A DNA stretch of 64,000 nt from Cellulophaga sp. Hel_I_12 (GTDB lineage: Bacteria; Bacteroidota; Bacteroidia; Flavobacteriales; Flavobacteriaceae), in NCBI RefSeq assembly GCF_000799565.1, contig NZ_JUHB01000001.1, forward strand, positions 3,785,501-3,849,500, in the 5' to 3' direction. A model generated the notes under the pieces. It saw nothing but the letters and a program-made list of their open reading frames with translations, was not told where the DNA came from and searched no databases. Shown one piece after another: positions 1 through 64,000 of this stretch. The position numbers and the translations under genes are program-made. Every line of letters begins with the position of its first letter. The first letter of the stretch is position 1.

Positions 1-278
1 GAACAATTTTAAAGCTATTTTTCACAGGTAAATACGAATTTTTTTCCCTGTTATTGTATTTAATAATGGGCTGGTTGATCGTTTTTGATTTTCAAAATTT
101 AGTAGCGTCAACGACTACTTTAGGGATCAACCTATTGATGCTTGGTGGCGCTTTTTACACTGTTGGAATTCTCTTTTATGCGATTAGAAAAATACCCTAT
201 AACCACTTTATTTGGCACTTATTCGTTTTAGGAGGGAGTATGAGCCATTGGTTATTTATTTATATGGATGTGGTTTAA
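1..278 (+). CDS. TrhA/hemolysin III family membrane protein, 3' part
   Basis: The reading frame is open from the left edge of the window, so the 5' part of the gene lies outside it. The visible ~92 residues hold the last membrane segments of a hemolysin III/PAQR-type protein (TrhA family). These include a GGAFYTVGILFYA segment followed by IPYNHFIWHLFVLGGSMSHW, which carries the histidines typical of the putative metal site at the C-terminal end of the family. Characterised members are integral inner-membrane proteins linked to membrane-lipid homeostasis; the exact activity here is inferred. Downstream there is about 115 bp without genes before a convergent lipoprotein gene. Confidence 0.85.
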   Translation, partial: TILKLFFTGKYEFFSLLLYLIMGWLIVFDFQNLVASTTTLGINLLMLGGAFYTVGILFYAIRKIPYNHFIWHLFVLGGSMSHWLFIYMDVV

Positions 279-394
279 AAAAACAACCTTAATTTCTATT
301 CCATTAGAACCGGGATAATTCTACTTAAAAGAATAGAAGCTTTTAAAAGAAATATAGTTCTCTTATGGATAGTTAGAATAAACATTATAAATGT

Positions 395-2599
395 CTAATA
401 AATAATAAATAAATCTTCAATATCTCTATATACATTATAGGTTGGGTTTTTAAATATAGTTTCCATAAAATCTGTTGTTTTACGACTACTCAAATTAGGT
501 TTTATTGAATGGATTAAATATGCCTCATAACTATTTATACCTTCATATCTTTTTAACGCAACTTGTTGTACATCAAGATTATTTGTATTATATGATTGAC
601 TAATGTTCCAAGAGTTTAATTCGTTCGGTATTTTTGGTAAAATAACAGTAGAAGTTGTTTGGCTATTAAATATTATATTCCATCTGTAAATATCATTTAT
701 ACCGTCTGAATTTTCTAAAAAAATGCTACCATTAGTATGTTCCATTCCGGTTGAATTAATTTGAATATTATTCCCATTTTGTATAAAATCGATACTCCAA
801 TTTGGATATGAATAATAGGGTAGGGGTGTGCCGATTCTTTTAGTGAAATAATCCTCTAACTGCAACTCATAACGGTAATAAGTAAATTGAGTGTCAAGAC
901 TGTATAATATTCCATTACTCGGGTTAAAATTAGAACTTAAAGCCTTTCCCTGATTCCATAATAAATGACCCGATTCTTGATTAAAGTCAGCTTCGTTTAA
1001 ATAACCAAACAGTGTTAGGATTGTTGATTTACCATTGTCAGACATTGTAAATGGTGCATCGTAAAAACGTTTTTCTACTCCATCAGAAATAAATTTGGAA
1101 TAATCTATGATAAAATTATCATCAGGCAAAGGTGCATCTAAAAGCAAATAACTATAGACATTATTATTGTAATTATTACTTTTCAGATAAATTTTATCTG
1201 AATGTACAATATTAGAATTAATCAACTCCCTTGTTTCAACATGCAGGCTATCATTTTCAGGAAAATAGCTTGAATTATAAAAAGAACCGTAACCGTTAAT
1301 TTCAATATCGTTTTGATTATTAATAACCTTATAATGTTTATTGTTAACGACAGACTCTCTTTTTGGGGTTTTAAGATTAATTAATTTAAGGTTATCCCTT
1401 GTAATGTTTTGAATAGTTGATAGAGTACTAAAGTCAGCATATCCACTTGAGAATCCTGCAAAAGTTATCATAAACTCGGCAGTTTTATCAATATCGGCAG
1501 CTGTATTTAGAATCAATTCGGTACTTGAAATAGTAGCTTCTTTAATATCTAATAGTTCTCCATTTGTATCAGAAGCAAAAACATAAAACTTAGCGTAACT
1601 AGGGTTAATTGTCCCATTCTCTAAGGTTATTTTTAATAATCTCCGATGAATCATTAACCTAATGGAATATGTAGTTTTATTATCAAGATTATCATTTACT
1701 TCTATATTTAGAACGTTTTCTCCAATTGCAAAATTTTCTGGATCAAGATTATAATTTATTTCATTAGCATATAAGCCTTTAAAGATTATACTGTCATTTA
1801 TCGAAATTCTAAGGCTGTCGATCTCTGAATATGCATCAGTTATAATAGGATTTAGGGTAATTGCCTCATCTATAATTTGGCCTTCAATCAAGCTATTGAG
1901 TTTAATTTCGGGTCCTGTATTATCAGAGATAAAATTTACAGTATATGAGGTTGTATTTTTAGCATTGTCAATTGCCTCAATTTTTAAGGTATTTGGGCCA
2001 TCTGTTAAATTTAATGTTGAAATGTTTATTTTAAGTGTATCTCCTTCCACAATGGGGAGTTCAGTTTCATTTAAAAAAGCCGTGATAGCAACTACTTCTT
2101 GATTATCGGTTACAGTAAAACTAACCTCGTTTAAATCGCCATTTAGTATAGAATTTTCTAAAATTGATACTGCTGAAATTGTTGGAATTTCATTATCTAT
2201 ATAAATTATCTGTTCTGTGGAGGTACTATTTTCGTTTTTGTCGGTAGCGGTCACTTTTAAAACATAATCTTTATATTTCTGTGAATTTGCTATTTTCGAA
2301 GTGAATGTTGATACATCAATATTGATTAAATAAGGAGCAGTTGAATCTTCTCCAACTTTTTCATTATTAATAAATGCCTCAATTTTTGATATTCCACCTT
2401 CATCTTTTGCATTTATGTTTATTTCAAAACTTTTGCTAACAATAATTGGAGATGTATTCGATTTTGGAAATCCAGCAATTGAAAATGCTAAATCCGGAGC
2501 AACTATATCGGGCACTTCTTTATTTTCTGAATCAGAAGAACAGGAAAATAAAAATCCAAATAAAAAAGCCAGTAAAAGAGAAGTAGTGTATTTTTTCAT
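395..2599 (-). CDS. Large surface lipoprotein with Ig-like modules
   Basis: This is a 734-residue predicted lipoprotein. A short hydrophobic signal ends in a lipobox with Cys20 (LFSC), followed by SSDSENKE. An acidic stretch just after the cysteine is the usual export signal for surface lipoproteins in Bacteroidota, so exposure on the outer surface is inferred. Residues ~35-320 form about three bacterial Ig-like modules, seen from the recurring pattern of hydrophobic strands, TDN/DN turns and a final NTLKIEAIDN or NVLNIEVNDN motif. Residues 330-734 match no family I recognise and are rich in N, S and Y. It has its own start, and no partner is obvious among the neighbours. Function is unknown; adhesion or ligand binding is possible. 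Confidence 0.85.
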   Translation of the reverse strand: MKKYTTSLLLAFLFGFLFSCSSDSENKEVPDIVAPDLAFSIAGFPKSNTSPIIVSKSFEININAKDEGGISKIEAFINNEKVGEDSTAPYLINIDVSTFTSKIANSQKYKDYVLKVTATDKNENSTSTEQIIYIDNEIPTISAVSILENSILNGDLNEVSFTVTDNQEVVAITAFLNETELPIVEGDTLKINISTLNLTDGPNTLKIEAIDNAKNTTSYTVNFISDNTGPEIKLNSLIEGQIIDEAITLNPIITDAYSEIDSLRISINDSIIFKGLYANEINYNLDPENFAIGENVLNIEVNDNLDNKTTYSIRLMIHRRLLKITLENGTINPSYAKFYVFASDTNGELLDIKEATISSTELILNTAADIDKTAEFMITFAGFSSGYADFSTLSTIQNITRDNLKLINLKTPKRESVVNNKHYKVINNQNDIEINGYGSFYNSSYFPENDSLHVETRELINSNIVHSDKIYLKSNNYNNNVYSYLLLDAPLPDDNFIIDYSKFISDGVEKRFYDAPFTMSDNGKSTILTLFGYLNEADFNQESGHLLWNQGKALSSNFNPSNGILYSLDTQFTYYRYELQLEDYFTKRIGTPLPYYSYPNWSIDFIQNGNNIQINSTGMEHTNGSIFLENSDGINDIYRWNIIFNSQTTSTVILPKIPNELNSWNISQSYNTNNLDVQQVALKRYEGINSYEAYLIHSIKPNLSSRKTTDFMETIFKNPTYNVYRDIEDLFIIY

Positions 2600-2730
2600 G
2601 TAATTAAATTGAATCTAAAATCATTTTGAATACCGTATCTTATTTTTAAGATATTGATTTATAAGATATTGATCTAAATGATGCAAAAAATTAGAGTAGT
2701 AAGTTAATAATAATTGGAATTTTTTATATT

Positions 2731-3159
2731 CTAATCTAGAAATATTTCTTCAAAATCTTCAAAGAACGTTTCAAACTTTAGCATATTTTCATACAGAAAT
2801 AGCATCGTTTTCTGCCAGGTGTCTTTATTGTATATAGAAACCTGATCTAAACCGACATAAATTCTGGATAGTTCAGTTTGATTTTCTACATGCGCATATT
2901 CATCAAACTGAGCCTCGGGAAGATAATTTTCAAGGAGTATGGCCTTTAAAGAAATCACTTTTTCCCATAACTCAATTCTTTTTTCTAAATCTTTACTTTC
3001 TATATCTAAAGAAACCATTGCCCTTGTAGTATCAAAATAGAATTTAAAAGAGAAATCTTTAATTTTAGTGTTATATAATATCCATTTACGTGGATATGAT
3101 TTGCCAAAAGCAATCCAAAAGTCTTCTCTTAATTTTTTAGCTTCACTTCTACTGAACAT
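2731..3159 (-). CDS. DUF4268 family protein
   Basis: This is a 142-residue soluble protein with no signal or membrane segment. It starts MFSRSEAKKLREDFWIAFGK and continues with a WILYNTKIKDFSFKFYFD segment, a pattern I associate with the small flavobacterial DUF4268 proteins. Longer DUF4268 proteins are tied to restriction-like or nuclease-associated folds, but no catalytic motif is visible here. The start codon directly abuts the stop of the upstream ZIP transporter gene, so the two are probably co-transcribed and translationally coupled. Function is unknown. Confidence 0.8.
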   Translation of the reverse strand: MFSRSEAKKLREDFWIAFGKSYPRKWILYNTKIKDFSFKFYFDTTRAMVSLDIESKDLEKRIELWEKVISLKAILLENYLPEAQFDEYAHVENQTELSRIYVGLDQVSIYNKDTWQKTMLFLYENMLKFETFFEDFEEIFLD

Positions 3160-3831
3160 TTATAAAAAATATGCGATAGTTACTCCTATGATAATTACTA
3201 TCAATTTACCTAGATTAAATTTATGCCCTTCAGAGCTTTCAAATAATATTACGGTTGATATATGGAGAAAAACACCAACAGCAACGGCATTTAATTGAGA
3301 GGATATAGTAGCTAAAAAGTCAACATTTCTAGCCAAAAAAGTTCCTATCGGTGTCATGATCGAAAACAAAACCATAAACAATAAGGCGTTGATAAATTTT
3401 ATTTTTGAACTAATTAAAAAAATGCTTAGGATAATAGCGATTGGAATTTTATGGATTAATATGCCGTATAGCATAGTGTGGTGATGGTCTATGGGTACAC
3501 CTTCTAAAATAGAATGTAGGGATAAACTAATAAATAAAAGCCATGGAAACTCACTTTTTTCTTTATTGACGTGTACATGGCCGTGCTCAGCACCTTTGGA
3601 AAAAAATTCGAGAAATATCTGAAGCAAGATCCCTAACATGACATAAACACCCATAGTTTTTGTATTTCCATTTTCATAAATTTCAGGGAAAAGCTCAAAA
3701 ATGGTTAAGGCTAAAAGAAATGCACCACTAAAAGCGAGTAGTAATTTTATTCCTTCTTTCTTTTTGGGCTTCGTTAGGTAAACAAATACAAAACTTAACA
3801 AAACAGCCAAGATGGGTAGTAAATAGTTCAT
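3160..3831 (-). CDS. ZIP family metal transporter
   Basis: This is a 223-residue integral membrane protein of the ZIP (ZRT/IRT-like) family, which carries divalent metals such as zinc, iron or manganese into the cytoplasm. It has about eight hydrophobic segments. The signature residues are visible: HSILEGVPI in TM4 (H-S-x-x-E-G) and HKIPIAI in TM5, which together form the binuclear metal centre. A histidine-containing loop (AEHGHVHVNKE) lies just before TM4, as is usual. The DUF4268 gene follows with no gap. Metal specificity cannot be read from the sequence. Confidence 0.92.
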   Translation of the reverse strand: MNYLLPILAVLLSFVFVYLTKPKKKEGIKLLLAFSGAFLLALTIFELFPEIYENGNTKTMGVYVMLGILLQIFLEFFSKGAEHGHVHVNKEKSEFPWLLFISLSLHSILEGVPIDHHHTMLYGILIHKIPIAIILSIFLISSKIKFINALLFMVLFSIMTPIGTFLARNVDFLATISSQLNAVAVGVFLHISTVILFESSEGHKFNLGKLIVIIIGVTIAYFL

Positions 3832-3906
3832 TTTTATTCTTAGATTTTTATAAATTTTTTAAGGGGATAAAATTAGCGTATTTTTGTGGTAATCTTTTAG
3901 ATAGGT

Positions 3907-5073
3907 ATGGAGAATAATTTTAAAATGGTGGCCAAGACAATGTTTGGTTTTGAAGAAGTCTTGGCAAAAGAGTTACGAAAGCTGGGCGCAATAAACATCG
4001 AAGAAGGTAATCGGAGTGTAAGTTTTGAAGGTGATAAGGGTTTTATGTACAAGGCAAATTTATGCCTACGTACCGCTATAAAAATCGTGAAACCGATTCA
4101 CTCCTTCACAGTGACTAGCGAGGAAGACTTGTACAAAAAGATATATGCCTTTGATTGGAGTGACTATCTTACTGTGGATACCACGTTTGCCATCGATACC
4201 ACAATAAACTCTGAAAATTTTACCCACTCCCTGTATGTATCACAAAAAGTAAAAGATGCCATTGTGGATAAATTTAGGGCTACCGATGGTGAAAGGCCTA
4301 ATGTAGATATTAAGTTTCCAGATATTAGAATAAATATTCATATTCAAAATGACCATTGTAATGTTGCTTTAGATACTTCCGGGAAATCATTACACCAAAG
4401 AGGCTATAAAACAGCCACCAATATTGCACCTATTAACGAGGTCTTAGCTGCGGGATTATTATTATTAAGTGGTTGGGATGGTCAATGTGATTTTTTGGAT
4501 CCTATGTGTGGTAGTGGAACTATTTTGGTTGAAGCCGCTATGATTGCCTGCAATATTCCAGTGAATATAAATAGAAAAGAATTTGCTTTTGAAAAGTGGG
4601 AAGATTACGATGAAGAATTGTTCCAAAAAATTGTGGAGAGTTGTTTAAACAAAACACGTGAGTTTCATTTTAAAATTGCAGGTTATGATAAAGCCCCTTC
4701 AGCCATACAAAAGGCTCAAGATAATATTGAAAATGCCAACTTATCGGATTACATAAAAGTCGGGCAATTCAATTTTTTTGAAACTGAAAAAACGGTGGAT
4801 AGTCATTTGCATATTTTATTTAATCCACCTTATGGAGAGCGTTTAGACATAGAGATGGAAGAGTTTTACAAAAGTATTGGGGATACCCTAAAACAATTTT
4901 ATGCGGGTACTGATGCTTGGTTAATCACTTCGAATTTAGAAGCCTTAAAACATGTAGGTTTACGACCATCACGGAAAATTAAAGTATTTAATAGCCACTT
5001 AGAATCTAGACTCGTGAAATATGTGATGTATGCTGGGAGTAAAAAGGCAAAATATAACAACACAGAAGGCTAA
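3907..5073 (+). CDS. THUMP-domain class I SAM-dependent RNA methyltransferase
   Basis: This is a 388-residue RNA guanine-N2 methyltransferase of the RlmL-N/Trm14 type. Residues ~1-60 form an N-terminal ferredoxin-like part (KTMFGFEEVLAKELRKLGA). A THUMP RNA-binding domain follows at ~60-160. A Rossmann methyltransferase at ~170-375 has the SAM-binding motif DPMCGSGTILVEAA and the catalytic NPPYGERL motif. Family members methylate 23S rRNA G2445-type sites or tRNA; the exact target is inferred. A 77-residue membrane protein gene starts 3 bp after the stop codon, indicating an operon. The ATG at 3907 follows a short leader and gives the expected N terminus. Confidence 0.93.
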   Translation: MENNFKMVAKTMFGFEEVLAKELRKLGAINIEEGNRSVSFEGDKGFMYKANLCLRTAIKIVKPIHSFTVTSEEDLYKKIYAFDWSDYLTVDTTFAIDTTINSENFTHSLYVSQKVKDAIVDKFRATDGERPNVDIKFPDIRINIHIQNDHCNVALDTSGKSLHQRGYKTATNIAPINEVLAAGLLLLSGWDGQCDFLDPMCGSGTILVEAAMIACNIPVNINRKEFAFEKWEDYDEELFQKIVESCLNKTREFHFKIAGYDKAPSAIQKAQDNIENANLSDYIKVGQFNFFETEKTVDSHLHILFNPPYGERLDIEMEEFYKSIGDTLKQFYAGTDAWLITSNLEALKHVGLRPSRKIKVFNSHLESRLVKYVMYAGSKKAKYNNTEG

Positions 5074-5076
5074 TCC

Positions 5077-5310
5077 ATGATGAACTTAAAAAACAAAGCC
5101 TTAGTTTTTAATTTTATAAGTTTTACGCTACTGTTTTTAGGGATGCGTTATTTTATCGTGGAGTATCTGGCCGCAGCAAGCATTATAAAATCTATCATTG
5201 CGGCAATTTTAACCATGATTTTAGCGCCTAAATTTATGGTCATGAAAACAAAAGAAGGTACTAAATTAGTGATGAAATGGTTGTTTGTAAAAGGGTTTAA
5301 AACCTTTTAA
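5077..5310 (+). CDS. Small membrane protein of unknown function
   Basis: This is a 77-residue protein with two predicted membrane helices: ~8-26, and ~30-52, which begins AAASIIKSIIAAILTMIL. The tail is positively charged. It lies 3 bp behind the THUMP methyltransferase gene and ends 1 bp before the convergent DUF6048 gene. I do not recognise a named family. The tight spacing and normal codon use make it a real gene. Function is unknown. Confidence 0.8.
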   Translation: MMNLKNKALVFNFISFTLLFLGMRYFIVEYLAAASIIKSIIAAILTMILAPKFMVMKTKEGTKLVMKWLFVKGFKTF

Positions 5311-5311
5311 G

Positions 5312-6079
5312 CTATTCTTTAGGAGGTGTTTTTTCGTTCTCTTTTTTGGTATTTTTAGCCTCTTTTTTCTTCTTGTAAAGCGGAATAAAATAACTTAAGG
5401 AATAGTTATAACTAGCGCCAAACTTACTGTTATCGGTTACTTTATTGAAGCCTGGAATCCAGAGGTTAGGAAAACGATCATCTTCCTTATTGGTAATTAA
5501 TAGCCCTAGCCGAACACTTGCTCCTAAGTATATATTAGAAAATAACTCCACTTTAGTGCCAATAACAGCCTCGATCCAAGAAGCATTTAAACCACTAAAT
5601 TCTTCAGCAATATCAGAACCAAATGCGAATTGTTCGTTTTCGAAATATCTGTTGGTGCTAAAAACTTGATAATTATTTAAGGTATTGCTAAACGTACTAA
5701 AAGCATATCGACCACCAACATGAATTAAATTATTCATACCAAACCAATTTTCATATACATTGTAGTCAACACCCAATTTAAGGTAACTACCAGAGGTAGT
5801 GAAATTGTATACATCTTCTTGTTTTGTTAGTTCTTCATTTCCTAATTCTGCTGCTGCAAATAAATTTTGTTTGAGTCTGTAGTCACCGACTAATTCTAGT
5901 CCAGTATAGTCTTCATCTAAAGTTGAAAGTACTATTTTACTTAAATCAACCCCAACTCTGAGTCCGTATTTTTGTGTTTTTGGTACCGTATCTTTGGGTT
6001 GTAGATCTATAGGTTTACTTTGTGACCAAACGAAAGAAACCATTAAAAAAAGACAAATACTAATGGAATATTTTGACAT
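5312..6079 (-). CDS. DUF6048 family outer-membrane beta-barrel-like protein
   Basis: The protein has an N-terminal signal peptide (MSKYSISICLFLMVSFVWSQ) and a body of alternating beta strands. Strands such as LRVGVDLSKIVLS and GGRYAFSTFSN suggest a small outer-membrane or periplasmic barrel, and the C terminus is lysine-rich. I choose the ATG at 6079 because it gives a compact signal peptide; a longer start at 6100 would add seven residues. It forms the conserved flavobacterial trio rlmD-DUF6452-DUF6048, with a short overlap to the upstream lipoprotein gene. Function is unknown. Confidence 0.82.
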   Translation of the reverse strand: MSKYSISICLFLMVSFVWSQSKPIDLQPKDTVPKTQKYGLRVGVDLSKIVLSTLDEDYTGLELVGDYRLKQNLFAAAELGNEELTKQEDVYNFTTSGSYLKLGVDYNVYENWFGMNNLIHVGGRYAFSTFSNTLNNYQVFSTNRYFENEQFAFGSDIAEEFSGLNASWIEAVIGTKVELFSNIYLGASVRLGLLITNKEDDRFPNLWIPGFNKVTDNSKFGASYNYSLSYFIPLYKKKKEAKNTKKENEKTPPKE

Positions 6080-6560
6080 GGGCAGCATTTTGATTTTCAA
6101 TAGTATCTTTTACAATTTCAATTCTTTTTATCCAATTATTCGAATCTGTCGTTAAGCGCTCTGATAAATTTTGGTAATTAGCAATAAATCCGCAGGCTCT
6201 TGATACAAAAACCTCTGTTGTCGAATAATCAAAAGTAAGGACATCCTCATTATCGTTCACGGCATCAGTGGTCGTATTTGTGGTGAAACTAAATGTAGTG
6301 CTGATGGCATCAATCTTTAGCGGAAGTTGAATAGAATCTGCAGCCGTATTCGGGATAATTGCTCCGTAAGTAACTCCTTCAAGTTGTCCTTTAATTCTTA
6401 GATTTTGAGGTGCTTTTAAAGTCTCCGTATCCGTCGCATTATCATAAAATCGTATCACCAATAACGGTGTGGTTCCATCCACACAGATATCATCTTTTTC
6501 ACAAGAGTTAATCCCAATGAAAATAATGATAAGGATTACTATAAATATAATTTTCTTCAT
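6060..6560 (-). CDS. DUF6452 family lipoprotein
   Basis: This is a lipoprotein of 166 residues. The signal MKKIIFIVILIIIFIGINSC has Cys20 as the lipidated residue, followed by EKDD, an acidic surface-export type signal. The body is a beta-rich domain (TPLLVIRFYDNATDTETLKA). I choose the ATG at 6560. The longer frame up to 6638 would add 26 non-signal residues and run into the end of the rlmD gene. Its 3' end overlaps the start of the DUF6048 gene, suggesting coupled translation. Both products are envelope proteins and may work together. Function is unknown. Confidence 0.82.
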   Translation of the reverse strand: MKKIIFIVILIIIFIGINSCEKDDICVDGTTPLLVIRFYDNATDTETLKAPQNLRIKGQLEGVTYGAIIPNTAADSIQLPLKIDAISTTFSFTTNTTTDAVNDNEDVLTFDYSTTEVFVSRACGFIANYQNLSERLTTDSNNWIKRIEIVKDTIENQNAAHVKIFH

Positions 6561-6579
6561 ATACCTTTTATCTAGAAAC

Positions 6580-7989
6580 CTATCGCCTTTCCAAAAGTAC
6601 AACATTTTCAACATGATGTGTTTGCGGAAACATATCAACAGCTTGTGTTTTTGTTATCCTGTACATTTCTTTCAGCATTTCAAGGTCACGAGCCTGTGTA
6701 GCGCTATTACAACTTACATAAACCACTTTTTTAGCCGCTATTTTAATGATTTGTTCTACGACATCCTTATGCATACCATCACGTGGTGGATCTGTTATGA
6801 TAATGTCTGGTGTGCCATGTTGCTTTATGAATTCTGAATTGAAAATATGTTTCATATCACCAGCAAAAAAAGTAGTGTTCTCAATATGATTTAAAATGGC
6901 ATTGGCTTTTGCATCTGCGATCGCTTCAGGTACAGATTCAATACCGACGACTCTTTTGGCTTTTTTAGCGACAAATTGTGCTATGGTACCTGTGCCGGTA
7001 TATAAATCATACACAACTTCTTCTCCTGTTAAACCGGCGAAATCTCTAGTAATCTTATAGAGTTCGTAAGCTTGTTGAGAGTTCGTTTGATAGAATGATT
7101 TTGCGTTGATTTTAAACTTTAAGCCTTCCATTTCTTCAAAAATATGATCTCTTCCTGCAAAACAAGTGATATGTTGATCATAAATGGTATCGTTCTGTTT
7201 TTGATTTACTACATATAATAAGGAGGTAATTTCTGGAAACGTTTTGGCTAAATGATTTAAAAGCAATTCTCTTTTTTCCGTATCATTTTCAAAAAACTGA
7301 ATCAATACCATGATTTCTCCCGTTGATGCCGTCCTAATCATCATGGTGCGTAATAAGCCAAATTGATGTCTAGGGTTAAAAAACGACAAGTCATTTTTTA
7401 TGGCGAAATCTTTAGTCTCTAAGCGGATGGCATTTGATGGATCTTCTTGCAAATGGCATTTTTTAATATCTAAAATTTTATCCCACATTCCCGGAATGTG
7501 AAAGCCTAGCGCATTTCTATCTGTAATTTCTTTTTTAGAATTTATTTCATCCAAGGACAACCAACGACTATCAGAAAACGAGAATTCCATTTTATTTCTA
7601 TAGAAATACTGCTTTTTTGAGCCTAAAATTGGACTTATTTCAGGTAGTTCAAGATGACCAATTCTTCGTAAATTGTTTTCAACTTCTTTTTGTTTGTAAA
7701 ACAGTTGATGTTCATAGCCCATGTCTTGCCATTTACAACCCCCACAAGTTCCAAAATGCTCGCAGACAGGTGTTACTCTTTTGTCGGATAAGCTGTGAAA
7801 ATTAATAGCGCTACCTTCAAAATAGGCTTTGCGCTTTTTGGTGGTTTGTACATCTACAACATCACCAGGTACAGCATTGTTTAAAAAAATTACACGCCCA
7901 TCAGGAGCTTTTCCAATAGTTTTTCCCTTAGCGCCTGCATCCACTACAGTGACCTTCTCAAAAACTGTTCTATTACTTTTTTTACGCAT
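6580..7989 (-). CDS. rlmD: 23S rRNA (uracil(1939)-C5)-methyltransferase RlmD
   Basis: This is a 469-residue RNA m5U methyltransferase of the RumA/TrmA family. It has an N-terminal TRAM domain (~8-70) and a [4Fe-4S] cluster motif (CEHFGTCGGCKWQD) with a fourth cysteine around KKCHLQ. The SAM-binding region reads DLYTGTGTIAQFVA, and the catalytic cysteine lies in VSCNSATQARDL near residue 430. These match RlmD, which methylates U1939 of 23S rRNA. Bacteroidota often carry one enzyme of this family, so a shift in target site (U747/U1939) cannot be excluded. It heads the operon with DUF6452 and DUF6048 genes. Confidence 0.92.
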   Translation of the reverse strand: MRKKSNRTVFEKVTVVDAGAKGKTIGKAPDGRVIFLNNAVPGDVVDVQTTKKRKAYFEGSAINFHSLSDKRVTPVCEHFGTCGGCKWQDMGYEHQLFYKQKEVENNLRRIGHLELPEISPILGSKKQYFYRNKMEFSFSDSRWLSLDEINSKKEITDRNALGFHIPGMWDKILDIKKCHLQEDPSNAIRLETKDFAIKNDLSFFNPRHQFGLLRTMMIRTASTGEIMVLIQFFENDTEKRELLLNHLAKTFPEITSLLYVVNQKQNDTIYDQHITCFAGRDHIFEEMEGLKFKINAKSFYQTNSQQAYELYKITRDFAGLTGEEVVYDLYTGTGTIAQFVAKKAKRVVGIESVPEAIADAKANAILNHIENTTFFAGDMKHIFNSEFIKQHGTPDIIITDPPRDGMHKDVVEQIIKIAAKKVVYVSCNSATQARDLEMLKEMYRITKTQAVDMFPQTHHVENVVLLERR

Positions 7990-8080
7990 AGCGCAAAAAT
8001 AGGATGTTTTTCGATAATTAGCGGAATGTTTATGATTTTAAAACCTATAAATTATTGGAAAAGTAGTGTTCTAAATAATT

Positions 8081-8109
8081 TTGGAATCCTGAAAGATTTT
8101 GTATTTTTA
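8081..8109 (+). promoter_or_regulatory. Probable Bacteroidota promoter of rocD
   Basis: A TTG at 8081-8083 is followed after 18 bp by TATTTTTA at 8102-8109, close to the Bacteroidota -33/-7 pattern (TTG, about 19 bp, TAnnTTTG). A leader of about 100 bp follows. It holds a short hairpin at 8146-8161 (TTTCGTAACTACGAAA) before the rocD start codon. Assignment is by position and pattern only. Confidence 0.4.
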
Positions 8110-8213
8110 TGGTTCTACAAGGATGATTTCTCTCCCACGCTGAATTTTCGTAACTACGAAAGGATAAAGGTACAGAAGGAATTGCTAAATTTTTATTTTT
8201 AAAATAAGTACTA

Positions 8214-9500
8214 ATGTCAGTTTTAGAGAAAATTAGTTCTAAAGATGCGATTGCATTAGAAGAAAAGCACGGAGCTCATAATTACCATCCGTTGCCTGTA
8301 GTATTAAGTAAAGGAGAAGGTGTTCATGTATGGGATGCTGAGGGAAAAAAGTATTACGACTTTTTATCGGCCTATTCCGCCGTAAATCAAGGTCATTGCC
8401 ATCCAAAAATTGTGGATGCTATGGTATTACAAGCAAAAACGCTTTCACTCACTTCCAGAGCATTTTACAATGATGTGTTAGGAAAGTACGAGAAATATGC
8501 CACCGAAACCTTTGGATTCGATAAGTTGTTACCCATGAACACAGGTGCTGAAGCCGTAGAAACAGCTTTAAAGATTTGCCGTAAATGGGCCTACGAAAAA
8601 AAGGGAATTGCAGAAAATAGCGCACAAATCATTGTTTGTGAAAATAATTTTCATGGGAGAACAACGACCATCATTTCTTTTTCGAATGACGCCGTTGCTC
8701 GTAAAAATTTTGGACCCTATACAGAGGGCTTTATTAGAATTGAATACGACAACGTAGTTGCCTTAGAAAAAACCTTGCGAGAGAATGAAAATGTTGCAGG
8801 TTTCTTGGTAGAGCCTATTCAAGGAGAAGCAGGGGTTTACGTGCCTTCCGATAATTATTTAAAGGAAGCAAAGGCCTTGTGCGAAAAATATAATGTGTTA
8901 TTTATTGCTGATGAAGTACAAACGGGAATTGCAAGAACAGGTCGCTTATTAGCTACATGTGGTAATTGTAGTTGTCCAGACAAACACTGCAGTGGAATAC
9001 CAGAGGTAAAACCTGATATTTTAATTTTGGGTAAAGCCCTTTCGGGAGGTGCCTATCCTGTATCTGCGGTATTAGCGAACAATGCCATTATGGATGTGAT
9101 TAGACCTGGAAATCATGGTAGTACTTTTGGTGGAAACCCTATTGCGGCTGTGGTGGCTATTGCAGCTTTAGAAGTCGTAAAAGATGAGCAACTAGCCCAA
9201 AATGCCTTCGAATTAGGGGAATTATTCAGAGCAGAATTAAATGCATTTATTCCTACCTGTAGCCTAGTCAATGCTGTTCGTGGAAAAGGACTTTTGAATG
9301 CTATTCTTATCAATGATACAGAAGAGAGCTCAACGGCATGGGATATTTGTATGGCCTTAAAAGAAAACGGTTTGTTAGCCAAACCAACGCATGGAAATAT
9401 CATACGTTTTGCACCACCACTAGTCATGACTAAAGATCAGTTGTTAGATTGTGTGCGCATCATAAAAACTACCTTAGAGGCGTTTGAAAAACAAAAGTAA
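8214..9500 (+). CDS. rocD: Ornithine--oxo-acid transaminase
   Basis: This is a 428-residue class III PLP-dependent aminotransferase that converts ornithine and 2-oxoglutarate to glutamate semialdehyde and glutamate, in arginine/proline catabolism. Family motifs are the N-terminal YHPLPVVLSKGEGVHVWDAEG, the PLP-contacting NTGAEAVETALK, IADEVQTGIARTGR, and ILGKALSGGAYPVSAV with the Schiff-base Lys274. Residues 247-262 form an unusual insert with four cysteines (C249, C252, C254, C259) between the cofactor aspartate loop and the lysine. The E. coli and human enzymes lack it. The gene stands alone with its own promoter and a strong terminator. Confidence 0.93.
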   Translation: MSVLEKISSKDAIALEEKHGAHNYHPLPVVLSKGEGVHVWDAEGKKYYDFLSAYSAVNQGHCHPKIVDAMVLQAKTLSLTSRAFYNDVLGKYEKYATETFGFDKLLPMNTGAEAVETALKICRKWAYEKKGIAENSAQIIVCENNFHGRTTTIISFSNDAVARKNFGPYTEGFIRIEYDNVVALEKTLRENENVAGFLVEPIQGEAGVYVPSDNYLKEAKALCEKYNVLFIADEVQTGIARTGRLLATCGNCSCPDKHCSGIPEVKPDILILGKALSGGAYPVSAVLANNAIMDVIRPGNHGSTFGGNPIAAVVAIAALEVVKDEQLAQNAFELGELFRAELNAFIPTCSLVNAVRGKGLLNAILINDTEESSTAWDICMALKENGLLAKPTHGNIIRFAPPLVMTKDQLLDCVRIIKTTLEAFEKQK

Positions 9501-9513
9501 GCTCTAAATTTAG

Positions 9514-9562
9514 GTAATTAAAAACCCCGAAACATACAACATGTTTCGGGGTTTTTAATTAC
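9514..9562. terminator. Bidirectional rho-independent terminator
   Basis: A perfect 22-bp inverted repeat has arms at 9514-9535 and 9541-9562 around the loop ACAAC. The CCCCGAAACAT core is flanked by A- and T-tracts. It sits between the convergent rocD gene and the CCC-motif membrane protein gene and can terminate transcription from both sides. Confidence 0.9.
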
Positions 9563-9576
9563 GTAGTTGATTGCAG

Positions 9577-9891
9577 CTAATAAGCACCTCCTTCAGAGGC
9601 CGCTGCAACGATAAAGGCCACTATGACACCAAAATAGAGTAAGGAAAAAAGTAGATAAATCGCTGCTAAGGCAAGCCCTATATACGACAAAACTTTACCT
9701 GTTTTTACATTTTCGATTCCGGCATATTGCCCCGTACTGTCCGCATACATACGTTCTGCTTTTTTTGCATTAGACAAACTTATAAAACTGAATATGGCTC
9801 CAAAAGGACCACAACAAAATAAGGTCAATACAATAGATAAAATTCCGTAAGTCAGTGCGTTACTAGCGCCTGGTAAGGGTTGTTGTTGCAT
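9577..9891 (-). CDS. CCC-motif membrane protein (paralogue 1)
   Basis: This is a 104-residue membrane protein with two helices (~13-36 and ~69-97) and the sequence LFCCGPFGAIFSFISLSNAKKAE. This matches the small CCC-motif/DUF4190-like membrane proteins widespread in Bacteroidota. A cysteine pair at the end of helix 1 and a NAKKAERMY loop are conserved with the neighbouring paralogue. It lies 13 bp downstream of that paralogue and is the last gene of a three-gene operon with a DUF2752 gene. Function is unknown. Confidence 0.85.
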   Translation of the reverse strand: MQQQPLPGASNALTYGILSIVLTLFCCGPFGAIFSFISLSNAKKAERMYADSTGQYAGIENVKTGKVLSYIGLALAAIYLLFSLLYFGVIVAFIVAAASEGGAY

Positions 9892-9904
9892 CTTTGTTTG
9901 GGTT

Positions 9905-10231
9905 TTATTGGGCTGCTTCGATCTGCCTCATCATTTCGTCATACTGCTCTTGGAAAGAATCGAAACCTCCTGTGGCTACTACATAAATCCAACGAACAAT
10001 CATGATAACATTTAAGGCTACCGCTATAATTGCGACAATTCTACCTGTTTTAATGGTACTATAATTATCGTATAGTTCTGGATTTTCATTGTTTAGTTTT
10101 TGTGCTTTATTTGCCATTACTAAAGCGATAGCAGAGGGGATAATACCCAAACCTGCTAAACAGCAGCATAGATAACCAACGATACTTAGTACGATGATCA
10201 TTGTTGCATTTGGTAATTTTTGTTGTTCCAT
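9905..10231 (-). CDS. CCC-motif membrane protein (paralogue 2)
   Basis: This is a 108-residue membrane protein with a CCC triplet in GYLCCCLAGLGIIPSAIALVMANKAQ. A second helix lies at ~63-85, and a polar acidic tail ends EQYDEMMRQIEAAQ. It is clearly related to the downstream 104-residue protein: both start with a MxxQxLPxA peptide, then helix, cysteine cluster, NKAQ/NAKK loop, KTGR/KTGK, helix. It probably arose by tandem duplication. It is preceded 23 bp upstream by the DUF2752 gene. Function is unknown. Confidence 0.85.
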   Translation of the reverse strand: MEQQKLPNATMIIVLSIVGYLCCCLAGLGIIPSAIALVMANKAQKLNNENPELYDNYSTIKTGRIVAIIAVALNVIMIVRWIYVVATGGFDSFQEQYDEMMRQIEAAQ

Positions 10232-10254
10232 AATTTAAAGGGTTTAGTTGATTG

Positions 10255-10608
10255 TTAGAAAAATTTTAAAATATAATTGGTTAAAATTAAGATGACCGTT
10301 ATTGAAGTCAAAGTTATAATTATTTTATTGCTGTTTTTTATTTTATAAAAATTATCAAATAGTAAAAATCCTAGTAATAATAGTAAAGAATAAATGGCAG
10401 GGTACATTTTAAAAGCAGCTACAAATTCTCCCTGAAGTATGAAGGAAACTGAACGTTGAATACCGCAGCCGGGGCAATCTAAGCCAAAAATTTGCTTGCT
10501 AAAGCAGGGGAGCATGTATTCATCCATCCTTAAAAATAATAGTGATATTAACTGCATTTTAAGTAAAAATAAATTCTTTTGCCGAAAAATACTATTATTT
10601 TTAACCAA
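10255..10608 (-). CDS. DUF2752 family membrane protein
   Basis: This is a small membrane protein of up to 117 residues. It holds the DUF2752 hallmark FGLDCPGCGIQRSVSFILQGEF, followed by two hydrophobic segments (YSLLLLLGFLLF and IIITLTSITVILIL). The N terminus is uncertain: internal ATG codons at about residues 18 and 28 would remove the basic MVKNNSIFRQKNLFLLK leader and give a form closer to usual family size. It is the first gene of an operon with two CCC-motif genes. The CPGCG cysteines suggest a redox or metal role, but none is established. Confidence 0.85.
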   Translation of the reverse strand: MVKNNSIFRQKNLFLLKMQLISLLFLRMDEYMLPCFSKQIFGLDCPGCGIQRSVSFILQGEFVAAFKMYPAIYSLLLLLGFLLFDNFYKIKNSNKIIITLTSITVILILTNYILKFF

Positions 10609-10789
10609 TGAAAGCCCATTATAGGCATTAATTTAGAAAATAATTAGCGAATACGCTGTAAGTATTTGTAAAACAATATTTTAGTTTCATTTTTGCTTTA
10701 TGATACGAGCATGCTAAAATCGTAATCCTCCAGAGGAATGATTATCGGTGAACAACATGTGACCCATAAAAAATATTAGCTATACACAC

Positions 10790-10984
10790 ATGAAAACAAA
10801 ACAAATCATTTATTTGCTATTCATCATCACTGGAGCCTTACTCATGGGGTTTGGACCTGTTTATGTGGAGAAAGAATATGCCTTAGCCCTAGGGATCATT
10901 ATTTTGATGTTCGGCGTGTATAAAGCAAGTACTTCTTGGACCCTTAAGGATCAAGAAATTAAAGAAGAAAATCATGAGCTTTGA
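10790..10984 (+). CDS. Small two-helix membrane protein
   Basis: This is a 64-residue protein with two predicted membrane segments (IIYLLFIITGALLMGFGPVY and YALALGIIILMFGVYKAS) and an acidic C-terminal tail. The stop codon overlaps the start of the downstream Smr-protein gene by 11 bp, so translation is probably coupled. I do not recognise a named family. Function is unknown. Confidence 0.75.
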   Translation: MKTKQIIYLLFIITGALLMGFGPVYVEKEYALALGIIILMFGVYKASTSWTLKDQEIKEENHEL

Positions 10985-11525
10985 TATTGGCAATAGGGTA
11001 GAGGCGATGGATGATACCATTACAGGTGTTGTTGAAAAAATTAATGGTAAAAAAATCACCGTTTTAAGTGATGATGGTTTTTTGTTAGTGTATGATGAAA
11101 ATGATTTGATAAAAATCGTTAAAGACCGAAATCTTACAGTTTCTAATTTTGAAGTGGCAAAAATTAAAGCTGAAAAGGCCATAGGGAAACGTAAAAACCT
11201 CCCAGTTGTAAAGCCCAAAGAGCGTACGGCTCCAAAAATGGAAGTTGATTTACATATTCACCAATTAGTACCCTCCGAGCGAGGGATGTCTAATTCAGAC
11301 ATGTTAAATATTCAATTAGACACTGCTAAGCGTCAGTTAGAGTTTGCCATCCGGAAACGTATTCAAAAAGTAGTTTTTATTCACGGGATTGGGGCAGGTG
11401 TTCTCAAAGAAGAGTTACAGTATCTGTTTGGCAGGTATGATAATGTGAAGTATTATGATGCTGACTACCAAAAATACGGTTTGGGAGCTACAGAAGTCTA
11501 TATTTATCAGCACATTAATTCGTAG
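10974..11525 (+). CDS. DUF2027/Smr domain protein
   Basis: This is a 183-residue protein. The N-terminal part (~1-50; IGNRVEAMDDTITGVVEKINGKKITVLSDDGF) resembles a small Tudor/KOW-like beta module. A C-terminal Smr domain (~90-183) has the VDLHIHQL strand and HGIGAGVLKEEL, corresponding to the LDxH and HGxGxG motifs of Smr nucleases. Smr domains bind or nick nucleic acids, for example in MutS2 and ribosome rescue. No MutS2 part is present. The last 11 bp overlap the 3' end of a convergent lipoprotein gene. The nuclease role is inferred from the motifs. Confidence 0.85.
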   Translation: MSFDIGNRVEAMDDTITGVVEKINGKKITVLSDDGFLLVYDENDLIKIVKDRNLTVSNFEVAKIKAEKAIGKRKNLPVVKPKERTAPKMEVDLHIHQLVPSERGMSNSDMLNIQLDTAKRQLEFAIRKRIQKVVFIHGIGAGVLKEELQYLFGRYDNVKYYDADYQKYGLGATEVYIYQHINS

Positions 11526-12024
11526 TAGTTACCGTTCCGAACTCGTTTAAAGTTAAGTCGGTAATGCGTTGTCCAGATGCAGTCTGTAAAGTAATTTTAG
11601 TGATTTCTATTTGATGCGAAAAAATAGGTTCCGTAGCGGTCCCTGTATTTGTAGTAGTCACTGCAATTGTAGCTTGTGAAGCAATAATTTCTTCCACGAC
11701 GGTAGGTGAAACTGGCGGAACGATATCACAGAAGTAGTTTTTTGTAGCGGTATCTGAAAAAATACGATAGCTCACTTGGGTGCTCGTACTGGCTGTAATT
11801 TCAATAACAAATGCACCTACTTCGTTTTTTAGTGTATTAGGGCCTAAATTCATAATTAAGGCTTCATTCGTATTTAATTTAAATAAGACGTTATTTTGAG
11901 CAATAGCAACAGTACCACAAGTTTGTAAGCTTGCATCATTAAAATCTAAAGTCTCAATCTGTAAATCACCATCATCACATGAAAACATAAAAACAAAGAG
12001 GATAAGGCTAAAAAATTTATTCAT
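11515..12024 (-). CDS. Lipoprotein of unknown function
   Basis: This is a 169-residue lipoprotein. The signal MNKFFSLILFVFMFSC has lipidated Cys16, directly followed by DDGD, a strong acidic surface-export signal. The remainder is a compact beta-rich domain with two further cysteines (LQTCGTVAIAQNN and NYFCDIVPP) that could form a disulfide. Its 3' end overlaps the Smr gene tail-to-tail by 11 bp. I recognise no family beyond flavobacterial hypothetical lipoproteins. Confidence 0.82.
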   Translation of the reverse strand: MNKFFSLILFVFMFSCDDGDLQIETLDFNDASLQTCGTVAIAQNNVLFKLNTNEALIMNLGPNTLKNEVGAFVIEITASTSTQVSYRIFSDTATKNYFCDIVPPVSPTVVEEIIASQATIAVTTTNTGTATEPIFSHQIEITKITLQTASGQRITDLTLNEFGTVTTTN

Positions 12025-12191
12025 TACAATAGATTTAAAAAAATGACCATAATAAGCAATTGAAATACAGCAACTAAAAGATTTTCAAATTTACGAGATT
12101 TAAACTTTAATTTCCTACAGCTTTAGCCTCAATTTATGATATATTAACTTTAATTCTTTTAATTTTACAGCCTTTTATAAACTCAAAGAGT

Positions 12192-13340
12192 ATGCAAAAA
12201 GTTTATTTAGATAATGCAGCCACAACACAAGTAAGGGCTAGTGTTATTCAGAAAATGCAAGAAGCCCTAACAGAATGTTACGGTAATCCTTCCTCTACCC
12301 ACAGTTTTGGTCGTTCGGCAAAAACGGCCATTGAAAAAACCCGGAAAACAATTGCTAGATATTTGAATGCACACCCTTCGGAAATAATTTTCACCTCTGG
12401 TGGTACTGAGGCTGATAATATGATTTTAAGATGTGCTGTACGAGACTTAGGAGTACAAACGATTATTACCTCTAAAATAGAACATCATGCAGTTTTACAT
12501 ACCGTTGAATTACTCGAAAAGGAATATAACATTCAAGTTTGTTATGTAGGTTTGGATTCGTACGGGAACCCTGATTTAGAGCATTTAGCAGCATTGCTGC
12601 AACAAGACGATACAAAAAAGCTAGTGAGTTTAATGCATATCAATAATGAAATTGGTAATCTTTTGGATATGGATGCGGTGGTGGAACTTTGCAAAAAACA
12701 CCAGGCACTTTTTCATTCGGACACGGTACAATCTTTAGGGCACTATGCTTTTGATGTTCAAAAAATACAGGCCGATTTTTTAACCGCGGCCGCTCATAAA
12801 TTTCATGGTCCTAAAGGCATCGGATTTGCCTTTGTTAGACGAAATTTAAGGATACAACCCATTCTTGTGGGAGGCTCTCAAGAACGAGGTTTTAGAGCAG
12901 GAACCGAGGCTTTTCATAATATAGTTGGTTTAGAGGAGGCATTTATTGCGGCCAACGAAAATTTAGCACAAGAGCAGGCTTATGTGTTAGATTTAAAAAA
13001 ATATTTTATCGATGAACTCAAAGCGGTTCTACCTGAGGTGGTCTTTAATGGGCACTCGGGTGATTTAGAAAAAAGTACCTATACCTTGGTAAATGTTCGA
13101 TTGCCTTTCGATGGGCAAAAATCACAAATGCTTTTATTTCAATTAGATATTAAAGGGATTGCCTGTTCTAAAGGGAGCGCATGCCAATCAGGAAGCAGTT
13201 TAGGATCACATGTACTCACCGAAATATTAAGCGAAGAAGAAATGAAAAAACCATCCATACGTTTTTCATTTTCAAAAGACACCACCAAGCAAGAGTTAGC
13301 CTATGTGATTAACGAATTGGTAGTTTTTAGTAATCAGTAA
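12192..13340 (+). CDS. Cysteine desulfurase (NifS/IscS family)
   Basis: This is a 382-residue PLP enzyme that removes sulfur from cysteine to supply Fe-S cluster or thio-cofactor synthesis. It shows YLDNAATTQVRASV at the start, IFTSGGTEADNM for cofactor binding, AAAHKFHGPKG with the Schiff-base Lys203, and GSACQSGS with the persulfide cysteine (Cys331). The chain is slightly shorter than E. coli IscS, and no iscU or iscA gene lies nearby. It may therefore be the NifS-like, stand-alone form common in Bacteroidota rather than a member of an isc operon. Promoter and terminator are not clear. Confidence 0.92.
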   Translation: MQKVYLDNAATTQVRASVIQKMQEALTECYGNPSSTHSFGRSAKTAIEKTRKTIARYLNAHPSEIIFTSGGTEADNMILRCAVRDLGVQTIITSKIEHHAVLHTVELLEKEYNIQVCYVGLDSYGNPDLEHLAALLQQDDTKKLVSLMHINNEIGNLLDMDAVVELCKKHQALFHSDTVQSLGHYAFDVQKIQADFLTAAAHKFHGPKGIGFAFVRRNLRIQPILVGGSQERGFRAGTEAFHNIVGLEEAFIAANENLAQEQAYVLDLKKYFIDELKAVLPEVVFNGHSGDLEKSTYTLVNVRLPFDGQKSQMLLFQLDIKGIACSKGSACQSGSSLGSHVLTEILSEEEMKKPSIRFSFSKDTTKQELAYVINELVVFSNQ

Positions 13341-13776
13341 TCAGTGTTCCGCAGGCAGTACGTATTTTAGACCAGAAAGCAGTCTTATTCTAATCCCTAC
13401 AGCTCAATTTTTTACGATCCTACCATTATTTGGATCTCAAATAGGAAATCAACCCAAATTCATTGGTGATTTTTTTACTGCCTTTTATTCTGTTTTATAC
13501 TAGCTCCCCTGCTTTAACCTGCCCACTGCTCTGCTACCTAAATACTTTTTTTTCTAATTCTGGGGGCCTATTTATAACGGTTTAGCTATGAGTAGTGCGG
13601 AAGCAAGGAAACCTTTTTGTTTCCGTCTGAGCACTTAGCAAAAGCTTTTTGTTTTGTTTTAATTTTTTTTCATCAGAGCAAAATCCTAAAGATTTTGCGG
13701 ACACAGAAATATACACAAACCATTGGTTTTAATACCAAAACCCGCATTACTTATAGGTGTTGTTGTAAAACGTTTT
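13341..13776. other. Hairpin-rich non-coding region beside a repeat-bounded gene
   Basis: These 436 bp hold no convincing gene. From about 13600 they contain several inverted repeats. GGAAAC/GTTTCC lies at 13607-13624 with a 6-base loop. GCAAAATC/GATTTTGC lies at 13678-13698 with a 5-base loop. GGTTTT/AAAACC lies at 13725-13742. The region ends with TTGTTGTAAAACGTTTT (13760-13776), which directly abuts the stop codon of the following minus-strand gene and recurs inverted on its other side. This arrangement suggests a structured recombination or RNA element. The first 250 bp show nothing I can name. Confidence 0.55.
13760..13776 (+). repeat. Inverted repeat, left copy, bounding a 206-aa gene
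   Basis: The sequence TTGTTGTAAAACGTTTT ends exactly where the stop codon of the adjacent minus-strand gene begins. Its reverse complement, with one mismatch in 17, lies at 14413-14429, 16 bp upstream of that gene's start codon. Confidence 0.7.
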
Positions 13777-14397
13777 TTATTCACTTTCTATTTCAATCGA
13801 ATCTCCACTATGTATTCTAATATTCCAATCTTTTCTAATTACTCGCCATCTACTAAATCCTCTTAATATTTTCTTTTCTCTCCATTTGTTCTCGTAATAA
13901 TACAGTAAACTGATTTCATTTTCATAATCGTTTTCTGTTTTATAATTTATATTTTTCCCTTTGAAAATTACGGTCTGAAAATTGTTTGGCGCTAAAGAGT
14001 CAATTTTAGTATTTGCATTCCGTCCGATTAAAGTAATATTTGATATTCCAAATTCGGTTTCGTTAGTTATTTTTACATTTATCCTATTTTTTTTATCAAA
14101 CCCATATTCTACTATTCCCCAGGTTAAAAGTGCACCAATCATTAGTATAAATATTTTAATACTTGATTGTTTTAATCCTTCTATAAAACCATATTTTTTA
14201 AAATTTGAGAAAAGAAAAATTAAAATTGATAACAATAGTAATGGTAAAAGAAAAAACAGAAACGCATATCCAAAAAAATATGTTAATGAAACTGTTTTGT
14301 CAAAAAACTCAAATACATAGAGTTCGAAAGCAAATAATAATATAATAATTAACAACACATAAAATATCTTGTCGTTAATTTTTAAAATCTTATTCAT
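13777..14397 (-). CDS. Membrane protein of unknown function, possible cassette gene
   Basis: This is a 206-residue protein with three predicted membrane helices: ~10-32, ~40-66, which includes LPLLLLSILIFLF, and ~80-100, IKIFILMIGALLTWGIVEYG. A ~100-residue C-terminal domain follows that is rich in N, E and K. I recognise no family. The gene is enclosed by a 17-bp inverted repeat that touches its stop codon on one side and lies 16 bp before its start on the other. It looks AT-richer than its neighbours by eye. It separates the cysteine desulfurase gene from a CsgG-like gene. A mobile single-gene cassette is inferred. Confidence 0.7.
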   Translation of the reverse strand: MNKILKINDKIFYVLLIIILLFAFELYVFEFFDKTVSLTYFFGYAFLFFLLPLLLLSILIFLFSNFKKYGFIEGLKQSSIKIFILMIGALLTWGIVEYGFDKKNRINVKITNETEFGISNITLIGRNANTKIDSLAPNNFQTVIFKGKNINYKTENDYENEISLLYYYENKWREKKILRGFSRWRVIRKDWNIRIHSGDSIEIESE

Positions 14398-14412
14398 TCA
14401 ATATTTTTTTTC

Positions 14413-14429
14413 AAAATGTTTTACAACAA
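14413..14429 (-). repeat. Inverted repeat, right copy, bounding a 206-aa gene
   Basis: AAAATGTTTTACAACAA is the reverse complement (16 of 17 positions) of the repeat at 13760-13776. It lies 16 bp before the 14397 start codon and 16 bp after the end of the next gene, so it marks the boundary between cassette-like DNA and core genes. Confidence 0.7.
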
Positions 14430-14444
14430 GGAACTAAGAAACAC

Positions 14445-15092
14445 CTAGACTCCCTTTCTCACGCGCTCCCTATCATACGGAAACTTTTTAGTAGCTTGTT
14501 TCATCATTACATCAATTAAATCTTGGGTGTTTTTTCCAGATTTTTTAGTGATTTTCTTTTCGTAGCGCCAAAGTAATTTTCCAGTATCACCATCGCTAAT
14601 TTTAATACCGATACGGCCATAATTGGCATCCCCTAAAATATAATCAACAAAGCTAAATTCAGTAGGGATACCATCAGATAATAAGATATTCAAATCGGTA
14701 TTTCCACTTATAATCCCATCAACATTTAAAAGTTTACACAAGTCTTTGATACTATAAATATCAATATTGTCATAAGTGATATTATTTTGTGCGAGTATGG
14801 CATTGGTGTTTTTTGTATTTTGAAAGTCTACGGTAAACTTCTTTTTCTTCTTAGGTTGTAGAAAATAAATTTCCAATGCATTTTGTACCGCATAGCCTTC
14901 TTTTTCTTCTAAGGCTTTTTTTTCGCCTTTTGAAAGGGTTTCTTTTAAATCAAGATGCGTGAAAAATGGCAAAATCGCTAATTCTTTGTGATTTTTAGAA
15001 AGTTCATCAAATCGTGGACTTTCGTAAATATCTTTTTGAGCAACGAGCAATGTCGTAGTGAGTAAGAGTAAAAGTGTACAAATATTTTTCAT
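14445..15092 (-). CDS. Secreted protein with CsgG/LpoB-like features
   Basis: This is a 215-residue secreted protein with a signal peptide (MKNICTLLLLLTTTLLVAQ). The body has the order typical of CsgG/LpoB/DUF799-like periplasmic domains: an ELAILPFF strand, a helix with many lysines, DLCKLLNVDGIISGNTDLN (the lakalgaDgvvvG pattern), and a late ISDGDTGKLLWRYEKK strand pair. Such proteins serve as accessory factors in export or cell-wall synthesis. The assignment is by fold pattern only and there is no lipobox. It is followed by the repeat-bounded gene and preceded by a TonB receptor gene. Confidence 0.65.
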   Translation of the reverse strand: MKNICTLLLLLTTTLLVAQKDIYESPRFDELSKNHKELAILPFFTHLDLKETLSKGEKKALEEKEGYAVQNALEIYFLQPKKKKKFTVDFQNTKNTNAILAQNNITYDNIDIYSIKDLCKLLNVDGIISGNTDLNILLSDGIPTEFSFVDYILGDANYGRIGIKISDGDTGKLLWRYEKKITKKSGKNTQDLIDVMMKQATKKFPYDRERVRKGV

Positions 15093-15222
15093 CTATAGGT
15101 ATTCGTTTATTTTTTTTTTAGCAACTGAATGGGCTTTACTATTAGGTCGCTAAAATGTTTATTTCTATCAAATTTTAATAAAATTTTTAAGCTACTGCTA
15201 ATGGTGTAGGCTATAAACTTTT

Positions 15223-17670
15223 CTAAAACTGCATCCTGACCCTCAGGTTTAAAATTCGACTAGTTAAAAAGTTGGGTACTGCAAACTGCTCTTTAGTGTC
15301 AATGTTTCTAACCCAAGTATTGCTGATTGAATTTTGTGTGTTAAACATATTAAATAGTTCAAAGCCAGCAGAAAGTTCTTTAAAACCCTTTAACCAGCTA
15401 TTTTCTGCAACTTTTTTGGTTTCATTTACAAAAGTATATGAAATTCCCAAATCTGCACGCTTATAATCGCGTAATCTGCTTTGAAAAATATAAGGATCGG
15501 CATTATGGGGTGAGCCTCCAGGAACGCCTGTTTGATAAACTAGGTTAAGATGCATTTTTACATCAGGAATAGTTGGGATGTAATCCTGAAATAATATCGC
15601 CGCTTTAAAACGCTGATCCGTAGGTCTTGAAATATAACCTCTATTAGTACTGTTCTCCTCCGTTTTTAGATAGCCTAAACTTATCCATGATTCTGTACCC
15701 GGCACAAAAGCACCAGTCATTCTAATGTCTGCGCCATATGCATAAGCAGTGGCATCGTTATTCGCAACATAACGCAACCGTACATCTTCAACTGTATAGG
15801 TATTTACATTTCTTAAGTCCTTATAGTACAATTCACTAATTAATTTAAACGGACTCGACCAAAGTTTAAAACTATATTCGTTTGTGACTACCGTATGGAA
15901 GGCTCTTTGCGCTTTTACGTTCACATTGACTGCACCAGTAGCATCTCGTAGTTCTCGGTAGAAAGGAGGTTGGTGATATATTCCTAAAGCTAGTTTAAAA
16001 AACAAATCCTTTTTCCAGTTAGGCTTTAGTGCAAATTGTGCTCTAGGGCTAAAAACCAGCTGCGAATTTCCTTGGTTTGCTTGGGAGCTCACGTTCCAAT
16101 ACTGACTTCTAAACCCAAAATTATAATAAATTTCATTCGAATGCCATTGTGTTTGTTGGCTGTATTGTAGATACCCAGAAAACCGGTTCGTCTTTACAAA
16201 ATTGGTAGCTTGTATACTTTCTAAAGCTTCAATGGGCGCATTAAAAGAAACTTCAGGTTGGTTATTTATAAATGCAGGGGAACTTGGTCGTACAAAAAAA
16301 CCTAAAGAGTCTAAAAACTCTGACTCCCTTATTTGATCTCGTATATCTTCGTGCGTATATTTTACACCCCAATCAATAGTCGTATTTTCTTTGGTGTAAT
16401 TTCCTTTATGTGCTAGGTTAAAAAGCAAAGCATCTAAAGTATTACGTGCATTATTTAGTTGAGTTCCCAATTTTTTGCTAGTGCTAGCATCACCAAAGCT
16501 ATTGTCTAGATCTTCTATTTCATACTGTGCTATAATCGTGGATGACTCTTGTTCTACAGTATGAAATAAAGAGGGAATGAATTTTAAAGTTATTTTGTCG
16601 TTTAAAAAATACGTAGCTTTTAGTGCCGCTAGAGCGGTATTAAACCGGTTATTTTCTTTACCTGCATAAAAAATAGAAACTCGCCTTGGGTTATTAAGAG
16701 TACCAAAATTTGTAACCCGTGTTTTGGGCTCGTTTACATAATTATTTAAAGAGAGATTCCCTAAAAACCCCAAAGTAAATTTTTGTGAAAATTGATAACT
16801 TTCATAGGTTTGAATATCAATAACCTTGGGTTGAACGTTGGTAACCGTTTCTTGACTATTAATTAAATGGCTGATATCTCGGTAGCGAACCCCGGTAAGC
16901 GAACTTAACTTTTTGTCTTTACTTCTCGTTTCTAAAGTGGTGCTGACACCCATTAAACTTGCATCTACTTTAAGCCCAAAGGAGACGGGTTTTTTGTAGG
17001 TAATATCTAAAACCGAAGCTAATTTATCACCGTATTTGGCTTGGAATCCTCCTGCAGAGAATCTAAGCTGTTGAATCATATCACTATTTACAAAACTTAA
17101 ACTTTCTTGCTGTCCAGCTCTAATTAAAAACGGGCGGTACACTTCTACTTCATTTACATAGACCAAATTTTCATCGAAATTACCACCGCGAACATTGTAT
17201 TGGGTACTCAATTCATTGCTGGAGGAAACACCTGGGAGCAATTTCAATATATTTTCAACCCCGGCATTGGCACCAGGTATTTGTCTGATAATTTCGGGAG
17301 CAATAGTGGTGATGGCAGCCACTTGTCGCTCTCCGGTGGCTGAAATTGTTATTTCATCTATTTGGGTCGTGTTTTTTTTAAAGACGGGGTTAAATTCAAA
17401 GGTTTCATTGGTTGAAAGTAAAAACTTTTTTAGAACAATGTTTTTATGCGCAACATGCGAAAAAGTAATGGTTATTTCTTGATCGGCAGGGATTTCTAAG
17501 AGATAAAAACCAGAAGCATCCGAGCTTGTTCCAGTAGCGCCAAAACTAATATTTACCTGAGCCAAGGCCTGATTGTTGCTGTCTAAAATAACACCTGTAA
17601 TAACAGCCGTTTGCGCATTTAGAAAAATGGGGACTAGTAAAAAAAAAGACAGTTTTAAACTCTGTAACAT
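15223..17670 (-). CDS. TonB-dependent outer-membrane receptor
   Basis: This is an 815-residue outer-membrane receptor. It has a signal peptide (ending FLNAQ), a carboxypeptidase-like regulatory domain (~21-100, TAVITGVILDSNNQAL...), a plug domain (~115-225, with NILKLLPGVSSSNELSTQYNVRGG) and a C-terminal 22-strand barrel ending in LRVRMQF. The terminal phenylalanine is the usual barrel-assembly signal. It imports an unknown substrate using TonB energy. No SusD partner follows. Its ATG directly follows the TAG stop of the M23 peptidase gene, so the pair is an operon. Confidence 0.9.
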   Translation of the reverse strand: MLQSLKLSFFLLVPIFLNAQTAVITGVILDSNNQALAQVNISFGATGTSSDASGFYLLEIPADQEITITFSHVAHKNIVLKKFLLSTNETFEFNPVFKKNTTQIDEITISATGERQVAAITTIAPEIIRQIPGANAGVENILKLLPGVSSSNELSTQYNVRGGNFDENLVYVNEVEVYRPFLIRAGQQESLSFVNSDMIQQLRFSAGGFQAKYGDKLASVLDITYKKPVSFGLKVDASLMGVSTTLETRSKDKKLSSLTGVRYRDISHLINSQETVTNVQPKVIDIQTYESYQFSQKFTLGFLGNLSLNNYVNEPKTRVTNFGTLNNPRRVSIFYAGKENNRFNTALAALKATYFLNDKITLKFIPSLFHTVEQESSTIIAQYEIEDLDNSFGDASTSKKLGTQLNNARNTLDALLFNLAHKGNYTKENTTIDWGVKYTHEDIRDQIRESEFLDSLGFFVRPSSPAFINNQPEVSFNAPIEALESIQATNFVKTNRFSGYLQYSQQTQWHSNEIYYNFGFRSQYWNVSSQANQGNSQLVFSPRAQFALKPNWKKDLFFKLALGIYHQPPFYRELRDATGAVNVNVKAQRAFHTVVTNEYSFKLWSSPFKLISELYYKDLRNVNTYTVEDVRLRYVANNDATAYAYGADIRMTGAFVPGTESWISLGYLKTEENSTNRGYISRPTDQRFKAAILFQDYIPTIPDVKMHLNLVYQTGVPGGSPHNADPYIFQSRLRDYKRADLGISYTFVNETKKVAENSWLKGFKELSAGFELFNMFNTQNSISNTWVRNIDTKEQFAVPNFLTSRILNLRVRMQF

Positions 17671-19362
17671 CTATTTTCTAAAGAAAGTGCTCTTAAAGGT
17701 AGTACTATTACCGACATTATCAGTAACGATGACTTCGAGATTACATTCCTTTTCATTTAAAATATAGTTATCAAAATTATAGATAAGGACATTTTTTTTA
17801 GGTTCGTATTCCATTAAAATCCACTGTCCGTTTAAGGTGGCACGGTAGGTATCGATACCGCTTAAATCATCTGTTATGGTCAAGCTTAAATAGCTGTAAT
17901 TACTAAGCCATTGTTTTTCTTTAAAATTATTGGCTCGTATTTTTGGAGCTACGGTATCTTTTGCCAGCGTGTAGGTACCTAAGTCTCTTGTTCTCGTAGA
18001 AAAAACAGTACCTCTTTTGTAGGTAGACGTATAGCTAGGTCTAGATCTACTATCTAAACGGGCAATAAAAAGTTGATTTAATTCTTCTTGAGGATATTTA
18101 GAAGTATCAAAAGTAATTGTGAAATTTTGATGTGCAGGAACAGTACTATTATGAATGGTTACGGTGTCGTCTCCTTGTCGTAAATCGATATAAAAATCTT
18201 CATAAAAAGTATTGGCTGGAAAATACACTTGAGCGATACCTAAATCGTAGCTGTTTGGCTTTTTTGCCATCAAGAAATTAGCAGTTTTGTTTTCATCCTT
18301 TACAACTTTTACATCTTGAAATTTGCCTTCTACCGGAATAACCACTTTGGTCGTATTGTCTTTAATATCTTTCATCAGTATTTCAACGGTATAACTCAAA
18401 CCTTCTGCAACATCAATTTTACCATCATTATATACTTCTTTGTAAATACTCATCTGGTTAGGAGGTGTTTTGTACAAACGTTGAATTCTTTGCCGATTTT
18501 TGGCAAAATACTCGTAATCTATTAAGGTATTTATAAACCGAGTTTCTCCAAACGAAAACGATTCTAGATCATACGCGGTATACACTTTTCCATTGACAAG
18601 TTGTTGTACTTTGAACAGTCCATTTTGGTTTGTCGCCAAATCTTGCCGGTCAAAGGAATTAATACCGAAACCAATTGTTCCTGTGGCCACTACTTTATCT
18701 GCCAAAAAACTACCATCACTTTGTTTAGAAAAGCGAAGTTGAACTTTGTCATTACTTTGGTTAACAACGCTATTTTCGTCTAAAGGATAGGCATATAGGT
18801 TGGTCAAAACCGGGCTACTACCATCTTTAACATCATATCCGTATAATAATGGATTTGTAGGTTTTTCAGAAGCACTCTGTCTAATTTCAAAATGTAAATG
18901 AGGTCCAGATGATCCTCCAGTATTTCCCGTATAAGCAATTAGTTCCCCCTTTTCGACGGTTAAAGCCCCAAAGTCAGGAAAAACTTCGACCTCGAAAGAT
19001 TCTTTTTCGTATTGTAGTTTGTTGATGTAGGCTTCAATTTTTGGAGAAAATTTTTGTAAGTGCCCATACACTGAAGTGTATCCATTGGGATGAGCAATGT
19101 AAATTACTTTGCCGTAGCCCCAAATAGAAACTTTAATTCTTGTGATGGTACCTTCAGCTATCGAATAGGTTTTTAGGCCTTCACGCTGCTGTGTTTTGAT
19201 ATCAATCCCAGAATGAAAATGGTTGCTTCGTAATTCACCAAAGCTACCTGATAAAATTAAGGGAATATCTAAAGGAGAGTTAAAAGCGTCTTGTGGATAA
19301 TTATCTTGTGCACTAATAGCGTTTATGCCAACCAGTAATAAACCGAATAAGACTTTCTTCAT
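17671..19362 (-). CDS. M23 family metallopeptidase
   Basis: This is a 563-residue secreted protein. After a signal peptide (MKKVLFGLLLVGINAISAQ), residues ~25-170 form an LytM-type M23 domain with zinc ligands in SNHFHSGIDI and GPHLHFEI. The enzyme class cuts peptidoglycan cross-links or acts as a structural amidase activator. The C-terminal ~350 residues are beta-rich with an Ig-like end (DDLSGIDTYRATLNGQWIL). It is the first gene of a two-gene operon with the TonB receptor. Whether it is catalytic or structural is not certain, although the metal ligands are intact. Confidence 0.9.
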   Translation of the reverse strand: MKKVLFGLLLVGINAISAQDNYPQDAFNSPLDIPLILSGSFGELRSNHFHSGIDIKTQQREGLKTYSIAEGTITRIKVSIWGYGKVIYIAHPNGYTSVYGHLQKFSPKIEAYINKLQYEKESFEVEVFPDFGALTVEKGELIAYTGNTGGSSGPHLHFEIRQSASEKPTNPLLYGYDVKDGSSPVLTNLYAYPLDENSVVNQSNDKVQLRFSKQSDGSFLADKVVATGTIGFGINSFDRQDLATNQNGLFKVQQLVNGKVYTAYDLESFSFGETRFINTLIDYEYFAKNRQRIQRLYKTPPNQMSIYKEVYNDGKIDVAEGLSYTVEILMKDIKDNTTKVVIPVEGKFQDVKVVKDENKTANFLMAKKPNSYDLGIAQVYFPANTFYEDFYIDLRQGDDTVTIHNSTVPAHQNFTITFDTSKYPQEELNQLFIARLDSRSRPSYTSTYKRGTVFSTRTRDLGTYTLAKDTVAPKIRANNFKEKQWLSNYSYLSLTITDDLSGIDTYRATLNGQWILMEYEPKKNVLIYNFDNYILNEKECNLEVIVTDNVGNSTTFKSTFFRK

Positions 19363-19498
19363 AATTATAAATACTTGGGCTACGAAAGTAATTAATACAT
19401 TTTGAAATTTAAAAATATTAAGAAGCTAAAAAATAGTTGATTTTAAATCCGAATTTTAAGTTGAAAAGAACTTTAGTAAAATATTATTTAAAAAAGTA

Positions 19499-19529
19499 TT
19501 GGGTAGTCTTATTATGTATGTTAACTTTG
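19499..19529 (+). promoter_or_regulatory. Bacteroidota-type promoter for the zapB-like/zapA operon
   Basis: TTG at 19499-19501 and TAACTTTG at 19522-19529 are separated by 20 bp. This is a full match to the Bacteroidota -33/-7 consensus (TTG...TAnnTTTG). The start codon at 19553 lies 23 bp downstream. Confidence 0.75.
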
Positions 19530-19552
19530 TTTAAATTGCATAGCGTTTGCAC

Positions 19553-19843
19553 ATGAGCGAATTAGTAGAGATCGTAGATTCTTTAGAAAACAAAGTTAGC
19601 AAGTTATTGCACAGGATAGGGCAATTGCAACAAGCTAAAACGGAGTTAGAAGAAGAACTTATTGTGGTTCAACAAAATCATAATAGCGCTAAAGATTCGC
19701 TACGGGCTTGGGAGGAAAAATATAATTCTCTAAAGACAGCAAGTGCTATGTTGGGTAGTAACACGAATAAAACCGAGGCTAAGCTTAAAATAAATACATT
19801 AATTCGAGATTTAGATCATTGTATAGCACAATTATCTGAATAA
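19553..19843 (+). CDS. Coiled-coil protein, ZapB-like
   Basis: This is a 96-residue protein that is almost entirely coiled coil (ELVEIVDSLENKVSKLLHRI, then an ELEEELIVVQQNHNSAKDSL stretch). It ends in a short helix (INTLIRDLDHCIAQL). It lies 13 bp before zapA, behind a strong promoter, and the pairing is typical of Bacteroidota. By size, shape and context it is probably a division-ring accessory protein similar to ZapB, but sequence alone does not prove this. I choose the ATG at 19553 over a TTG at 19547, which would add only two residues. Confidence 0.78.
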   Translation: MSELVEIVDSLENKVSKLLHRIGQLQQAKTELEEELIVVQQNHNSAKDSLRAWEEKYNSLKTASAMLGSNTNKTEAKLKINTLIRDLDHCIAQLSE

Positions 19844-19856
19844 TAGTTAAAACATA

Positions 19857-20153
19857 ATGTCTGAAAAACTCAAAATAAAACTTTCAATTGCTGACAGAGT
19901 TTATCCTTTGACGATAGACCCTAAGCAAGAAGAAGGCTTGCGAAAGGCTGCTAAGAATATTGAGCAACTTGCTAAGAATTTTGAGAAAAACTATGCGGTT
20001 AGGGACAAACAAGATGTATTGGCCATGTGTGCCTTGCAATTCGCTTCAAAAATTGAGCAAAGGAGCATTGAGCAAATGGAAGATACGACAGAGGTAACAG
20101 CTAGGTTAAAAGCTTTAGACGATTTGGTATCACAACAGTTAGCCGTTAAGTAG
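19857..20153 (+). CDS. zapA: Cell division protein ZapA
   Basis: This is a 98-residue cytoplasmic FtsZ-ring stabiliser. The N-terminal beta-hairpin (KIKLSIADRVYPLTIDPKQEEGLRKAAKNI) and the C-terminal coiled coil (FASKIEQRSIEQMEDTTEV) match ZapA, which bundles FtsZ filaments. It follows the ZapB-like gene and is followed within 40 bp by the 6S RNA, an arrangement also known around zapA and ssrS in other bacteria. Confidence 0.9.
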   Translation: MSEKLKIKLSIADRVYPLTIDPKQEEGLRKAAKNIEQLAKNFEKNYAVRDKQDVLAMCALQFASKIEQRSIEQMEDTTEVTARLKALDDLVSQQLAVK

Positions 20154-20186
20154 CTTAAAAACGTTCTTTAAAATACATACATTACT

Positions 20187-20350
20187 ACCCACATTGGTAA
20201 TTATTTTTGACAAACTCAACGTTAAATTGTTTGAAAAGGGTGAGTTTAGATTGTAAAAGCAGGCCTTGTTTTTAATAGGATCCTTGAGCAATTTGTTAGC
20301 CCTAAACCTGTTTTTTTGGAGTTTGTACAAAACTTCGACCCAATGTGGGT
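20187..20350 (+). ncRNA. ssrS: 6S RNA (regulator of RNA polymerase)
   Basis: The ends form a long closing stem: ACCCACATTGG at 20187-20197 pairs perfectly with CCAATGTGGGT at 20340-20350, and a T-tract follows. Inside it, ACAAACTC (20210-20217) pairs with GAGTTTGT (20319-20326). This gives the long rod with internal bulges expected of 6S RNA, which mimics an open promoter and binds RNA polymerase holoenzyme. The location between zapA and rny fits the 6S-Flavo RNA of flavobacteria. Exact 5' and 3' ends are estimated from the pairing. Confidence 0.85.
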
Positions 20351-20357
20351 TTTTTTA
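20339..20357 (+). terminator. Terminator of the 6S RNA
   Basis: The local hairpin CCCA-atg-TGGG is followed by a run of seven T residues (20350-20356). It overlaps the 3' strand of the 6S closing stem and should end the transcript just before rny. Confidence 0.7.
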
Positions 20358-20374
20358 TATAAATAATTGAAATT

Positions 20375-21946
20375 ATGGACAGTACATCAATAGGAGTAAT
20401 AGCAGTAGTTGTAGGCCTAGCAGTAGGTTTTACCATTGCTAAATTAATGGAAAAAGGGAAAGCCTCTAAAACCATATCGAGTGCAAAAAAAGAAGCCGAT
20501 AGCATTGTTAAAGAGGCCAAAATAGAAGGTGAAAACATAAGAAAAGATAAAATTTTCCAAGCTAAAGAAAAGTTTTTAGAATTAAAAGCAGAGCATGAAA
20601 AGGTCATTAACTCTAAGGACAAGAAAATCTCAGAAGCAGAAAAGAGAACACGAGATAAAGAGTCTCAAGTGAGTAGTGAATTGGCGAAAAACAAAAAAAT
20701 TAGCGACGAACTAGAAGAAAAAATTAAAGAGATTGATTACAAGAGTGATTTTTTTGACAAAAAACAATCAGAATTAGATAAACTACATAAAAACCAAGTA
20801 CAGCAACTAGAAGTTATCTCTGGACTGTCTGCGGAGGACGCTAAGTCTCAACTTTTAGAATCACTGAAGGAAACCGCAAAATCTGACGCTATGTCTTACA
20901 TGCAAACGACCATGGAAGAGGCAAAATTAACCGCTCAGCAGGAAGCTAAAAAAATCATCATCAATACCATACAGCGTATTGGTACAGAAGAGGCTATAGA
21001 AAATTGTGTGTCAGTATTTAATTTGGAATCGGACGATGTTAAGGGTAGAATTATTGGTCGTGAAGGTCGAAATATTCGAGCTTTAGAAGCGGCAACAGGG
21101 GTAGAAATTGTGGTTGATGATACTCCAGAAGCAATCATCTTATCTTGTTTTGATTCTGTCCGTAGAGAAGTGGCTCGATTGTCTTTGCATAAATTGGTTA
21201 CTGATGGTAGAATACACCCGGCGAGGATCGAGGAAATTGTAAAAAAGACCGAGAAGCAAATTGAACAAGAAATTATAGAAATTGGTAAGCGTACCATTAT
21301 CGATTTAGGAATTCACGGCTTACATCCCGAATTAATCCGTGCTGTTGGTAGAATGAAATATCGTTCGTCATACGGGCAAAACTTATTGCAGCACTCGCGT
21401 GAGGTGGCAAAACTTTGTGGTGTTATGGCGGCTGAACTTGGCTTGAACGTTAAGATGGCAAAAAGAGCAGGTTTGTTACATGATATCGGTAAAGTACCAA
21501 ATACAGAGGCAGAAATGGAAACTCCACATGCTATTTTGGGAATGCAATGGGCCGAAAAATTTGGAGAAAAACCCGAAGTATGTAATGCCATTGGAGCGCA
21601 CCATGATGAAATTGAAATGAAATTTTTAATTTCACCTATTGTACAGGTTTGTGATGCTATCAGCGGAGCTAGACCAGGTGCACGACGACAAGTGTTAGAC
21701 TCCTATATTCAACGTTTAAAAGATTTAGAAGATATAGCCTTCGGGTTTGGCGGCGTACAAAAGGCCTATGCCATTCAAGCAGGTAGAGAATTAAGAGTTA
21801 TGGTTGAAAGTGAAAAGGTAAGCGATGATAAGGCGGCACAATTATCCTTTGAAATTTCACAAAAAATACAAACCGATATGACGTACCCCGGCCAAGTTAA
21901 AGTAACGGTCATAAGAGAAACAAGAGCAGTAAACGTAGCGAAATAA
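20375..21946 (+). CDS. rny: Ribonuclease Y
   Basis: This is a 523-residue membrane-anchored endoribonuclease that starts mRNA decay. It has an N-terminal membrane helix (~5-22, [17 protein letters not shown]), a long coiled coil (~30-200), a KH domain (~215-270, [19 protein letters not shown]) and an HD domain with the metal residues in [10 protein letters not shown] and GAHHDE. Length and order match RNase Y. It follows the 6S RNA and ends at a clear terminator. Confidence 0.95.
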
Positions 21947-21976
21947 AAGGCACTACCGATCAGTATAGCATTAAAG

Positions 21977-22003
21977 GCGAACCTTATTGGGTTCGCTTTT
22001 TGT
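21977..22003 (+). terminator. Terminator of rny
   Basis: GCGAACC (21977-21983) pairs with GGTTCGC (21990-21996) around a 6-base loop, followed by a T-rich tract. It lies 30 bp behind the rny stop codon. Confidence 0.85.
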
Positions 22004-22235
22004 TTTTATAACGACAGTGCAGGTACTTGGGTTTATGCTTAAAAGTGCTGTGTGAATTAAAGTTCTATTTTTAATTTTTTAATAGCACTGAAGAAGCGGC
22101 ACCTTAAATGAATTAGAATGCCTTAGCCCTATTGTTTGTTAAACAATGCATGTAGCGTAAAATAAGGTGCTATTAGCGGTAGCTATTTCAATGCTATACG
22201 CATCTACTGGATGGTATTCATAAGAAATTCAATTT

Positions 22236-22664
22236 TTACAATTCTTCCTCATTTTTGAGCTCAGAAAGAATAAGGTGTGTGGTTGGACTACCATATTTAA
22301 TAAGCTTATCTACAAATTGTTGTAAGTGTAATTGGTCACGAAGCGCCACGCGCATATGTATATTATAAGGACCCGTAATTCTAAAAACTTCTAGCACTTC
22401 TGGATAGGTGGTAATCTCTGATAGTATGTATTGGAGCTTGCCGTCAAATATTTTCAACATTATAAAAACCTCAAGTCCATTCCCCATCATGGCATGGTTA
22501 AGTTTTATGCTATACGATTTTATAACGCCTAAATCTTCTAATTTCTGAATCCGTTCACGCACAGAAGAGGGTGAAAGAGCTATTTTTCTTCCAATTTCTG
22601 CAAAGGAGGCTCTAGAATTTTTTTTTAATATTTTGATTATTTGAATATCTATAGTACTCAGCAT
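22236..22664 (-). CDS. Lrp/AsnC family transcriptional regulator
   Basis: This is a 142-residue regulator with an N-terminal winged helix-turn-helix (~1-60, ILKKNSRASFAEIGRKIALS, then PSSVRERIQKLEDLGVI). The C-terminal RAM/AsnC effector domain covers ~68-140. Lrp-family proteins form octamers that respond to amino acids. It is divergent from a TauE/SafE-type exporter gene, with 128 bp between the start codons. Control of that exporter, and of itself, is the simplest inference. The effector cannot be read from sequence. Confidence 0.92.
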   Translation of the reverse strand: MLSTIDIQIIKILKKNSRASFAEIGRKIALSPSSVRERIQKLEDLGVIKSYSIKLNHAMMGNGLEVFIMLKIFDGKLQYILSEITTYPEVLEVFRITGPYNIHMRVALRDQLHLQQFVDKLIKYGSPTTHLILSELKNEEEL

Positions 22665-22721
22665 TGATTCGTGTTTTATTATTATAAATATACATTTTTT
22701 CGTGTAAAAAAAGTGTTTATT

Positions 22722-22749
22722 GACATTGAATCAATTGAAGTATCATGTC
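22722..22749. promoter_or_regulatory. Imperfect palindrome in the lrp-tauE divergent region
   Basis: GACAT at 22722-22726 and ATGTC at 22745-22749 bracket an AT-rich core between the two divergent start codons. The size and position suit an operator for the adjacent Lrp-type regulator, but no footprint-quality motif is present. Confidence 0.3.
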
Positions 22750-22792
22750 TAAGTTTTTTAATTTTAACCTCAATACATGATTTTTTCTTTAT

Positions 22793-23509
22793 ATGGATAT
22801 AACAGTTCTAATACTCCTGATATTGGGTATTTTTATAGGGTTTTATGTGCAAACTGTGATTGGTTTTGCAGGATCCTTAATCGCGCTTCCTATTTTGCTT
22901 TTAGGTATGGAATTAACAGATGCAATTGCATACATTTCAATATTCTACCTGTTTTCAAGTGCTTTTTTAATTACAAAAGAATGGAAAAATATAGATAAAA
23001 AAATAATTCTAAAACTCGCCTTAACCTCCATCATAGGAGTCCTTTTAGGAATCTTAGTACTTACTTTTTCAAAACCTATACTATTGAAAAAAGGATTGGG
23101 GATTTTTATTTTAATATACGTAGCTTATGTATTATATGGTAAAACGAAGTTAAAGCTAAAAAGAGGAGAGGTCATTAGTTTTGGCGTATTGGCGGGATTT
23201 TTTTCAGGGGTATTCTCCACTGGTGGACCTCTGTATGTAATCTGTATTGAAAATTCAGTTAAAGAAATTAAAGCATTTAGAGCTACCATGATAGGCGTCT
23301 TAGGGCTGGTAACCCTAACGCGCGTTCCGGCATTAGCTGTAAGCGACTTATTAAATTTTAGTCATTTAAAAATGACCCTGTTGGTCATACCGTTTTTTCT
23401 TTTCGCACAATTTTTAGGGAAACGAACTTTTACGAAGATTAATGAAAATATGTTTAAAAAATTATTATTAGGTCTTCTATGTTTTTCAGGCCTCATTCTA
23501 CTTTTTTAA
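22793..23509 (+). CDS. TauE/SafE family anion exporter
   Basis: This is a 238-residue membrane protein with about eight helices. It has the two half-repeats of TauE/SafE (DUF81): an N-terminal GFVGQ-like GFYVQTVIGFAGSLIALPILL, and a matching GFFSGVFSTGGPLYVICIE half-repeat at about 145. Members export sulfite, sulfoacetate or other small organic anions. Divergence from an Lrp-type regulator hints at an amino-acid-linked signal. I choose the ATG at 22793; an overlapping frame from 22777 is a shadow. Confidence 0.88.
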   Translation: MDITVLILLILGIFIGFYVQTVIGFAGSLIALPILLLGMELTDAIAYISIFYLFSSAFLITKEWKNIDKKIILKLALTSIIGVLLGILVLTFSKPILLKKGLGIFILIYVAYVLYGKTKLKLKRGEVISFGVLAGFFSGVFSTGGPLYVICIENSVKEIKAFRATMIGVLGLVTLTRVPALAVSDLLNFSHLKMTLLVIPFFLFAQFLGKRTFTKINENMFKKLLLGLLCFSGLILLF

Positions 23510-23763
23510 AGGCCTCGAACTTTAATGATTTTTTGCACAAGAAAGTGCAGTGCTAGGCTTTAAGCAATTTTTTCTGAAACAGTGCGGTATTGCTACGTCA
23601 TTAAGATAGTAGTAGTTATTTTTTTGATATGAAAATCTACGTTCATTTAGTTCTTAATGTTTTAACTAGTACGTTTTCAGTATTTTATAGTTTTATTTAA
23701 CATATTTTTTTATCTTTTGAAAATTGTCATTTGTACCTTGGTGGAACCAAAAATCAATAAAAA

Positions 23764-26631
23764 ATGATGACAAAAAAATCCTTTAAACATGTATTTTTAA
23801 TAGCACTAGCTGCCGGATTAAGTTTTACATCTTGTAAAACAGAAAAAGAAGCAAGCCCTGAGAGTGCTTTATTAGCTGTAGAATTTGAAAAATATGAACT
23901 TGAAAACGGTCTCGATGTAATCTTACATCAAGATAAAAGCGATCCGATTGTATCTGTAGCGATTCAGTATGGGGTAGGTTCGAATCGAGAAAAAACAGGA
24001 AGAACTGGTTTTGCTCACTTATTTGAACATATGCTTTTTCAGGAATCTGAAAATGTTCCTCAAGACCAGTTTTTTAAAAAAATCCAAGATGCAGGTGGAA
24101 CTTTAAACGGTGGTACCTGGAAAGATGGAACCATTTATTATGAGGTGGTGCCTAAAAATGCTATGGAAACGGTGCTTTGGTTAGAAAGTGACCGTATGGG
24201 CTACTTGATTAATACCGTTACCCAAGCAGCCTTTACCAATCAACAGGAAGTGGTGCAAAATGAAAAAAGGCAACGTGTAGACAATAACCCTTATGGTCAT
24301 GAAAGTTGGGTCATCGATAAAAATATATATCCTGAAGGCCACCCATACAACTGGCAAGTAATTGGTGAATTGGTCGATTTACAAAACGCCACTGTCGATG
24401 ATGTAAAAGAATTTTATGATAAATTTTACGGTCCAAACAACGCTACTTTGGTACTAGCAGGCGATTTTGAAAAAGAAGATGCAAAAGCCTTGATTGAAAA
24501 ATATTTTGGTGAAATTAAAAGAAGACAAGAAGTTGCTCCAATTGAACCAAAAGCAGTTACTATAGCTGAAACCGTTCGTTTATACCATGAAGATAATTTT
24601 GCAAATACGGCACAATTAAATATGGTTTGGCCTACGACTTATCAATACACGGATGATGCTTATGCCTTAGATTTTTTAGCGGAGCTATTGTCAAGTGGAA
24701 AAAAAGCACCTATTTATAAAGTGTTAGAAAAAGAGAAGGAGCTAACTTCAAGTTCTTATGCCTATAATAATTCACAAGAACTAGCAGGCGAGTTTTATAT
24801 TACCGTAACGGCTAATTCTGGAAAAAGTTTGAATGATATTGAAAAAGGTATTTTTGAAGCTTTCGCTATGTTCGAAAAAGAGGGTGTTACAGATCGTGAT
24901 ATCGAGCGTATTAAAGCTGGCTTAGAAACCGATTTTTATAACGGAATTAGTAGTGTGTTAGGAAAGTCTTTCCAATTAGCACAGTACAATACTTTTACGG
25001 GAGATCCGGGTTTTATTGAGAAAGATATCGCTAACATTAAAAAGGTTACTAAAGAAGATATCATGAGGGTGTATAACAAATACCTTAAAGATAAGCCCTA
25101 CGTAATTACTAGTTTTGTACCGAAAGGTCAGATGGAATTGATCGCTGAAAACTCCAAGAAAGCACCTGTGGTAGAAGAAGAAATTAAAGAAAATGTAGCA
25201 GCTGTTATCGAAGAAAGCAATGAAGAAATTGTAAAAACGCCTTCTTTAATTGATCGTTCTATAGAGCCTGCACAGGGTGAATCACCAAGTTTAAATATAC
25301 CTACGAGTTGGTCATCTACTTTAACGAATGGTATGAAAGTTTATGGAATAGAACAAAACGAAATTCCTACGGTAAACTTTAGTATTCGTATGGATGGAGG
25401 TCACCTGTTAGATACTATGGATAAAAATGGCGTAGCAAATTTAATTACCGACATGATGATGGAAGGTACCGCCAATAAAACTCCAGAGCAATTAGAAGAA
25501 GAAATAGAGTTATTAGGCGCTAGTATAAATATGTACACCAGCAGAGAGGCTATTGTTGTAAGTGGTAATACATTGGTGCGTAATTTTGATAAAACGATGG
25601 AATTAGTAAAAGAAATTTTATTAGAACCACGTTGGGACGCAGAAGAGTTTGCTATGAAAAAAACAAGCACGATCAACGATATAAAACGCTCTGATGCGAA
25701 CCCAAATGCAGTGGCTAACAGGGTATATAATAAATTGCTATATGGGGACAATCATATTTTTGCCTATCCTACGAGTGGAACAGTTGCTTCTGTTGAAGCA
25801 ATTACCATGGAAGATTTAAAAGCGTTTTATGCTAAAAATTTCTCACCTTCTATTAGCACCATTCACGTAGTAGGTAAAATTGATAAAGCCAAAACTTTAA
25901 AAACCTTAAAAGGATTAGAAACGGAATGGGCGGCAAAAGAAGTAACTATTCCAGAATACCCTATTGCTAATAACCGTGATAAGGCTTCTTTGTATTTTGT
26001 AGATATACCAGAAGCAAAACAATCAGTTATTACTATTGGTAACATTGGTTTGGCGCGTAATGACAAAGACTTTTTTCCAGCCGAGGTTATGAACTACAAG
26101 TTAGGTGGTTCTTTTTCAGGGAATATAAACTTAATTTTAAGAGAGGAAAAAGGATATACCTATGGAGCAAATTCAAGGTTTAGCGGTAGTAAAATACCAG
26201 GAACCTTTACCGCTTCGTCAAGTGTTAGAACCAATACTACAGGAGAATCAGTTAGTATTTTCAAAGATGAAATTAAAAAGTATAAAGAGGGTATCTCTCA
26301 AGAAGATTTAGATTTTACGAAGAATGCATTAATAAAGTCTAATGCACGTCGTTTTGAAACACAAGGCTCTTTATTAGGTATGCTTCAAGAAATGAGTGAA
26401 TATGGTTTGGATCCTAATTATATAGAAAAGGAAGAGGAAATCATCAGAAACATGAGCTTGGAGCAACATAAGGCTTTAGCTAACAAATTATTAGATGAAT
26501 CAAAGATGGCTTATTTAGTAGTAGGTGATGCAGCAACGCAATATGCTCAATTTAAGCTTATGGGCTTTGATGAGGTATTATTAATTAATAAAGAAGGAGA
26601 AGAAGCAAAAATGGATGGGGTAAAAAACTAA
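23764..26631 (+). CDS. M16 family zinc metallopeptidase, lipoprotein
   Basis: This is a 955-residue double M16 protein. A lipobox ends at Cys24 (FTSC-KTEKE), so it is an envelope lipoprotein. The N-terminal half (~40-480) carries the inverted zinc motif HLFEH (His85, Glu88, His89), with a downstream acidic ligand near Glu167 in VVQNEKRQR. The C-terminal half (~510-940) is a second M16 fold without HxxEH, as expected for the non-catalytic partner domain. The glutamate-rich linker (~460-495) is unusual. Such proteins degrade peptides in the periplasm. It is a single gene with its own terminator. Confidence 0.93.
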   Translation: MMTKKSFKHVFLIALAAGLSFTSCKTEKEASPESALLAVEFEKYELENGLDVILHQDKSDPIVSVAIQYGVGSNREKTGRTGFAHLFEHMLFQESENVPQDQFFKKIQDAGGTLNGGTWKDGTIYYEVVPKNAMETVLWLESDRMGYLINTVTQAAFTNQQEVVQNEKRQRVDNNPYGHESWVIDKNIYPEGHPYNWQVIGELVDLQNATVDDVKEFYDKFYGPNNATLVLAGDFEKEDAKALIEKYFGEIKRRQEVAPIEPKAVTIAETVRLYHEDNFANTAQLNMVWPTTYQYTDDAYALDFLAELLSSGKKAPIYKVLEKEKELTSSSYAYNNSQELAGEFYITVTANSGKSLNDIEKGIFEAFAMFEKEGVTDRDIERIKAGLETDFYNGISSVLGKSFQLAQYNTFTGDPGFIEKDIANIKKVTKEDIMRVYNKYLKDKPYVITSFVPKGQMELIAENSKKAPVVEEEIKENVAAVIEESNEEIVKTPSLIDRSIEPAQGESPSLNIPTSWSSTLTNGMKVYGIEQNEIPTVNFSIRMDGGHLLDTMDKNGVANLITDMMMEGTANKTPEQLEEEIELLGASINMYTSREAIVVSGNTLVRNFDKTMELVKEILLEPRWDAEEFAMKKTSTINDIKRSDANPNAVANRVYNKLLYGDNHIFAYPTSGTVASVEAITMEDLKAFYAKNFSPSISTIHVVGKIDKAKTLKTLKGLETEWAAKEVTIPEYPIANNRDKASLYFVDIPEAKQSVITIGNIGLARNDKDFFPAEVMNYKLGGSFSGNINLILREEKGYTYGANSRFSGSKIPGTFTASSSVRTNTTGESVSIFKDEIKKYKEGISQEDLDFTKNALIKSNARRFETQGSLLGMLQEMSEYGLDPNYIEKEEEIIRNMSLEQHKALANKLLDESKMAYLVVGDAATQYAQFKLMGFDEVLLINKEGEEAKMDGVKN

Positions 26632-26655
26632 GTCTGTTTAATGCTATATTTAAAA

Positions 26656-26686
26656 AGGTTGATGTGTATGCATCGACCTTTTTTTT
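26656..26686 (+). terminator. Terminator of the M16 peptidase gene
   Basis: AAGGTTGATG and CATCGACCTT form a stem with one G-U pair around a short TGTATG loop, followed by eight T residues. It begins about 25 bp after the stop codon. Confidence 0.85.
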
Positions 26687-26705
26687 AGTTTAATTTTTGA
26701 ATTTG

Positions 26706-26801
26706 TTAGGCGAATAAAAATCTAAAAAGTAATAAGCTGAATAAGATTATAGCCAAAACAATTCCAGAGATTTTTAAGGTTGGTCTTTTTAATTTTTTCA
26801 T
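26706..26801 (-). CDS. Possible 31-aa single-helix membrane peptide
   Basis: The minus strand between the M16 gene and rlmF holds a short open frame starting MKKLKRPTLKISGIV and ending in FRFLFA. It has a basic N terminus and one membrane helix of about 20 hydrophobic residues, a typical small membrane peptide. There is no clear Shine-Dalgarno sequence, but many Bacteroidota genes lack one. It is too short for compositional proof, so confidence is limited. Confidence 0.4.
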   Translation of the reverse strand: MKKLKRPTLKISGIVLAIILFSLLLFRFLFA

Positions 26802-27168
26802 TTTGTTGAGCTTTGACAGGTATTTATTACTAAGATACAGCATATTACATGGTGTAGCTGCACAACTAGTAGTTGAATTTTTTTCAGAGACTATCTTTAG
26901 GCTATTGAGATCATAAATTCATAAAAGAAGGGATTAGAAGTGCTACCTTTGTGCTTTTAAAAGGGCTAATGATTTCTGGGTTCAGAGCCTTATGGAAAAA
27001 CCTTGCGAATTTCAAAAGCGAGCATATGTCGTGATTTATAGCTAAACTCCTTAAGTCAAAAAAGAAATTGAATCTTACAGGTGCATCTATGTGAAGAAAA
27101 ACAAGAAGTACCCCCATGAAATTAAAGAAGGGTACATTTCAATGAAATATAAGAAAACTAGCCTACTC

Positions 27169-28131
27169 ATGTCCAAAGAAAAAAAGCAACAAGAAAAGAA
27201 AAAACTACATACCAGAAACAAAAATCGCGATAGGTATGATTTACCAGCTTTAGTCACTGCAACTCCTGAGTTGGCACAGTATGTAAAGCCTAATTTGCAT
27301 GGCGAAGATACCGTTGATTTTTCGAATGCTAGTGCTGTAAAACTTCTTAACAAGGCCTTATTAAGTCACTATTACGGGATAAAGAATTGGGATTTTCCTG
27401 ATGAAAATTTATGTCCGCCTATTCCAGGGAGAGCAGATTATATACATTATGTCGCTGATTTGTTAGCGGAAAGCAATTTTGGTGTGATTCCAAAAGGGGA
27501 TAAGATTAGGTGTTTAGATATTGGTGTTGGCGCTAATTGCATTTATCCTATTATAGGCGTTACCACATACGATTGGAACTTTATTGGCTCAGATATTGAT
27601 CCAAAATCTATTGCATCAGCACAGCATATTGTAGCGAGTAATGCAGCACTTAAGGATAAAATTGATTGTAGGTTACAGGAAAATCGAAAAGATGTTTTAT
27701 ATGGTATCCTAGATAAGGAAGATAAAATTGATGTAAGCTTGTGCAACCCACCTTTTCATGCATCAGTGGAGGAGGCTGAAAAGGGAGCACTCCGAAAAAT
27801 CAAGAATTTGTCTGGGAAAAATGAAAAACAGCCTGATCTTAATTTTGCAGGAATTAGTACGGAGCTTATTTGTGAGGGTGGTGAACTTAAGTTTATTACC
27901 AATATGATTAGAGAAAGTAAAAATTTTGGCAAAAACTGCTTTTGGTTTACAAGCTTAGTCTCTAAAAAATCTAATCTGACAGGAATTTATAAAGCCTTAG
28001 AAAAAGCGGATGCCAATCAGGTAAAAACGATTCCCATAGGTACCGGTAATAAATCGAGTAGAATTGTGGCTTGGACGTTCTTAACCAAAGAAGAACAGAA
28101 AGCGTGGAGAACAACGAGGTGGAAACTATAA
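27169..28131 (+). CDS. rlmF: 23S rRNA (adenine(1618)-N(6))-methyltransferase RlmF
   Basis: This is a SAM-dependent enzyme that methylates A1618 of 23S rRNA. Recognisable features are LHTRNKNRDRYDLPALV near the start, then VDFSNASAVKLLNKALLSHY, the LCPPIPGRADYIHYVADLL stretch, the SAM-binding CLDIGVGANCIYP, and the catalytic CNPPFHAS. I choose the ATG at 27169 (MSKEKKQQ) because it matches the usual family start. The frame is open back to a GTG at 27091, but that would add 26 atypical residues. It stands alone. Confidence 0.92.
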   Translation: MSKEKKQQEKKKLHTRNKNRDRYDLPALVTATPELAQYVKPNLHGEDTVDFSNASAVKLLNKALLSHYYGIKNWDFPDENLCPPIPGRADYIHYVADLLAESNFGVIPKGDKIRCLDIGVGANCIYPIIGVTTYDWNFIGSDIDPKSIASAQHIVASNAALKDKIDCRLQENRKDVLYGILDKEDKIDVSLCNPPFHASVEEAEKGALRKIKNLSGKNEKQPDLNFAGISTELICEGGELKFITNMIRESKNFGKNCFWFTSLVSKKSNLTGIYKALEKADANQVKTIPIGTGNKSSRIVAWTFLTKEEQKAWRTTRWKL

Positions 28132-28238
28132 GTAAGCCTCTTTTCGAAATGCCGATGCAGTACAACTAAAAATTTTTTCCTTTATTAGGTTAATTTGGAT
28201 ATATTTATCTTGGAGCAATAACACCAGGTTAAGAAGCT

Positions 28239-28817
28239 ATGAATACTAAAATTAACGAAAGAAAGAACATCATTGTTTCTTTTAAAGCTAATGTAAGCTT
28301 ACCCAAGGGTATAGACAAAAGAATTCAAAGCCTTACAGGGCTAACAATTATTAATGCGCTTATTGCTTTGCCTTGTATTTGTATTGTTATTTCTACTATT
28401 CTTTTGGAACCCTTAGGCATAGAGGTTTTTAAATGGGATAAAATGGGGTTATTAGTTATTTTTAGTGTAAGCTTTTCTTTGGGATTACCAGAGTATTTTT
28501 ACGAATTAAAGCTATTGAATCATCTCAAAAAAATAAATAAAGCTACAGATTTTGAAGGCCTTGAAGCCTTAAATTCTGAATTGAAAATGATCATTAACGT
28601 ACTAAACAACAAACTTAAAAACTACAAGTATCTAATTCCTTTGGTCTTGGTGATTTTTATTTTTGGACTCCTTCAGATTTTTTCAGATAGGCTGAATCCA
28701 TACTGGGGCTATATAAGAATTCCTGTGCTTTTATTTTATGGAATCAGCATCAGTAGGTTTGTTTTGACCTATCCTAAAATCAACAAAAATATAAGAGCTG
28801 CCGAAAAAGCGCTGTAG
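28239..28817 (+). CDS. Four-helix membrane protein of unknown function
   Basis: This is a 192-residue protein with four predicted membrane helices: ~32-54, ~65-85, ~128-148 and ~158-175. A cytoplasmic helix (KKINKATDFEGLEALNSELK) lies between helices 2 and 3. I recognise no family. It lies between rlmF and a DUF2945 gene with about 100 bp on each side, so it is probably monocistronic. Function is unknown. Confidence 0.75.
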   Translation: MNTKINERKNIIVSFKANVSLPKGIDKRIQSLTGLTIINALIALPCICIVISTILLEPLGIEVFKWDKMGLLVIFSVSFSLGLPEYFYELKLLNHLKKINKATDFEGLEALNSELKMIINVLNNKLKNYKYLIPLVLVIFIFGLLQIFSDRLNPYWGYIRIPVLLFYGISISRFVLTYPKINKNIRAAEKAL

Positions 28818-28901
28818 TAAGTTCTAAGTGGCTCCAAACTAATTCTCAAATTTCAAGTACCCCGAAGTGGTTCAGGAGCAAGATACATTAATGAATGTTA
28901 T

Positions 28902-29117
28902 TTATTCATCTTCGCGCGCTACCTCGTTCTCACTCTTTAAAACAAAATCACCATCCTCTTGTTCAATAAACAAAGCTTTATTGCCTACCTCTCCATGTCG
29001 TGTAACTTCGGAACCTTTTATGGTCTTGGTAATAGACTCGGTATAGGTCTCTTTAACTGTTCCTCTTCCAAATCCGTTTCCCCATTTCCATTGTACTCTG
29101 CTGCCTTTCTGTATCAT
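28902..29117 (-). CDS. DUF2945 (HVA1-like Tudor) family protein
   Basis: This is a 71-residue soluble protein matching the small DUF2945/HVA1 family. It starts MIQKGSRVQWKWGNGFGRGTV, has the central KGSEVTRHGEVGNKAL motif, and ends in an acidic LKSENEVAREDE tail. The fold is a compact Tudor-like beta barrel, and the biochemical role is not established. It is separate from the tandem peptide genes downstream on the other strand. Confidence 0.88.
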   Translation of the reverse strand: MIQKGSRVQWKWGNGFGRGTVKETYTESITKTIKGSEVTRHGEVGNKALFIEQEDGDFVLKSENEVAREDE

Positions 29118-29348
29118 AGCTACTTAATTTTATACAAAGATCCTTCATTGCTTGCCTTTTTGGGGTCGCAATCCAGATAAAATATTGATCCATATGCACC
29201 ATGGTAAATATTAAAAACAAACGGGTAGCATGAAAGACAACTTTAATTTAATACTGCTTTAGAGCAAGATGCTAAAGTTCAATTAGCTTCACTTTTTGTT
29301 TTTAAGTCAACTTAGGCAACAGTAATCTAGAAGCTTAAAAAATATTTT

Positions 29349-29527
29349 ACCGATAAAAAGCACAATAGTTCGGTCAATGAATTTTCAATGCATTTTCGGT
29401 AAACGGTGAAAATGTTGCTGATATCTAGATAAATTTCATTCACCGATAGATAAGCGGGACTGACCGATTTATGGCGAAATAGGCTTCATCGCGGGGGTAT
29501 CTTTACAGTGTAATTAAACCACAAGTC
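29349..29527 (+). repeat. Conserved upstream regulatory region, copy 1
   Basis: This is the first of three ~180-bp regions that precede the three 80-aa peptide genes. It contains an ACCGAT at 29350-29355, a CATTTTC/GAAAATG inverted repeat (29391-29414), TATCTAGATA (29422-29431), and two ACCGAT hexamers at 29442 and 29463, exactly 21 bp apart. A -7-like TATCTTTA (29498-29505) lies 29 bp further on. No -33 TTG is visible, so an activator-dependent promoter is inferred. Confidence 0.75.
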
Positions 29528-29770
29528 ATGAAAACTATCTTAACTATCTTATTTATTCTTTTTACAGGTCTTTTCGCTCAAGCTCAAGAAAACACTGTGA
29601 ATGTTAAAGTAGAAGTGACTATAGAAACTGTTGTTTTGGTTACACCAACAATCGAGTCAGTTTTAAATGCTAACGAAACTAAAGTAGCTCGTTTGTATAT
29701 GGATAAGAATTACAAAGTAAAAAAAGAGTTGTCTTTCGCAACTAAAGCTAACAAATCTAAATTAGCCTAA
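29528..29770 (+). CDS. Small secreted peptide, tandem copy 1
   Basis: This 80-residue protein has a signal peptide (MKTILTILFILFTGLFAQAQ) and a mature part of ~60 residues. The mature part has a valine-rich amphipathic strand region (VNVKVEVTIETVVLVTP) and a basic C-terminal half (KVARLYMDKNYKVKKELSFA). It is identical in sequence to copy 3 and differs from copy 2 at one residue (Asn versus Lys in VLNA-ETKV). I recognise no family. The conserved promoter region and coding sequence show it is expressed under selection or was recently homogenised. Export to the periplasm or beyond is inferred. Confidence 0.82.
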   Translation: MKTILTILFILFTGLFAQAQENTVNVKVEVTIETVVLVTPTIESVLNANETKVARLYMDKNYKVKKELSFATKANKSKLA

Positions 29771-29956
29771 TTCATCTCCCTTTTATTTTAAACGACATAG
29801 CCTTACCGCATTTTCTAAAATTACCGTTCTCCCTTAAATTTTATAAACACGAATTGACTACCCGTAGCGCTAAGAATTTTTGTGTTTCTAACAGACTCCT
29901 TTTTAGGAATACATAAATAGAAGTAGCAGAAGCTATTGGTTATAGTTTGCTCATGT
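29771..29956. other. Spacer unique to tandem copy 1
   Basis: After the shared tail TTCATCTCCC the sequence TTTTATTTT occurs at 29781-29789 and again at 29957-29965. The 167 bp between them are absent from the equivalent junction behind copy 2 (30641), so they are an insertion in copy 1 or a deletion in the later unit. No gene or structure is visible inside. Confidence 0.6.
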
Positions 29957-30640
29957 TTTTATTTTCACACTTTCTGAAATAAAAATACCACTCGAAGTAG
30001 TAGTTTATAAAAAGCTATTTAAAAGAATATCACAGTAGCTACAAATTGGGTCATTTAAAGATCCTTGAAATTACTCATCAGGCATTTTACCCTGCACTAA
30101 GTTCACAGACCGTAAGATTTTTAGGAGCCACTACTTAATTTATTCCATCACTTTCAACTCCAAAGCAGCGTTTTGGACAGCTTTCGATACGGATGTCAAA
30201 TTAGAAATTCCGATAAAAAGCACAATAGTTCGGTCAATGAATTTTCAATACATTTTCGGTAAACGGCGAAAATGTTGCTGATATCTAGATAATTTTCATT
30301 CACCGATAGATAAGCGGGACTGACCGATGTATGGCGAAATAGGCTTCATCGCGGGGGTATCTTTACAGTGTAATTAAACCACAAGTCATGAAAACTATCT
30401 TAACTATCTTATTTATTCTTTTTACAGGTCTTTTCGCTCAAGCTCAAGAAAACACTGTTAATGTTAAAGTAGAAGTGACTATAGAAACTGTTGTTTTGGT
30501 TACACCAACAATCGAGTCGGTTTTAAATGCTAAAGAAACTAAAGTAGCTCGTTTGTATATGGATAAAAATTACAAAGTAAAAAAAGAGTTGTCTTTCGCA
30601 ACTAAAGCCAACAAATCTAAATTAGCCTAATTCATCTCCC
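29957..30640 (+). repeat. Tandem duplication unit containing peptide copy 2
   Basis: This unit of about 685 bp has its non-coding half (29957-30208), its regulatory region (30209-30387) and its gene (30388-30630) repeated directly as the next unit (30641-31316). The two units show scattered base changes and small indels in the non-coding part but almost none in the coding part. A conserved block, CCACTACTTAATTTATTCCA and what follows, lies about 70 bp before the regulatory region in both. Confidence 0.75.
30388..30630 (+). CDS. Small secreted peptide, tandem copy 2
   Basis: This 80-residue signal-peptide protein is the same as copies 1 and 3 except for one substitution (VLNAKETKV instead of VLNANETKV). 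The upstream region repeats the paired ACCGAT boxes at 30302 and 30323 (21 bp apart) and TATCTTTA at 30358-30365. The near-identity of the coding sequences, contrasted with more divergent flanks, points to recent duplication, gene conversion or purifying selection. Confidence 0.82.
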   Translation: MKTILTILFILFTGLFAQAQENTVNVKVEVTIETVVLVTPTIESVLNAKETKVARLYMDKNYKVKKELSFATKANKSKLA

Positions 30641-31316
30641 TTTTATTTTCACACTTCCTGAAATAAAAATTCCACTCGAAGTAGTAGTTTATAAAAATCC
30701 ATTCAAATAAACATCAGAGTAGCTGCCAATTTGGTTATTTATGGATATCTCTTACATCAAATACAAGGCATTTTATCTTTCACTAAGTTCACAAACCATA
30801 AGATTTTTAGTAGCCACTACTTAATTTATTCCATCACTTTCAACTCAAAAGCAGCGTTTTGGACAGCTTTCAATACGGATGTCAAATTAGAAATTCCGAT
30901 AAAAAACACATTAGTTCGGCCAATGAATTTTCAATGCATTTTCGGTAAACGGTAAAAATGTTGTTTACATCTAGATAATTTTCATTCACCGATAGATAAA
31001 CGGGACTGACCGATTTTTCGCGAAATAGGCTTCATCACGGGGGTATCTTTACAGTGTAATTAAACCACAAGTCATGAAAACTATCTTAACTATCTTATTT
31101 ATTCTTTTTACAGGTCTTTTCGCTCAAGCTCAAGAAAACACTGTTAATGTTAAAGTAGAAGTGACTATAGAAACTGTTGTTTTGGTTACACCAACAATCG
31201 AGTCGGTTTTAAATGCTAACGAAACTAAAGTAGCTCGTTTGTACATGGATAAGAATTACAAAGTAAAAAAAGAGTTGTCTTTCGCAACTAAAGCAAACAA
31301 ATCTAAATTAGCGTAA
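30641..31316 (+). repeat. Tandem duplication unit containing peptide copy 3
   Basis: This is a direct repeat of the preceding ~685-bp unit. It begins with TTTTATTTTCACAC, and its regulatory region has ACCGAT at 30988 and 31009 (21 bp apart) and TATCTTTA at 31044-31051. After the stop codon the similarity to copies 1 and 2 ends within a few bases, where a 36-aa frame begins. Confidence 0.75.
31074..31316 (+). CDS. Small secreted peptide, tandem copy 3
   Basis: This 80-residue protein is identical to copy 1: signal peptide, valine-rich strand, basic tail. Unlike the other two copies it is followed directly (TAA-TT-ATG) by a short membrane-peptide frame. It is the copy nearest to the convergent sensor kinase gene. 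It may be the ancestral copy, with its original downstream gene. Function is unknown. Confidence 0.82.
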   Translation: MKTILTILFILFTGLFAQAQENTVNVKVEVTIETVVLVTPTIESVLNANETKVARLYMDKNYKVKKELSFATKANKSKLA

Positions 31317-31318
31317 TT

Positions 31319-31429
31319 ATGATAGGTATTTTAATTTTCGTAGGCATTTCAACCATTATTTCATTATTTTATTTTAAGAATAAAACAACGTTTACCAAAC
31401 TTATAAAGGTAAAAGCAGATAGGAAGTAG
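31319..31429 (+). CDS. Possible 36-aa membrane peptide behind peptide copy 3
   Basis: The frame starts 2 bp after the stop codon of copy 3 and encodes MIGILIFVGISTIISLFYFK plus a basic tail ending KVKADRK. It has one membrane helix with the tail probably inside. The spacing suggests translational coupling to the secreted peptide. It ends 2 bp before the stop codon of the convergent sensor kinase gene. It is short, so its reality is inferred from position, composition and topology. Confidence 0.5.
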   Translation: MIGILIFVGISTIISLFYFKNKTTFTKLIKVKADRK

Positions 31430-31431
31430 AT

Positions 31432-32640
31432 TTATTGAGCTCCGATAGCTTGAAAGTGTTGGCCTATCTCTTTGAACTTTATGATATAATTGGTGCCTTT
31501 TTTATTATCATCTTTTAAAATAGAGCCTTTGAGCTGCCTTGTAAGGTTGTAAATAAGCTTTAAGCCTAAAGATTTTGTGGTTTGCGGATTGATGTTTTCT
31601 GCGTAACCCTCTCCGTCATCTCCAATATTTAGGACATAGTCGTCTTCATTTTCTTTTTTTAGGGTAATATTAATTTCTCCTTCACCATTATCTTTAATAC
31701 CGTATTTTAAAGAATTAGTGATAGCTTCATTAATTAATAAGCCTAAGGGAATGGCAGTGTCGATTCCTAAATTAATATCGATGATATCGATGGCTACTTT
31801 AATTTTATTATCTGTACCTTTTATAGACCGCACTAAATAATCACTGAGTTCTTCGACATAAGATTTATATTCTATTTTCGATAAATCTTCTCGCATATAT
31901 AACATTTCGTGTACCATAGCCATAGAGTTTACTCTGTTTTGGCTACTTTTTATCATGCTTTTCATTTCAGGATCATTCATGCTACGGGCCTGTAAACTCA
32001 ATAAACTTGAAACCGTTTGTAAGTTGTTTTTAACTCTATGGTGTACTTCTTTAAGTAGTGTTTCTTTTTCCTTAACCTGTTGTTCTACTTCCATCTTAGA
32101 TCTGTAGAGGTCATAATGCGTTTTAACCAACACTTTTCCAAAAACACCTCCTAATAAGTAAACAGAAAACATGATACTCATAAAGCTAAATAAATTTCTT
32201 GAGGATTCGGGAACAACGTTCACTAGAAACTTGAGTTCAGCAATACTTTCAATATAAATTAAACTTACAATTAGAAAAACCAGATACAAATAAAATTTAC
32301 CGTATTTTTTAGTGGTAACATAGCCTCCAAAGACAATAAGTGCTAAAACAAATATAAAGGCACTATTGATGCCACCGCTGTACATAGTAATGAGCACGGC
32401 ACTAATTAATGCTAGAAAAGAACTTATGTTATAGGTTACTGTTAGATTTTTGTGAAATTTAAAAGCACTAATGTTTAGTAGGTTCAGAAGCGAAAATCCA
32501 ATAAAAATATAGGGGATGATACGGTACACTTCTAGGAGATAAATACACGATAAACCAAATAAAAATGAAAGTCCTGAGGAAAAGTAACTTACCTTTAAGG
32601 TTAACTTGGTTTTTGTTTTAAGGCGCTGTTGGTATGCCAT
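31432..32640 (-). CDS. Membrane sensor histidine kinase (HisKA_2 type)
   Basis: This is a 402-residue kinase. Residues ~18-172 form about six membrane helices with almost no external loops, so it probably senses something in the membrane. A short coiled linker (~180-195) leads to the DHp helix with EVHHRVKNNLQTVSSLLSLQ (phospho-acceptor His201) and an HATPase_c domain with NEAITNSLKYG and GDDGEGY. This is the HWE/HisKA_2-like kinase group. No response regulator gene is adjacent, so it is an orphan. It converges on the tandem peptide genes, to which a regulatory link is possible but unproven. Confidence 0.9.
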   Translation of the reverse strand: MAYQQRLKTKTKLTLKVSYFSSGLSFLFGLSCIYLLEVYRIIPYIFIGFSLLNLLNISAFKFHKNLTVTYNISSFLALISAVLITMYSGGINSAFIFVLALIVFGGYVTTKKYGKFYLYLVFLIVSLIYIESIAELKFLVNVVPESSRNLFSFMSIMFSVYLLGGVFGKVLVKTHYDLYRSKMEVEQQVKEKETLLKEVHHRVKNNLQTVSSLLSLQARSMNDPEMKSMIKSSQNRVNSMAMVHEMLYMREDLSKIEYKSYVEELSDYLVRSIKGTDNKIKVAIDIIDINLGIDTAIPLGLLINEAITNSLKYGIKDNGEGEINITLKKENEDDYVLNIGDDGEGYAENINPQTTKSLGLKLIYNLTRQLKGSILKDDNKKGTNYIIKFKEIGQHFQAIGAQ

Positions 32641-32766
32641 TCAGTTTTTTTACTTACTAGTAATTATCTTTATTAAGAGCTCTTAAGGTATGAAGATAAG
32701 TAATTTCATATTAAAGTAGCTATTGCTTATCATATTGTAAAGCTAATTATGTTTTTGATGAAAATC

Positions 32767-32798
32767 AAAAACGACAGCTTTTTTTTGCTGTCGTTTTT
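32767..32798. terminator. Terminator of secA
   Basis: AAAACGACAGC and GCTGTCGTTTT form an 11-bp stem around a loop of eight T residues. It is flanked by A- and T-tracts and can act on both strands. It lies 24 bp beyond the secA stop codon. Confidence 0.88.
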
Positions 32799-32821
32799 GA
32801 AATAATATAAGTAAAGATCAA

Positions 32822-35800
32822 TTAATGTTCCGTAATAACCCATTCTCCCTTAGAAACTAATGGCTCTGCTTGTTTGTATTTTAAGGTTTTGCTTTCACCA
32901 GAGAGTACATTTTTGATGGTTACTCTGTCATTACGTCCAATTTTTGGAGCTTCTCGCGTTATGGTTTCAGTAACTTGCGGTCTATTCCCTTGGTTTTGGC
33001 CTACAGAACGGTTCTGAGCAGCTAACTCATCACTATTTAAAACCTCTTCTTTATTTAAGTTCAATTTTTCTTTTGGACGGTTCACATTTCTTGCCTCCTG
33101 AATATTGGTATTGTTTCCGTTCGGAATGTCTCCTTTGTATAGGAACGATACCACCTCTTTATTCACTTTTTCAATCATTTTTTGAAAAAGTTCAAAGGCT
33201 TCGAACTTATAAATTAAAAGAGGATCTTTTTGTTCGTGAACCGCTAATTGTACCGACTGCTTTAATTCATCCATTTTTCTTAAATGAACCTTCCAAGCAT
33301 CATCAACGATAGCTAATGTAATATTTTTTTCAAAATCATTAATTAACTGTTTTCCGTCACTTTCATAAGCTTCCTTTAAATCTGTAACAATGTTAAAGGT
33401 TTTAATCCCATCAGAAAAAGGAACTACAATACGTTCAAATTTATTAGCTTCTTCTTCATATACATTTTTAATAACCCGGTAGGCACTAGTAGCGCTCCTA
33501 TCCATTTTTTCCAAGTAGTGCTCATAGGCCTTTTTATAAAGTAAGGTAGCTATCTCTTGGATGGTTTTTTTTGTAAATTCTTCTTCTGAGATAGGGGCAG
33601 TAATTGCAAAATACTTTATAAGCTCAAACTCAAAATTTTTATAATCGCTTGCGTTTTTATTGGTTTCGGCGATAACTTCGCAAGTATCATAAATCATATT
33701 GGCGATATCTACTTTTAAACGTTCTCCATGCAGTGCGTGTCGTCTTCTTTTGTATATCACCTCACGTTGAGCATTCATCACATCATCATACTCCAATAAA
33801 CGCTTACGAACACCAAAGTTATTTTCTTCTACTTTTTTCTGAGCGCGTTCAATAGATTTGGTCATCATCGAATGTTGAATAACCTCACCCTCTTCTAAGC
33901 CCATTTTATCCATCATTTTAGCGACCCTATCTGAGCCAAATAAACGCATCAAGTTATCTTCTAAAGAAACATAAAATTGGGAGCTTCCGGTATCTCCTTG
34001 ACGTCCGGATCTACCTCTTAACTGGCGGTCAACTCTTCGAGAATCATGACGCTCTGTTCCAACAATGGCTAAACCACCGGCTTTCTTTACTTGTTCAGAT
34101 AGTTTAATATCGGTACCTCTACCAGCCATGTTTGTAGCAATAGTAACAATTCCTGATTTACCAGCTTCTTCTACAATATCAGCTTCTTTCTTGTGTAATT
34201 TTGCGTTCAGTACATTATGTGGTACTTTACGAAGCGTTAACATGCGCGATAAAAGTTCTGAAATTTCTACAGATGTGGTTCCAATAAGTACTGGTCTGCC
34301 TGCATTAGAAAGTTTGGTGACCTCCTCTATAATCGCGTTGTATTTTTCTCTTTTTGTTTTGTAAATTAAGTCGTTACGATCTTCGCGTGCAATAGGTCTG
34401 TTCGTAGGAATCTCCATAACATCTAGTTTGTAGATTTCCCAAAATTCTCCTGCTTCTGTAATTGCCGTACCAGTCATACCAGCTAACTTGCTGTACATTC
34501 TGAAGTAATTTTGTAAAGTTACAGTTGCAAAAGTTTGAGTAACGGCTTCAATTTTTACATTTTCTTTCGCCTCAATAGCTTGATGCAATCCGTCAGAATA
34601 ACGGCGACCATCCATGATACGACCTGTTTGCTCGTCGACAATCATTACTTTATTTTCCATTACTACATACTCCACATCTTTTTCAAATAAGGTATATGCT
34701 TTTAATAATTGATTTAAAGTGTGGATGCGTTCGCTTTTTACCCCAAAGTCTTGAAACAGAACTTCTTTTAATTCTGCTTCCTTTTCAATATCAAGGTTTT
34801 GCTTTTCGATTTTTGCTATTTCACCACCAATATCTGGCATCACAAAAAATTCTTTATCGTCTTCTCCAGAAATATGCTCAACTCCTTTTTCAGTAAGTTC
34901 TATCTGGTTATTTTTTTCATCGATAACAAACCATAATTCCTCATCAACCTTGGGCATTTCACGGTTGTTGTCTTGCATATAAAAATTTTCAGTTTTTTGA
35001 AGCAGTTGTTTAACACCCTCTTCACTCAAAAATTTGATCAATGCTTTGTTTTTTGGTAAGCCTCGATATACACGCAATAATTGAAAACCACCTTCTTTGG
35101 TATCACCAGCGGCAATTAATTTTTTAGCCTCAGCTAAAACACCGGTTAAATATTGCTTCTGCAGCAGTACTAAGTCATTGACCTTTGGTTTTAACTGATC
35201 AAATTCATGAATATCGCCTTTTGGGACTGGACCAGAAATAATTAATGGCGTACGCGCGTCATCCACTAAAACAGAATCTACTTCATCGACAATCGCAAAG
35301 TTGTGGGGGCGTTGCACCAAGTCGCTTGGTGTGTGTGCCATATTATCTCTCAGGTAGTCAAAACCAAATTCATTATTGGTACCATAGGTAATATCTGCAT
35401 TATAAGCACTGCGTCTTCCTTCAGAATTTGGTTGGTGGTTATCGATACACTCAATAGTCATCCCATGAAATTGAAATATAGGAGCCATCCAAGCACTATC
35501 ACGTTTTGCTAAATAATCGTTTACGGTTACTAAGTGTGTTCCGTTTCCTGTTAATGCATTTAAATAGAGTGGAAGGGTTGCTACTAAAGTTTTACCTTCT
35601 CCGGTTTGCATTTCGGCTATTTTACCTTGGTGTAATGCAATACCGCCAATTAATTGTACATCGTAATGTACCATATCCCAAGTGACTTCTTTTCCTGCAG
35701 CGTTCCAAGAATTTTTCCAAATAGCTTTATCCCCATCGAGAGTTACATAATCTTTGGTTCCTGAGAGTTCCCTGTCGTATTCTGTGGCTGTTACAATTAA

Positions 35801-36184
35801 GTTTTCGTTATTTTTAAAGCGCTTTGCAGTTTCTTTAACAACAGCAAATGCCTCAGGAAGAATCGTCTCTAATGTTTTTTCTGATATCTTATAAGACTCT
35901 TCTTTTAGTTTGTCGATTTCCGCATAAATATCTTCATTTTTATCAATATCTTTTGAAGCTTTTACCTCGGCTTGAAGTGCGGCAATTTTATCGTTAATTT
36001 CTTTACAGTCTTGGCTTATTTGCTCTTTAAATGCCAAGGTTTTATTTCTGATTTCATCAAGGCTTAATTGCTCAAGCTCTTTTTCAAAGGAATGAATTTG
36101 ATCGATTATAGGTTGTAGTGCTTTGACATCTTTTTTTGCCTTGTCTCCTACGAAAATTTTTAAAACTGAATTTAAAATACTCAT
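32822..36184 (-). CDS. secA: Protein translocase subunit SecA
   Basis: This 1120-residue motor ATPase drives Sec-dependent export. It has Walker A MQTGEGKT (residues 192-199), the DEAD-like VDEVDSVLVDDARTPLIISGP, the NMAGRGTDIKL and RQLRGRSGRQGD helicase motifs, preprotein-binding and wing/scaffold regions, and a long C-terminal helix. It is longer than E. coli SecA (901 aa) because of lineage-typical insertions, including a helical block at ~60-110 and one at ~325-480. The C terminus (GRNDRVTIKNVLSGESKTLK) lacks the usual zinc-binding cysteines, a known flavobacterial variant. It is monocistronic with a clear terminator. Confidence 0.97.
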   Translation of the reverse strand: MSILNSVLKIFVGDKAKKDVKALQPIIDQIHSFEKELEQLSLDEIRNKTLAFKEQISQDCKEINDKIAALQAEVKASKDIDKNEDIYAEIDKLKEESYKISEKTLETILPEAFAVVKETAKRFKNNENLIVTATEYDRELSGTKDYVTLDGDKAIWKNSWNAAGKEVTWDMVHYDVQLIGGIALHQGKIAEMQTGEGKTLVATLPLYLNALTGNGTHLVTVNDYLAKRDSAWMAPIFQFHGMTIECIDNHQPNSEGRRSAYNADITYGTNNEFGFDYLRDNMAHTPSDLVQRPHNFAIVDEVDSVLVDDARTPLIISGPVPKGDIHEFDQLKPKVNDLVLLQKQYLTGVLAEAKKLIAAGDTKEGGFQLLRVYRGLPKNKALIKFLSEEGVKQLLQKTENFYMQDNNREMPKVDEELWFVIDEKNNQIELTEKGVEHISGEDDKEFFVMPDIGGEIAKIEKQNLDIEKEAELKEVLFQDFGVKSERIHTLNQLLKAYTLFEKDVEYVVMENKVMIVDEQTGRIMDGRRYSDGLHQAIEAKENVKIEAVTQTFATVTLQNYFRMYSKLAGMTGTAITEAGEFWEIYKLDVMEIPTNRPIAREDRNDLIYKTKREKYNAIIEEVTKLSNAGRPVLIGTTSVEISELLSRMLTLRKVPHNVLNAKLHKKEADIVEEAGKSGIVTIATNMAGRGTDIKLSEQVKKAGGLAIVGTERHDSRRVDRQLRGRSGRQGDTGSSQFYVSLEDNLMRLFGSDRVAKMMDKMGLEEGEVIQHSMMTKSIERAQKKVEENNFGVRKRLLEYDDVMNAQREVIYKRRRHALHGERLKVDIANMIYDTCEVIAETNKNASDYKNFEFELIKYFAITAPISEEEFTKKTIQEIATLLYKKAYEHYLEKMDRSATSAYRVIKNVYEEEANKFERIVVPFSDGIKTFNIVTDLKEAYESDGKQLINDFEKNITLAIVDDAWKVHLRKMDELKQSVQLAVHEQKDPLLIYKFEAFELFQKMIEKVNKEVVSFLYKGDIPNGNNTNIQEARNVNRPKEKLNLNKEEVLNSDELAAQNRSVGQNQGNRPQVTETITREAPKIGRNDRVTIKNVLSGESKTLKYKQAEPLVSKGEWVITEH

Positions 36185-36310
36185 ACTAGTAATTTATTTA
36201 TATAATAATATGCCATAACCATACCAAACGATTTTTGGTAGAAAAACATGACAGAATGATCTCTCTATACAATTTCGATCAGGCTAACCTAATCTAGCTC
36301 AAAATTAAGT

Positions 36311-36340
36311 AAAAAAAAAGCCTCAGATGAGACTTTTTTA
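36311..36340 (-). terminator. Terminator of the DUF2795 gene
   Basis: Read on the minus strand, AAAAAAGTCTC pairs with GAGGCTTTTTT (one G-U pair) around ATCT, and the T-tract continues. It starts about 20 bp beyond the stop codon at 36359. Confidence 0.8.
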
Positions 36341-36358
36341 ATGTTATTCGATTCTATT

Positions 36359-36583
36359 TTAATATTCGTCCTCATTCCAGAGGTAATCTTCTTCCGTTGG
36401 GTAATCTGGCCAAATTTCTTCAATAGATTCGTAAATTTCACCACCTTCTTCTTCCATGGATTGTAAATTTTCTACAACCTCCAATGGAGCACCGGTTCTA
36501 ATAGCGTAATCTATTAATTCGTCTTTGGTAGCTGGCCAGGGTGCATCACTTAAATACGATGCTAATTCTAAAGTCCAATACAT
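36359..36583 (-). CDS. DUF2795 family protein
   Basis: This is a 74-residue soluble acidic protein. It has the DUF2795 core LASYLSDAPWPATKDELIDYA, then IRTGAPLEVVENLQSM, followed by a strongly acidic tail (EEEGGEIYESIEEIWPDYPTEEDY). It is small and conserved in Bacteroidota, with no known activity. It lies just upstream of secA on the same strand, but with a terminator between them, so it is a separate unit. Confidence 0.88.
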   Translation of the reverse strand: MYWTLELASYLSDAPWPATKDELIDYAIRTGAPLEVVENLQSMEEEGGEIYESIEEIWPDYPTEEDYLWNEDEY

Positions 36584-36726
36584 GTTAGTAGTCTGTTTTT
36601 AATTTTTGCAAAAATAAATTTTAAAATGATATATACAAGTAAATTTGTGCTTAATATTTTTATTTATGCAGAAGTAAGGGGTATCGTATTGAAATAAAGG
36701 CTTTTAGTGCCCATTTTAGGGCTTAA

Positions 36727-37299
36727 TTATTTTTTTTCTGGAATCCATTTTATTTCATCTGCCTGAAGTTCTACCGCTAATTTTCGAGATAACACAAATA
36801 AATAATCAGAAAGTCGATTAATATAAGACAATACATTAGCTTCAAAGGGTTCTAATTCATTTAAATGCGATGCTAAACGTTCAGCACGACGACATACTGT
36901 TCTAGCAATATGACAGTATGACACTGTGGTGTGGCCACCAGGTAATAAAAAATGAGTCATTGGCGTTAGTTGTTCTTCCATAGCATCCATTTCTGTTTCT
37001 AAAAGTGCAATATTCGCATCGCTAATTCTATTGATATTTAAACGTTCTTGGCCATTTTTTAAAATAGCTTTCTCAGGATCTGTGGCTAAAACAGCACCTA
37101 TAACAAAGAGCTTATCTTGAACTTGTATCAAGATGTCCTTGGCGTGTTGCTCTATTTTTTGATCACGAATTAACCCAATCCAAGAGTTAAGTTCGTCAAT
37201 GGTACCGTAACTTTCTATTCTTATATGGTGTTTTGCTACTCTCGTGCCGCCGAATAGGGCAGTTGTTCCTTTATCACCCGTTTTTGTATATATTTTCAT
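36727..37299 (-). CDS. Cob(I)yrinic acid a,c-diamide adenosyltransferase (PduO type)
   Basis: This is a 190-residue corrinoid adenosyltransferase of the PduO/MMAB family, which makes adenosylcobalamin from cob(I)alamin and ATP. The ATP-binding start reads MKIYTKTGDKGTTALFGGTRV. The active-site helix motif is SYCHIARTVCRRAERL, with the conserved arginines, and the end is YINRLSDYLFVLSRKLA. The trimeric fold is expected. It is not in a cobalamin cluster, so it probably serves salvage of imported corrinoids for B12-dependent enzymes elsewhere. Confidence 0.93.
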   Translation of the reverse strand: MKIYTKTGDKGTTALFGGTRVAKHHIRIESYGTIDELNSWIGLIRDQKIEQHAKDILIQVQDKLFVIGAVLATDPEKAILKNGQERLNINRISDANIALLETEMDAMEEQLTPMTHFLLPGGHTTVSYCHIARTVCRRAERLASHLNELEPFEANVLSYINRLSDYLFVLSRKLAVELQADEIKWIPEKK

Positions 37300-37495
37300 A
37301 ATTTAGTATCTAAATATCTAGTCTCTACTATTGAATTAATTTTTTTATTCCCGATTTCTGAGTACTCAGCGAATGTAACTGCATGCTACCAAGAAAATAA
37401 GGAGTAGTTGATAAGGGTTTCTTTGTTGATGCCATACCCTAGTTTCTCTTACATGCTATTTAACCTGATGCTTATCGCTTTAAGATTCATTTCCA

Positions 37496-37621
37496 TCATT
37501 CTTTTTTTCGATCTAAAAACTTACGATCCTTTCTTTTTTTAGTTCTTTTTTTGTTGTTGATAAGATTGTAAACAAAAACAATTGCGAGTAAAACAAATAG
37601 AATGTATAAACCGTACTTCAT
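37496..37621 (-). CDS. 41-aa single-helix membrane peptide
   Basis: This small frame on the minus strand starts at an ATG preceded by GGAGCATT, a fair ribosome-binding site. It encodes MKYGLYILFVLLAIVFVYNL followed by a highly basic tail (INNKKRTKKRKDRKFLDRKKE). One membrane helix with a cytoplasmic polylysine-like tail is predicted, giving it N-out topology by the positive-inside rule. It sits 41 bp downstream of the methyltransferase-like gene on the same strand and may be co-transcribed. Function is unknown. Confidence 0.65.
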   Translation of the reverse strand: MKYGLYILFVLLAIVFVYNLINNKKRTKKRKDRKFLDRKKE

Positions 37622-37662
37622 AATGCTCCTTTTTAATACTGATGTTGTTCAAAAATACCGGT

Positions 37663-38151
37663 TTAAATCCTAATCTTAAAATCCTCTTTTACTTGTTCTT
37701 TTCTAAAAAAAAGCAAACCACAGTAAAAAAGATCAATGCTCACTGTAATTTTTTCAGATTTAATTAGTTTTTGCCAAGCATCTTTTTCCTTGAAAATTTC
37801 ATCTATAAAAAAAATACTTTCGTTGTGGAATTGATTTTCCGCTATTCTTTTTAAAAGTTGACCCTCCTTTATCGACTTAACATACAAAAAGTTTTCTTCA
37901 GAACCAATGAGATCAATTTCTGGAAATATTTTTAAAATTTGATCCGCTATTGCAGCATTTTCTTTATCAACTTGCAAGGACTCCATCTTAAAATAGCTCA
38001 GTACGTTTAAAAGTATATTTGTCGATTTTTGAGCACTATACTTTTTTTTAGCATATAGGCATTTTGTCACAAAAGCATACACAAATGGAGAGTGTACACC
38101 GTGCTGATTGGTGGCAGAAACCAAGAATTTCAAGTAACTAAAAAAGTACAT
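37663..38151 (-). CDS. Methyltransferase-family relative lacking the SAM-binding core
   Basis: This 162-residue protein carries the two ends of a flavobacterial class I methyltransferase-like family. The N-terminal end is YLKFLVSATNQHGVHSPFVYAFVTKCLY. The C-terminal end is AWQKLIKSEKITVSIDLFYCGLLFF, then RKEQVKEDFKIR. Relatives I know are about 235-240 residues and have an LELGTSLG-type SAM-binding motif in the middle. Here that segment is missing, and residues ~60-110 are replaced by a short unrelated stretch. The frame is intact and the start is clear. It is therefore a shortened, probably non-catalytic form, not a simple pseudogene. It lies 42 bp from the ABC-F gene. Confidence 0.7.
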   Translation of the reverse strand: MYFFSYLKFLVSATNQHGVHSPFVYAFVTKCLYAKKKYSAQKSTNILLNVLSYFKMESLQVDKENAAIADQILKIFPEIDLIGSEENFLYVKSIKEGQLLKRIAENQFHNESIFFIDEIFKEKDAWQKLIKSEKITVSIDLFYCGLLFFRKEQVKEDFKIRI

Positions 38152-38193
38152 TTTTAGTGTTATTTTTTTTTGACTTTTATAAGCGGCTACTAC

Positions 38194-40080
38194 TTATTCT
38201 AATAGCGCCGATATTTCAAACCAACGTTCTGTTTTAGCTTCAATTTGATCTTCAAGCTCTTTGAGTTCGACAGCAAGCTTATCTATTTGCTCTCCCGAAA
38301 GTGAAGCGTCTGTAAACTTATGCTGGGTTTCTTCTTTTTGAGCTTCAAGCTTTTTTATTTCTTTTTCCAGGTTGTTAAATTCTTTTTGGTCGTTAAAAGA
38401 AAGTTTTTTCTTTTCTTCTGTCTTTCTTGAATTTTTATCCTGTGCATGTACAGCAACTGGTGTTGCTACTTCTTTTTTTGTATTTCTATTTTCGATGACA
38501 ATACTATCTTCATAACTTCTATAGTCTGAGTAATTACCAGGAAAATCCTCAACCACAGCATCTCCTCTAAACACAAAAAGGTGATCTACAATTTTATCCA
38601 TAAAATACCGGTCGTGTGATACTACCAGTAAGCAGCCCGGAAAATCCATTAAAAAACTCTCTAAAACGTTTAGGGTAACAATATCTAAATCGTTGGTAGG
38701 CTCATCGAGAATTAAAAAGTTAGGATTCTGAATTAAAATGGTACATAAATACAGACGCTTACGTTCACCACCACTTAATTTATCCACAAAATCGTATTGC
38801 TTTTTACGATCAAACAAAAAGCGTTCTAAAAGCTGTTGTGCTGATATTTGTCGTCCTTTCATTAAGGGAATATAGTCGCCAAATTCACGGATTACATCAA
38901 TAACTTTTTGGCCTTCTTTAATATTGATGCCTTTTTGAGTGTAGTATCCAAATTTAATGGTTTCCCCAACAATGACTTTTCCGCTATCCGGTTCATCTCG
39001 ACCACTTATAATATTTAAGAAGGTAGATTTTCCTGTACCATTTTTACCAATAATCCCTAGGCGCTCACCTCTTAAAAAGTTGTACTCGAATTTATCTAGA
39101 ATAGGCTTTCCAGGATATGATTTTGAGATTTTATGAAGCTCAAGAATTTTACTTCCCATGCGCTCCATATTAATTTCTAATTCAACTTCATTATCATTTC
39201 TTCTTTTACTAGCGCGTTCTTTTATTTCGTAGAAATCATCTATTCTTGATTTAGATTTTGTAGTACGTGCTTTTGGCTGACGACGCATCCAATCGAGTTC
39301 TTTTTTAAACAACAGTTTAGATTTGTGTTGTTCCGTAGCTTCTTGCTCAATTCTGTTTTCTTTTTTTTCAAGATAGTACGAATAATTTCCTTTGTAACTG
39401 TATAAAACGCCATCTTCAAGTTCCATGATTTCATTACATACACGTTCTAAAAAATACCGATCGTGTGTCACCATAAAAAGGGTCATATTTTCTTTGGCAA
39501 AATACTGCTCTAACCATTCGATCATTTCTAAATCTAAATGGTTGGTAGGTTCGTCTAATACCAATAAGTCTGGTTTATTGATCAATGCATTAGCGAGGGC
39601 TAAACGCTTTTTTTGTCCACCTGATAAAATATTCACTTTTAAGTGAATGTCGTTCAAATTTAATTTAGAAAGAATTTGTTTGTATTGTGTTTCAAAATCC
39701 CAAGCTTGGAAACGTTCCATACCTTCGAAAGCAGTCTGGTAGGCATCGGCATCATCTGGATTTTCCAAGGCTTTTTCATAGGCTCTAATGACTTGCAAAA
39801 CTTCGTTATCGGAAGCAAAAATAGTTTCTTCAATTGATAAGTTTTCGTCTAAATCAGGTTCTTGATCTAAAAAAGAAACTCGAATGCCTTTTCTAAAATT
39901 TACTTGGCCTGAATCTGGGCTATCTAAACCCGACAAAATATTTAAGATTGATGTTTTTCCTGTACCGTTTTTAGCAATTAAAGCTATTTTTTGGTCCTTG
40001 TTAATACCAAAAGATAAGTCTGAAAACAACACGTTTTCACCATAGGCTTTGGCTATATTTTCTACGGATAGTAGGTTCAT
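38194..40080 (-). CDS. ABC-F family ATP-binding protein (Uup-like)
   Basis: This is a 628-residue soluble protein with two ABC domains. The first has Walker A AKNGTGKTS, signature LSGGQKKR and Walker B LLVLDEPTNHLDL. The second has GKNGTGKST, LSGGERKR and LILDEPTNDLD. Between them is the ABC-F linker with a basic helix (KKELDWMRRQPKARTTKSKSR), and the C terminus is a lysine/glutamate-rich coiled coil, as in Uup. ABC-F proteins act on the ribosome and ease stalled translation. In the first Walker A an alanine replaces the first glycine (AKNGTGK), which is tolerated in this family. Confidence 0.93.
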   Translation of the reverse strand: MNLLSVENIAKAYGENVLFSDLSFGINKDQKIALIAKNGTGKTSILNILSGLDSPDSGQVNFRKGIRVSFLDQEPDLDENLSIEETIFASDNEVLQVIRAYEKALENPDDADAYQTAFEGMERFQAWDFETQYKQILSKLNLNDIHLKVNILSGGQKKRLALANALINKPDLLVLDEPTNHLDLEMIEWLEQYFAKENMTLFMVTHDRYFLERVCNEIMELEDGVLYSYKGNYSYYLEKKENRIEQEATEQHKSKLLFKKELDWMRRQPKARTTKSKSRIDDFYEIKERASKRRNDNEVELEINMERMGSKILELHKISKSYPGKPILDKFEYNFLRGERLGIIGKNGTGKSTFLNIISGRDEPDSGKVIVGETIKFGYYTQKGINIKEGQKVIDVIREFGDYIPLMKGRQISAQQLLERFLFDRKKQYDFVDKLSGGERKRLYLCTILIQNPNFLILDEPTNDLDIVTLNVLESFLMDFPGCLLVVSHDRYFMDKIVDHLFVFRGDAVVEDFPGNYSDYRSYEDSIVIENRNTKKEVATPVAVHAQDKNSRKTEEKKKLSFNDQKEFNNLEKEIKKLEAQKEETQHKFTDASLSGEQIDKLAVELKELEDQIEAKTERWFEISALLE

Positions 40081-40130
40081 TATGAAAATTGAAAGTTAAA
40101 CTGAAAAATTTATTTTTTACCGCAGCAAAG

Positions 40131-41309
40131 TTAGTGAACTCTACTTGACCTATGACTATAAATTAAAAATAGATACCTTACTGCCAAAGGCACTATAATG
40201 AGCAGTACTAAAGGTGAGAAAACTTGAATTTTAAAACCCCAAAGTATAAGGCTTAGCAATAAGAACACTAGAAGCACCATTACATAGGTAGTGATCCATT
40301 TTGGTATTGTCGCTTTTTTAACCAACAAAAAAGCGATAAAGAAATTGAGAGGAAAAGTCCATAAGAAATTATAATTACTGGCGGTAGCTTTGTGGTCTGT
40401 ACCAAACCAAAGAAATACAATTAACATACCCGCTAATCCAGTGGTCAAAAACAACCCAAAGTCTAACCAACGAGTTCTTGTCTTATTTTTATAATCTTGA
40501 TACGTGATGAACAAGATAAAAATGGCTGCTATGCTGAGCCAAAATAAAGGAGATCCTAAAAAATTTGCCCTAGATGTTGTTGGTTTTTCATCTAATAATA
40601 AAGAGTCTTTGATGACAAAATTTTCACCGTTTAGGCTGTCAAAAGAGAGTTGTTTGTACACATAAATGGGTAAAAATAGCTGTTCATAAGGGCTCGCTTC
40701 GCGATCTATTACGGAGCCGAGAGCAAGGTCTATGCCGAAATTTGACCATGAATTTACGTCTAAATTCTGGTGCAGTAATTCCCTAAAGGTATAGCGGTTT
40801 TGTATATGTGAATAATCAAAGCTTAATTCATCTTTTAAAACCGTTACGAGGGCATCAGGAATCCTAGTGGAACAATTGTCAAACAAAAAATCGTATTTGT
40901 AAAACCTATTTTCAGGGAGGTAATTATTTTCTAAGAATTGTAATACTTTATTTTTTTGAGGGGTAGTAAGATTTAATTCTTGCTCGCGAACCCACCTATT
41001 TTCCAGTTCATAATTGTATAAAAAATTAGAGAAACGCTCTCTTGCCAGGCTATACAGTAATTTTCCGCGGGTAAATTTCATGTAAAAATTGGGTGTGGTA
41101 AAGTCAAAATGGCCATAATTGTAGACCACATCAATACCTAAAACAGGATCCTGCACTCGGATAGCACTATGTCCAAATTTTGCATACAATTCATCTGCTG
41201 TACCAACAGTAAGGATGCTAATGGTTGAAGACGAAGACAATTCTGGCTGTGAAAAACCACCTATTGAAATCAAAATAGCACCTATTAACAATATTTTTTT
41301 TAATCGCAT
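40131..41309 (-). CDS. Lnb-type (DUF4105) membrane protein, putative lipoprotein N-acyltransferase
   Basis: This 392-residue protein has a signal peptide and an Lnb N-terminal periplasmic domain (~25-200) with TVGTADELYAKFGHSAIRVQ, YNYGHFDF and FLFDNCSTRIPDAL. About five membrane helices follow at ~255-385. The conserved His and Cys of this domain are proposed catalytic residues. Bacteroides Lnb, a DUF4105 protein, N-acylates lipoproteins; extending that role here rests on family membership. The window encodes many lipoproteins that would be substrates. The gene is monocistronic. Confidence 0.85.
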   Translation of the reverse strand: MRLKKILLIGAILISIGGFSQPELSSSSTISILTVGTADELYAKFGHSAIRVQDPVLGIDVVYNYGHFDFTTPNFYMKFTRGKLLYSLARERFSNFLYNYELENRWVREQELNLTTPQKNKVLQFLENNYLPENRFYKYDFLFDNCSTRIPDALVTVLKDELSFDYSHIQNRYTFRELLHQNLDVNSWSNFGIDLALGSVIDREASPYEQLFLPIYVYKQLSFDSLNGENFVIKDSLLLDEKPTTSRANFLGSPLFWLSIAAIFILFITYQDYKNKTRTRWLDFGLFLTTGLAGMLIVFLWFGTDHKATASNYNFLWTFPLNFFIAFLLVKKATIPKWITTYVMVLLVFLLLSLILWGFKIQVFSPLVLLIIVPLAVRYLFLIYSHRSSRVH

Positions 41310-41582
41310 CTCTTATAAAATCACAAGCATACGGCAAATATGCAACGTTTTTTTTTGATTAGATCTTGTCTTGACTTTTTTTTAAGACCCGATTAGGGAG
41401 GTTTTTATAGCTTAATAAAACAATCATAAGGTATGGAGCCGTCATGAGTAAAATCAAAAATACCAAAATTAAGGCTTAGACTGCAAAATACGGAGTTAAA
41501 ATAAAAGTTGGGATTAGTTCTTATAGGGCTTATGAATTATTTGATTAAAAATTATGTTATTTTTACCAAAATAGCATAAAAA

Positions 41583-42326
41583 ATGAAGAAGCACATTCCT
41601 AACTTGATTACTTTATTAAATTTATTCTGCGGTTGTATAGCCATACTTTTTGCTGTTCATAACAGATTTGAAATGGTAGCACTTTTTGTTTTTTTAGGGA
41701 TTATTTTTGACTTTTTTGATGGCCTAGCTGCACGTTTATTAGATGTAAAAAGCGAATTAGGCTTACAATTAGATTCTCTTGCCGATATGGTTACTAGCGG
41801 AGTGGTGCCAGGTTTGGTTATGTTTAAATTATTAGAAATGTCACTTTCAAATGGTTGGGAAACGAGTGGCATTTTATCGGATAGTTTAGAAATATCTAAT
41901 TTATGGCCGCTTTTAGGTTTTGTCATTACCTTAGCCTCTGGCTATCGCTTAGCGAAATTTAATGTGGATGAAAACCAGACAGATTCTTTTATTGGTTTAC
42001 CAACACCCGCAAATGCACTGCTTATTATCTCCTTACCCTTAATATTGTTTTACCACAACAACGATATTTTAAATACTATGATCTTAAATCCATGGTTTTT
42101 AATAGGACTTACGTTTTTAAGTGCGTTTTTATTAAATGCCAATATGCCACTTTTTGCCTTAAAATTTAAACATTGGAGTTTTGTTGGGAATGAAATACGC
42201 TATCTATTTTTAATTATCAGTGCTATACTTTTAGCGACCTTACACTACTTGGCAGTACCGGCCATCATTGTGTTTTATATTTTGTTGTCTGTTGGTCATA
42301 ATATTCAGCATAAGAAAATATCCTAA
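41583..42326 (+). CDS. pssA: CDP-diacylglycerol--serine O-phosphatidyltransferase
   Basis: This is a 247-residue CDP-alcohol phosphatidyltransferase. The catalytic signature is complete: FDGLAARLLDVKSELGLQLD, then SLAD, that is DGxxARxxxxxxxxGxxxDxxxD. About six to eight membrane helices follow. The N terminus (KKHIPNLITLLNLFCGCIAILFA) is typical of type II PssA, which makes phosphatidylserine, the precursor of phosphatidylethanolamine. No psd gene lies next to it. It is divergent from the Lnb-type gene. Confidence 0.9.
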   Translation: MKKHIPNLITLLNLFCGCIAILFAVHNRFEMVALFVFLGIIFDFFDGLAARLLDVKSELGLQLDSLADMVTSGVVPGLVMFKLLEMSLSNGWETSGILSDSLEISNLWPLLGFVITLASGYRLAKFNVDENQTDSFIGLPTPANALLIISLPLILFYHNNDILNTMILNPWFLIGLTFLSAFLLNANMPLFALKFKHWSFVGNEIRYLFLIISAILLATLHYLAVPAIIVFYILLSVGHNIQHKKIS

Positions 42327-42539
42327 ACAGTAAACTATAGGCTTAACTAACACAAGGGTTAAAGGTGGTATAATTTTTAATTGTATCTTTTTGTTTTAAA
42401 ATTTTGAGCATCTAGTTTCCACTGCTAGACCAAACGTTTGTGGTTATAGATATACTTAGTGCTGAGATGAATGTAGAAATGGTTATTTGTTACCATCAAA
42501 AAGGAATGTAAGTATAAAGAATTTCATTTAAAACCAAAC
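42327..42539. other. Non-coding stretch behind pssA
   Basis: No gene is visible. It contains CAAACGTTTG, a 10-bp palindrome inside ACCAAACGTTTGTGGT (about 42430-42446), and an ATGGT/ACCAT hairpin (~42479-42496). Neither can be assigned a role. It borders the lptB remnant. Confidence 0.5.
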
Positions 42540-42674
42540 CTAACATAGCTTCTTTTTTCTCAATTCAAATTGTTGATTTAAATGTCCTGTATTCGTCATT
42601 TAATGGGCAGCTAAGTTTTCGGGAATGACAAATATACGCGTAACGACTTCGAACACTACATAAGATCATTCCCT
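42540..42674 (-). pseudogene. Degraded second copy of the lptB 3' end
   Basis: The minus strand aligns, without gaps, with the last ~45 codons of lptB (offset 681 bp), ending at a TAG in the same place. Translated, it reads SYVVFE...[31 protein letters not shown], against SYLMFE...[28 protein letters not shown] in LptB. Two in-frame stops (42600-42602 and 42666-42668) show it is not functional. Weaker similarity with a small indel may continue to about 42725. A plus-strand oxidoreductase gene lies between the remnant and the intact lptB. Confidence 0.85.
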
Positions 42675-42715
42675 TTGTGTTTTTATAAAGTTTTATTGTG
42701 TGGATAACGCATTAA

Positions 42716-42735
42716 AATAATGATAATTGTCATTC
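42716..42735. promoter_or_regulatory. Fur-box-like palindrome upstream of the PNPOx-family gene
   Basis: AATGATAATTGTCATT (42719-42734) is a palindrome with 7 of 8 pairs. With its flanks it resembles the Fur box pattern (ATAATGATAATnATTATC). It is 33 bp before the start codon of the downstream gene. A Fur-family gene is encoded at 62228-62695. Regulation by Fur or a relative is inferred from the motif only. Confidence 0.45.
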
Positions 42736-42767
42736 TTCATATCGGCAATAATTTGTAACTTAGATTT

Positions 42768-43217
42768 ATGATAAAATCTATAAAACAAGAAGAATGTGAA
42801 CTGTTATTGCAGCAAAATTATATTGGGCATTTGGCATACGTTTATCAAAATAGACCATTTGTAATTCCGATCACTTATTTTTATAATGATGCTAAAATTA
42901 TTTGTTATTCTAACGACGGTCACAAAATTAAGGCATTGCGAACAAATAGTGCGGTTGCCTTAGAGGTTTCTGAAATAGCATCGGTAAATAAGTGGCAATC
43001 TGTTGTAGCACATGGCACCTATGAAGAACTTGATGGAATTACGGCAAAGGCCATGTTGCATGAGTTTTCACTGGGGGTTAAGGAGGTGATTTTGAAAAAA
43101 GAATTAAAAGATCTTGATTTTATTAGAGAGTTTTCTGTAAAAATTGAAAACGGTCTTATTCCGGTTGTATTTGTCATTCATGTTGAAGAAATGACCGGTA
43201 AAATACGCCGTGAATAA
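42768..43217 (+). CDS. Pyridoxamine 5'-phosphate oxidase family protein
   Basis: This is a 149-residue split-barrel flavin-binding protein. The pattern HLAYVYQNRPFVIPITYFYNDAKIICYSNDGHKIKALRTN is the usual start of the small PNPOx-like family (FMN/F420/heme-type). Members include nitroimidazole-reductase-like and heme-degrading enzymes; true PNP oxidase is unlikely because it is longer. The 3' end is 3 bp from the convergent lptB stop codon. A palindromic operator-like site precedes it, and the gene lies between intact lptB and a degraded lptB 3' end, which suggests arrival by insertion or duplication. Confidence 0.85.
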   Translation: MIKSIKQEECELLLQQNYIGHLAYVYQNRPFVIPITYFYNDAKIICYSNDGHKIKALRTNSAVALEVSEIASVNKWQSVVAHGTYEELDGITAKAMLHEFSLGVKEVILKKELKDLDFIREFSVKIENGLIPVVFVIHVEEMTGKIRRE

Positions 43218-43220
43218 AAG

Positions 43221-43958
43221 CTAAAATAATTTCTTTTTTCGCAATTCAAAATTCTGACCTAAATAAACTTTACGCACCATTTCATCCGCAGCTAAGTCTT
43301 CAGGAATTCCAGATTTAAGAATACCGCCTTCGAACATGAGATAAGAGCGTTCTGTTATGGCTAGAGTTTCTTGAACGTTGTGATCGGTAATTAAAATACC
43401 AATATTTTTATCCTTTAATTGCGCTACAATACGTTGAATATCTTCTACGGCCACAGGATCAACCCCTGCAAAGGGTTCGTCTAGCAATATAAATTTAGGA
43501 TCTGTGGCTAAAGCTCGTGCAATTTCTGTTCTTCGGCGCTCACCACCTGAAAGTAAGTCGCCACGGTTTTTGCGAATATGACCTAGGCTAAACTCTTCAA
43601 TAAGCGATTCCATTTTCATTTCTTGCTCTTTTTTACTGAGCTTCGTGAGTTGTAAAACGCTTAAAATATTATCTTCAATGCTTAATTTTCTAAAAACCGA
43701 AGCTTCTTGTGCCAAATATCCAATGCCGTTTTGTGCTCTTTTGTACATAGGGAATTTGGTTATATCCATATCATCCAAATAGATATTTCCTCCATTTGGT
43801 TTTATTAAACCAACAATCATATAAAACGATGTTGTTTTACCTGCACCATTGGGCCCCAGAAGGCCTACAATTTCACCTTGGTTTACTTCTAAAGAAATAC
43901 CTTTAACCACCTGCCGACCTCGGTACGACTTCATTATATTTTCTGCACGTAACTTCAT
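43221..43958 (-). CDS. lptB: LPS export ABC transporter ATP-binding protein LptB
   Basis: This 245-residue ATPase powers transport of lipopolysaccharide from the inner membrane through the Lpt bridge. It has Walker [18 protein letters not shown], a Q-loop in [15 protein letters not shown] (family hallmark), signature [16 protein letters not shown], and Walker [15 protein letters not shown] degenerate copy of its 3' end lies 681 bp downstream. The OstA-like LptA is encoded at 59005-60801; lptFG and lptC are not in the window. Confidence 0.95.
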
Positions 43959-44098
43959 AAATGGTTATTCTATATCCGGATTCTTATTTGTATAAGAGGT
44001 AAATTTTATTTTTCAATCCTAAATTCAAAACTAAGGTAAATTATAGTGCTGCTCAATTAATTTACTAAAATTTAACCTTCTTACTCTTTAGCGCTCTA

Positions 44099-44944
44099 CT
44101 ATTTTGACGCAGCTTTCTTTTTTAATTTAGCTTCTCTTTTTGCTTCTTTTCGCAATACGTAACCAGAAATATAAATACTGATCTGGTATAAAAATATAAT
44201 AGGAATGGCTACAACAATTTGACTTGCAACATCTGGAGGCGTAATGATAGCAGATAATATTAAAACGACTACCAAGGCAATTTTGCGATACTTCTTAAGA
44301 ATAGCCGGCGTTACCAAACCAATCTTAGTTAAAAAGTAAATGATAATCGGCAGCTCAAAAATAATTCCACAGGCAATAACGGATGCTCTTAATGTGGATA
44401 TATAGGAACCAATATCAAACTCATTGGTCACCACATCGCTAATAGAATAAGTCCCTAAGAAGTTAATCGATAATGGCGCTACCACATAATAGCCAAATAA
44501 TACTCCTAAAAAGAATAGAAATGAGGCGATAATGATAAAGCCTCTTGAGTTTTTACGTTCTTTTTCATATAAACCAGGACTGATAAACTTCCAAATCTCA
44601 TAGAGTACATATGGAAAAGCGATAATAAATCCAGCCCAAACAGAAGTCCAAATATCGGCAGAAAATTGCCCAGCCATTGTTCTACTTTGTATGGTAAAAG
44701 GTAAAGATTCTGCACAGAAATCAGAATCAAACCCAAAATATGTCGCGATACTACAAAAGAATTTATAGGTAGGAAAATCCATTCGTGTGGGGGCAAAAAT
44801 AATCTTATCAAAAATAATTTTGCTAAAGGCAAAAGCAGCCGAACCAATAATTAAAATCGCAAGTGTTGATCGTATTAAGTGCCAACGTAACTCCTCTAAA
44901 TGATCTAAGAAAGACATCTCTTCCGTTGTTTTTTTCTTTGCCAT
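44099..44944 (-). CDS. tatC: Sec-independent protein translocase subunit TatC
   Basis: This is a 281-residue six-helix membrane protein and the receptor core of the twin-arginine translocase. It starts with the family motif MSFLDHLEELRWHLIRSTLAIL, and later has the FPYVLYEIWKFISPGLYEKERK motif. An insertion in the first periplasmic loop (PTYKFFCSIATYFGFDSDFCAES), containing two cysteines, is typical of Bacteroidota. It overlaps the kdsD stop by one base (TAATG), so both are one operon. tatA is not here. A Tat-type signal is seen on the S66 peptidase at 48500-49552. Confidence 0.95.
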   Translation of the reverse strand: MAKKKTTEEMSFLDHLEELRWHLIRSTLAILIIGSAAFAFSKIIFDKIIFAPTRMDFPTYKFFCSIATYFGFDSDFCAESLPFTIQSRTMAGQFSADIWTSVWAGFIIAFPYVLYEIWKFISPGLYEKERKNSRGFIIIASFLFFLGVLFGYYVVAPLSINFLGTYSISDVVTNEFDIGSYISTLRASVIACGIIFELPIIIYFLTKIGLVTPAILKKYRKIALVVVLILSAIITPPDVASQIVVAIPIIFLYQISIYISGYVLRKEAKREAKLKKKAASK

Positions 44945-45909
44945 TATAGTATTCCTTCGTTGATTAAATTGTGTAAATGTACTATGCCCATATAGGTCTC
45001 GTTTTCCATGGCGAGGAGTTGTGAAATTCCTTCAGATTGCATTAATTCTAGCGCTTTTACGGCAAGCATAGTGTGTGCTATAGTTTTTGGATGAGGACTC
45101 ATAATATCTTTCGCTTTGAGTCCTTTTATTTCATCATATTTTTTGAGCATTCTTCGAATATCACCATCGGTGACAATACCTACAACTTTGTTATTTTCAA
45201 GGACAGCGGTAACTCCTAGCATTTTTTCAGAGATTTCAATAATCACTTCTTTTACATCGGCGTTGAGGTCTACCTGTGGTTTCATATTATTTTGTGCAAT
45301 ATCACAAACACGAAGGTAAAGTCTTTTTCCTAAGGAGCCACCAGGATGATACTTAGCAAAATCTTTACTGCTAAAGCCGCGAAGTTCTAAAAGGCATATA
45401 GCTAATGCATCACCCAAAACTAACTGTGCTGTTGTACTGGTGGTTGGTGCTAAATTATTTGGACATGCTTCTTTTTCTACAAAACTATTTAAAACATAGT
45501 CTGATTGTTTTGCCAATGCAGAGTCTAGATTTCCGGTTATGCCAATTAAGGTGTTGCCTCCTTTTTTAATTAAGGGAACTAACATTTTAATTTCAGGGGT
45601 ATTCCCACTTTTTGAAATACAAATCACCGTGTCATGCTCTTGAATAGTACCTAAATCGCCATGAATAGCATCAGCGGCATGCATAAATATAGCAGGTGTG
45701 CCGGTAGAATTTAAGGTAGCTACTATTTTTGAAGCGATGATGGCACTTTTTCCAATGCCTGAAATAACAACTCTTCCTGAGGAATTTAAAATATGAGTAA
45801 CGGCATCTGCAAATGTAGTATCTAAAAGTGTCGCTAAGTGCTGTATCGCTTTTGCTTCATTTTCGATAGTGTTTCTGGCAATGTTGAGTATTGTCGAATT
45901 GTTTTTCAA
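44944..45909 (-). CDS. kdsD: D-arabinose 5-phosphate isomerase (KpsF/GutQ family)
   Basis: This 321-residue enzyme interconverts ribulose 5-phosphate and arabinose 5-phosphate, the first step of KDO synthesis for LPS. An SIS domain (~35-170) has GIGKSAIIASKIVATLNSTG and CISKSGNTPEI. A pair of CBS domains follows (~200-320), as in KdsD/KpsF. The proximity to tatC and lptB makes a role in LPS (KdsD) most likely. A longer intergenic region separates it from divergent recQ. Confidence 0.9.
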   Translation of the reverse strand: MKNNSTILNIARNTIENEAKAIQHLATLLDTTFADAVTHILNSSGRVVISGIGKSAIIASKIVATLNSTGTPAIFMHAADAIHGDLGTIQEHDTVICISKSGNTPEIKMLVPLIKKGGNTLIGITGNLDSALAKQSDYVLNSFVEKEACPNNLAPTTSTTAQLVLGDALAICLLELRGFSSKDFAKYHPGGSLGKRLYLRVCDIAQNNMKPQVDLNADVKEVIIEISEKMLGVTAVLENNKVVGIVTDGDIRRMLKKYDEIKGLKAKDIMSPHPKTIAHTMLAVKALELMQSEGISQLLAMENETYMGIVHLHNLINEGIL

Positions 45910-46034
45910 TGTAATAAAATCAATTATTTGATGGTATTGCTAAAAGAATGTGTTATATTTAGTTACAAAATTACGTAAACTTAATGTTTTTAGAAGACGT
46001 AATATTCTGTAATATAAAAATTTGTTTTTTATCT

Positions 46035-46042
46035 TAAATTTG
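46035..46042 (+). promoter_or_regulatory. Possible -7 box of recQ
   Basis: TAAATTTG matches the Bacteroidota -7 consensus TAnnTTTG and lies 57 bp before the recQ start codon. A TTG at a suitable -33 distance is not clear, so the call is tentative. Confidence 0.35.
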
Positions 46043-46099
46043 AATGAATCACTGATCCTGAAAATCAGCAACAAAAATATATAAATAGTACATACCATT

Positions 46100-48301
46100 A
46101 TGAGTACGAATGAAATTGATTTACATTCTTCACTAAAAAAATATTTCGGTTTTTCTAAGTTTAAAGGACTTCAAGAGGGAGTTATGAAAACCATTCTGGA
46201 GGGTAAAAATTCTTTTGTAATTATGCCAACAGGAGGTGGAAAATCGCTCTGCTATCAGTTACCGGCTTTAATGCAAGAAGGTACAGCCATAGTTGTATCT
46301 CCACTTATCGCATTAATGAAAAATCAGGTTGATGCTATCCGCGGTGTTTCCTCAGAAATAGGTGTGGCGCATGTTTTAAATTCTTCCTTGACAAAAACGG
46401 AAATAAAACAAGTAAAGAGCGATATTACAAGTGGTATAACGAAACTACTATATGTAGCTCCAGAATCATTAACGAAAGACGAATACGTAGATTTTTTACA
46501 ATCTGTGAAGGTTTCATTTGTGGCTATCGATGAAGCCCATTGCATTTCAGAATGGGGCCATGATTTTAGACCTGAATATCGTAATTTAAAGCATATCATC
46601 AGTAAATTAGGAGAAAATATTCCTATCATGGCGCTAACGGCAACTGCAACGCCTAAAGTTCAAGAAGATATTATAAAAAACTTAGGTATTCCTGATGCCT
46701 CTCTTTTTAAGGCGTCTTTTAATCGACCTAATCTTTATTATGAAGTTCGACCTAAAACAAAAAACATAGAATCTGATATTATCCGATTTGTAAAACAAAA
46801 TTCAGGAAAATCGGGTATTATTTATTGTTTAAGTAGAAAAAAAGTAGAAGAGTTAGCTCAGGTTTTACAAGTAAATGGTGTGAGTGCAGTGCCTTACCAT
46901 GCTGGTTTTGATACCAAAACAAGATCTAAATATCAAGATATGTTTTTGATGGAAGATGTTGATGTGGTTATTGCCACAATCGCTTTCGGAATGGGTATTG
47001 ATAAACCCGATGTTCGATTTGTGATACATCATGACATTCCGAAAAGCATAGAAAGTTATTATCAAGAAACAGGGAGAGCCGGCAGAGATGGGGGAGAAGG
47101 TCATTGTTTGGCTTTTTATTCCTATAAAGATATTGAGAAACTAGAAAAGTTCATGTCTGGTAAGCCCGTTGCAGAACAAGAAATTGGCAATGCGCTTTTA
47201 CAAGAAATGGTGGCCTATGCAGAAACATCTATGTCGCGTAGAAAATTTATTCTACATTATTTTGGGGAATATTTTGATGAGATACATGGAGACGGGGCTT
47301 TAATGGATGACAATACCAGAAACCCTAAAGAAAAGCAAGAAGCTAAAGACGATTTAGTAAAGGTGATTCAAGTAGTACAAGGCACAGCCGAAAAGTTTAA
47401 ATCAAAAGAAGTCGTAAAAGTATTGATAGGAAAAACCAATGCTTTAATTGCCTCACATAAACTCGAAGGAAAAGATTTTTTTGGTGTTGGTAAGGATAAA
47501 GACAAAGAGTACTGGATGGCTTTAGTGCGTCAAGCTTTGGTTGCAGGCTTATTGCGCAAAGAAATAGAACAATATGGTATTTTGCATGTCACAGAGGAAG
47601 GGAAGGCCTATTTAAAAAAGCCAGTTTCTTTTATGATGACTAAAGATCATGTCTACAATCAAGAAACTGATGATGCTATTGTTAGTGCTGCTAAAACGAG
47701 TGGAGGTGTCGCTGATGAAAAACTATTAAAAATTTTAATGGATTTAAGAAAAAAAGAAGGAAAAAAACTGGGAGTGCCTCCCTTTGTTATTTTTCAAGAT
47801 CCTTCTTTACAAGACATGGCTTTAAAATATCCAATTACCATTGATGAACTCGTTAATATTCATGGGGTTGGTGATGGAAAAGCTAAAAAGTACGGGAAAC
47901 CATTTATAGCGTTTATCAAAAACTATGTCGAGGAGAACGATATTATTCGCCCTGATGATTTGATTGTTAAAAGCACAGGCGCTAATTCTGCTTTAAAATT
48001 ATATGTGATTCAGAATGTAGATCGAAAATTACCTTTAGATGATATTGCTTCCGCAAAGGGCTTAGCGATTCCTGAATTAATTAAAGAAATGGAGCAGATT
48101 GTGTATAGTGGAACCAAACTAAACATTAGCTATTGGATTGACGATATTTTAGATGAAGATCAGCAAGAAGAACTTCACGATTATTTTCTAGAAGCTGAAA
48201 CCGACGGTATTGATGCTGCCATTGATGAATTTGAGGGGGATTACGAAGATGAAGAATTGCGCTTATTCAGAATTAAATTTATAAGCGAAGTGGCGAATTA
48301 A
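46100..48301 (+). CDS. recQ: ATP-dependent DNA helicase RecQ
   Basis: This is a 733-residue 3'-5' DNA helicase for repair and recombination. It has Walker A MPTGGGKSLCYQLPALM (residues ~42-58), the DEAH box in AIDEAHCISEWGHDFRPEY (~142-160), motif V/VI regions IATIAFGMGIDKPDVRFVIH and ESYYQETGRAGRDG, and an RQC winged helix (~400-525). An HRDC-like domain lies at ~545-630. The C-terminal ~120 residues form a further acidic helical domain (DYFLEAETDGIDAAIDEFEG), common in Bacteroidota RecQ. It is monocistronic and divergent from kdsD. Confidence 0.95.
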   Translation: MSTNEIDLHSSLKKYFGFSKFKGLQEGVMKTILEGKNSFVIMPTGGGKSLCYQLPALMQEGTAIVVSPLIALMKNQVDAIRGVSSEIGVAHVLNSSLTKTEIKQVKSDITSGITKLLYVAPESLTKDEYVDFLQSVKVSFVAIDEAHCISEWGHDFRPEYRNLKHIISKLGENIPIMALTATATPKVQEDIIKNLGIPDASLFKASFNRPNLYYEVRPKTKNIESDIIRFVKQNSGKSGIIYCLSRKKVEELAQVLQVNGVSAVPYHAGFDTKTRSKYQDMFLMEDVDVVIATIAFGMGIDKPDVRFVIHHDIPKSIESYYQETGRAGRDGGEGHCLAFYSYKDIEKLEKFMSGKPVAEQEIGNALLQEMVAYAETSMSRRKFILHYFGEYFDEIHGDGALMDDNTRNPKEKQEAKDDLVKVIQVVQGTAEKFKSKEVVKVLIGKTNALIASHKLEGKDFFGVGKDKDKEYWMALVRQALVAGLLRKEIEQYGILHVTEEGKAYLKKPVSFMMTKDHVYNQETDDAIVSAAKTSGGVADEKLLKILMDLRKKEGKKLGVPPFVIFQDPSLQDMALKYPITIDELVNIHGVGDGKAKKYGKPFIAFIKNYVEENDIIRPDDLIVKSTGANSALKLYVIQNVDRKLPLDDIASAKGLAIPELIKEMEQIVYSGTKLNISYWIDDILDEDQQEELHDYFLEAETDGIDAAIDEFEGDYEDEELRLFRIKFISEVAN

Positions 48302-48466
48302 ATGTATCTATTCAATAGTTCGGGAACCCTAGCTTTTTGGATTACAAAAAACAAAGGTATTCAATAGCAGGCAATAGGAATTTTTTGAAGTGTAGCAATT
48401 TTAGCGGTTCCAAAATATTTTGACTGCTCAAGGCCAATGGCCTACTTTTTATGTCAATATTGTTGT

Positions 48467-48492
48467 TACCATACGATTTTCGCATTATGGTA
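48467..48492. other. Inverted repeat between recQ and the S66 peptidase gene
   Basis: TACCATA (48467-48473) and TATGGTA (48486-48492) can form a 7-bp stem in the 198-bp convergent gap. A CAAAATATTTTG palindrome (48411-48422) lies nearby. They may contribute to termination, but there is no clean T-tract. Confidence 0.3.
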
Positions 48493-48499
48493 GATTCAT

Positions 48500-49552
48500 T
48501 TATTTCACGGCCGTTTCCAATAAATCTAAGGTCATGGCATCTGCATCGAAAGTAGCTGCAATGCCAATGGGAATTGTAAAATTGTGGTCAACGTGGCCAA
48601 AACTCATCCCGTAAGCGGCAGGAATATTCAGAGGCTTTATCCTATCGATCATTACTTCTTTTAAGGTGAAACCATCCGGTTTTGGTGGTTTGTCACATCC
48701 CTTTGACACCCCAAGCATAACGGCAGCAGCTTTTTTAAAAGTTGGTCCCTCCAGAAGTTGCGTTAGCATTCGATCCATCCGGTACGGTGCTTCTTCCACA
48801 TCTTCAATACAAACAATAGTACCCGTAAAATCTATTTCATGTGGGGTGCCAATCATTGCTGTAATTAATGTTAAGCTACCTCCCACTAGTTTGCCTGTAG
48901 CTTTGCCAGAATTTATGGTATAGCGCTCAAATTCAGAATCTTTCATTTGAGTATCGTCTAAGGATACATTTTCTATACGAAGGTTATCTTTTGGAGTGAT
49001 CAATATATTCTCCAGTTGCTCAATACTGTATTCATTGTTTAAAGTACTACCAACCGGTCCATGAAATGTAATTAGGCCAGTTTTTTTGTAAATTCCATTG
49101 GCTAGTGCTGTAATATCACTAAAACCAAGCAATACTTTTGGATTTTTTTTTATAAGGTCATAATCAATACTTTGCATAATTCGTGTACAGCCATAGCCAC
49201 CACGTGCACATAAAATACCATGTACATTAGGATTAGCAAACATTTCGTTGAGATCAGTTGCTCTTTCTTCGTCGGTATTGCTAAAGTAACCGTGATTACC
49301 TAAAATTCGATGCGTATGGTACGGAATAAAACCCAAACTTCGAAGTGTTTCTTTTGCAGCTTCTAAAACATCTTCTTTAATTGCTGAAGCTGGCGCTATA
49401 AGTCCAATGGTGTCACCTATTTTGAGCCTATTAGGCTTTATGGTCATTAAATGATGTGGCGCTTCAATTATACGCGCCACTGTAGAAAATGGAAATAGTG
49501 ATACAGTAGATACCCCAAAAAGATTTCTAAAAAAATGTCTACGGGTCTTCAT
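48500..49552 (-). CDS. S66 family LD-carboxypeptidase with a Tat-type signal
   Basis: This is a 350-residue muramoyl-tetrapeptide carboxypeptidase-like enzyme for peptidoglycan recycling or remodelling. The body starts at ~40 (LKIGDTIGLIAPASAI) and has ARGGYGCTRIM and LLGFSDITALANG, the motif carrying the serine nucleophile. A histidine lies in the late PAAYGMSFGHVDHNFTIPIG motif. The N terminus MKTRRHFFRNLFG has a twin arginine followed by a hydrophobic stretch, a Tat-type export signal. LdcA-type enzymes are usually cytoplasmic, so export of this one is notable. A TatC gene is present 4 kb away. Confidence 0.88.
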   Translation of the reverse strand: MKTRRHFFRNLFGVSTVSLFPFSTVARIIEAPHHLMTIKPNRLKIGDTIGLIAPASAIKEDVLEAAKETLRSLGFIPYHTHRILGNHGYFSNTDEERATDLNEMFANPNVHGILCARGGYGCTRIMQSIDYDLIKKNPKVLLGFSDITALANGIYKKTGLITFHGPVGSTLNNEYSIEQLENILITPKDNLRIENVSLDDTQMKDSEFERYTINSGKATGKLVGGSLTLITAMIGTPHEIDFTGTIVCIEDVEEAPYRMDRMLTQLLEGPTFKKAAAVMLGVSKGCDKPPKPDGFTLKEVMIDRIKPLNIPAAYGMSFGHVDHNFTIPIGIAATFDADAMTLDLLETAVK

Positions 49553-49580
49553 AAATGTTATATTTTAAACCAAGATAAAA

Positions 49581-49634
49581 AAAATGGACCTAAACTTAAA
49601 CTAAAAAATATAGTTTAAGTTTAGGCCCATTTTT
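49581..49634. terminator. Terminator between the 49755-51089 gene and the S66 gene
   Basis: Two arms of about 23 bp (49581-49603 and 49611-49634) form a nearly perfect stem (CCTAAACTTAAACTA against TAGTTTAAGTTTAGG) with a 7-base loop. The stem has one internal mismatch and flanking A/T tracts. It should terminate the gene ending at 49755. Confidence 0.88.
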
Positions 49635-49754
49635 CAAAATTTGTCACCAAAAAGTGTGGTCATTAATTACCTTATGTAATTCTGGTCTAAAAACAAAACC
49701 ATAGAACCAACACTACATTTAATTTTCAAAAATTAATATCCATATACTATAAAA

Positions 49755-51089
49755 TCAAGGTTTTGGATCGGCAATCGCAACAGTTCCCCCAATTTTATCT
49801 TTCTTAAGTTGTTTTTGAATTTTTTTGATAGCTGATTCGATAGATTTCTCTGGCTCTATAATATTGTATTCTCCCCAAAAATCAGGATCTGAAAACCCAA
49901 TAGCTTCATCACTTAAAATAATACTTTTTCGCAATTTTTCTTTGTTCTTTAAGCGATCATTTAAGTTTTTCTCCCAATCGGTAACTGCCATCTCACAGGT
50001 CATGCTGTAAACGGTGTTGAATAAACGGTCATCCCAATTAATTTTAAACTCTAACATAACATTGCTATACCCGTAATACCATTTGTTATCTTTTTCTCTG
50101 TAATCGACTCTATAGGCCACTTCAGTCGGGAAAACATTTGCTTTTGCTGGTTTTTTTCTCACAAACATACGTGAAGCTTCATATTTGTCCGTAATGTTCA
50201 AATTAAAAATAGCACTGGTTAAAATTTTCTTTTCAGCATCGATAAATAATTGCCCTTCGTAAAGCTGATCTGTTTGATTTTCTTTTTGTGAAAAGTTGAT
50301 GACATAAATTAATTGATCGTTTATTCTTGCGGAGCGGTCAAAAGAGTAATTGTAGAACGACAAGGTTTCTGGTGTAAATACATATTCTGGATATTTCATG
50401 ATGTCTACAAATAGCGCATTGAATGGACCACCTTGTAACTTTAGGGCTAGGGTATCTAGTTTGTCATAATCGGTACTCTTGCGCGCCTTATAAAGTTCTA
50501 CATCATCTCTTTGGTTGGAAGAATACCCTGCTTTATGAATATTTACCACGGCTTCGGACAAAGATACATTTTTACGTCTTTTACGTATCGTCTCTCTGTA
50601 AAACGCAGTCATCAGTGTAGGATCTTCAAAATAATTTTGACCTTTTTTCTTAAAGGTTTCTCTCACTAATTCCTCTGCATTTTTAGGCACTATAATATTC
50701 ACTTCTGAAAGTTGAAGAACAGAAGTTTCTAGCGCTATCGTATTATAGGATTCTTTCAGGTCTGCTAACGAAATCCCCTTAGTTTTATACCCTAAAAAAC
50801 TAACACTAACAGTGCCATTTTTAAGGCTTGAAGGTACCTTTAAGGAAAATTCCCCTTCCGTGTTAGAAACGGTGCTGATATTCGAATTTTCTATAGAAAT
50901 TGTCGCAAAAACCAACTCTTTATTAGATGTGGCATCTACAACTTTTCCTTTAAATTGAATATAGGTTTCATTTTGAGAAACTTGATCTTGAACTATAGCA
51001 GCATTTAGTGATGCTGTAGACCCAAGTACGAGCATTATACATGCTGCTACGAAGGATTTTTTTGAGGTATTTATCGTTGTTTGTTTCAT
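49755..51089 (-). CDS. CarboxypepD-regulatory-like/DUF5686-type secreted protein
   Basis: This is a 444-residue protein with a signal peptide (~1-33, ending ASLNAA). A carboxypeptidase-regulatory-like beta sandwich follows (~43-125; FKGKVVDATSNKELVFATIS, and SNTEGEFSLKVPSSLKNGTV). Residues ~140-420 form a beta-rich domain similar to the periplasmic part of DUF5686-type outer-membrane proteins, but the C-terminal barrel is absent. The protein ends at PKP and is only half the length of full DUF5686 proteins. Function is unknown; an envelope role is inferred. It has its own terminator. Confidence 0.75.
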   Translation of the reverse strand: MKQTTINTSKKSFVAACIMLVLGSTASLNAAIVQDQVSQNETYIQFKGKVVDATSNKELVFATISIENSNISTVSNTEGEFSLKVPSSLKNGTVSVSFLGYKTKGISLADLKESYNTIALETSVLQLSEVNIIVPKNAEELVRETFKKKGQNYFEDPTLMTAFYRETIRKRRKNVSLSEAVVNIHKAGYSSNQRDDVELYKARKSTDYDKLDTLALKLQGGPFNALFVDIMKYPEYVFTPETLSFYNYSFDRSARINDQLIYVINFSQKENQTDQLYEGQLFIDAEKKILTSAIFNLNITDKYEASRMFVRKKPAKANVFPTEVAYRVDYREKDNKWYYGYSNVMLEFKINWDDRLFNTVYSMTCEMAVTDWEKNLNDRLKNKEKLRKSIILSDEAIGFSDPDFWGEYNIIEPEKSIESAIKKIQKQLKKDKIGGTVAIADPKP

Positions 51090-51216
51090 GATACTATAAG
51101 ATATGTTTGCTTTTTTTTAGGGTTAAGTTAATGAAAAATAGGGGGACAACCTAGTACATTATCTAATATTTAACTTTTTTTAGCTCGTGAATTTTTGCTG
51201 TGACTTTTGTTCAAAA

Positions 51217-51255
51217 AAAAATCCACGACGCTTCATAAGAAGGATCGTGGATTTT
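51217..51255. terminator. Terminator of the DUF349 gene
   Basis: AAAATCCACGA (51217-51227) pairs with TCGTGGATTTT (51245-51255), and CTTC-ATAA-GAAG adds an inner stem. It is flanked by A/T tracts and starts about 24 bp beyond the stop codon at 51279. Confidence 0.88.
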
Positions 51256-51278
51256 AAGGGATTGGTTTTTTATTTTAT

Positions 51279-53318
51279 CTAAACCTCATTATCCGCATCA
51301 TCATTTAGTTTTTCAGCGTCCTCCTCAGACTCTTTAGTAAGGGTATGTTTAAAGATGTTAAGCTTTTTAAGTTTTGCTTTCCACGTAGCTAATTCTTCCT
51401 TGTGGACGTTGATTTTCTTTATCACGTCTTTAACAACAGGGCTATCTTCCGAAGCATTTGAGAAAAATTGTAAATTAGTTTCAAATTGTCGAACTTCATT
51501 TTTACATTCATCTATTTTTCGTCTGATAAACGTACGCTCCCGTTGTAAGGCTAGTTCTGTATCCTCGTTTTGTGATAGTTGTTCTATTTTGTTTCCGTAT
51601 TTTAGTAATTCACCCTCTTTTCGGTCAATATCTAATTTTTTAAATAAAACATCTAAAATTTTATTGAACTTAACATTGATATTTTTTTTATTGAAGGGCA
51701 CTCTTCCGTATGTTTTCCACTCCCCAATAAATCCTTTAATAGCTTCTAGATCTTTGGTTCTTTCTCCAGATAATGTAAAGGCTTGTAAGCGTTCTAAACA
51801 CTTATTTTTTTGCTCAAAGTTTTCCAATTCTTCTTTTTGCGCTTCATTTTTACTTGCATGTAGTTTGTTAAAATAATGATTACAAGCGTCCTTAAACTGT
51901 TTCCAAATTTTATCAGAATATTTTCTAGGTACATGCCCTATCTGTTTCCATTCATTTTGAATTCGCTTCATTTCTGAAGTTACATCTGCTGAATTTTCGC
52001 TATCTTTTAAACGTAAGGCTAAATCTAAAAGTGCTCTTTTTTTATCTAAATTATCCTGTTGCTCTTTCTTTTGGTCTTTATAAAAATTGTTCTTTTTTCT
52101 ATTGAAGGCACGAACACTATTTTTAAAAGTAGCCCACGTTTTTTCATTGACTTTTTGAGGTACTTTACCGGCGCCAAAGAATTCATTTCTTAGGATTTCT
52201 ATTTCTTTTATTTGTTGCTGTAGCCCTTTGTGATTATTGGCTACTTTAGCCGTAATGGCATCTATTGATGCTATAATTTCGGTTTTCTTAACAAGATTTA
52301 CTTCATACGTTTTTTCTATTTCGGCATAATAATCTTGTCTTCTATTGTGTAGGGCTTTTGTGGCATTGCTAAACCGTTCCCAAATTGCTTCGCGGTGTTG
52401 TTTGTCGACAGGGCCTATGTCTTCTTTCCAGATTTTATGTAATGTTTGTAATTCTTGAAAAGCAGTGTTTAAATCTTCTACTTTTTCTAATGCCTCCGCT
52501 CGATCAGCCAGTTTTTCTTTTTCTTCTAAATTTCTTTTAAAATCTAAATCTCGAAGCTCTCTATTTAAATGTAAAAAATCATAAAAAATTTCAATGTGAT
52601 GATGGTATGTGCGCCAAACATCATTATAATTATTTCGGGGGATAGGACCCGCTTGTCGCCAGCTTTCTTGAAGGTCTTTAAAGCTTTTGTACGTGGTGTT
52701 TATATCCTCTTCAATAGTAACCAAGCCTTTTAAATCTTCAATAATTTGAAGTCTATTTTCAAGATTATCTTTTAGAGATTTTTCTAAACTTTTATAATAT
52801 TGATTTCTTTTTTCGCGATACTCCGAATAAACCTCGTTGTATTGTCTTTTGGTCACCGAATTATACTTAAAGTCTATTTCTTGACCTCCATTTTCTATAA
52901 ACTCTTCTTTTTTCTGGTCTATAAACTCTTGAAACTTTAAATCAAATTCATATTTAATGCCATCTACATGCTTTTTTATGGCCTGTACTTTTTCATTTTT
53001 GACCAATCGTTGCAATTCTCCCACTAAATTTTCCATAGATAGGGCATGGTAATCTAATACAGGAATCACATGACGTTGATGGTTATCCGTGTCTTCAGCA
53101 TCCTCTGCATTAGAATCATCTATTTCATTTAGTAGTTCGTCATTGGGTTTCTTGTCTACTTCTGGTTTATTTTCTGCTGTTTTTTCCTCGTTAACAGTTT
53201 CGTTGCCAGTAGCTTCTGTCTTGTCTATTTCTGACTCTTCTCTACTATCTCCTTTTGATGTTATAGTTTGGTCATTACTACCGTTATTCTGTAGTGTATC
53301 ATCTTTCTCGTCCAACAT
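51279..53318 (-). CDS. DUF349 repeat protein
   Basis: This is a 679-residue cytoplasmic protein. The first ~85 residues are disordered and acidic (rich in E, D, N, T). Then come about five copies of the DUF349 helical repeat, marked by W-motifs such as LQESWRQAGPIPRNNYNDVW, HKIWKEDIGPVDKQHREAIW and QNEWKQIGHVPRKYSDKIWK. It ends in a coiled coil and a second acidic tail. DUF349 proteins are conserved in Bacteroidota without a fixed biochemical role. It is separated from aroE by about 190 bp. Confidence 0.92.
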   Translation of the reverse strand: MLDEKDDTLQNNGSNDQTITSKGDSREESEIDKTEATGNETVNEEKTAENKPEVDKKPNDELLNEIDDSNAEDAEDTDNHQRHVIPVLDYHALSMENLVGELQRLVKNEKVQAIKKHVDGIKYEFDLKFQEFIDQKKEEFIENGGQEIDFKYNSVTKRQYNEVYSEYREKRNQYYKSLEKSLKDNLENRLQIIEDLKGLVTIEEDINTTYKSFKDLQESWRQAGPIPRNNYNDVWRTYHHHIEIFYDFLHLNRELRDLDFKRNLEEKEKLADRAEALEKVEDLNTAFQELQTLHKIWKEDIGPVDKQHREAIWERFSNATKALHNRRQDYYAEIEKTYEVNLVKKTEIIASIDAITAKVANNHKGLQQQIKEIEILRNEFFGAGKVPQKVNEKTWATFKNSVRAFNRKKNNFYKDQKKEQQDNLDKKRALLDLALRLKDSENSADVTSEMKRIQNEWKQIGHVPRKYSDKIWKQFKDACNHYFNKLHASKNEAQKEELENFEQKNKCLERLQAFTLSGERTKDLEAIKGFIGEWKTYGRVPFNKKNINVKFNKILDVLFKKLDIDRKEGELLKYGNKIEQLSQNEDTELALQRERTFIRRKIDECKNEVRQFETNLQFFSNASEDSPVVKDVIKKINVHKEELATWKAKLKKLNIFKHTLTKESEEDAEKLNDDADNEV

Positions 53319-53512
53319 TTTGTACGTATTCGGCTGTTAGCCTATTTCTAGGGTAAGATAGTAACAAGCTTGTGAACTTCAAAAAAATAAAGCAAACTTC
53401 TTTAAAAAAAGAAAAAAACTAAAAAATGAAATATAAAATACACTAGCATTTCAAGGCAAAAAAAAGTTGTTTTTAGTTTTAGGGAGCGGGGAAGTGTTTC
53501 GTAAAATTAAAA

Positions 53513-54262
53513 TTAACTATGCCAGATTTCCCAAGCTTTTTCGGCTTGTAAGGCTAACATTTTTTCTCCGTTTTTTATTTGTGCTCCTTGTGCTTCTCCT
53601 GCTGACAAAAAAGCTGTTTTTACGGGATTGTAAATTAAATCAAAAAGAATGTGTTTGTCAGTGATAAAGCCGTACGGAATGTCTGGTTTATGATCAATAT
53701 TTGGAAAAGTACCTAATGGGGTACAGTTTACAATTACGGTATATTTGGCTAAAACTTCTTGAGTTAAATCAGTGTAGGTCAAATGATCTTTATGAGCACT
53801 TCTAGATACATAGGAATAAAACATGCCTAGGCGTTTAAATACATATGCCACTGCTTTGGACGCTCCACCTGTACCTAAAATTAAGGCATGGGTATGGTGT
53901 TTTTTTAAAATAGGTTCAATGGCTTTTTGAAATCCATAATAATCTGTATTATAGCCTTTTAATCCTGTGGAAGTAATTTTTATAGTATTCACTGCGCCGA
54001 TTTCCTGAGCCGTAATGTCTAAGGCCGATAGCAATGAAATCACTGCTACCTTGTAAGGGATGGTCACATTAAAACCTTGGATGTTTTGGTTGTTTTTTAA
54101 AAGGGCTGTCAGCTCGTTAATATCTTGAAAATCAAAATTCTCGTAGCTGTGGTTTTCTAGTTTTAAATCTTTGAATTTTTGAGTAAAGTGCGCTCGCGAA
54201 AATGAGTATTCAATATTTTTTCCAATTAATCCGTAGCGAATGTTATTTTTTTCTTTTTCCAT
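53513..54262 (-). CDS. aroE: Shikimate dehydrogenase
   Basis: This 249-residue NADP-dependent enzyme reduces 3-dehydroshikimate to shikimate, in aromatic amino-acid synthesis. The substrate-binding start is YGLIGKNIEYSFSRAHFTQKF, followed by VTIPYKVAVISLL with the catalytic lysine, and NTDYYGF. The NADP-binding motif is LILGTGGASKAVAYVF. It is slightly shorter than the E. coli enzyme (272 aa). Its start overlaps the 3' end of the upstream DUF368 gene by 20 bp, so they are in one operon. Confidence 0.93.
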   Translation of the reverse strand: MEKEKNNIRYGLIGKNIEYSFSRAHFTQKFKDLKLENHSYENFDFQDINELTALLKNNQNIQGFNVTIPYKVAVISLLSALDITAQEIGAVNTIKITSTGLKGYNTDYYGFQKAIEPILKKHHTHALILGTGGASKAVAYVFKRLGMFYSYVSRSAHKDHLTYTDLTQEVLAKYTVIVNCTPLGTFPNIDHKPDIPYGFITDKHILFDLIYNPVKTAFLSAGEAQGAQIKNGEKMLALQAEKAWEIWHS

Positions 54263-55253
54263 ACCAATCTAAACCTAAAAGAATACCAACTCCAAAAATA
54301 ATAAAGAAAAATGCCCACCATGTTTCTAAACTTGAAAAATTTGGAAAGTAACGTTCGTAATTAACAATAATTGGGTTCTGACTTGAGTCTAAGATTAACC
54401 TTCCATTTTCTCCTGTTTTGAAAATGGTTTTTTTCCACGGCCATACCACGCCCAACGACCCTGTAATAAAACCAATAATTAGGGCATTAGTAACGTGCTT
54501 AAAGTGTTTTAATAAATACGATAATACGTGTGACAACGTGACCAAACCAACTGCTGATCCTGAGGTAAATACGGCTAAAATGGTTAAGGTGTTTACTCTT
54601 TTTTCGTTTTTTATAAAGCTAAAATCGCCCGTAATCACTTCCGCAAAAGTATCATACAACGCATTTACTGAATCCACCAAAAGCAATACATAATTGCCTA
54701 GAAGAATCAGTATAAACGAACCAGAAAGTCCAGGTAAAGTCATGCCAGAAACGCTAATGATACCACAAAAAAAGATAAAAATTAAATTGGTATTTTCTTT
54801 TGCAGGATTTAAAAAGCTAATCGCAATTCCCAATACTAAACCAATAAAACCGGCGGTATATGTTTTTTTATTCCAGTGATTAAAATCTTTTGAAATGTAA
54901 TAGATAGAGCCTAAAATCATTCCGAAAAATGCCGACCAAACAAAAAGTTCTTTTTGCACTAGAAAGTAATCTAATATTTTAGAGATGCTAAAATAACTCA
55001 CAAGCATGCCGAAAATTAAAAGACTTAAAAATTGTAGATTTGTATAGCGGTAAAAACTTTTAAAACGACCATTAAAGAAAAGTTTAAAAGCTTTGCTGTT
55101 TACTTTTTGTAGGGAATAAATAAATTCTTCGTAGAAACCAGCCACATAGGCAACAATACCGCCAGAAACCCCAGGTACTTTATTCGCAGCACCCATGAAC
55201 AAGCCTTTGATAACAAGCCAAAACTTATCTGAGGATGTTCGAGTTTCGTACAT
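54243..55253 (-). CDS. DUF368 (PopT-like) undecaprenyl phosphate translocase, paralogue 1
   Basis: This is a 336-residue membrane protein of the DUF368 family. The N-terminal motif reads IKGLFMGAANKVPGVSGGIVAYVAGFYEEFI. A second, inverted half motif at ~165-190 reads SVSGMTLPGLSGSFILILLGNY. About eight to ten helices are predicted. Characterised members (PopT) recycle undecaprenyl phosphate across the inner membrane for cell-wall and O-antigen synthesis. It is adjacent to a second DUF368 gene (12 bp gap) and overlaps aroE. ANKVPGVSGG here replaces the usual ADVVPGVSGG. Confidence 0.9.
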   Translation of the reverse strand: MYETRTSSDKFWLVIKGLFMGAANKVPGVSGGIVAYVAGFYEEFIYSLQKVNSKAFKLFFNGRFKSFYRYTNLQFLSLLIFGMLVSYFSISKILDYFLVQKELFVWSAFFGMILGSIYYISKDFNHWNKKTYTAGFIGLVLGIAISFLNPAKENTNLIFIFFCGIISVSGMTLPGLSGSFILILLGNYVLLLVDSVNALYDTFAEVITGDFSFIKNEKRVNTLTILAVFTSGSAVGLVTLSHVLSYLLKHFKHVTNALIIGFITGSLGVVWPWKKTIFKTGENGRLILDSSQNPIIVNYERYFPNFSSLETWWAFFFIIFGVGILLGLDWYGKRKK

Positions 55254-55265
55254 AAAAAGTTGTGC

Positions 55266-56183
55266 TTATTTTTTCGAAGCAGATTTTTCTAGGATAAAAA
55301 TAAGGGAAAAACCCACTAAAGCCAGCAATATGGCAAATAATAATTGATTATCGCCCTCGAAAGTGAAAGGAGAAATACTTTGTTCTTTTATCGTAATTAT
55401 TTTATCGCCAAAAATTTTGGTTTCTAACACCTTTTTCCAAGGCCATATTTTGGGTAAAGAACCTAAAATAAAACCAGTGAGCACGGCTAAGGTGATGTTT
55501 TTGTAGCTGTTAAATAGCCATTTTAAAACTTTAGCAAAACTCAACAGGCCAAAAATAGCGCCAAAACCTACAGTGACAACTATTTTTAAATCTCTTTCAT
55601 GAACAGCTTCAAGAATTACCTTATAAGAACCTAAAAGCACTAAAATAAAAGCACCTGATATGCCTGGTAAAATCATAGCGCATATGGCTAGCGCCCCAGA
55701 AAAGAATAAAAACGGTAAACTTTCAGTATTCTCAGCAGGCGGTAATGTAGTGATGTAGTACGCCAATACCGCCCCTATAGCAAAAAATAGCACTGCCGCT
55801 AGATTCCATTTTTCTATAGATTTCCCTACAAAAAAAATGCTGGCAAGGACCAAGCCGAAAAAAAACGACCATAAAAGAATAGGTTGGTGTATTAGTAACC
55901 AACTAATACCTTTGGCTAAAGAAAGTACACTTATGGCGATGCCCGTAAAAAGAGCCAGTAAAAATGGACCATTTAATTGTGTCCAAAAAGCTTTAAAACC
56001 ATCCCTTTTTAAGGTTTTGAAAAGCGATACATTAATATTGTTGATAGAGGTGATCAACTCTTCATAAATTCCTGATATAAAAGCTATGGTACCACCTGAA
56101 ACACCAGGAACTACATCTGCTGCTCCCATGGCTAGGCCTTTCAAAGTAATAAAAAAATACTGTAGTAAGTTTCTGTTTCTCAT
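55266..56183 (-). CDS. DUF368 (PopT-like) undecaprenyl phosphate translocase, paralogue 2
   Basis: This is a 305-residue membrane protein with the canonical DUF368 motif LKGLAMGAADVVPGVSGGTIAFISGIYEELI and the second half motif AICAMILPGISGAFILVLLGSYK. It keeps the conserved aspartate (AADVVPG) that the downstream paralogue has replaced (AANKVPG). The two are consecutive in one operon and clearly homologous along their length. Undecaprenyl phosphate translocation is inferred from PopT. The duplicate may have a different substrate or form a pair with the first. Confidence 0.9.
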   Translation of the reverse strand: MRNRNLLQYFFITLKGLAMGAADVVPGVSGGTIAFISGIYEELITSINNINVSLFKTLKRDGFKAFWTQLNGPFLLALFTGIAISVLSLAKGISWLLIHQPILLWSFFFGLVLASIFFVGKSIEKWNLAAVLFFAIGAVLAYYITTLPPAENTESLPFLFFSGALAICAMILPGISGAFILVLLGSYKVILEAVHERDLKIVVTVGFGAIFGLLSFAKVLKWLFNSYKNITLAVLTGFILGSLPKIWPWKKVLETKIFGDKIITIKEQSISPFTFEGDNQLLFAILLALVGFSLIFILEKSASKK

Positions 56184-56327
56184 TCCAATAAAAATTCACT
56201 GATCTATTTAGGTACTTTTTGTTCCCGTATATTATTTTATACCTTCAAAATTGGACCATTCAAGAAACAAACCTAATTGGGGTTTTTTCATAGAAAATAG
56301 CGAAAGTAGTGGACAAAAATACTTTTT

Positions 56328-57728
56328 TTATTTGGAAGTCTTTTTATATTCTTTTAGGATCATCTTCACCCAATCTGTTTCACAAAACTTAGGGTAATTT
56401 ATTTGAAAATCAGGAAGACCATCGGCATCTAAAATAATGGCTTCGGCTAACAAAACCTTGGCTCTTTCGTTATTAAGCACTAAACTGTAAAGACCCGACA
56501 GTTGAAATAAAATAGAAGCTTCTTCAGGATGAAACTCCCTTCCTTGCTTTAAAATTTCGATAGCGGCACTGTATTCTTTGTTTTTTACCACTACGGCCGC
56601 CCAATGCAACCAAGTGTCTAAGTCATAATCACCAAAATCAATGGCTTGCTTATACGCATAATCAGCTTCATCATACTTTTTTAAAGCATTTTTTATTTTA
56701 CCGCATTTTTTCCAATAGCGTGGATTTTCGGCATCAATGTTTAAGGCCTTATTAATATAATACCCAGCTTTTTGGTAATTATTTAAGCGGAAATAAAAAT
56801 CAGTAATGGCCAACCAACCCTTGTCTAATAGGGGGTCTTCATGGACTGTTTGGTAATAGTGGTATTTTGCCATTTCGATATTCCCTAATTTCTCATGGCA
56901 TTTGCCTATTCTTAAATAGGCATGTGATGTAGGATCCTCGATACTTATGGTAGTTTCGTAATTTTCAATAGCTTCATTGTACTTACCCAATTTTTCAAGT
57001 ACTTTTCCTTTTTCAAAATAGGCGCCTAAAAAAGTATCATCAGATATAATTGCGAAATCATAAGCGGTTAGCGCTTTTTTGTACTTCTTTTTGGAAAAAT
57101 ACTGTTTTCCAAGTTGGTGCCAAGCAACTTCACTGTAAGGATTCTTTTCTAAATAATCATTCAGGTAACTTATGGCACCATCAAAATCTTCTAAAAACTC
57201 AAAGCAATAAATCACATTGTAAAGTGAGGAATAATCCTCCTCATCAAAATCTACACATTTCATGAAGCTCTTCTTAGCCATTTCAAAATCATCCATAAAT
57301 AAATACTCCATACCCAGGAGAGCATAAATATCAAAGGTGTCATCTGTAAGTTCTAATGCACGTTCTAACAATTTAACGGCTTCGGGATGGTTGTTCTTTT
57401 TTGAGTGGATATTAGCTCTTTGAATGTAAATTTCTTCGTTAGAATGTGCTATAATTTGAAGTTCGTCTAACAAGTTTTGTGCCGCTTCAAGCTTATCTTC
57501 AAACACCAAAACCTCGACATGCAACAATTTAAGTTCTATAGAATTAGGATGTTGTTGTAGTCCAATTTTTATTGCTTTTTTAGCCAAAGAAATTTTTCCA
57601 TTATTTAAATAATGGTGTATAATGTCTTCAAAATCTTCTGAATCAAAGAAATAGACATCATCTGTCTTTAACATGGATTCAAACTTGGTTATGGGTTGGC
57701 TAGGTCTTTCCTCTGCATCTAATGCCAT
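56328..57728 (-). CDS. Tetratricopeptide repeat protein
   Basis: This is a 466-residue protein without a signal peptide. At least ten TPR units cover ~55-450; examples are PEAVKLLERALELTDDTFDIYALLG, KKALTAYDFAIISDDTFLGAYFEKG and EKLGNIEMAKYHYYQTVHED. It is likely a cytoplasmic scaffold for protein-protein contacts. It sits between the aminotransferase gene and the DUF368 genes on the same strand, a conserved flavobacterial arrangement. No enzymatic domain is seen. Confidence 0.9.
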   Translation of the reverse strand: MALDAEERPSQPITKFESMLKTDDVYFFDSEDFEDIIHHYLNNGKISLAKKAIKIGLQQHPNSIELKLLHVEVLVFEDKLEAAQNLLDELQIIAHSNEEIYIQRANIHSKKNNHPEAVKLLERALELTDDTFDIYALLGMEYLFMDDFEMAKKSFMKCVDFDEEDYSSLYNVIYCFEFLEDFDGAISYLNDYLEKNPYSEVAWHQLGKQYFSKKKYKKALTAYDFAIISDDTFLGAYFEKGKVLEKLGKYNEAIENYETTISIEDPTSHAYLRIGKCHEKLGNIEMAKYHYYQTVHEDPLLDKGWLAITDFYFRLNNYQKAGYYINKALNIDAENPRYWKKCGKIKNALKKYDEADYAYKQAIDFGDYDLDTWLHWAAVVVKNKEYSAAIEILKQGREFHPEEASILFQLSGLYSLVLNNERAKVLLAEAIILDADGLPDFQINYPKFCETDWVKMILKEYKKTSK

Positions 57729-57809
57729 TGGCCTTTATTTTTCAATTATTTTAAAAGTAAGATTTTGAGGTGGTCTATTACCTCCGTGTGTAGCTATATT
57801 ATTAACAAA

Positions 57810-59003
57810 TTAGTTAACAAGTTCTGAGGTGTGGTGATTTAAAATACTGATGATTTGCTCACAGCCTACTTTAATCTCTTCATTAGAAATGGTTAATGGC
57901 GGAGAAATGCGCACAGCTCTAGGTTCAAAAAGCAGCCAAAAAAGAATTAAATTTTGCTTTGCAGCGGTTAAAACCAAAAAGTCTGCCATCTCGCTACGAT
58001 CCATTATTAAAGCTAACATGAGACCTTTACCTCGTATTTCTTGAATGAATTTATGTTTTAAATACCTTCTAAAGAGCGCTTCCTTTTGTAAAGTTTGAGC
58101 CATTAAGGTAGTTTCTGTAATTTCTTTTAAGGTTGCCAAACTTGCTGCGGCAATTACAGGATGGCCACCAAAGGTCGTAATATGACCTAATTTAGGACTG
58201 TCTTGCAAGGTTTGCATTAAGCTTTGTGAGGCCACAAATGCCCCTGCAGGTAAACCACCTGCCATTCCTTTTCCAATCACTAAAATATCAGGAATACAAT
58301 TATAATGTTCAAAAGCAAACAGCTTTCCTGTGCGTCCAAATCCAGGTTGAATTTCATCTAAAATTAATAAGGCACCAACTTCGGTACAACGTTTTCTAAT
58401 TTTCGAGAGGTAGCCATTTTCAGGTTCAATAAACCCAGCGCCGCCTTGTATTGTTTCTAAAAGTACACCAGCGGTTTTATCTGTAATTTTTTGGATGTCT
58501 TCTTCCTTGTTAAAAGTAATGAAGCGTACATCCGGAATTAAAGGTCTAAATACGGCTTTTCGCTCCTCAAATCCCATGACACTTAAGCTGCCCATAGTAT
58601 TGCCGTGATAGGCATGGTTCGCAGCAATTAATTCGGTTCTTCCTGTAGCTCTACGTGCCAATTTTAATGCCCCTTCAATGGCTTCTGTTCCTGAATTAAC
58701 TAAATAGGTGGTCTGTAGGCTTTCGGGTAGGTGTGAGGCTAATAGTTTGGTATAAGCAACTGCTGGCTTTTGAATATATTCCCCATAAACCATGACATGG
58801 GCATACTGATCTAGCTGATCTTTAATGGCTTGAGTGACTTTTGGGTGGCAATGTCCCAAACTACAAGCCGATACGCCTGCCACAAAATCTAAATGGGCAT
58901 TACCGTGAGTATCATAAATATAAGAGCCTTTAGCATGCGAAATTTCCAGTGCTAAAGGGTGCGGTGTGGTTTGAGCTTGGTGTTTATAAAAGTCGGTTTT
59001 CAT
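57810..59003 (-). CDS. Class III PLP-dependent aminotransferase
   Basis: This is a 397-residue aminotransferase of the ArgD/OAT fold. It has LVNSGTEAIEGALKLARR, ANHAYHGNTMGS, ILDEIQPGFGRTGKLFAFEHY, and VIGKGMAGGLPAGAFVAS with the PLP lysine. The substrate cannot be determined. Annotation as an aspartate-aminotransferase-family (class III) protein is the safest, and arg genes are not nearby. It is 1 bp downstream of the OstA-like gene's stop codon, hence the same operon. A second class III enzyme (RocD) lies at 8214-9500. Confidence 0.88.
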   Translation of the reverse strand: MKTDFYKHQAQTTPHPLALEISHAKGSYIYDTHGNAHLDFVAGVSACSLGHCHPKVTQAIKDQLDQYAHVMVYGEYIQKPAVAYTKLLASHLPESLQTTYLVNSGTEAIEGALKLARRATGRTELIAANHAYHGNTMGSLSVMGFEERKAVFRPLIPDVRFITFNKEEDIQKITDKTAGVLLETIQGGAGFIEPENGYLSKIRKRCTEVGALLILDEIQPGFGRTGKLFAFEHYNCIPDILVIGKGMAGGLPAGAFVASQSLMQTLQDSPKLGHITTFGGHPVIAAASLATLKEITETTLMAQTLQKEALFRRYLKHKFIQEIRGKGLMLALIMDRSEMADFLVLTAAKQNLILFWLLFEPRAVRISPPLTISNEEIKVGCEQIISILNHHTSELVN

Positions 59004-59004
59004 A

Positions 59005-60801
59005 CTAATTATTCGACTTTTTTAAGATGGTGTTCGATATATCTTCCTTAAGTTCTGGTTCTTTGGGAGCCGTTACTTTGGGTTTAGCAGCGCCTTTTTT
59101 GGGCGCTAAATTTTGTGTTTTCTGGTTAATGGGATCAGAAATATTTTTGCTTCGTTCTGCTTCTTCGGCATCGATATCTATGGGGTTTTCTATACCGCGA
59201 ATAACCACTAAGGTTAAATTGTTATCATCCTCGTCAAAAATAGCATCCTTAGTTAAAATTCGTTCATCGCCACGCCAAACCATACCTTTTAAAATTCTAA
59301 ATTCTTCTTCTAAATTCGTTTCGGTGAAAATAGTGCCGTCTGGTTCAACAAAAAAAGTTAAATCTTCTACATCATTATTTGCAAAGGTAATATTGATTTT
59401 ACTGCACAGGGTTTTATTGATACCGATGAGTTCTTGATCGTCGTTATACATCCAATAAACCACTTCGGTGTTGCTAATTAAATCTACCTCTTTGAGCTCA
59501 TTCTCGAAAAATTTTCCGAATAAATTAATGCCTTTTGCTTGGTTATACCCTGTTTTTCCGACGGTATCTAACGAAACGATAAAGGCGTTTTGTAACACTT
59601 TAAGGGAATCTAATTTTTCTGTTTCTACATTTGATAATAAATGAATAGTATCACCAGTCATCTGGTTTTCACCATTCCAAATTATAGGATAAAACTTCGG
59701 CCAGTCTTTTTCTTTTGCCACGACAGGAATTTTTTTTCCAATCAATTTTGTTAATCCTGTAGCTTGATCTATATGTATAGAGTCTGCCTTACCGCTTAAA
59801 TCTGTTTTAAAAAATTTTGCATTTCTAAAGGCTCTTACAATTCTTTTGTCAGGAACACCGGTAATCATTAAGGTGTCACCATGCATATAGAGCGAATCTT
59901 TTTCTACTAAACTCACAGCAACTGCTCTTCTGGTGGCAAAAACCGAATCTTGTGCTTTAAAAACTTCTGCGTAATGGGCTCTTAAAATACCTTTATTAAT
60001 GGTATCCGTGATTTTGATATTGTTGGTGGCAGAAGCAAATTCATTTGCTTTATTGAAATACACGCTATCACCAACAATTATTCGGTTATTGTAGTCAATT
60101 CTAGTGTTCTTAATGCCATAGCCACTTTCTACTTTAGTGTCATAAAAGCCTCTTTCGCAGTAAATTTTATAGGTTTCACCGGTTATAGTAGATGGCCCGT
60201 ACATGTAGGCATTTTTAGAATTGGTATAATAATCTAACTGCTTTGAATCTAAAATGTATTCTGGATTATCAATATGGACACTATCTAAAAATTGATATTT
60301 TTTAGTTTCCATATAATAGCGACCAATTTGGCTAGTCAGTGTGTTTACAGAGTCGATAACGGTCCCGAAATCTTTGTAATAGGCTTCTTGGTTTTCACGG
60401 TCAAAACGCAAGGTATCGGTTTCTAGACGCATACCTGGATTTTGTTCTAAGATCACACTTTGCCATGCTTTGGCGAGTTTTGTATTCCCGTCGTAATCTA
60501 TTTTGCCACTTGTCATTTGAATCGAATCGCCTTGCTGTAAACGAATGTTTCCTATAGCTTTTAGACGATTCTCCTTTTGATAAAAGATAGCAATATCGCA
60601 CCATAAATCAGCTCCTTGATGCTCAAATTGTACTTGTCTTTCATCCTTGCTGAAAATAGAGGCGCCAGGATATTGAGCTTCATCTTTACTAAACGAACCT
60701 CCGTAAACAATATTTATTTGCTTGCCTTCAGCCGGTTTAACCTGCCCAAAACTAGAAGTAACAATAGCAAGCGTAAGTAAAAAGTAGAGGGTTTTATACA
60801 C
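59005..60801 (-). CDS. OstA-like protein (LptA-type LPS bridge)
   Basis: This is a 598-residue periplasmic protein. After the signal peptide (MYKTLYFLLTLAIVTSSFGQ) an OstA-like domain begins, with the stacked beta-jelly-roll pattern of LptA: ADLWCDIAIFYQKENRLKAIGNIRLQQGDSI, then MTSGKIDYDGNTKLAKAW. The pattern repeats up to ~500. The C terminus is lysine/proline-rich. It likely forms the periplasmic LPS bridge between the LptB-containing ABC complex and LptD. It is longer than E. coli LptA (185 aa), as is usual in Bacteroidota. It is co-transcribed with the aminotransferase gene. Confidence 0.88.
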   Translation of the reverse strand: MYKTLYFLLTLAIVTSSFGQVKPAEGKQINIVYGGSFSKDEAQYPGASIFSKDERQVQFEHQGADLWCDIAIFYQKENRLKAIGNIRLQQGDSIQMTSGKIDYDGNTKLAKAWQSVILEQNPGMRLETDTLRFDRENQEAYYKDFGTVIDSVNTLTSQIGRYYMETKKYQFLDSVHIDNPEYILDSKQLDYYTNSKNAYMYGPSTITGETYKIYCERGFYDTKVESGYGIKNTRIDYNNRIIVGDSVYFNKANEFASATNNIKITDTINKGILRAHYAEVFKAQDSVFATRRAVAVSLVEKDSLYMHGDTLMITGVPDKRIVRAFRNAKFFKTDLSGKADSIHIDQATGLTKLIGKKIPVVAKEKDWPKFYPIIWNGENQMTGDTIHLLSNVETEKLDSLKVLQNAFIVSLDTVGKTGYNQAKGINLFGKFFENELKEVDLISNTEVVYWMYNDDQELIGINKTLCSKINITFANNDVEDLTFFVEPDGTIFTETNLEEEFRILKGMVWRGDERILTKDAIFDEDDNNLTLVVIRGIENPIDIDAEEAERSKNISDPINQKTQNLAPKKGAAKPKVTAPKEPELKEDISNTILKKSNN

Positions 60802-60891
60802 CTATTTTATTTTTGTCCAAAAATAGCGAATTTTCAAGCAGTCAAAAGCAGATTGGGATAATTTTAGTAAATCTGTGCGCCAAATAAAAAG

Positions 60892-60917
60892 AAAGCTACT
60901 CGAGAGTAGCTTTTTAG
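60892..60917. terminator. Terminator of purA
   Basis: AAAGCTACT and AGTAGCTTT form a 9-bp stem around CGAG, flanked by A- and T-tracts. It lies about 25 bp beyond the purA stop codon at 60940. Confidence 0.88.
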
Positions 60918-60939
60918 ATGTAGGTAAATGATTCTTAAT

Positions 60940-62214
60940 TTAGTTGCGATAAATGGTCTGCTTTCTATCAGGCCCTACAGAAACTATTTTAATAGGCACT
61001 TCCAATTCTTTTTCAAGAAAATGTATATAATCGTTTAGCGCCGCAGGTAATTCACTGGCTGCACTCATTTTTGTTAAGTCTTCTTCCCAACCCTCCATTT
61101 CAGTGTAAATAGGCGTCACACTTTCTGATTCAATATTGTAAGGAAAATGGGTTATTTTTTCTCCTTTATAATGGTAAGCCGTGCATACTTTTAGTTTTTT
61201 AAAACCACTTAACACATCGCCTTTCATCATCATTAATTCGGTAACACCATTAATCTGAACAGCATATTTCAGCGCTACTAAATCTAACCAGCCGCAACGT
61301 CTTGGTCTGCCTGTAGTAGCGCCAAATTCGTTCCCTACACGTCCCATGGTTTCTCCATCAGCATCAAAAAGCTCTGTTGGAAACGGACCGCTACCAACGC
61401 GTGTGGTATAGGCTTTAAAAATTCCTTTTACCTCACCAATTTGGTTCGGGGCAACGCCCAAACCAGTGCATGCACCAGCGGCTGTAGTGTTTGAGGAGGT
61501 GACAAAAGGATAGGTGCCAAAATCAATATCTAATAAAGAACCTTGGGCGCCCTCTGCTAATATTTTTTTACCTTCTTTTTGTGCTTTGAATAGGTATTCT
61601 TCGCTATCGATAAAGGTCAGTTTTTTTAACTCCTCAACCGATTTGAAAAAATCAGCTTCTAATTCGTGCAAATCATACTGAACATCTACATTATAAAAAC
61701 CAATCATCGCTTCGTGTTTATCCGCTAAATGACGGTACTTCTCTTTCCAATCACTTAATTCTAAATCACCAACGCGCATCCCATTTCTTCCGGTTTTGTC
61801 CATATACGTTGGACCAATACCTTTTAAGGTAGAACCTATCTTTGCTTTACCTTTTGCAGCTTCTGAGGCAGCATCAAGCAAGCGATGTGTGGGTAAAATT
61901 AAGTGCGCTTTTCTAGAAATGAATAGGATTGATGGGATATCTAAATTAAATTTCTTTAGGTTCGCTAATTCCTTTTGAAAAATAACAGGATCTATAACGA
62001 CACCGTTCCCAACAATATTGATAGCGCCTTTATGAAAAATACCCGATGGTATGGTGTGTAACACATGTTTTATACCGTCAAATTCTAAGGTATGACCAGC
62101 ATTAGGCCCCCCTTGAAACCGGGCGATAATGTCATAGTTTTTAGTTAATACATCAACAATTTTTCCTTTTCCTTCGTCTCCCCATTGAAGCCCAAGTAGT
62201 AAATCTACTGCCAT
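60940..62214 (-). CDS. purA: Adenylosuccinate synthase
   Basis: This enzyme makes adenylosuccinate from IMP and aspartate with GTP, the first committed AMP step. It starts MAVDLLLGLQWGDEGKGKIVD, with the GDEGKGK GTP loop, and also has FQGGPNAGHTL, IGSTLKGIGPTY and TTRVGSGPFPTEL. I choose the ATG at 62214 (424 residues), the universal family start. The longer frame to 62313 would add 33 residues overlapping fur. It lies 13 bp behind fur in the relA/spoT-fur-purA group. Confidence 0.95.
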   Translation of the reverse strand: MAVDLLLGLQWGDEGKGKIVDVLTKNYDIIARFQGGPNAGHTLEFDGIKHVLHTIPSGIFHKGAINIVGNGVVIDPVIFQKELANLKKFNLDIPSILFISRKAHLILPTHRLLDAASEAAKGKAKIGSTLKGIGPTYMDKTGRNGMRVGDLELSDWKEKYRHLADKHEAMIGFYNVDVQYDLHELEADFFKSVEELKKLTFIDSEEYLFKAQKEGKKILAEGAQGSLLDIDFGTYPFVTSSNTTAAGACTGLGVAPNQIGEVKGIFKAYTTRVGSGPFPTELFDADGETMGRVGNEFGATTGRPRRCGWLDLVALKYAVQINGVTELMMMKGDVLSGFKKLKVCTAYHYKGEKITHFPYNIESESVTPIYTEMEGWEEDLTKMSAASELPAALNDYIHFLEKELEVPIKIVSVGPDRKQTIYRN

Positions 62215-62227
62215 TCTTGTAATTTGC

Positions 62228-62695
62228 TTAGTTGTTTTTAATTTCTTCTTTGTGCTCGTTTTTATTCTTTGTTCCGTAGAAGTATAGCGAGTGGTTGCTA
62301 ATGGTGATATCAAAAACCTCTTCTATGGTTTTTTTTATAGATTGAATTCTAGGATCGCAAAATTCGATAACTTCACCCGTATCGGTCAAAATTACATGAT
62401 CGTGCTGCCTATCAAAATAGGATTTTTCGTATTGTGCCTGATTTTTGCCAAACTGATGTTTTCGAACCAATTTACAATCTAATAAAATTTCAATAGTATT
62501 GTATAAGGTGGCTCGGCTTACCCTGTAATTTTTGTTTTTCATTTTAATGTAGAGACTTTCTATATCAAAATGATCTTCACTAGCGTATATTTCTTGAAGT
62601 ATAGCATAGCGTTCAGGTGTTTTTCTGTGCCCGTTTTCTTCTAAAAAAGTGGTAAAGACATTTTTTACGATGTCTTGGTTCTTGTTATTGCTCAT
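62228..62695 (-). CDS. fur: Fur family transcriptional regulator
   Basis: This is a 155-residue Fur-type repressor. An N-terminal winged helix (~12-90) reads [29 protein letters not shown] and [14 protein letters not shown]. The metal-binding part includes [20 protein letters not shown]. The CxxC zinc site of E. coli Fur is not seen (only FCDPRI), which occurs in some Fur/PerR members, so Fur versus PerR cannot be settled. The position in an operon with relA/spoT and purA is conserved in Flavobacteriaceae. A Fur-box-like palindrome is at 42716-42735. Confidence 0.88.
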
Positions 62696-62738
62696 GAGAA
62701 CTTTTGCATCAATCAGGTTACAAATGTACAGCTAAAAT

Positions 62739-64000
62739 TTAAATTCTACTGACTTTATCAATGCCATTGATGCTCTTTAAATTGTTGATAACTTTTTTAA
62801 GAATCTCATTGTTTTTGACCACAACTGTAATTTTTCCTTTAAAAGTACCCCCATCCGTACTAAAATTAATATTTCGCATATTTACATGCATATTTCCTGA
62901 AATTACTTCTGTTATTTTACTTACCAAACCTAGATTATCAATACCTGTTAAGTTAATTTCAGAGGTAAATTCTTGTTGGCTCGAGTCAATCCATTTCGCA
63001 GACATAATACGGTAGGCGTAATTGGACTGCAGCGCAATGGCATTCGGACAATTTTTTGAATGCACCTTAATGCCTTCGTTAATACTTACAAAACCAAAAA
63101 CTTCATCTCCTGGAATAGGGTTGCAGCAAGGCGATAACTTGTAGGGTAGTTTTTCTTCTTCTTTTCCAAATACTAAAACATCAAATTTTGACGTAATTTC
63201 TTCTTTATCAATTTCACCAGGAGTTTGCTGTCTTCTTATTTTATTTTTGAAAAAACTAATAAATGCGTTGCTGTAAGACGAAGCAAATTCTTTTATTTTT
63301 TGATTGTCTATGGTCCCAATACCCACCCTGTAAAACAAATCTAGACTTGTTTTTAATTTAAAATAAATCACCATTTTATTGATGGTATCCTCGCTGAAAT
63401 TTATTTTTTGGGATTTTAATTTCCTTCTTAATACCTCTTTACCTTCAAGGGCAACACTCTTTTTTTCTTCTCTTAAAACCGATTTTATTTTTGATCTCGC
63501 CCTAGCAGTAGTGGCATAGTCTAACCAATTTTGATTAGGTTGAGCGCTTTCAGAAGTGATGATTTCTACTTGGTCACCGCTCTGCAATGTGGTATTTAAA
63601 GGTACAAGTTTGCCATTTACCTTGGCACCACGGGTATGCATCCCAACTTCGGTATGTATGTTGAATGCAAAATCTAATGGGGTCGAATTTTTCGGTAGCG
63701 ACTTTAACTCACCCTGAGGGGTAAACACAAATATTTCTTTGGCGTAAAGATTTAATTTAAATTCCTCAACGAAATCTACGGCGTTGGTATTTGCATTTTC
63801 TAAGGCTTCCTGTAGTTTATTGAGCCATTCTTCAATCCCAATTTCTTTTTGGTTGCCATGTTTGTATTTGTAATGTGCTGCGTATCCTTTTTCTGCAATT
63901 TCGTGCATGCGTTCGCTGCGTATTTGAACTTCCACCCATTTCCCTAAAGGTCCCATTACGGTAATGTGCAAGGCTTCATAGCCTGTAGATTTAGGCGAAG
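62739..64000 (-). CDS. RelA/SpoT family (p)ppGpp synthetase/hydrolase, C-terminal part
   Basis: The frame is open to the right edge, so the N-terminal hydrolase domain and most of the synthetase domain lie outside the window. Visible parts are the end of the synthetase domain (STGYEALHITVMGPLGKWVEVQIRSERMHEIAEKGYAAHYKY), the TGS domain (IFVFTPQGELKSLPKNSTPLDFAFNIHTEVG), a helical/zinc-finger region (KLSPCCNPIPGDEVFGFVS), and the C-terminal ACT domain ending in KVSRI. It makes or degrades the stringent alarmone. It is the first of three genes with fur and purA. Confidence 0.93.
   Translation of the reverse strand, partial: SPKSTGYEALHITVMGPLGKWVEVQIRSERMHEIAEKGYAAHYKYKHGNQKEIGIEEWLNKLQEALENANTNAVDFVEEFKLNLYAKEIFVFTPQGELKSLPKNSTPLDFAFNIHTEVGMHTRGAKVNGKLVPLNTTLQSGDQVEIITSESAQPNQNWLDYATTARARSKIKSVLREEKKSVALEGKEVLRRKLKSQKINFSEDTINKMVIYFKLKTSLDLFYRVGIGTIDNQKIKEFASSYSNAFISFFKNKIRRQQTPGEIDKEEITSKFDVLVFGKEEEKLPYKLSPCCNPIPGDEVFGFVSINEGIKVHSKNCPNAIALQSNYAYRIMSAKWIDSSQQEFTSEINLTGIDNLGLVSKITEVISGNMHVNMRNINFSTDGGTFKGKITVVVKNNEILKKVINNLKSINGIDKVSRI

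Follow-up and report, generated by a model that had tools for sequence, protein, structure and literature searches.

The window analyzed here, a 64,000-nucleotide stretch of the genome of Cellulophaga sp. Hel_I_12, contains an array of three genes encoding peptide precursors of 80 amino acids, each preceded by a conserved upstream region and the array as a whole facing a convergent sensor kinase gene (Table 1). The initial annotation of three 80-residue genes, with the first and third products identical and the second carrying one substitution, is confirmed by the open reading frames (ORFs) and their alignment: copies 1 and 3 differ by five synonymous changes, and relative to each of them copy 2 carries a single amino acid substitution (N49K) plus four synonymous changes. 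Each pair of coding sequences is identical at 238 of 243 nucleotides, with five differences per pair, 13 of the total of 15 being synonymous, while the ~185 bp upstream show 91.4-95.7% identity between copies; the conserved region ahead of each gene and the greater likeness of the coding parts than of the flank both hold as first described. Direct repeats of 300 nt recur at spacings of 860 and 686, and the array also contains a 106-nt spacer repeat (86%). Strong family members are confined to the array in this genome (the next match has an E value of 1.2). An assembly artefact, which had been named as a possible explanation of the three copies, is unlikely because the genome is a single 4.03-Mb contig, the three copies are distinguishable in sequence, and 50 of 76 comparable loci carry two to four copies.

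Table 1. Positions of the array, its flanking genes, and the microprotein genes of other genomes (window numbering unless a locus is given)
Feature	Position	Strand	Basis
Small Hva1_TUDOR domain gene, upstream of the array	28902-29117	-	Pfam PF11160, 1.4e-13
Candidate operator/promoter region, copy 1	29343..29527	+	model R1, 81.9 bits (region included among the 54 sequences used to build R1); box pairs, CCGAT boxes
Peptide precursor gene, copy 1, 80 aa	29528..29770	+	ORF; signal peptide (predicted), variable middle, basic C-terminal core
Candidate operator/promoter region, copy 2	30204..30387	+	model R1, 79.3 bits
Peptide precursor gene, copy 2, 80 aa, N49K	30388..30630	+	ORF and pairwise comparison
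Candidate operator/promoter region, copy 3	30890..31073	+	model R1, 80.5 bits
Peptide precursor gene, copy 3, 80 aa, protein identical to copy 1	31074..31316	+	ORF and pairwise comparison
Polytopic HisKA_2/HATPase sensor kinase, convergent with the array	31432..32640	-	Pfam HisKA_2, 3.2e-28
Presumed secA (name taken from its sequence)	32822..36184	-	ORF; conserved flank (gene cluster 12), outside the proposed mechanism
Microprotein gene	L168:1498-1596
Microprotein gene	L169:1806-1895
Microprotein gene	L170:1028-1117
Microprotein gene	L170:1455-1544
Microprotein gene	L172:1608-1706
Microprotein gene	L175:986-1078

Anatomy and distribution of the peptide family

As read from the aligned sequences, the precursor appears to consist of a signal peptide, a variable and mostly acidic middle, and a conserved basic C terminus of ~28 residues with the consensus ARLYxxKNSRVKKALxFxTKxNKxKLA. 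The last residue is invariant in alignment A2; divergent paralogues and phage forms end otherwise. Charge was calculated for 162 of 166 members, the other four having no start that fitted the rule applied. The core (last 28 residues) has a mean net charge of +8.6 and is positive in all 162 peptides, and the middle has a mean of -2.5 and is negative in 82%; a cysteine occurs beyond residue 20 in six of them. Among 152 sequences chosen for a terminal alanine and clean translation, the mean entropy of the last 28 codons is 0.65, 0.60, and 1.29 at positions 1, 2, and 3, so that third positions are about twice as variable as the other two, which points to selection on the core as a protein, as had been suspected. 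The exported-type character proposed at the outset is supported by the signal-peptide-like N terminus of the family sequences; this N terminus and the conserved C terminus may be those of a small exported precursor, and export would probably use the Sec pathway. Of the valine-rich strand and basic tail described for the mature peptide, the tail is conserved, but the strand falls in the variable middle and is not. The AlphaFold model has a helix for the signal peptide only, with the rest disordered (mean pLDDT 61, low confidence).

A first search returned 75 relatives, those with names coming from Cellulophaga, Arenibacter, and Allomuricauda/Flagellimonas, and a profile search returned 1997 proteins at E<=0.01 (120 of the 1997 listed). 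Strong members (E<=1e-10) are encoded in 44 of 249 Flavobacteriaceae genomes, which we took as the peptide genomes, and G057 (7e-9) was confirmed later. At E<=0.01, 115 of the 249 genomes match; no match in the other 70 is stronger than 3.9e-5, and most of those listed with their positions are confined to the N-terminal part. In a scan of named genomes we recovered 302 stretches encoding the family and retained the top 80, which correspond to 75 loci and come from Cellulophaga, Arenibacter, Maribacter, Zobellia, Eudoraea, Croceitalea, Flagellimonas, and others. Together with the window these make 76 loci with 166 members, and within the fetched stretches 26 loci hold one copy, 24 two, 12 three, and 14 four.

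The suggestion that the peptide belongs to no described family stood up to searching at curated cut-offs: Pfam gave nothing above cut-off for the window peptide and three phage peptides, the best NCBIfam match among 32 members had an E value of 0.00099 (in the member shown, the cut-offs lie far above the scores), and a PDB sequence search returned no family. The one related collection is PHROG phrog_26162, a 59-position phage family of unknown function, which is matched by 20 of 32 members (best E 5.9e-7) and by the window peptide over residues 51-73, that is, in the core. The bacterial members differ from it in their longer middle and their operator region. Our literature search found no paper on the peptide family, and the locus tags of three members were absent from the papers searched. 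The sequences define an unannotated peptide family, with a probable regulon of its own, in Cellulophaga, Maribacter, Arenibacter, Zobellia, and other marine flavobacteria.

The upstream box array and its other possible targets

Alignment of 155 upstream regions, from which 54 were chosen for a promoter model built from sequence only (R1), revealed CG-containing boxes paired at a distance of ~20-21 bp: CGATtAAA/TCGgTAAG, CGTTtATCGA/CACTTTATC, and ACCGAAAAA/CGA. The single promoter architecture initially ascribed to the three genes is seen as a paired-box array upstream of each copy and across the family. In the Hel_I_12 genome, R1 matches the three copies at E values of 9e-23 to 5e-22, the only strong matches; next come two reverse-strand self-matches (0.005 and 0.006) and then nothing below 0.03. 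A scan of 50 genomes under stricter filters (43 peptide genomes, with G086 left out, G057, and six genomes having a candidate regulator and no strong peptide) gave matches at E<=0.001 in all 44 of the former and in none of the six. Many of the 44 are likely to be of the same species as the model sequences, so it is the negatives and the matches away from peptide genes that carry weight.

The regions were scored against what we take to be the LytTR consensus. Tandem pairs fit best at a spacer of 12 among spacers of 6-19 (13.22 of 16; others 12.09-12.78), and 31 of 79 nonredundant regions score at least 14 of 16, versus 12.6 in shuffles; the window copies score 13-14, best at a spacer of 13 and on the other strand. 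This modest fit to an assumed motif lends moderate support to a LytTR-type upstream region. Canonical LytTR sites consist of a pair of 9-bp direct repeats spaced by 10-13 bp (PMC11347149).

We read 20 stretches with R1 matches that were not evidently part of a peptide array. In five genomes (G001, G032, G080, G106 twice, and G222) the match is followed by a gene for a putative membrane microprotein of ~30 amino acids, starting 4-16 bp after it (81 bp in G080). The product has one predicted hydrophobic helix, with the consensus MKxKTTxNDYLVYxFCAFCFLWSLYVLFF in alignment A6, and had no match in NCBIfam for the six proteins or in Pfam for the two scanned. A microprotein profile matched 26 of 45 peptide genomes at E<=1.2e-6 (the five discovery genomes and 21 new ones) and one more at 4.5e-4, compared with none of 16 other genomes at E<=0.01; it detected no microprotein in the Hel_I_12 genome. 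Among 22 held-out microprotein loci, R1 lies directly upstream on the same strand at E<=1e-3 in four (L194, L195, L204, and L206) and more weakly in L205 (0.002) and L208 (0.016; 4e-4 on the other strand), and 16 have no match at E<=1. Conversely, a profile of the 22 microprotein upstream regions matched 115 of the 155 peptide upstream regions at E<=10, 67 at E<=0.01, and 24 at E<=1e-4, these matches being nonindependent since the 155 are mutually related, and it matched none in one shuffled set.

Other R1 stretches precede divergent peptides (L176 and L184) or a TetR gene (L182 in G135, 6.4e-4), and some have no evident target. A combined model, R2, placed a promoter-like stretch before a TetR gene (Pfam TetR_N) of Hel_I_12 itself (L217, G000:C1 2552784-2552891; E 3.8e-4), a site that R1 missed; the encoded protein is 65% identical to the TetR protein of G135. 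The second extra R2 match (0.002, L218) has no evident target. That the box array precedes both the peptide genes and the genes of an unrelated microprotein, with weaker matches before orthologous TetR genes in two genomes, argues that it is the mark of a regulon, as far as comparison of sequences can tell. Another of the 20 stretches, L166 (G102:C9), has a promoter-like match (E 5e-7) lying 53 bp ahead of a gene that is presumably PorP/SprF-like.

Kinase synteny and candidate regulators

No response regulator gene lies between the kinase and the array or between the kinase and the next gene. The kinase model predicts membrane helices, a long helix, and DHp and CA domains (mean pLDDT 76.6). 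Solved relatives found by sequence cover the catalytic part, and the best matches of a fold search are to the catalytic cores of blue-light kinases; the 50 fold matches shown all look kinase-core-like. At E<=1e-65, the kinase is found in 46 of 249 genomes, comprising 43 of the 44 peptide genomes, the weakest being G150 at 2.2e-66, and 3 of the 205 others (G077, 4e-80; G060, 2e-70; G223, 2e-66). The peptide genome with no kinase match, G203, is a draft in which the array lies at a contig end. Kinase and peptide share a contig in 42 of 43 genomes (the exception is G050) and are convergent in all 42, at a median distance of 4.3 kb, with 13 of the 42 within 2 kb, 35 within 5 kb, and 40 within 10 kb. 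The initial annotation had looked for homologs always adjacent to a sensor kinase; the association itself is supported by this synteny, but strict adjacency does not hold. The kinase falls within the fetched stretch in 27 of the 76 named loci. It is polytopic in most genomes; in 6 of 43 its frame has ~300 amino acids, and those of the short frames that were read lack most of the membrane helices. The kinase near the array is present in three neighboring copies in some genomes (G001, G227, and G236; L103 and L108).

Candidate LytTR regulators were sought in the whole Hel_I_12 genome, which has 13 LytTR matches, twelve without a stop and one with an internal stop. BLAST of the 12 proteins against the genes of the 76 loci, up to 10 kb on each side, revealed no linked LytTR regulator, returning only receiver-type proteins of ~139 aa in nine loci. 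The candidate regulator L116 has receiver and LytTR domains, and at E<=1e-120 it is found in exactly the 44 peptide genomes; next come G057 (1.3e-119, 80% identity) and six others at 58-77%, followed by a drop to 46%. A control regulator, L114, is present in 221 of the 249 genomes, and its closest matches (at least 87% identity) are in the same 44. These genomes therefore look like one clade, and the co-occurrence of peptide, kinase, microprotein, and L116 counts as few events and is weak evidence, for which a Fisher test value should not be taken as support. We set aside the assignment of L116 by co-occurrence, given this clade signal and its presence in genomes without strong peptides, and treat it simply as a lead. 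Divergent peptides were predicted for the seven L116 genomes outside the 44, and this held for G057 alone; the best peptide matches in the other six are at 5.7e-4 or weaker, and those in ten L116-free genomes, at 2.6e-5 or weaker, are no worse. In at least five genomes, L116 has another, larger HisKA_2-like kinase as a neighbor within about 2 kb.

Phage homologs and possible functions

Six Maribacter phages (Molly_1 to 5 and Colly_1) share an identical protein of 65 aa that is a full family member. In Colly_1, a matrixin family metalloprotease gene (L132:3286-3885) lies ~1.1 kb downstream of the peptide gene, with two genes between. Cellulophaga phages phi12:1, 12:3, 17:1, 18:1, and 18:2, whose genes were first found through weak matches (E 0.3-0.4), encode a short protein with 95-100% identity to that of phi17:1, and the three genes translated have a 57-aa frame with the core RVYKDKDYKIKRELSF. 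Phages phiST, phi13:1, and phi19:2 match at E 0.8, and phiST contains an unannotated 71-aa ORF. On an IMG/VR contig, a 40-aa ORF encodes the core but lacks a signal peptide. A profile built from bacterial members only scored Molly at 55.7, the IMG/VR ORF at 40.1, phi17:1 at 26.2, and phiST at 25.7 bits, versus 10.4 for the best of 1000 shuffles. The phi17:1 and phiST proteins are probable, rather than certain, mini-versions of the family, because they were picked from a large collection. The promoter was absent at E<=1 from all eight phage loci given. The window peptide itself had no match in the phage collection, and the search of viral contigs did not recover P0075, a 59-aa protein lacking a signal peptide. 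Carriage of core genes by phages suggests that they gain from making the core, which hints at a function on the cell surface or in controlling the host.

We read the locus, with a probability of roughly 0.4, as the principal output of a clade-specific two-component regulon that is probably LytTR-controlled, with an exported cationic peptide that would act in the envelope. A sensor kinase, for which the convergent HisKA_2 protein is the best candidate, would signal to a response regulator, probably of LytTR type, and the regulator would bind the paired boxes ~21 bp apart before each peptide gene and, in relatives, before the microprotein gene. The precursor would be exported by the Sec pathway, and its basic C-terminal core of about 28 residues, perhaps after processing (we identified no processing gene), would be the working part in the cell envelope. 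The peptide might feed back on the kinase, and extra copies, each with its own promoter, would raise the dose. Feedback on kinases by small exported or membrane proteins is exemplified by MgrB, SafA, and CpxP, which the peptide would resemble as a small protein under joint control with a two-component system. The box-pair array, its occurrence before microprotein and TetR genes, the link to a convergent kinase, and the phage members all appear to be new, and they make the locus a concrete candidate for peptide-based regulation in Bacteroidota.

Somewhat unlikely, in our judgment, is that the core is released as an extracellular signal for the polytopic kinase in a quorum-sensing loop like agr or com. 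Like AgrC-AgrA and ComD-ComE, the locus appears to have a small exported peptide, a nearby kinase with several membrane helices, and LytTR-like paired operators upstream of the peptide gene, and its multiple gene copies would also suit a pheromone. Unlike those systems, it belongs to a gram-negative Bacteroidota, with a Sec signal peptide and a HisKA_2 kinase, and its loci yielded neither a LytTR regulator nor a processing or export gene. Sec export alone leaves a peptide in the periplasm, and no dedicated exporter or protease was identified. Pheromones usually diversify, whereas here the core is near-constant across genera and it is the middle that varies; the kinase membrane domain is absent in some genomes, and the fold matches shown for the kinase include no peptide receptor domain. 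The conserved core thus argues against a pheromone, and the promoter-less phage genes for the core argue for one. We regard as unlikely the full composite in which a Sec-exported cationic peptide, sensed by the HisKA_2 kinase, drives its own LytTR-type promoters and the microprotein and is hijacked by promoter-less core copies of unrelated phages.

LytTR regulators often control bacteriocins, and the multiple copies and charge pattern would suit a cationic antimicrobial in which the acidic middle masks the basic, toxic core before processing; we consider this improbable, as the core is conserved in possible targets and is carried by phages.

The arrangement of the loci bears on a further reading, that the peptide gene and its upstream region form a repeat for gene entry and exit at a genomic island. 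Other genes (at least 110 aa) lie between 55 of 89 consecutive peptide pairs. Where the first gene of this size behind a peptide gene is not itself a peptide gene, the two converge in 118 of 127 cases, compared with 692 of 1027 genes on the opposite strand overall in the loci. In loci L034-L108, variable genes, most of them on the opposite strand, stand between the copies, and many of these arrays lie between what we take to be msrA and the kinase/secA end, so that these loci look like a gene-exchange island. A recombination element is nevertheless very improbable as the main role: the core is conserved as protein, phage copies keep the protein without the upstream region, and the promoter is shared with unrelated microprotein genes outside the arrays. 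That the upstream region is instead an RNA element or the leader of an arrest peptide, as its conservation, its near-fixed distance to the ATG, and the likeness of signal peptide plus conserved C terminus to SecM-type peptides, with secA near, might suggest, is scarcely credible, given 0 consensus pairs in 54 upstream sequences, no Rfam match, weak reverse-strand self-matches that fit inverted DNA boxes, and neighboring genes that are mostly convergent and so not cotranscribed, for which the SecM-like reading was set aside. Some Cellulophaga genomes show apparent decay of array copies, the C termini of P0055, P0057, and P0059 looking frame-shifted.
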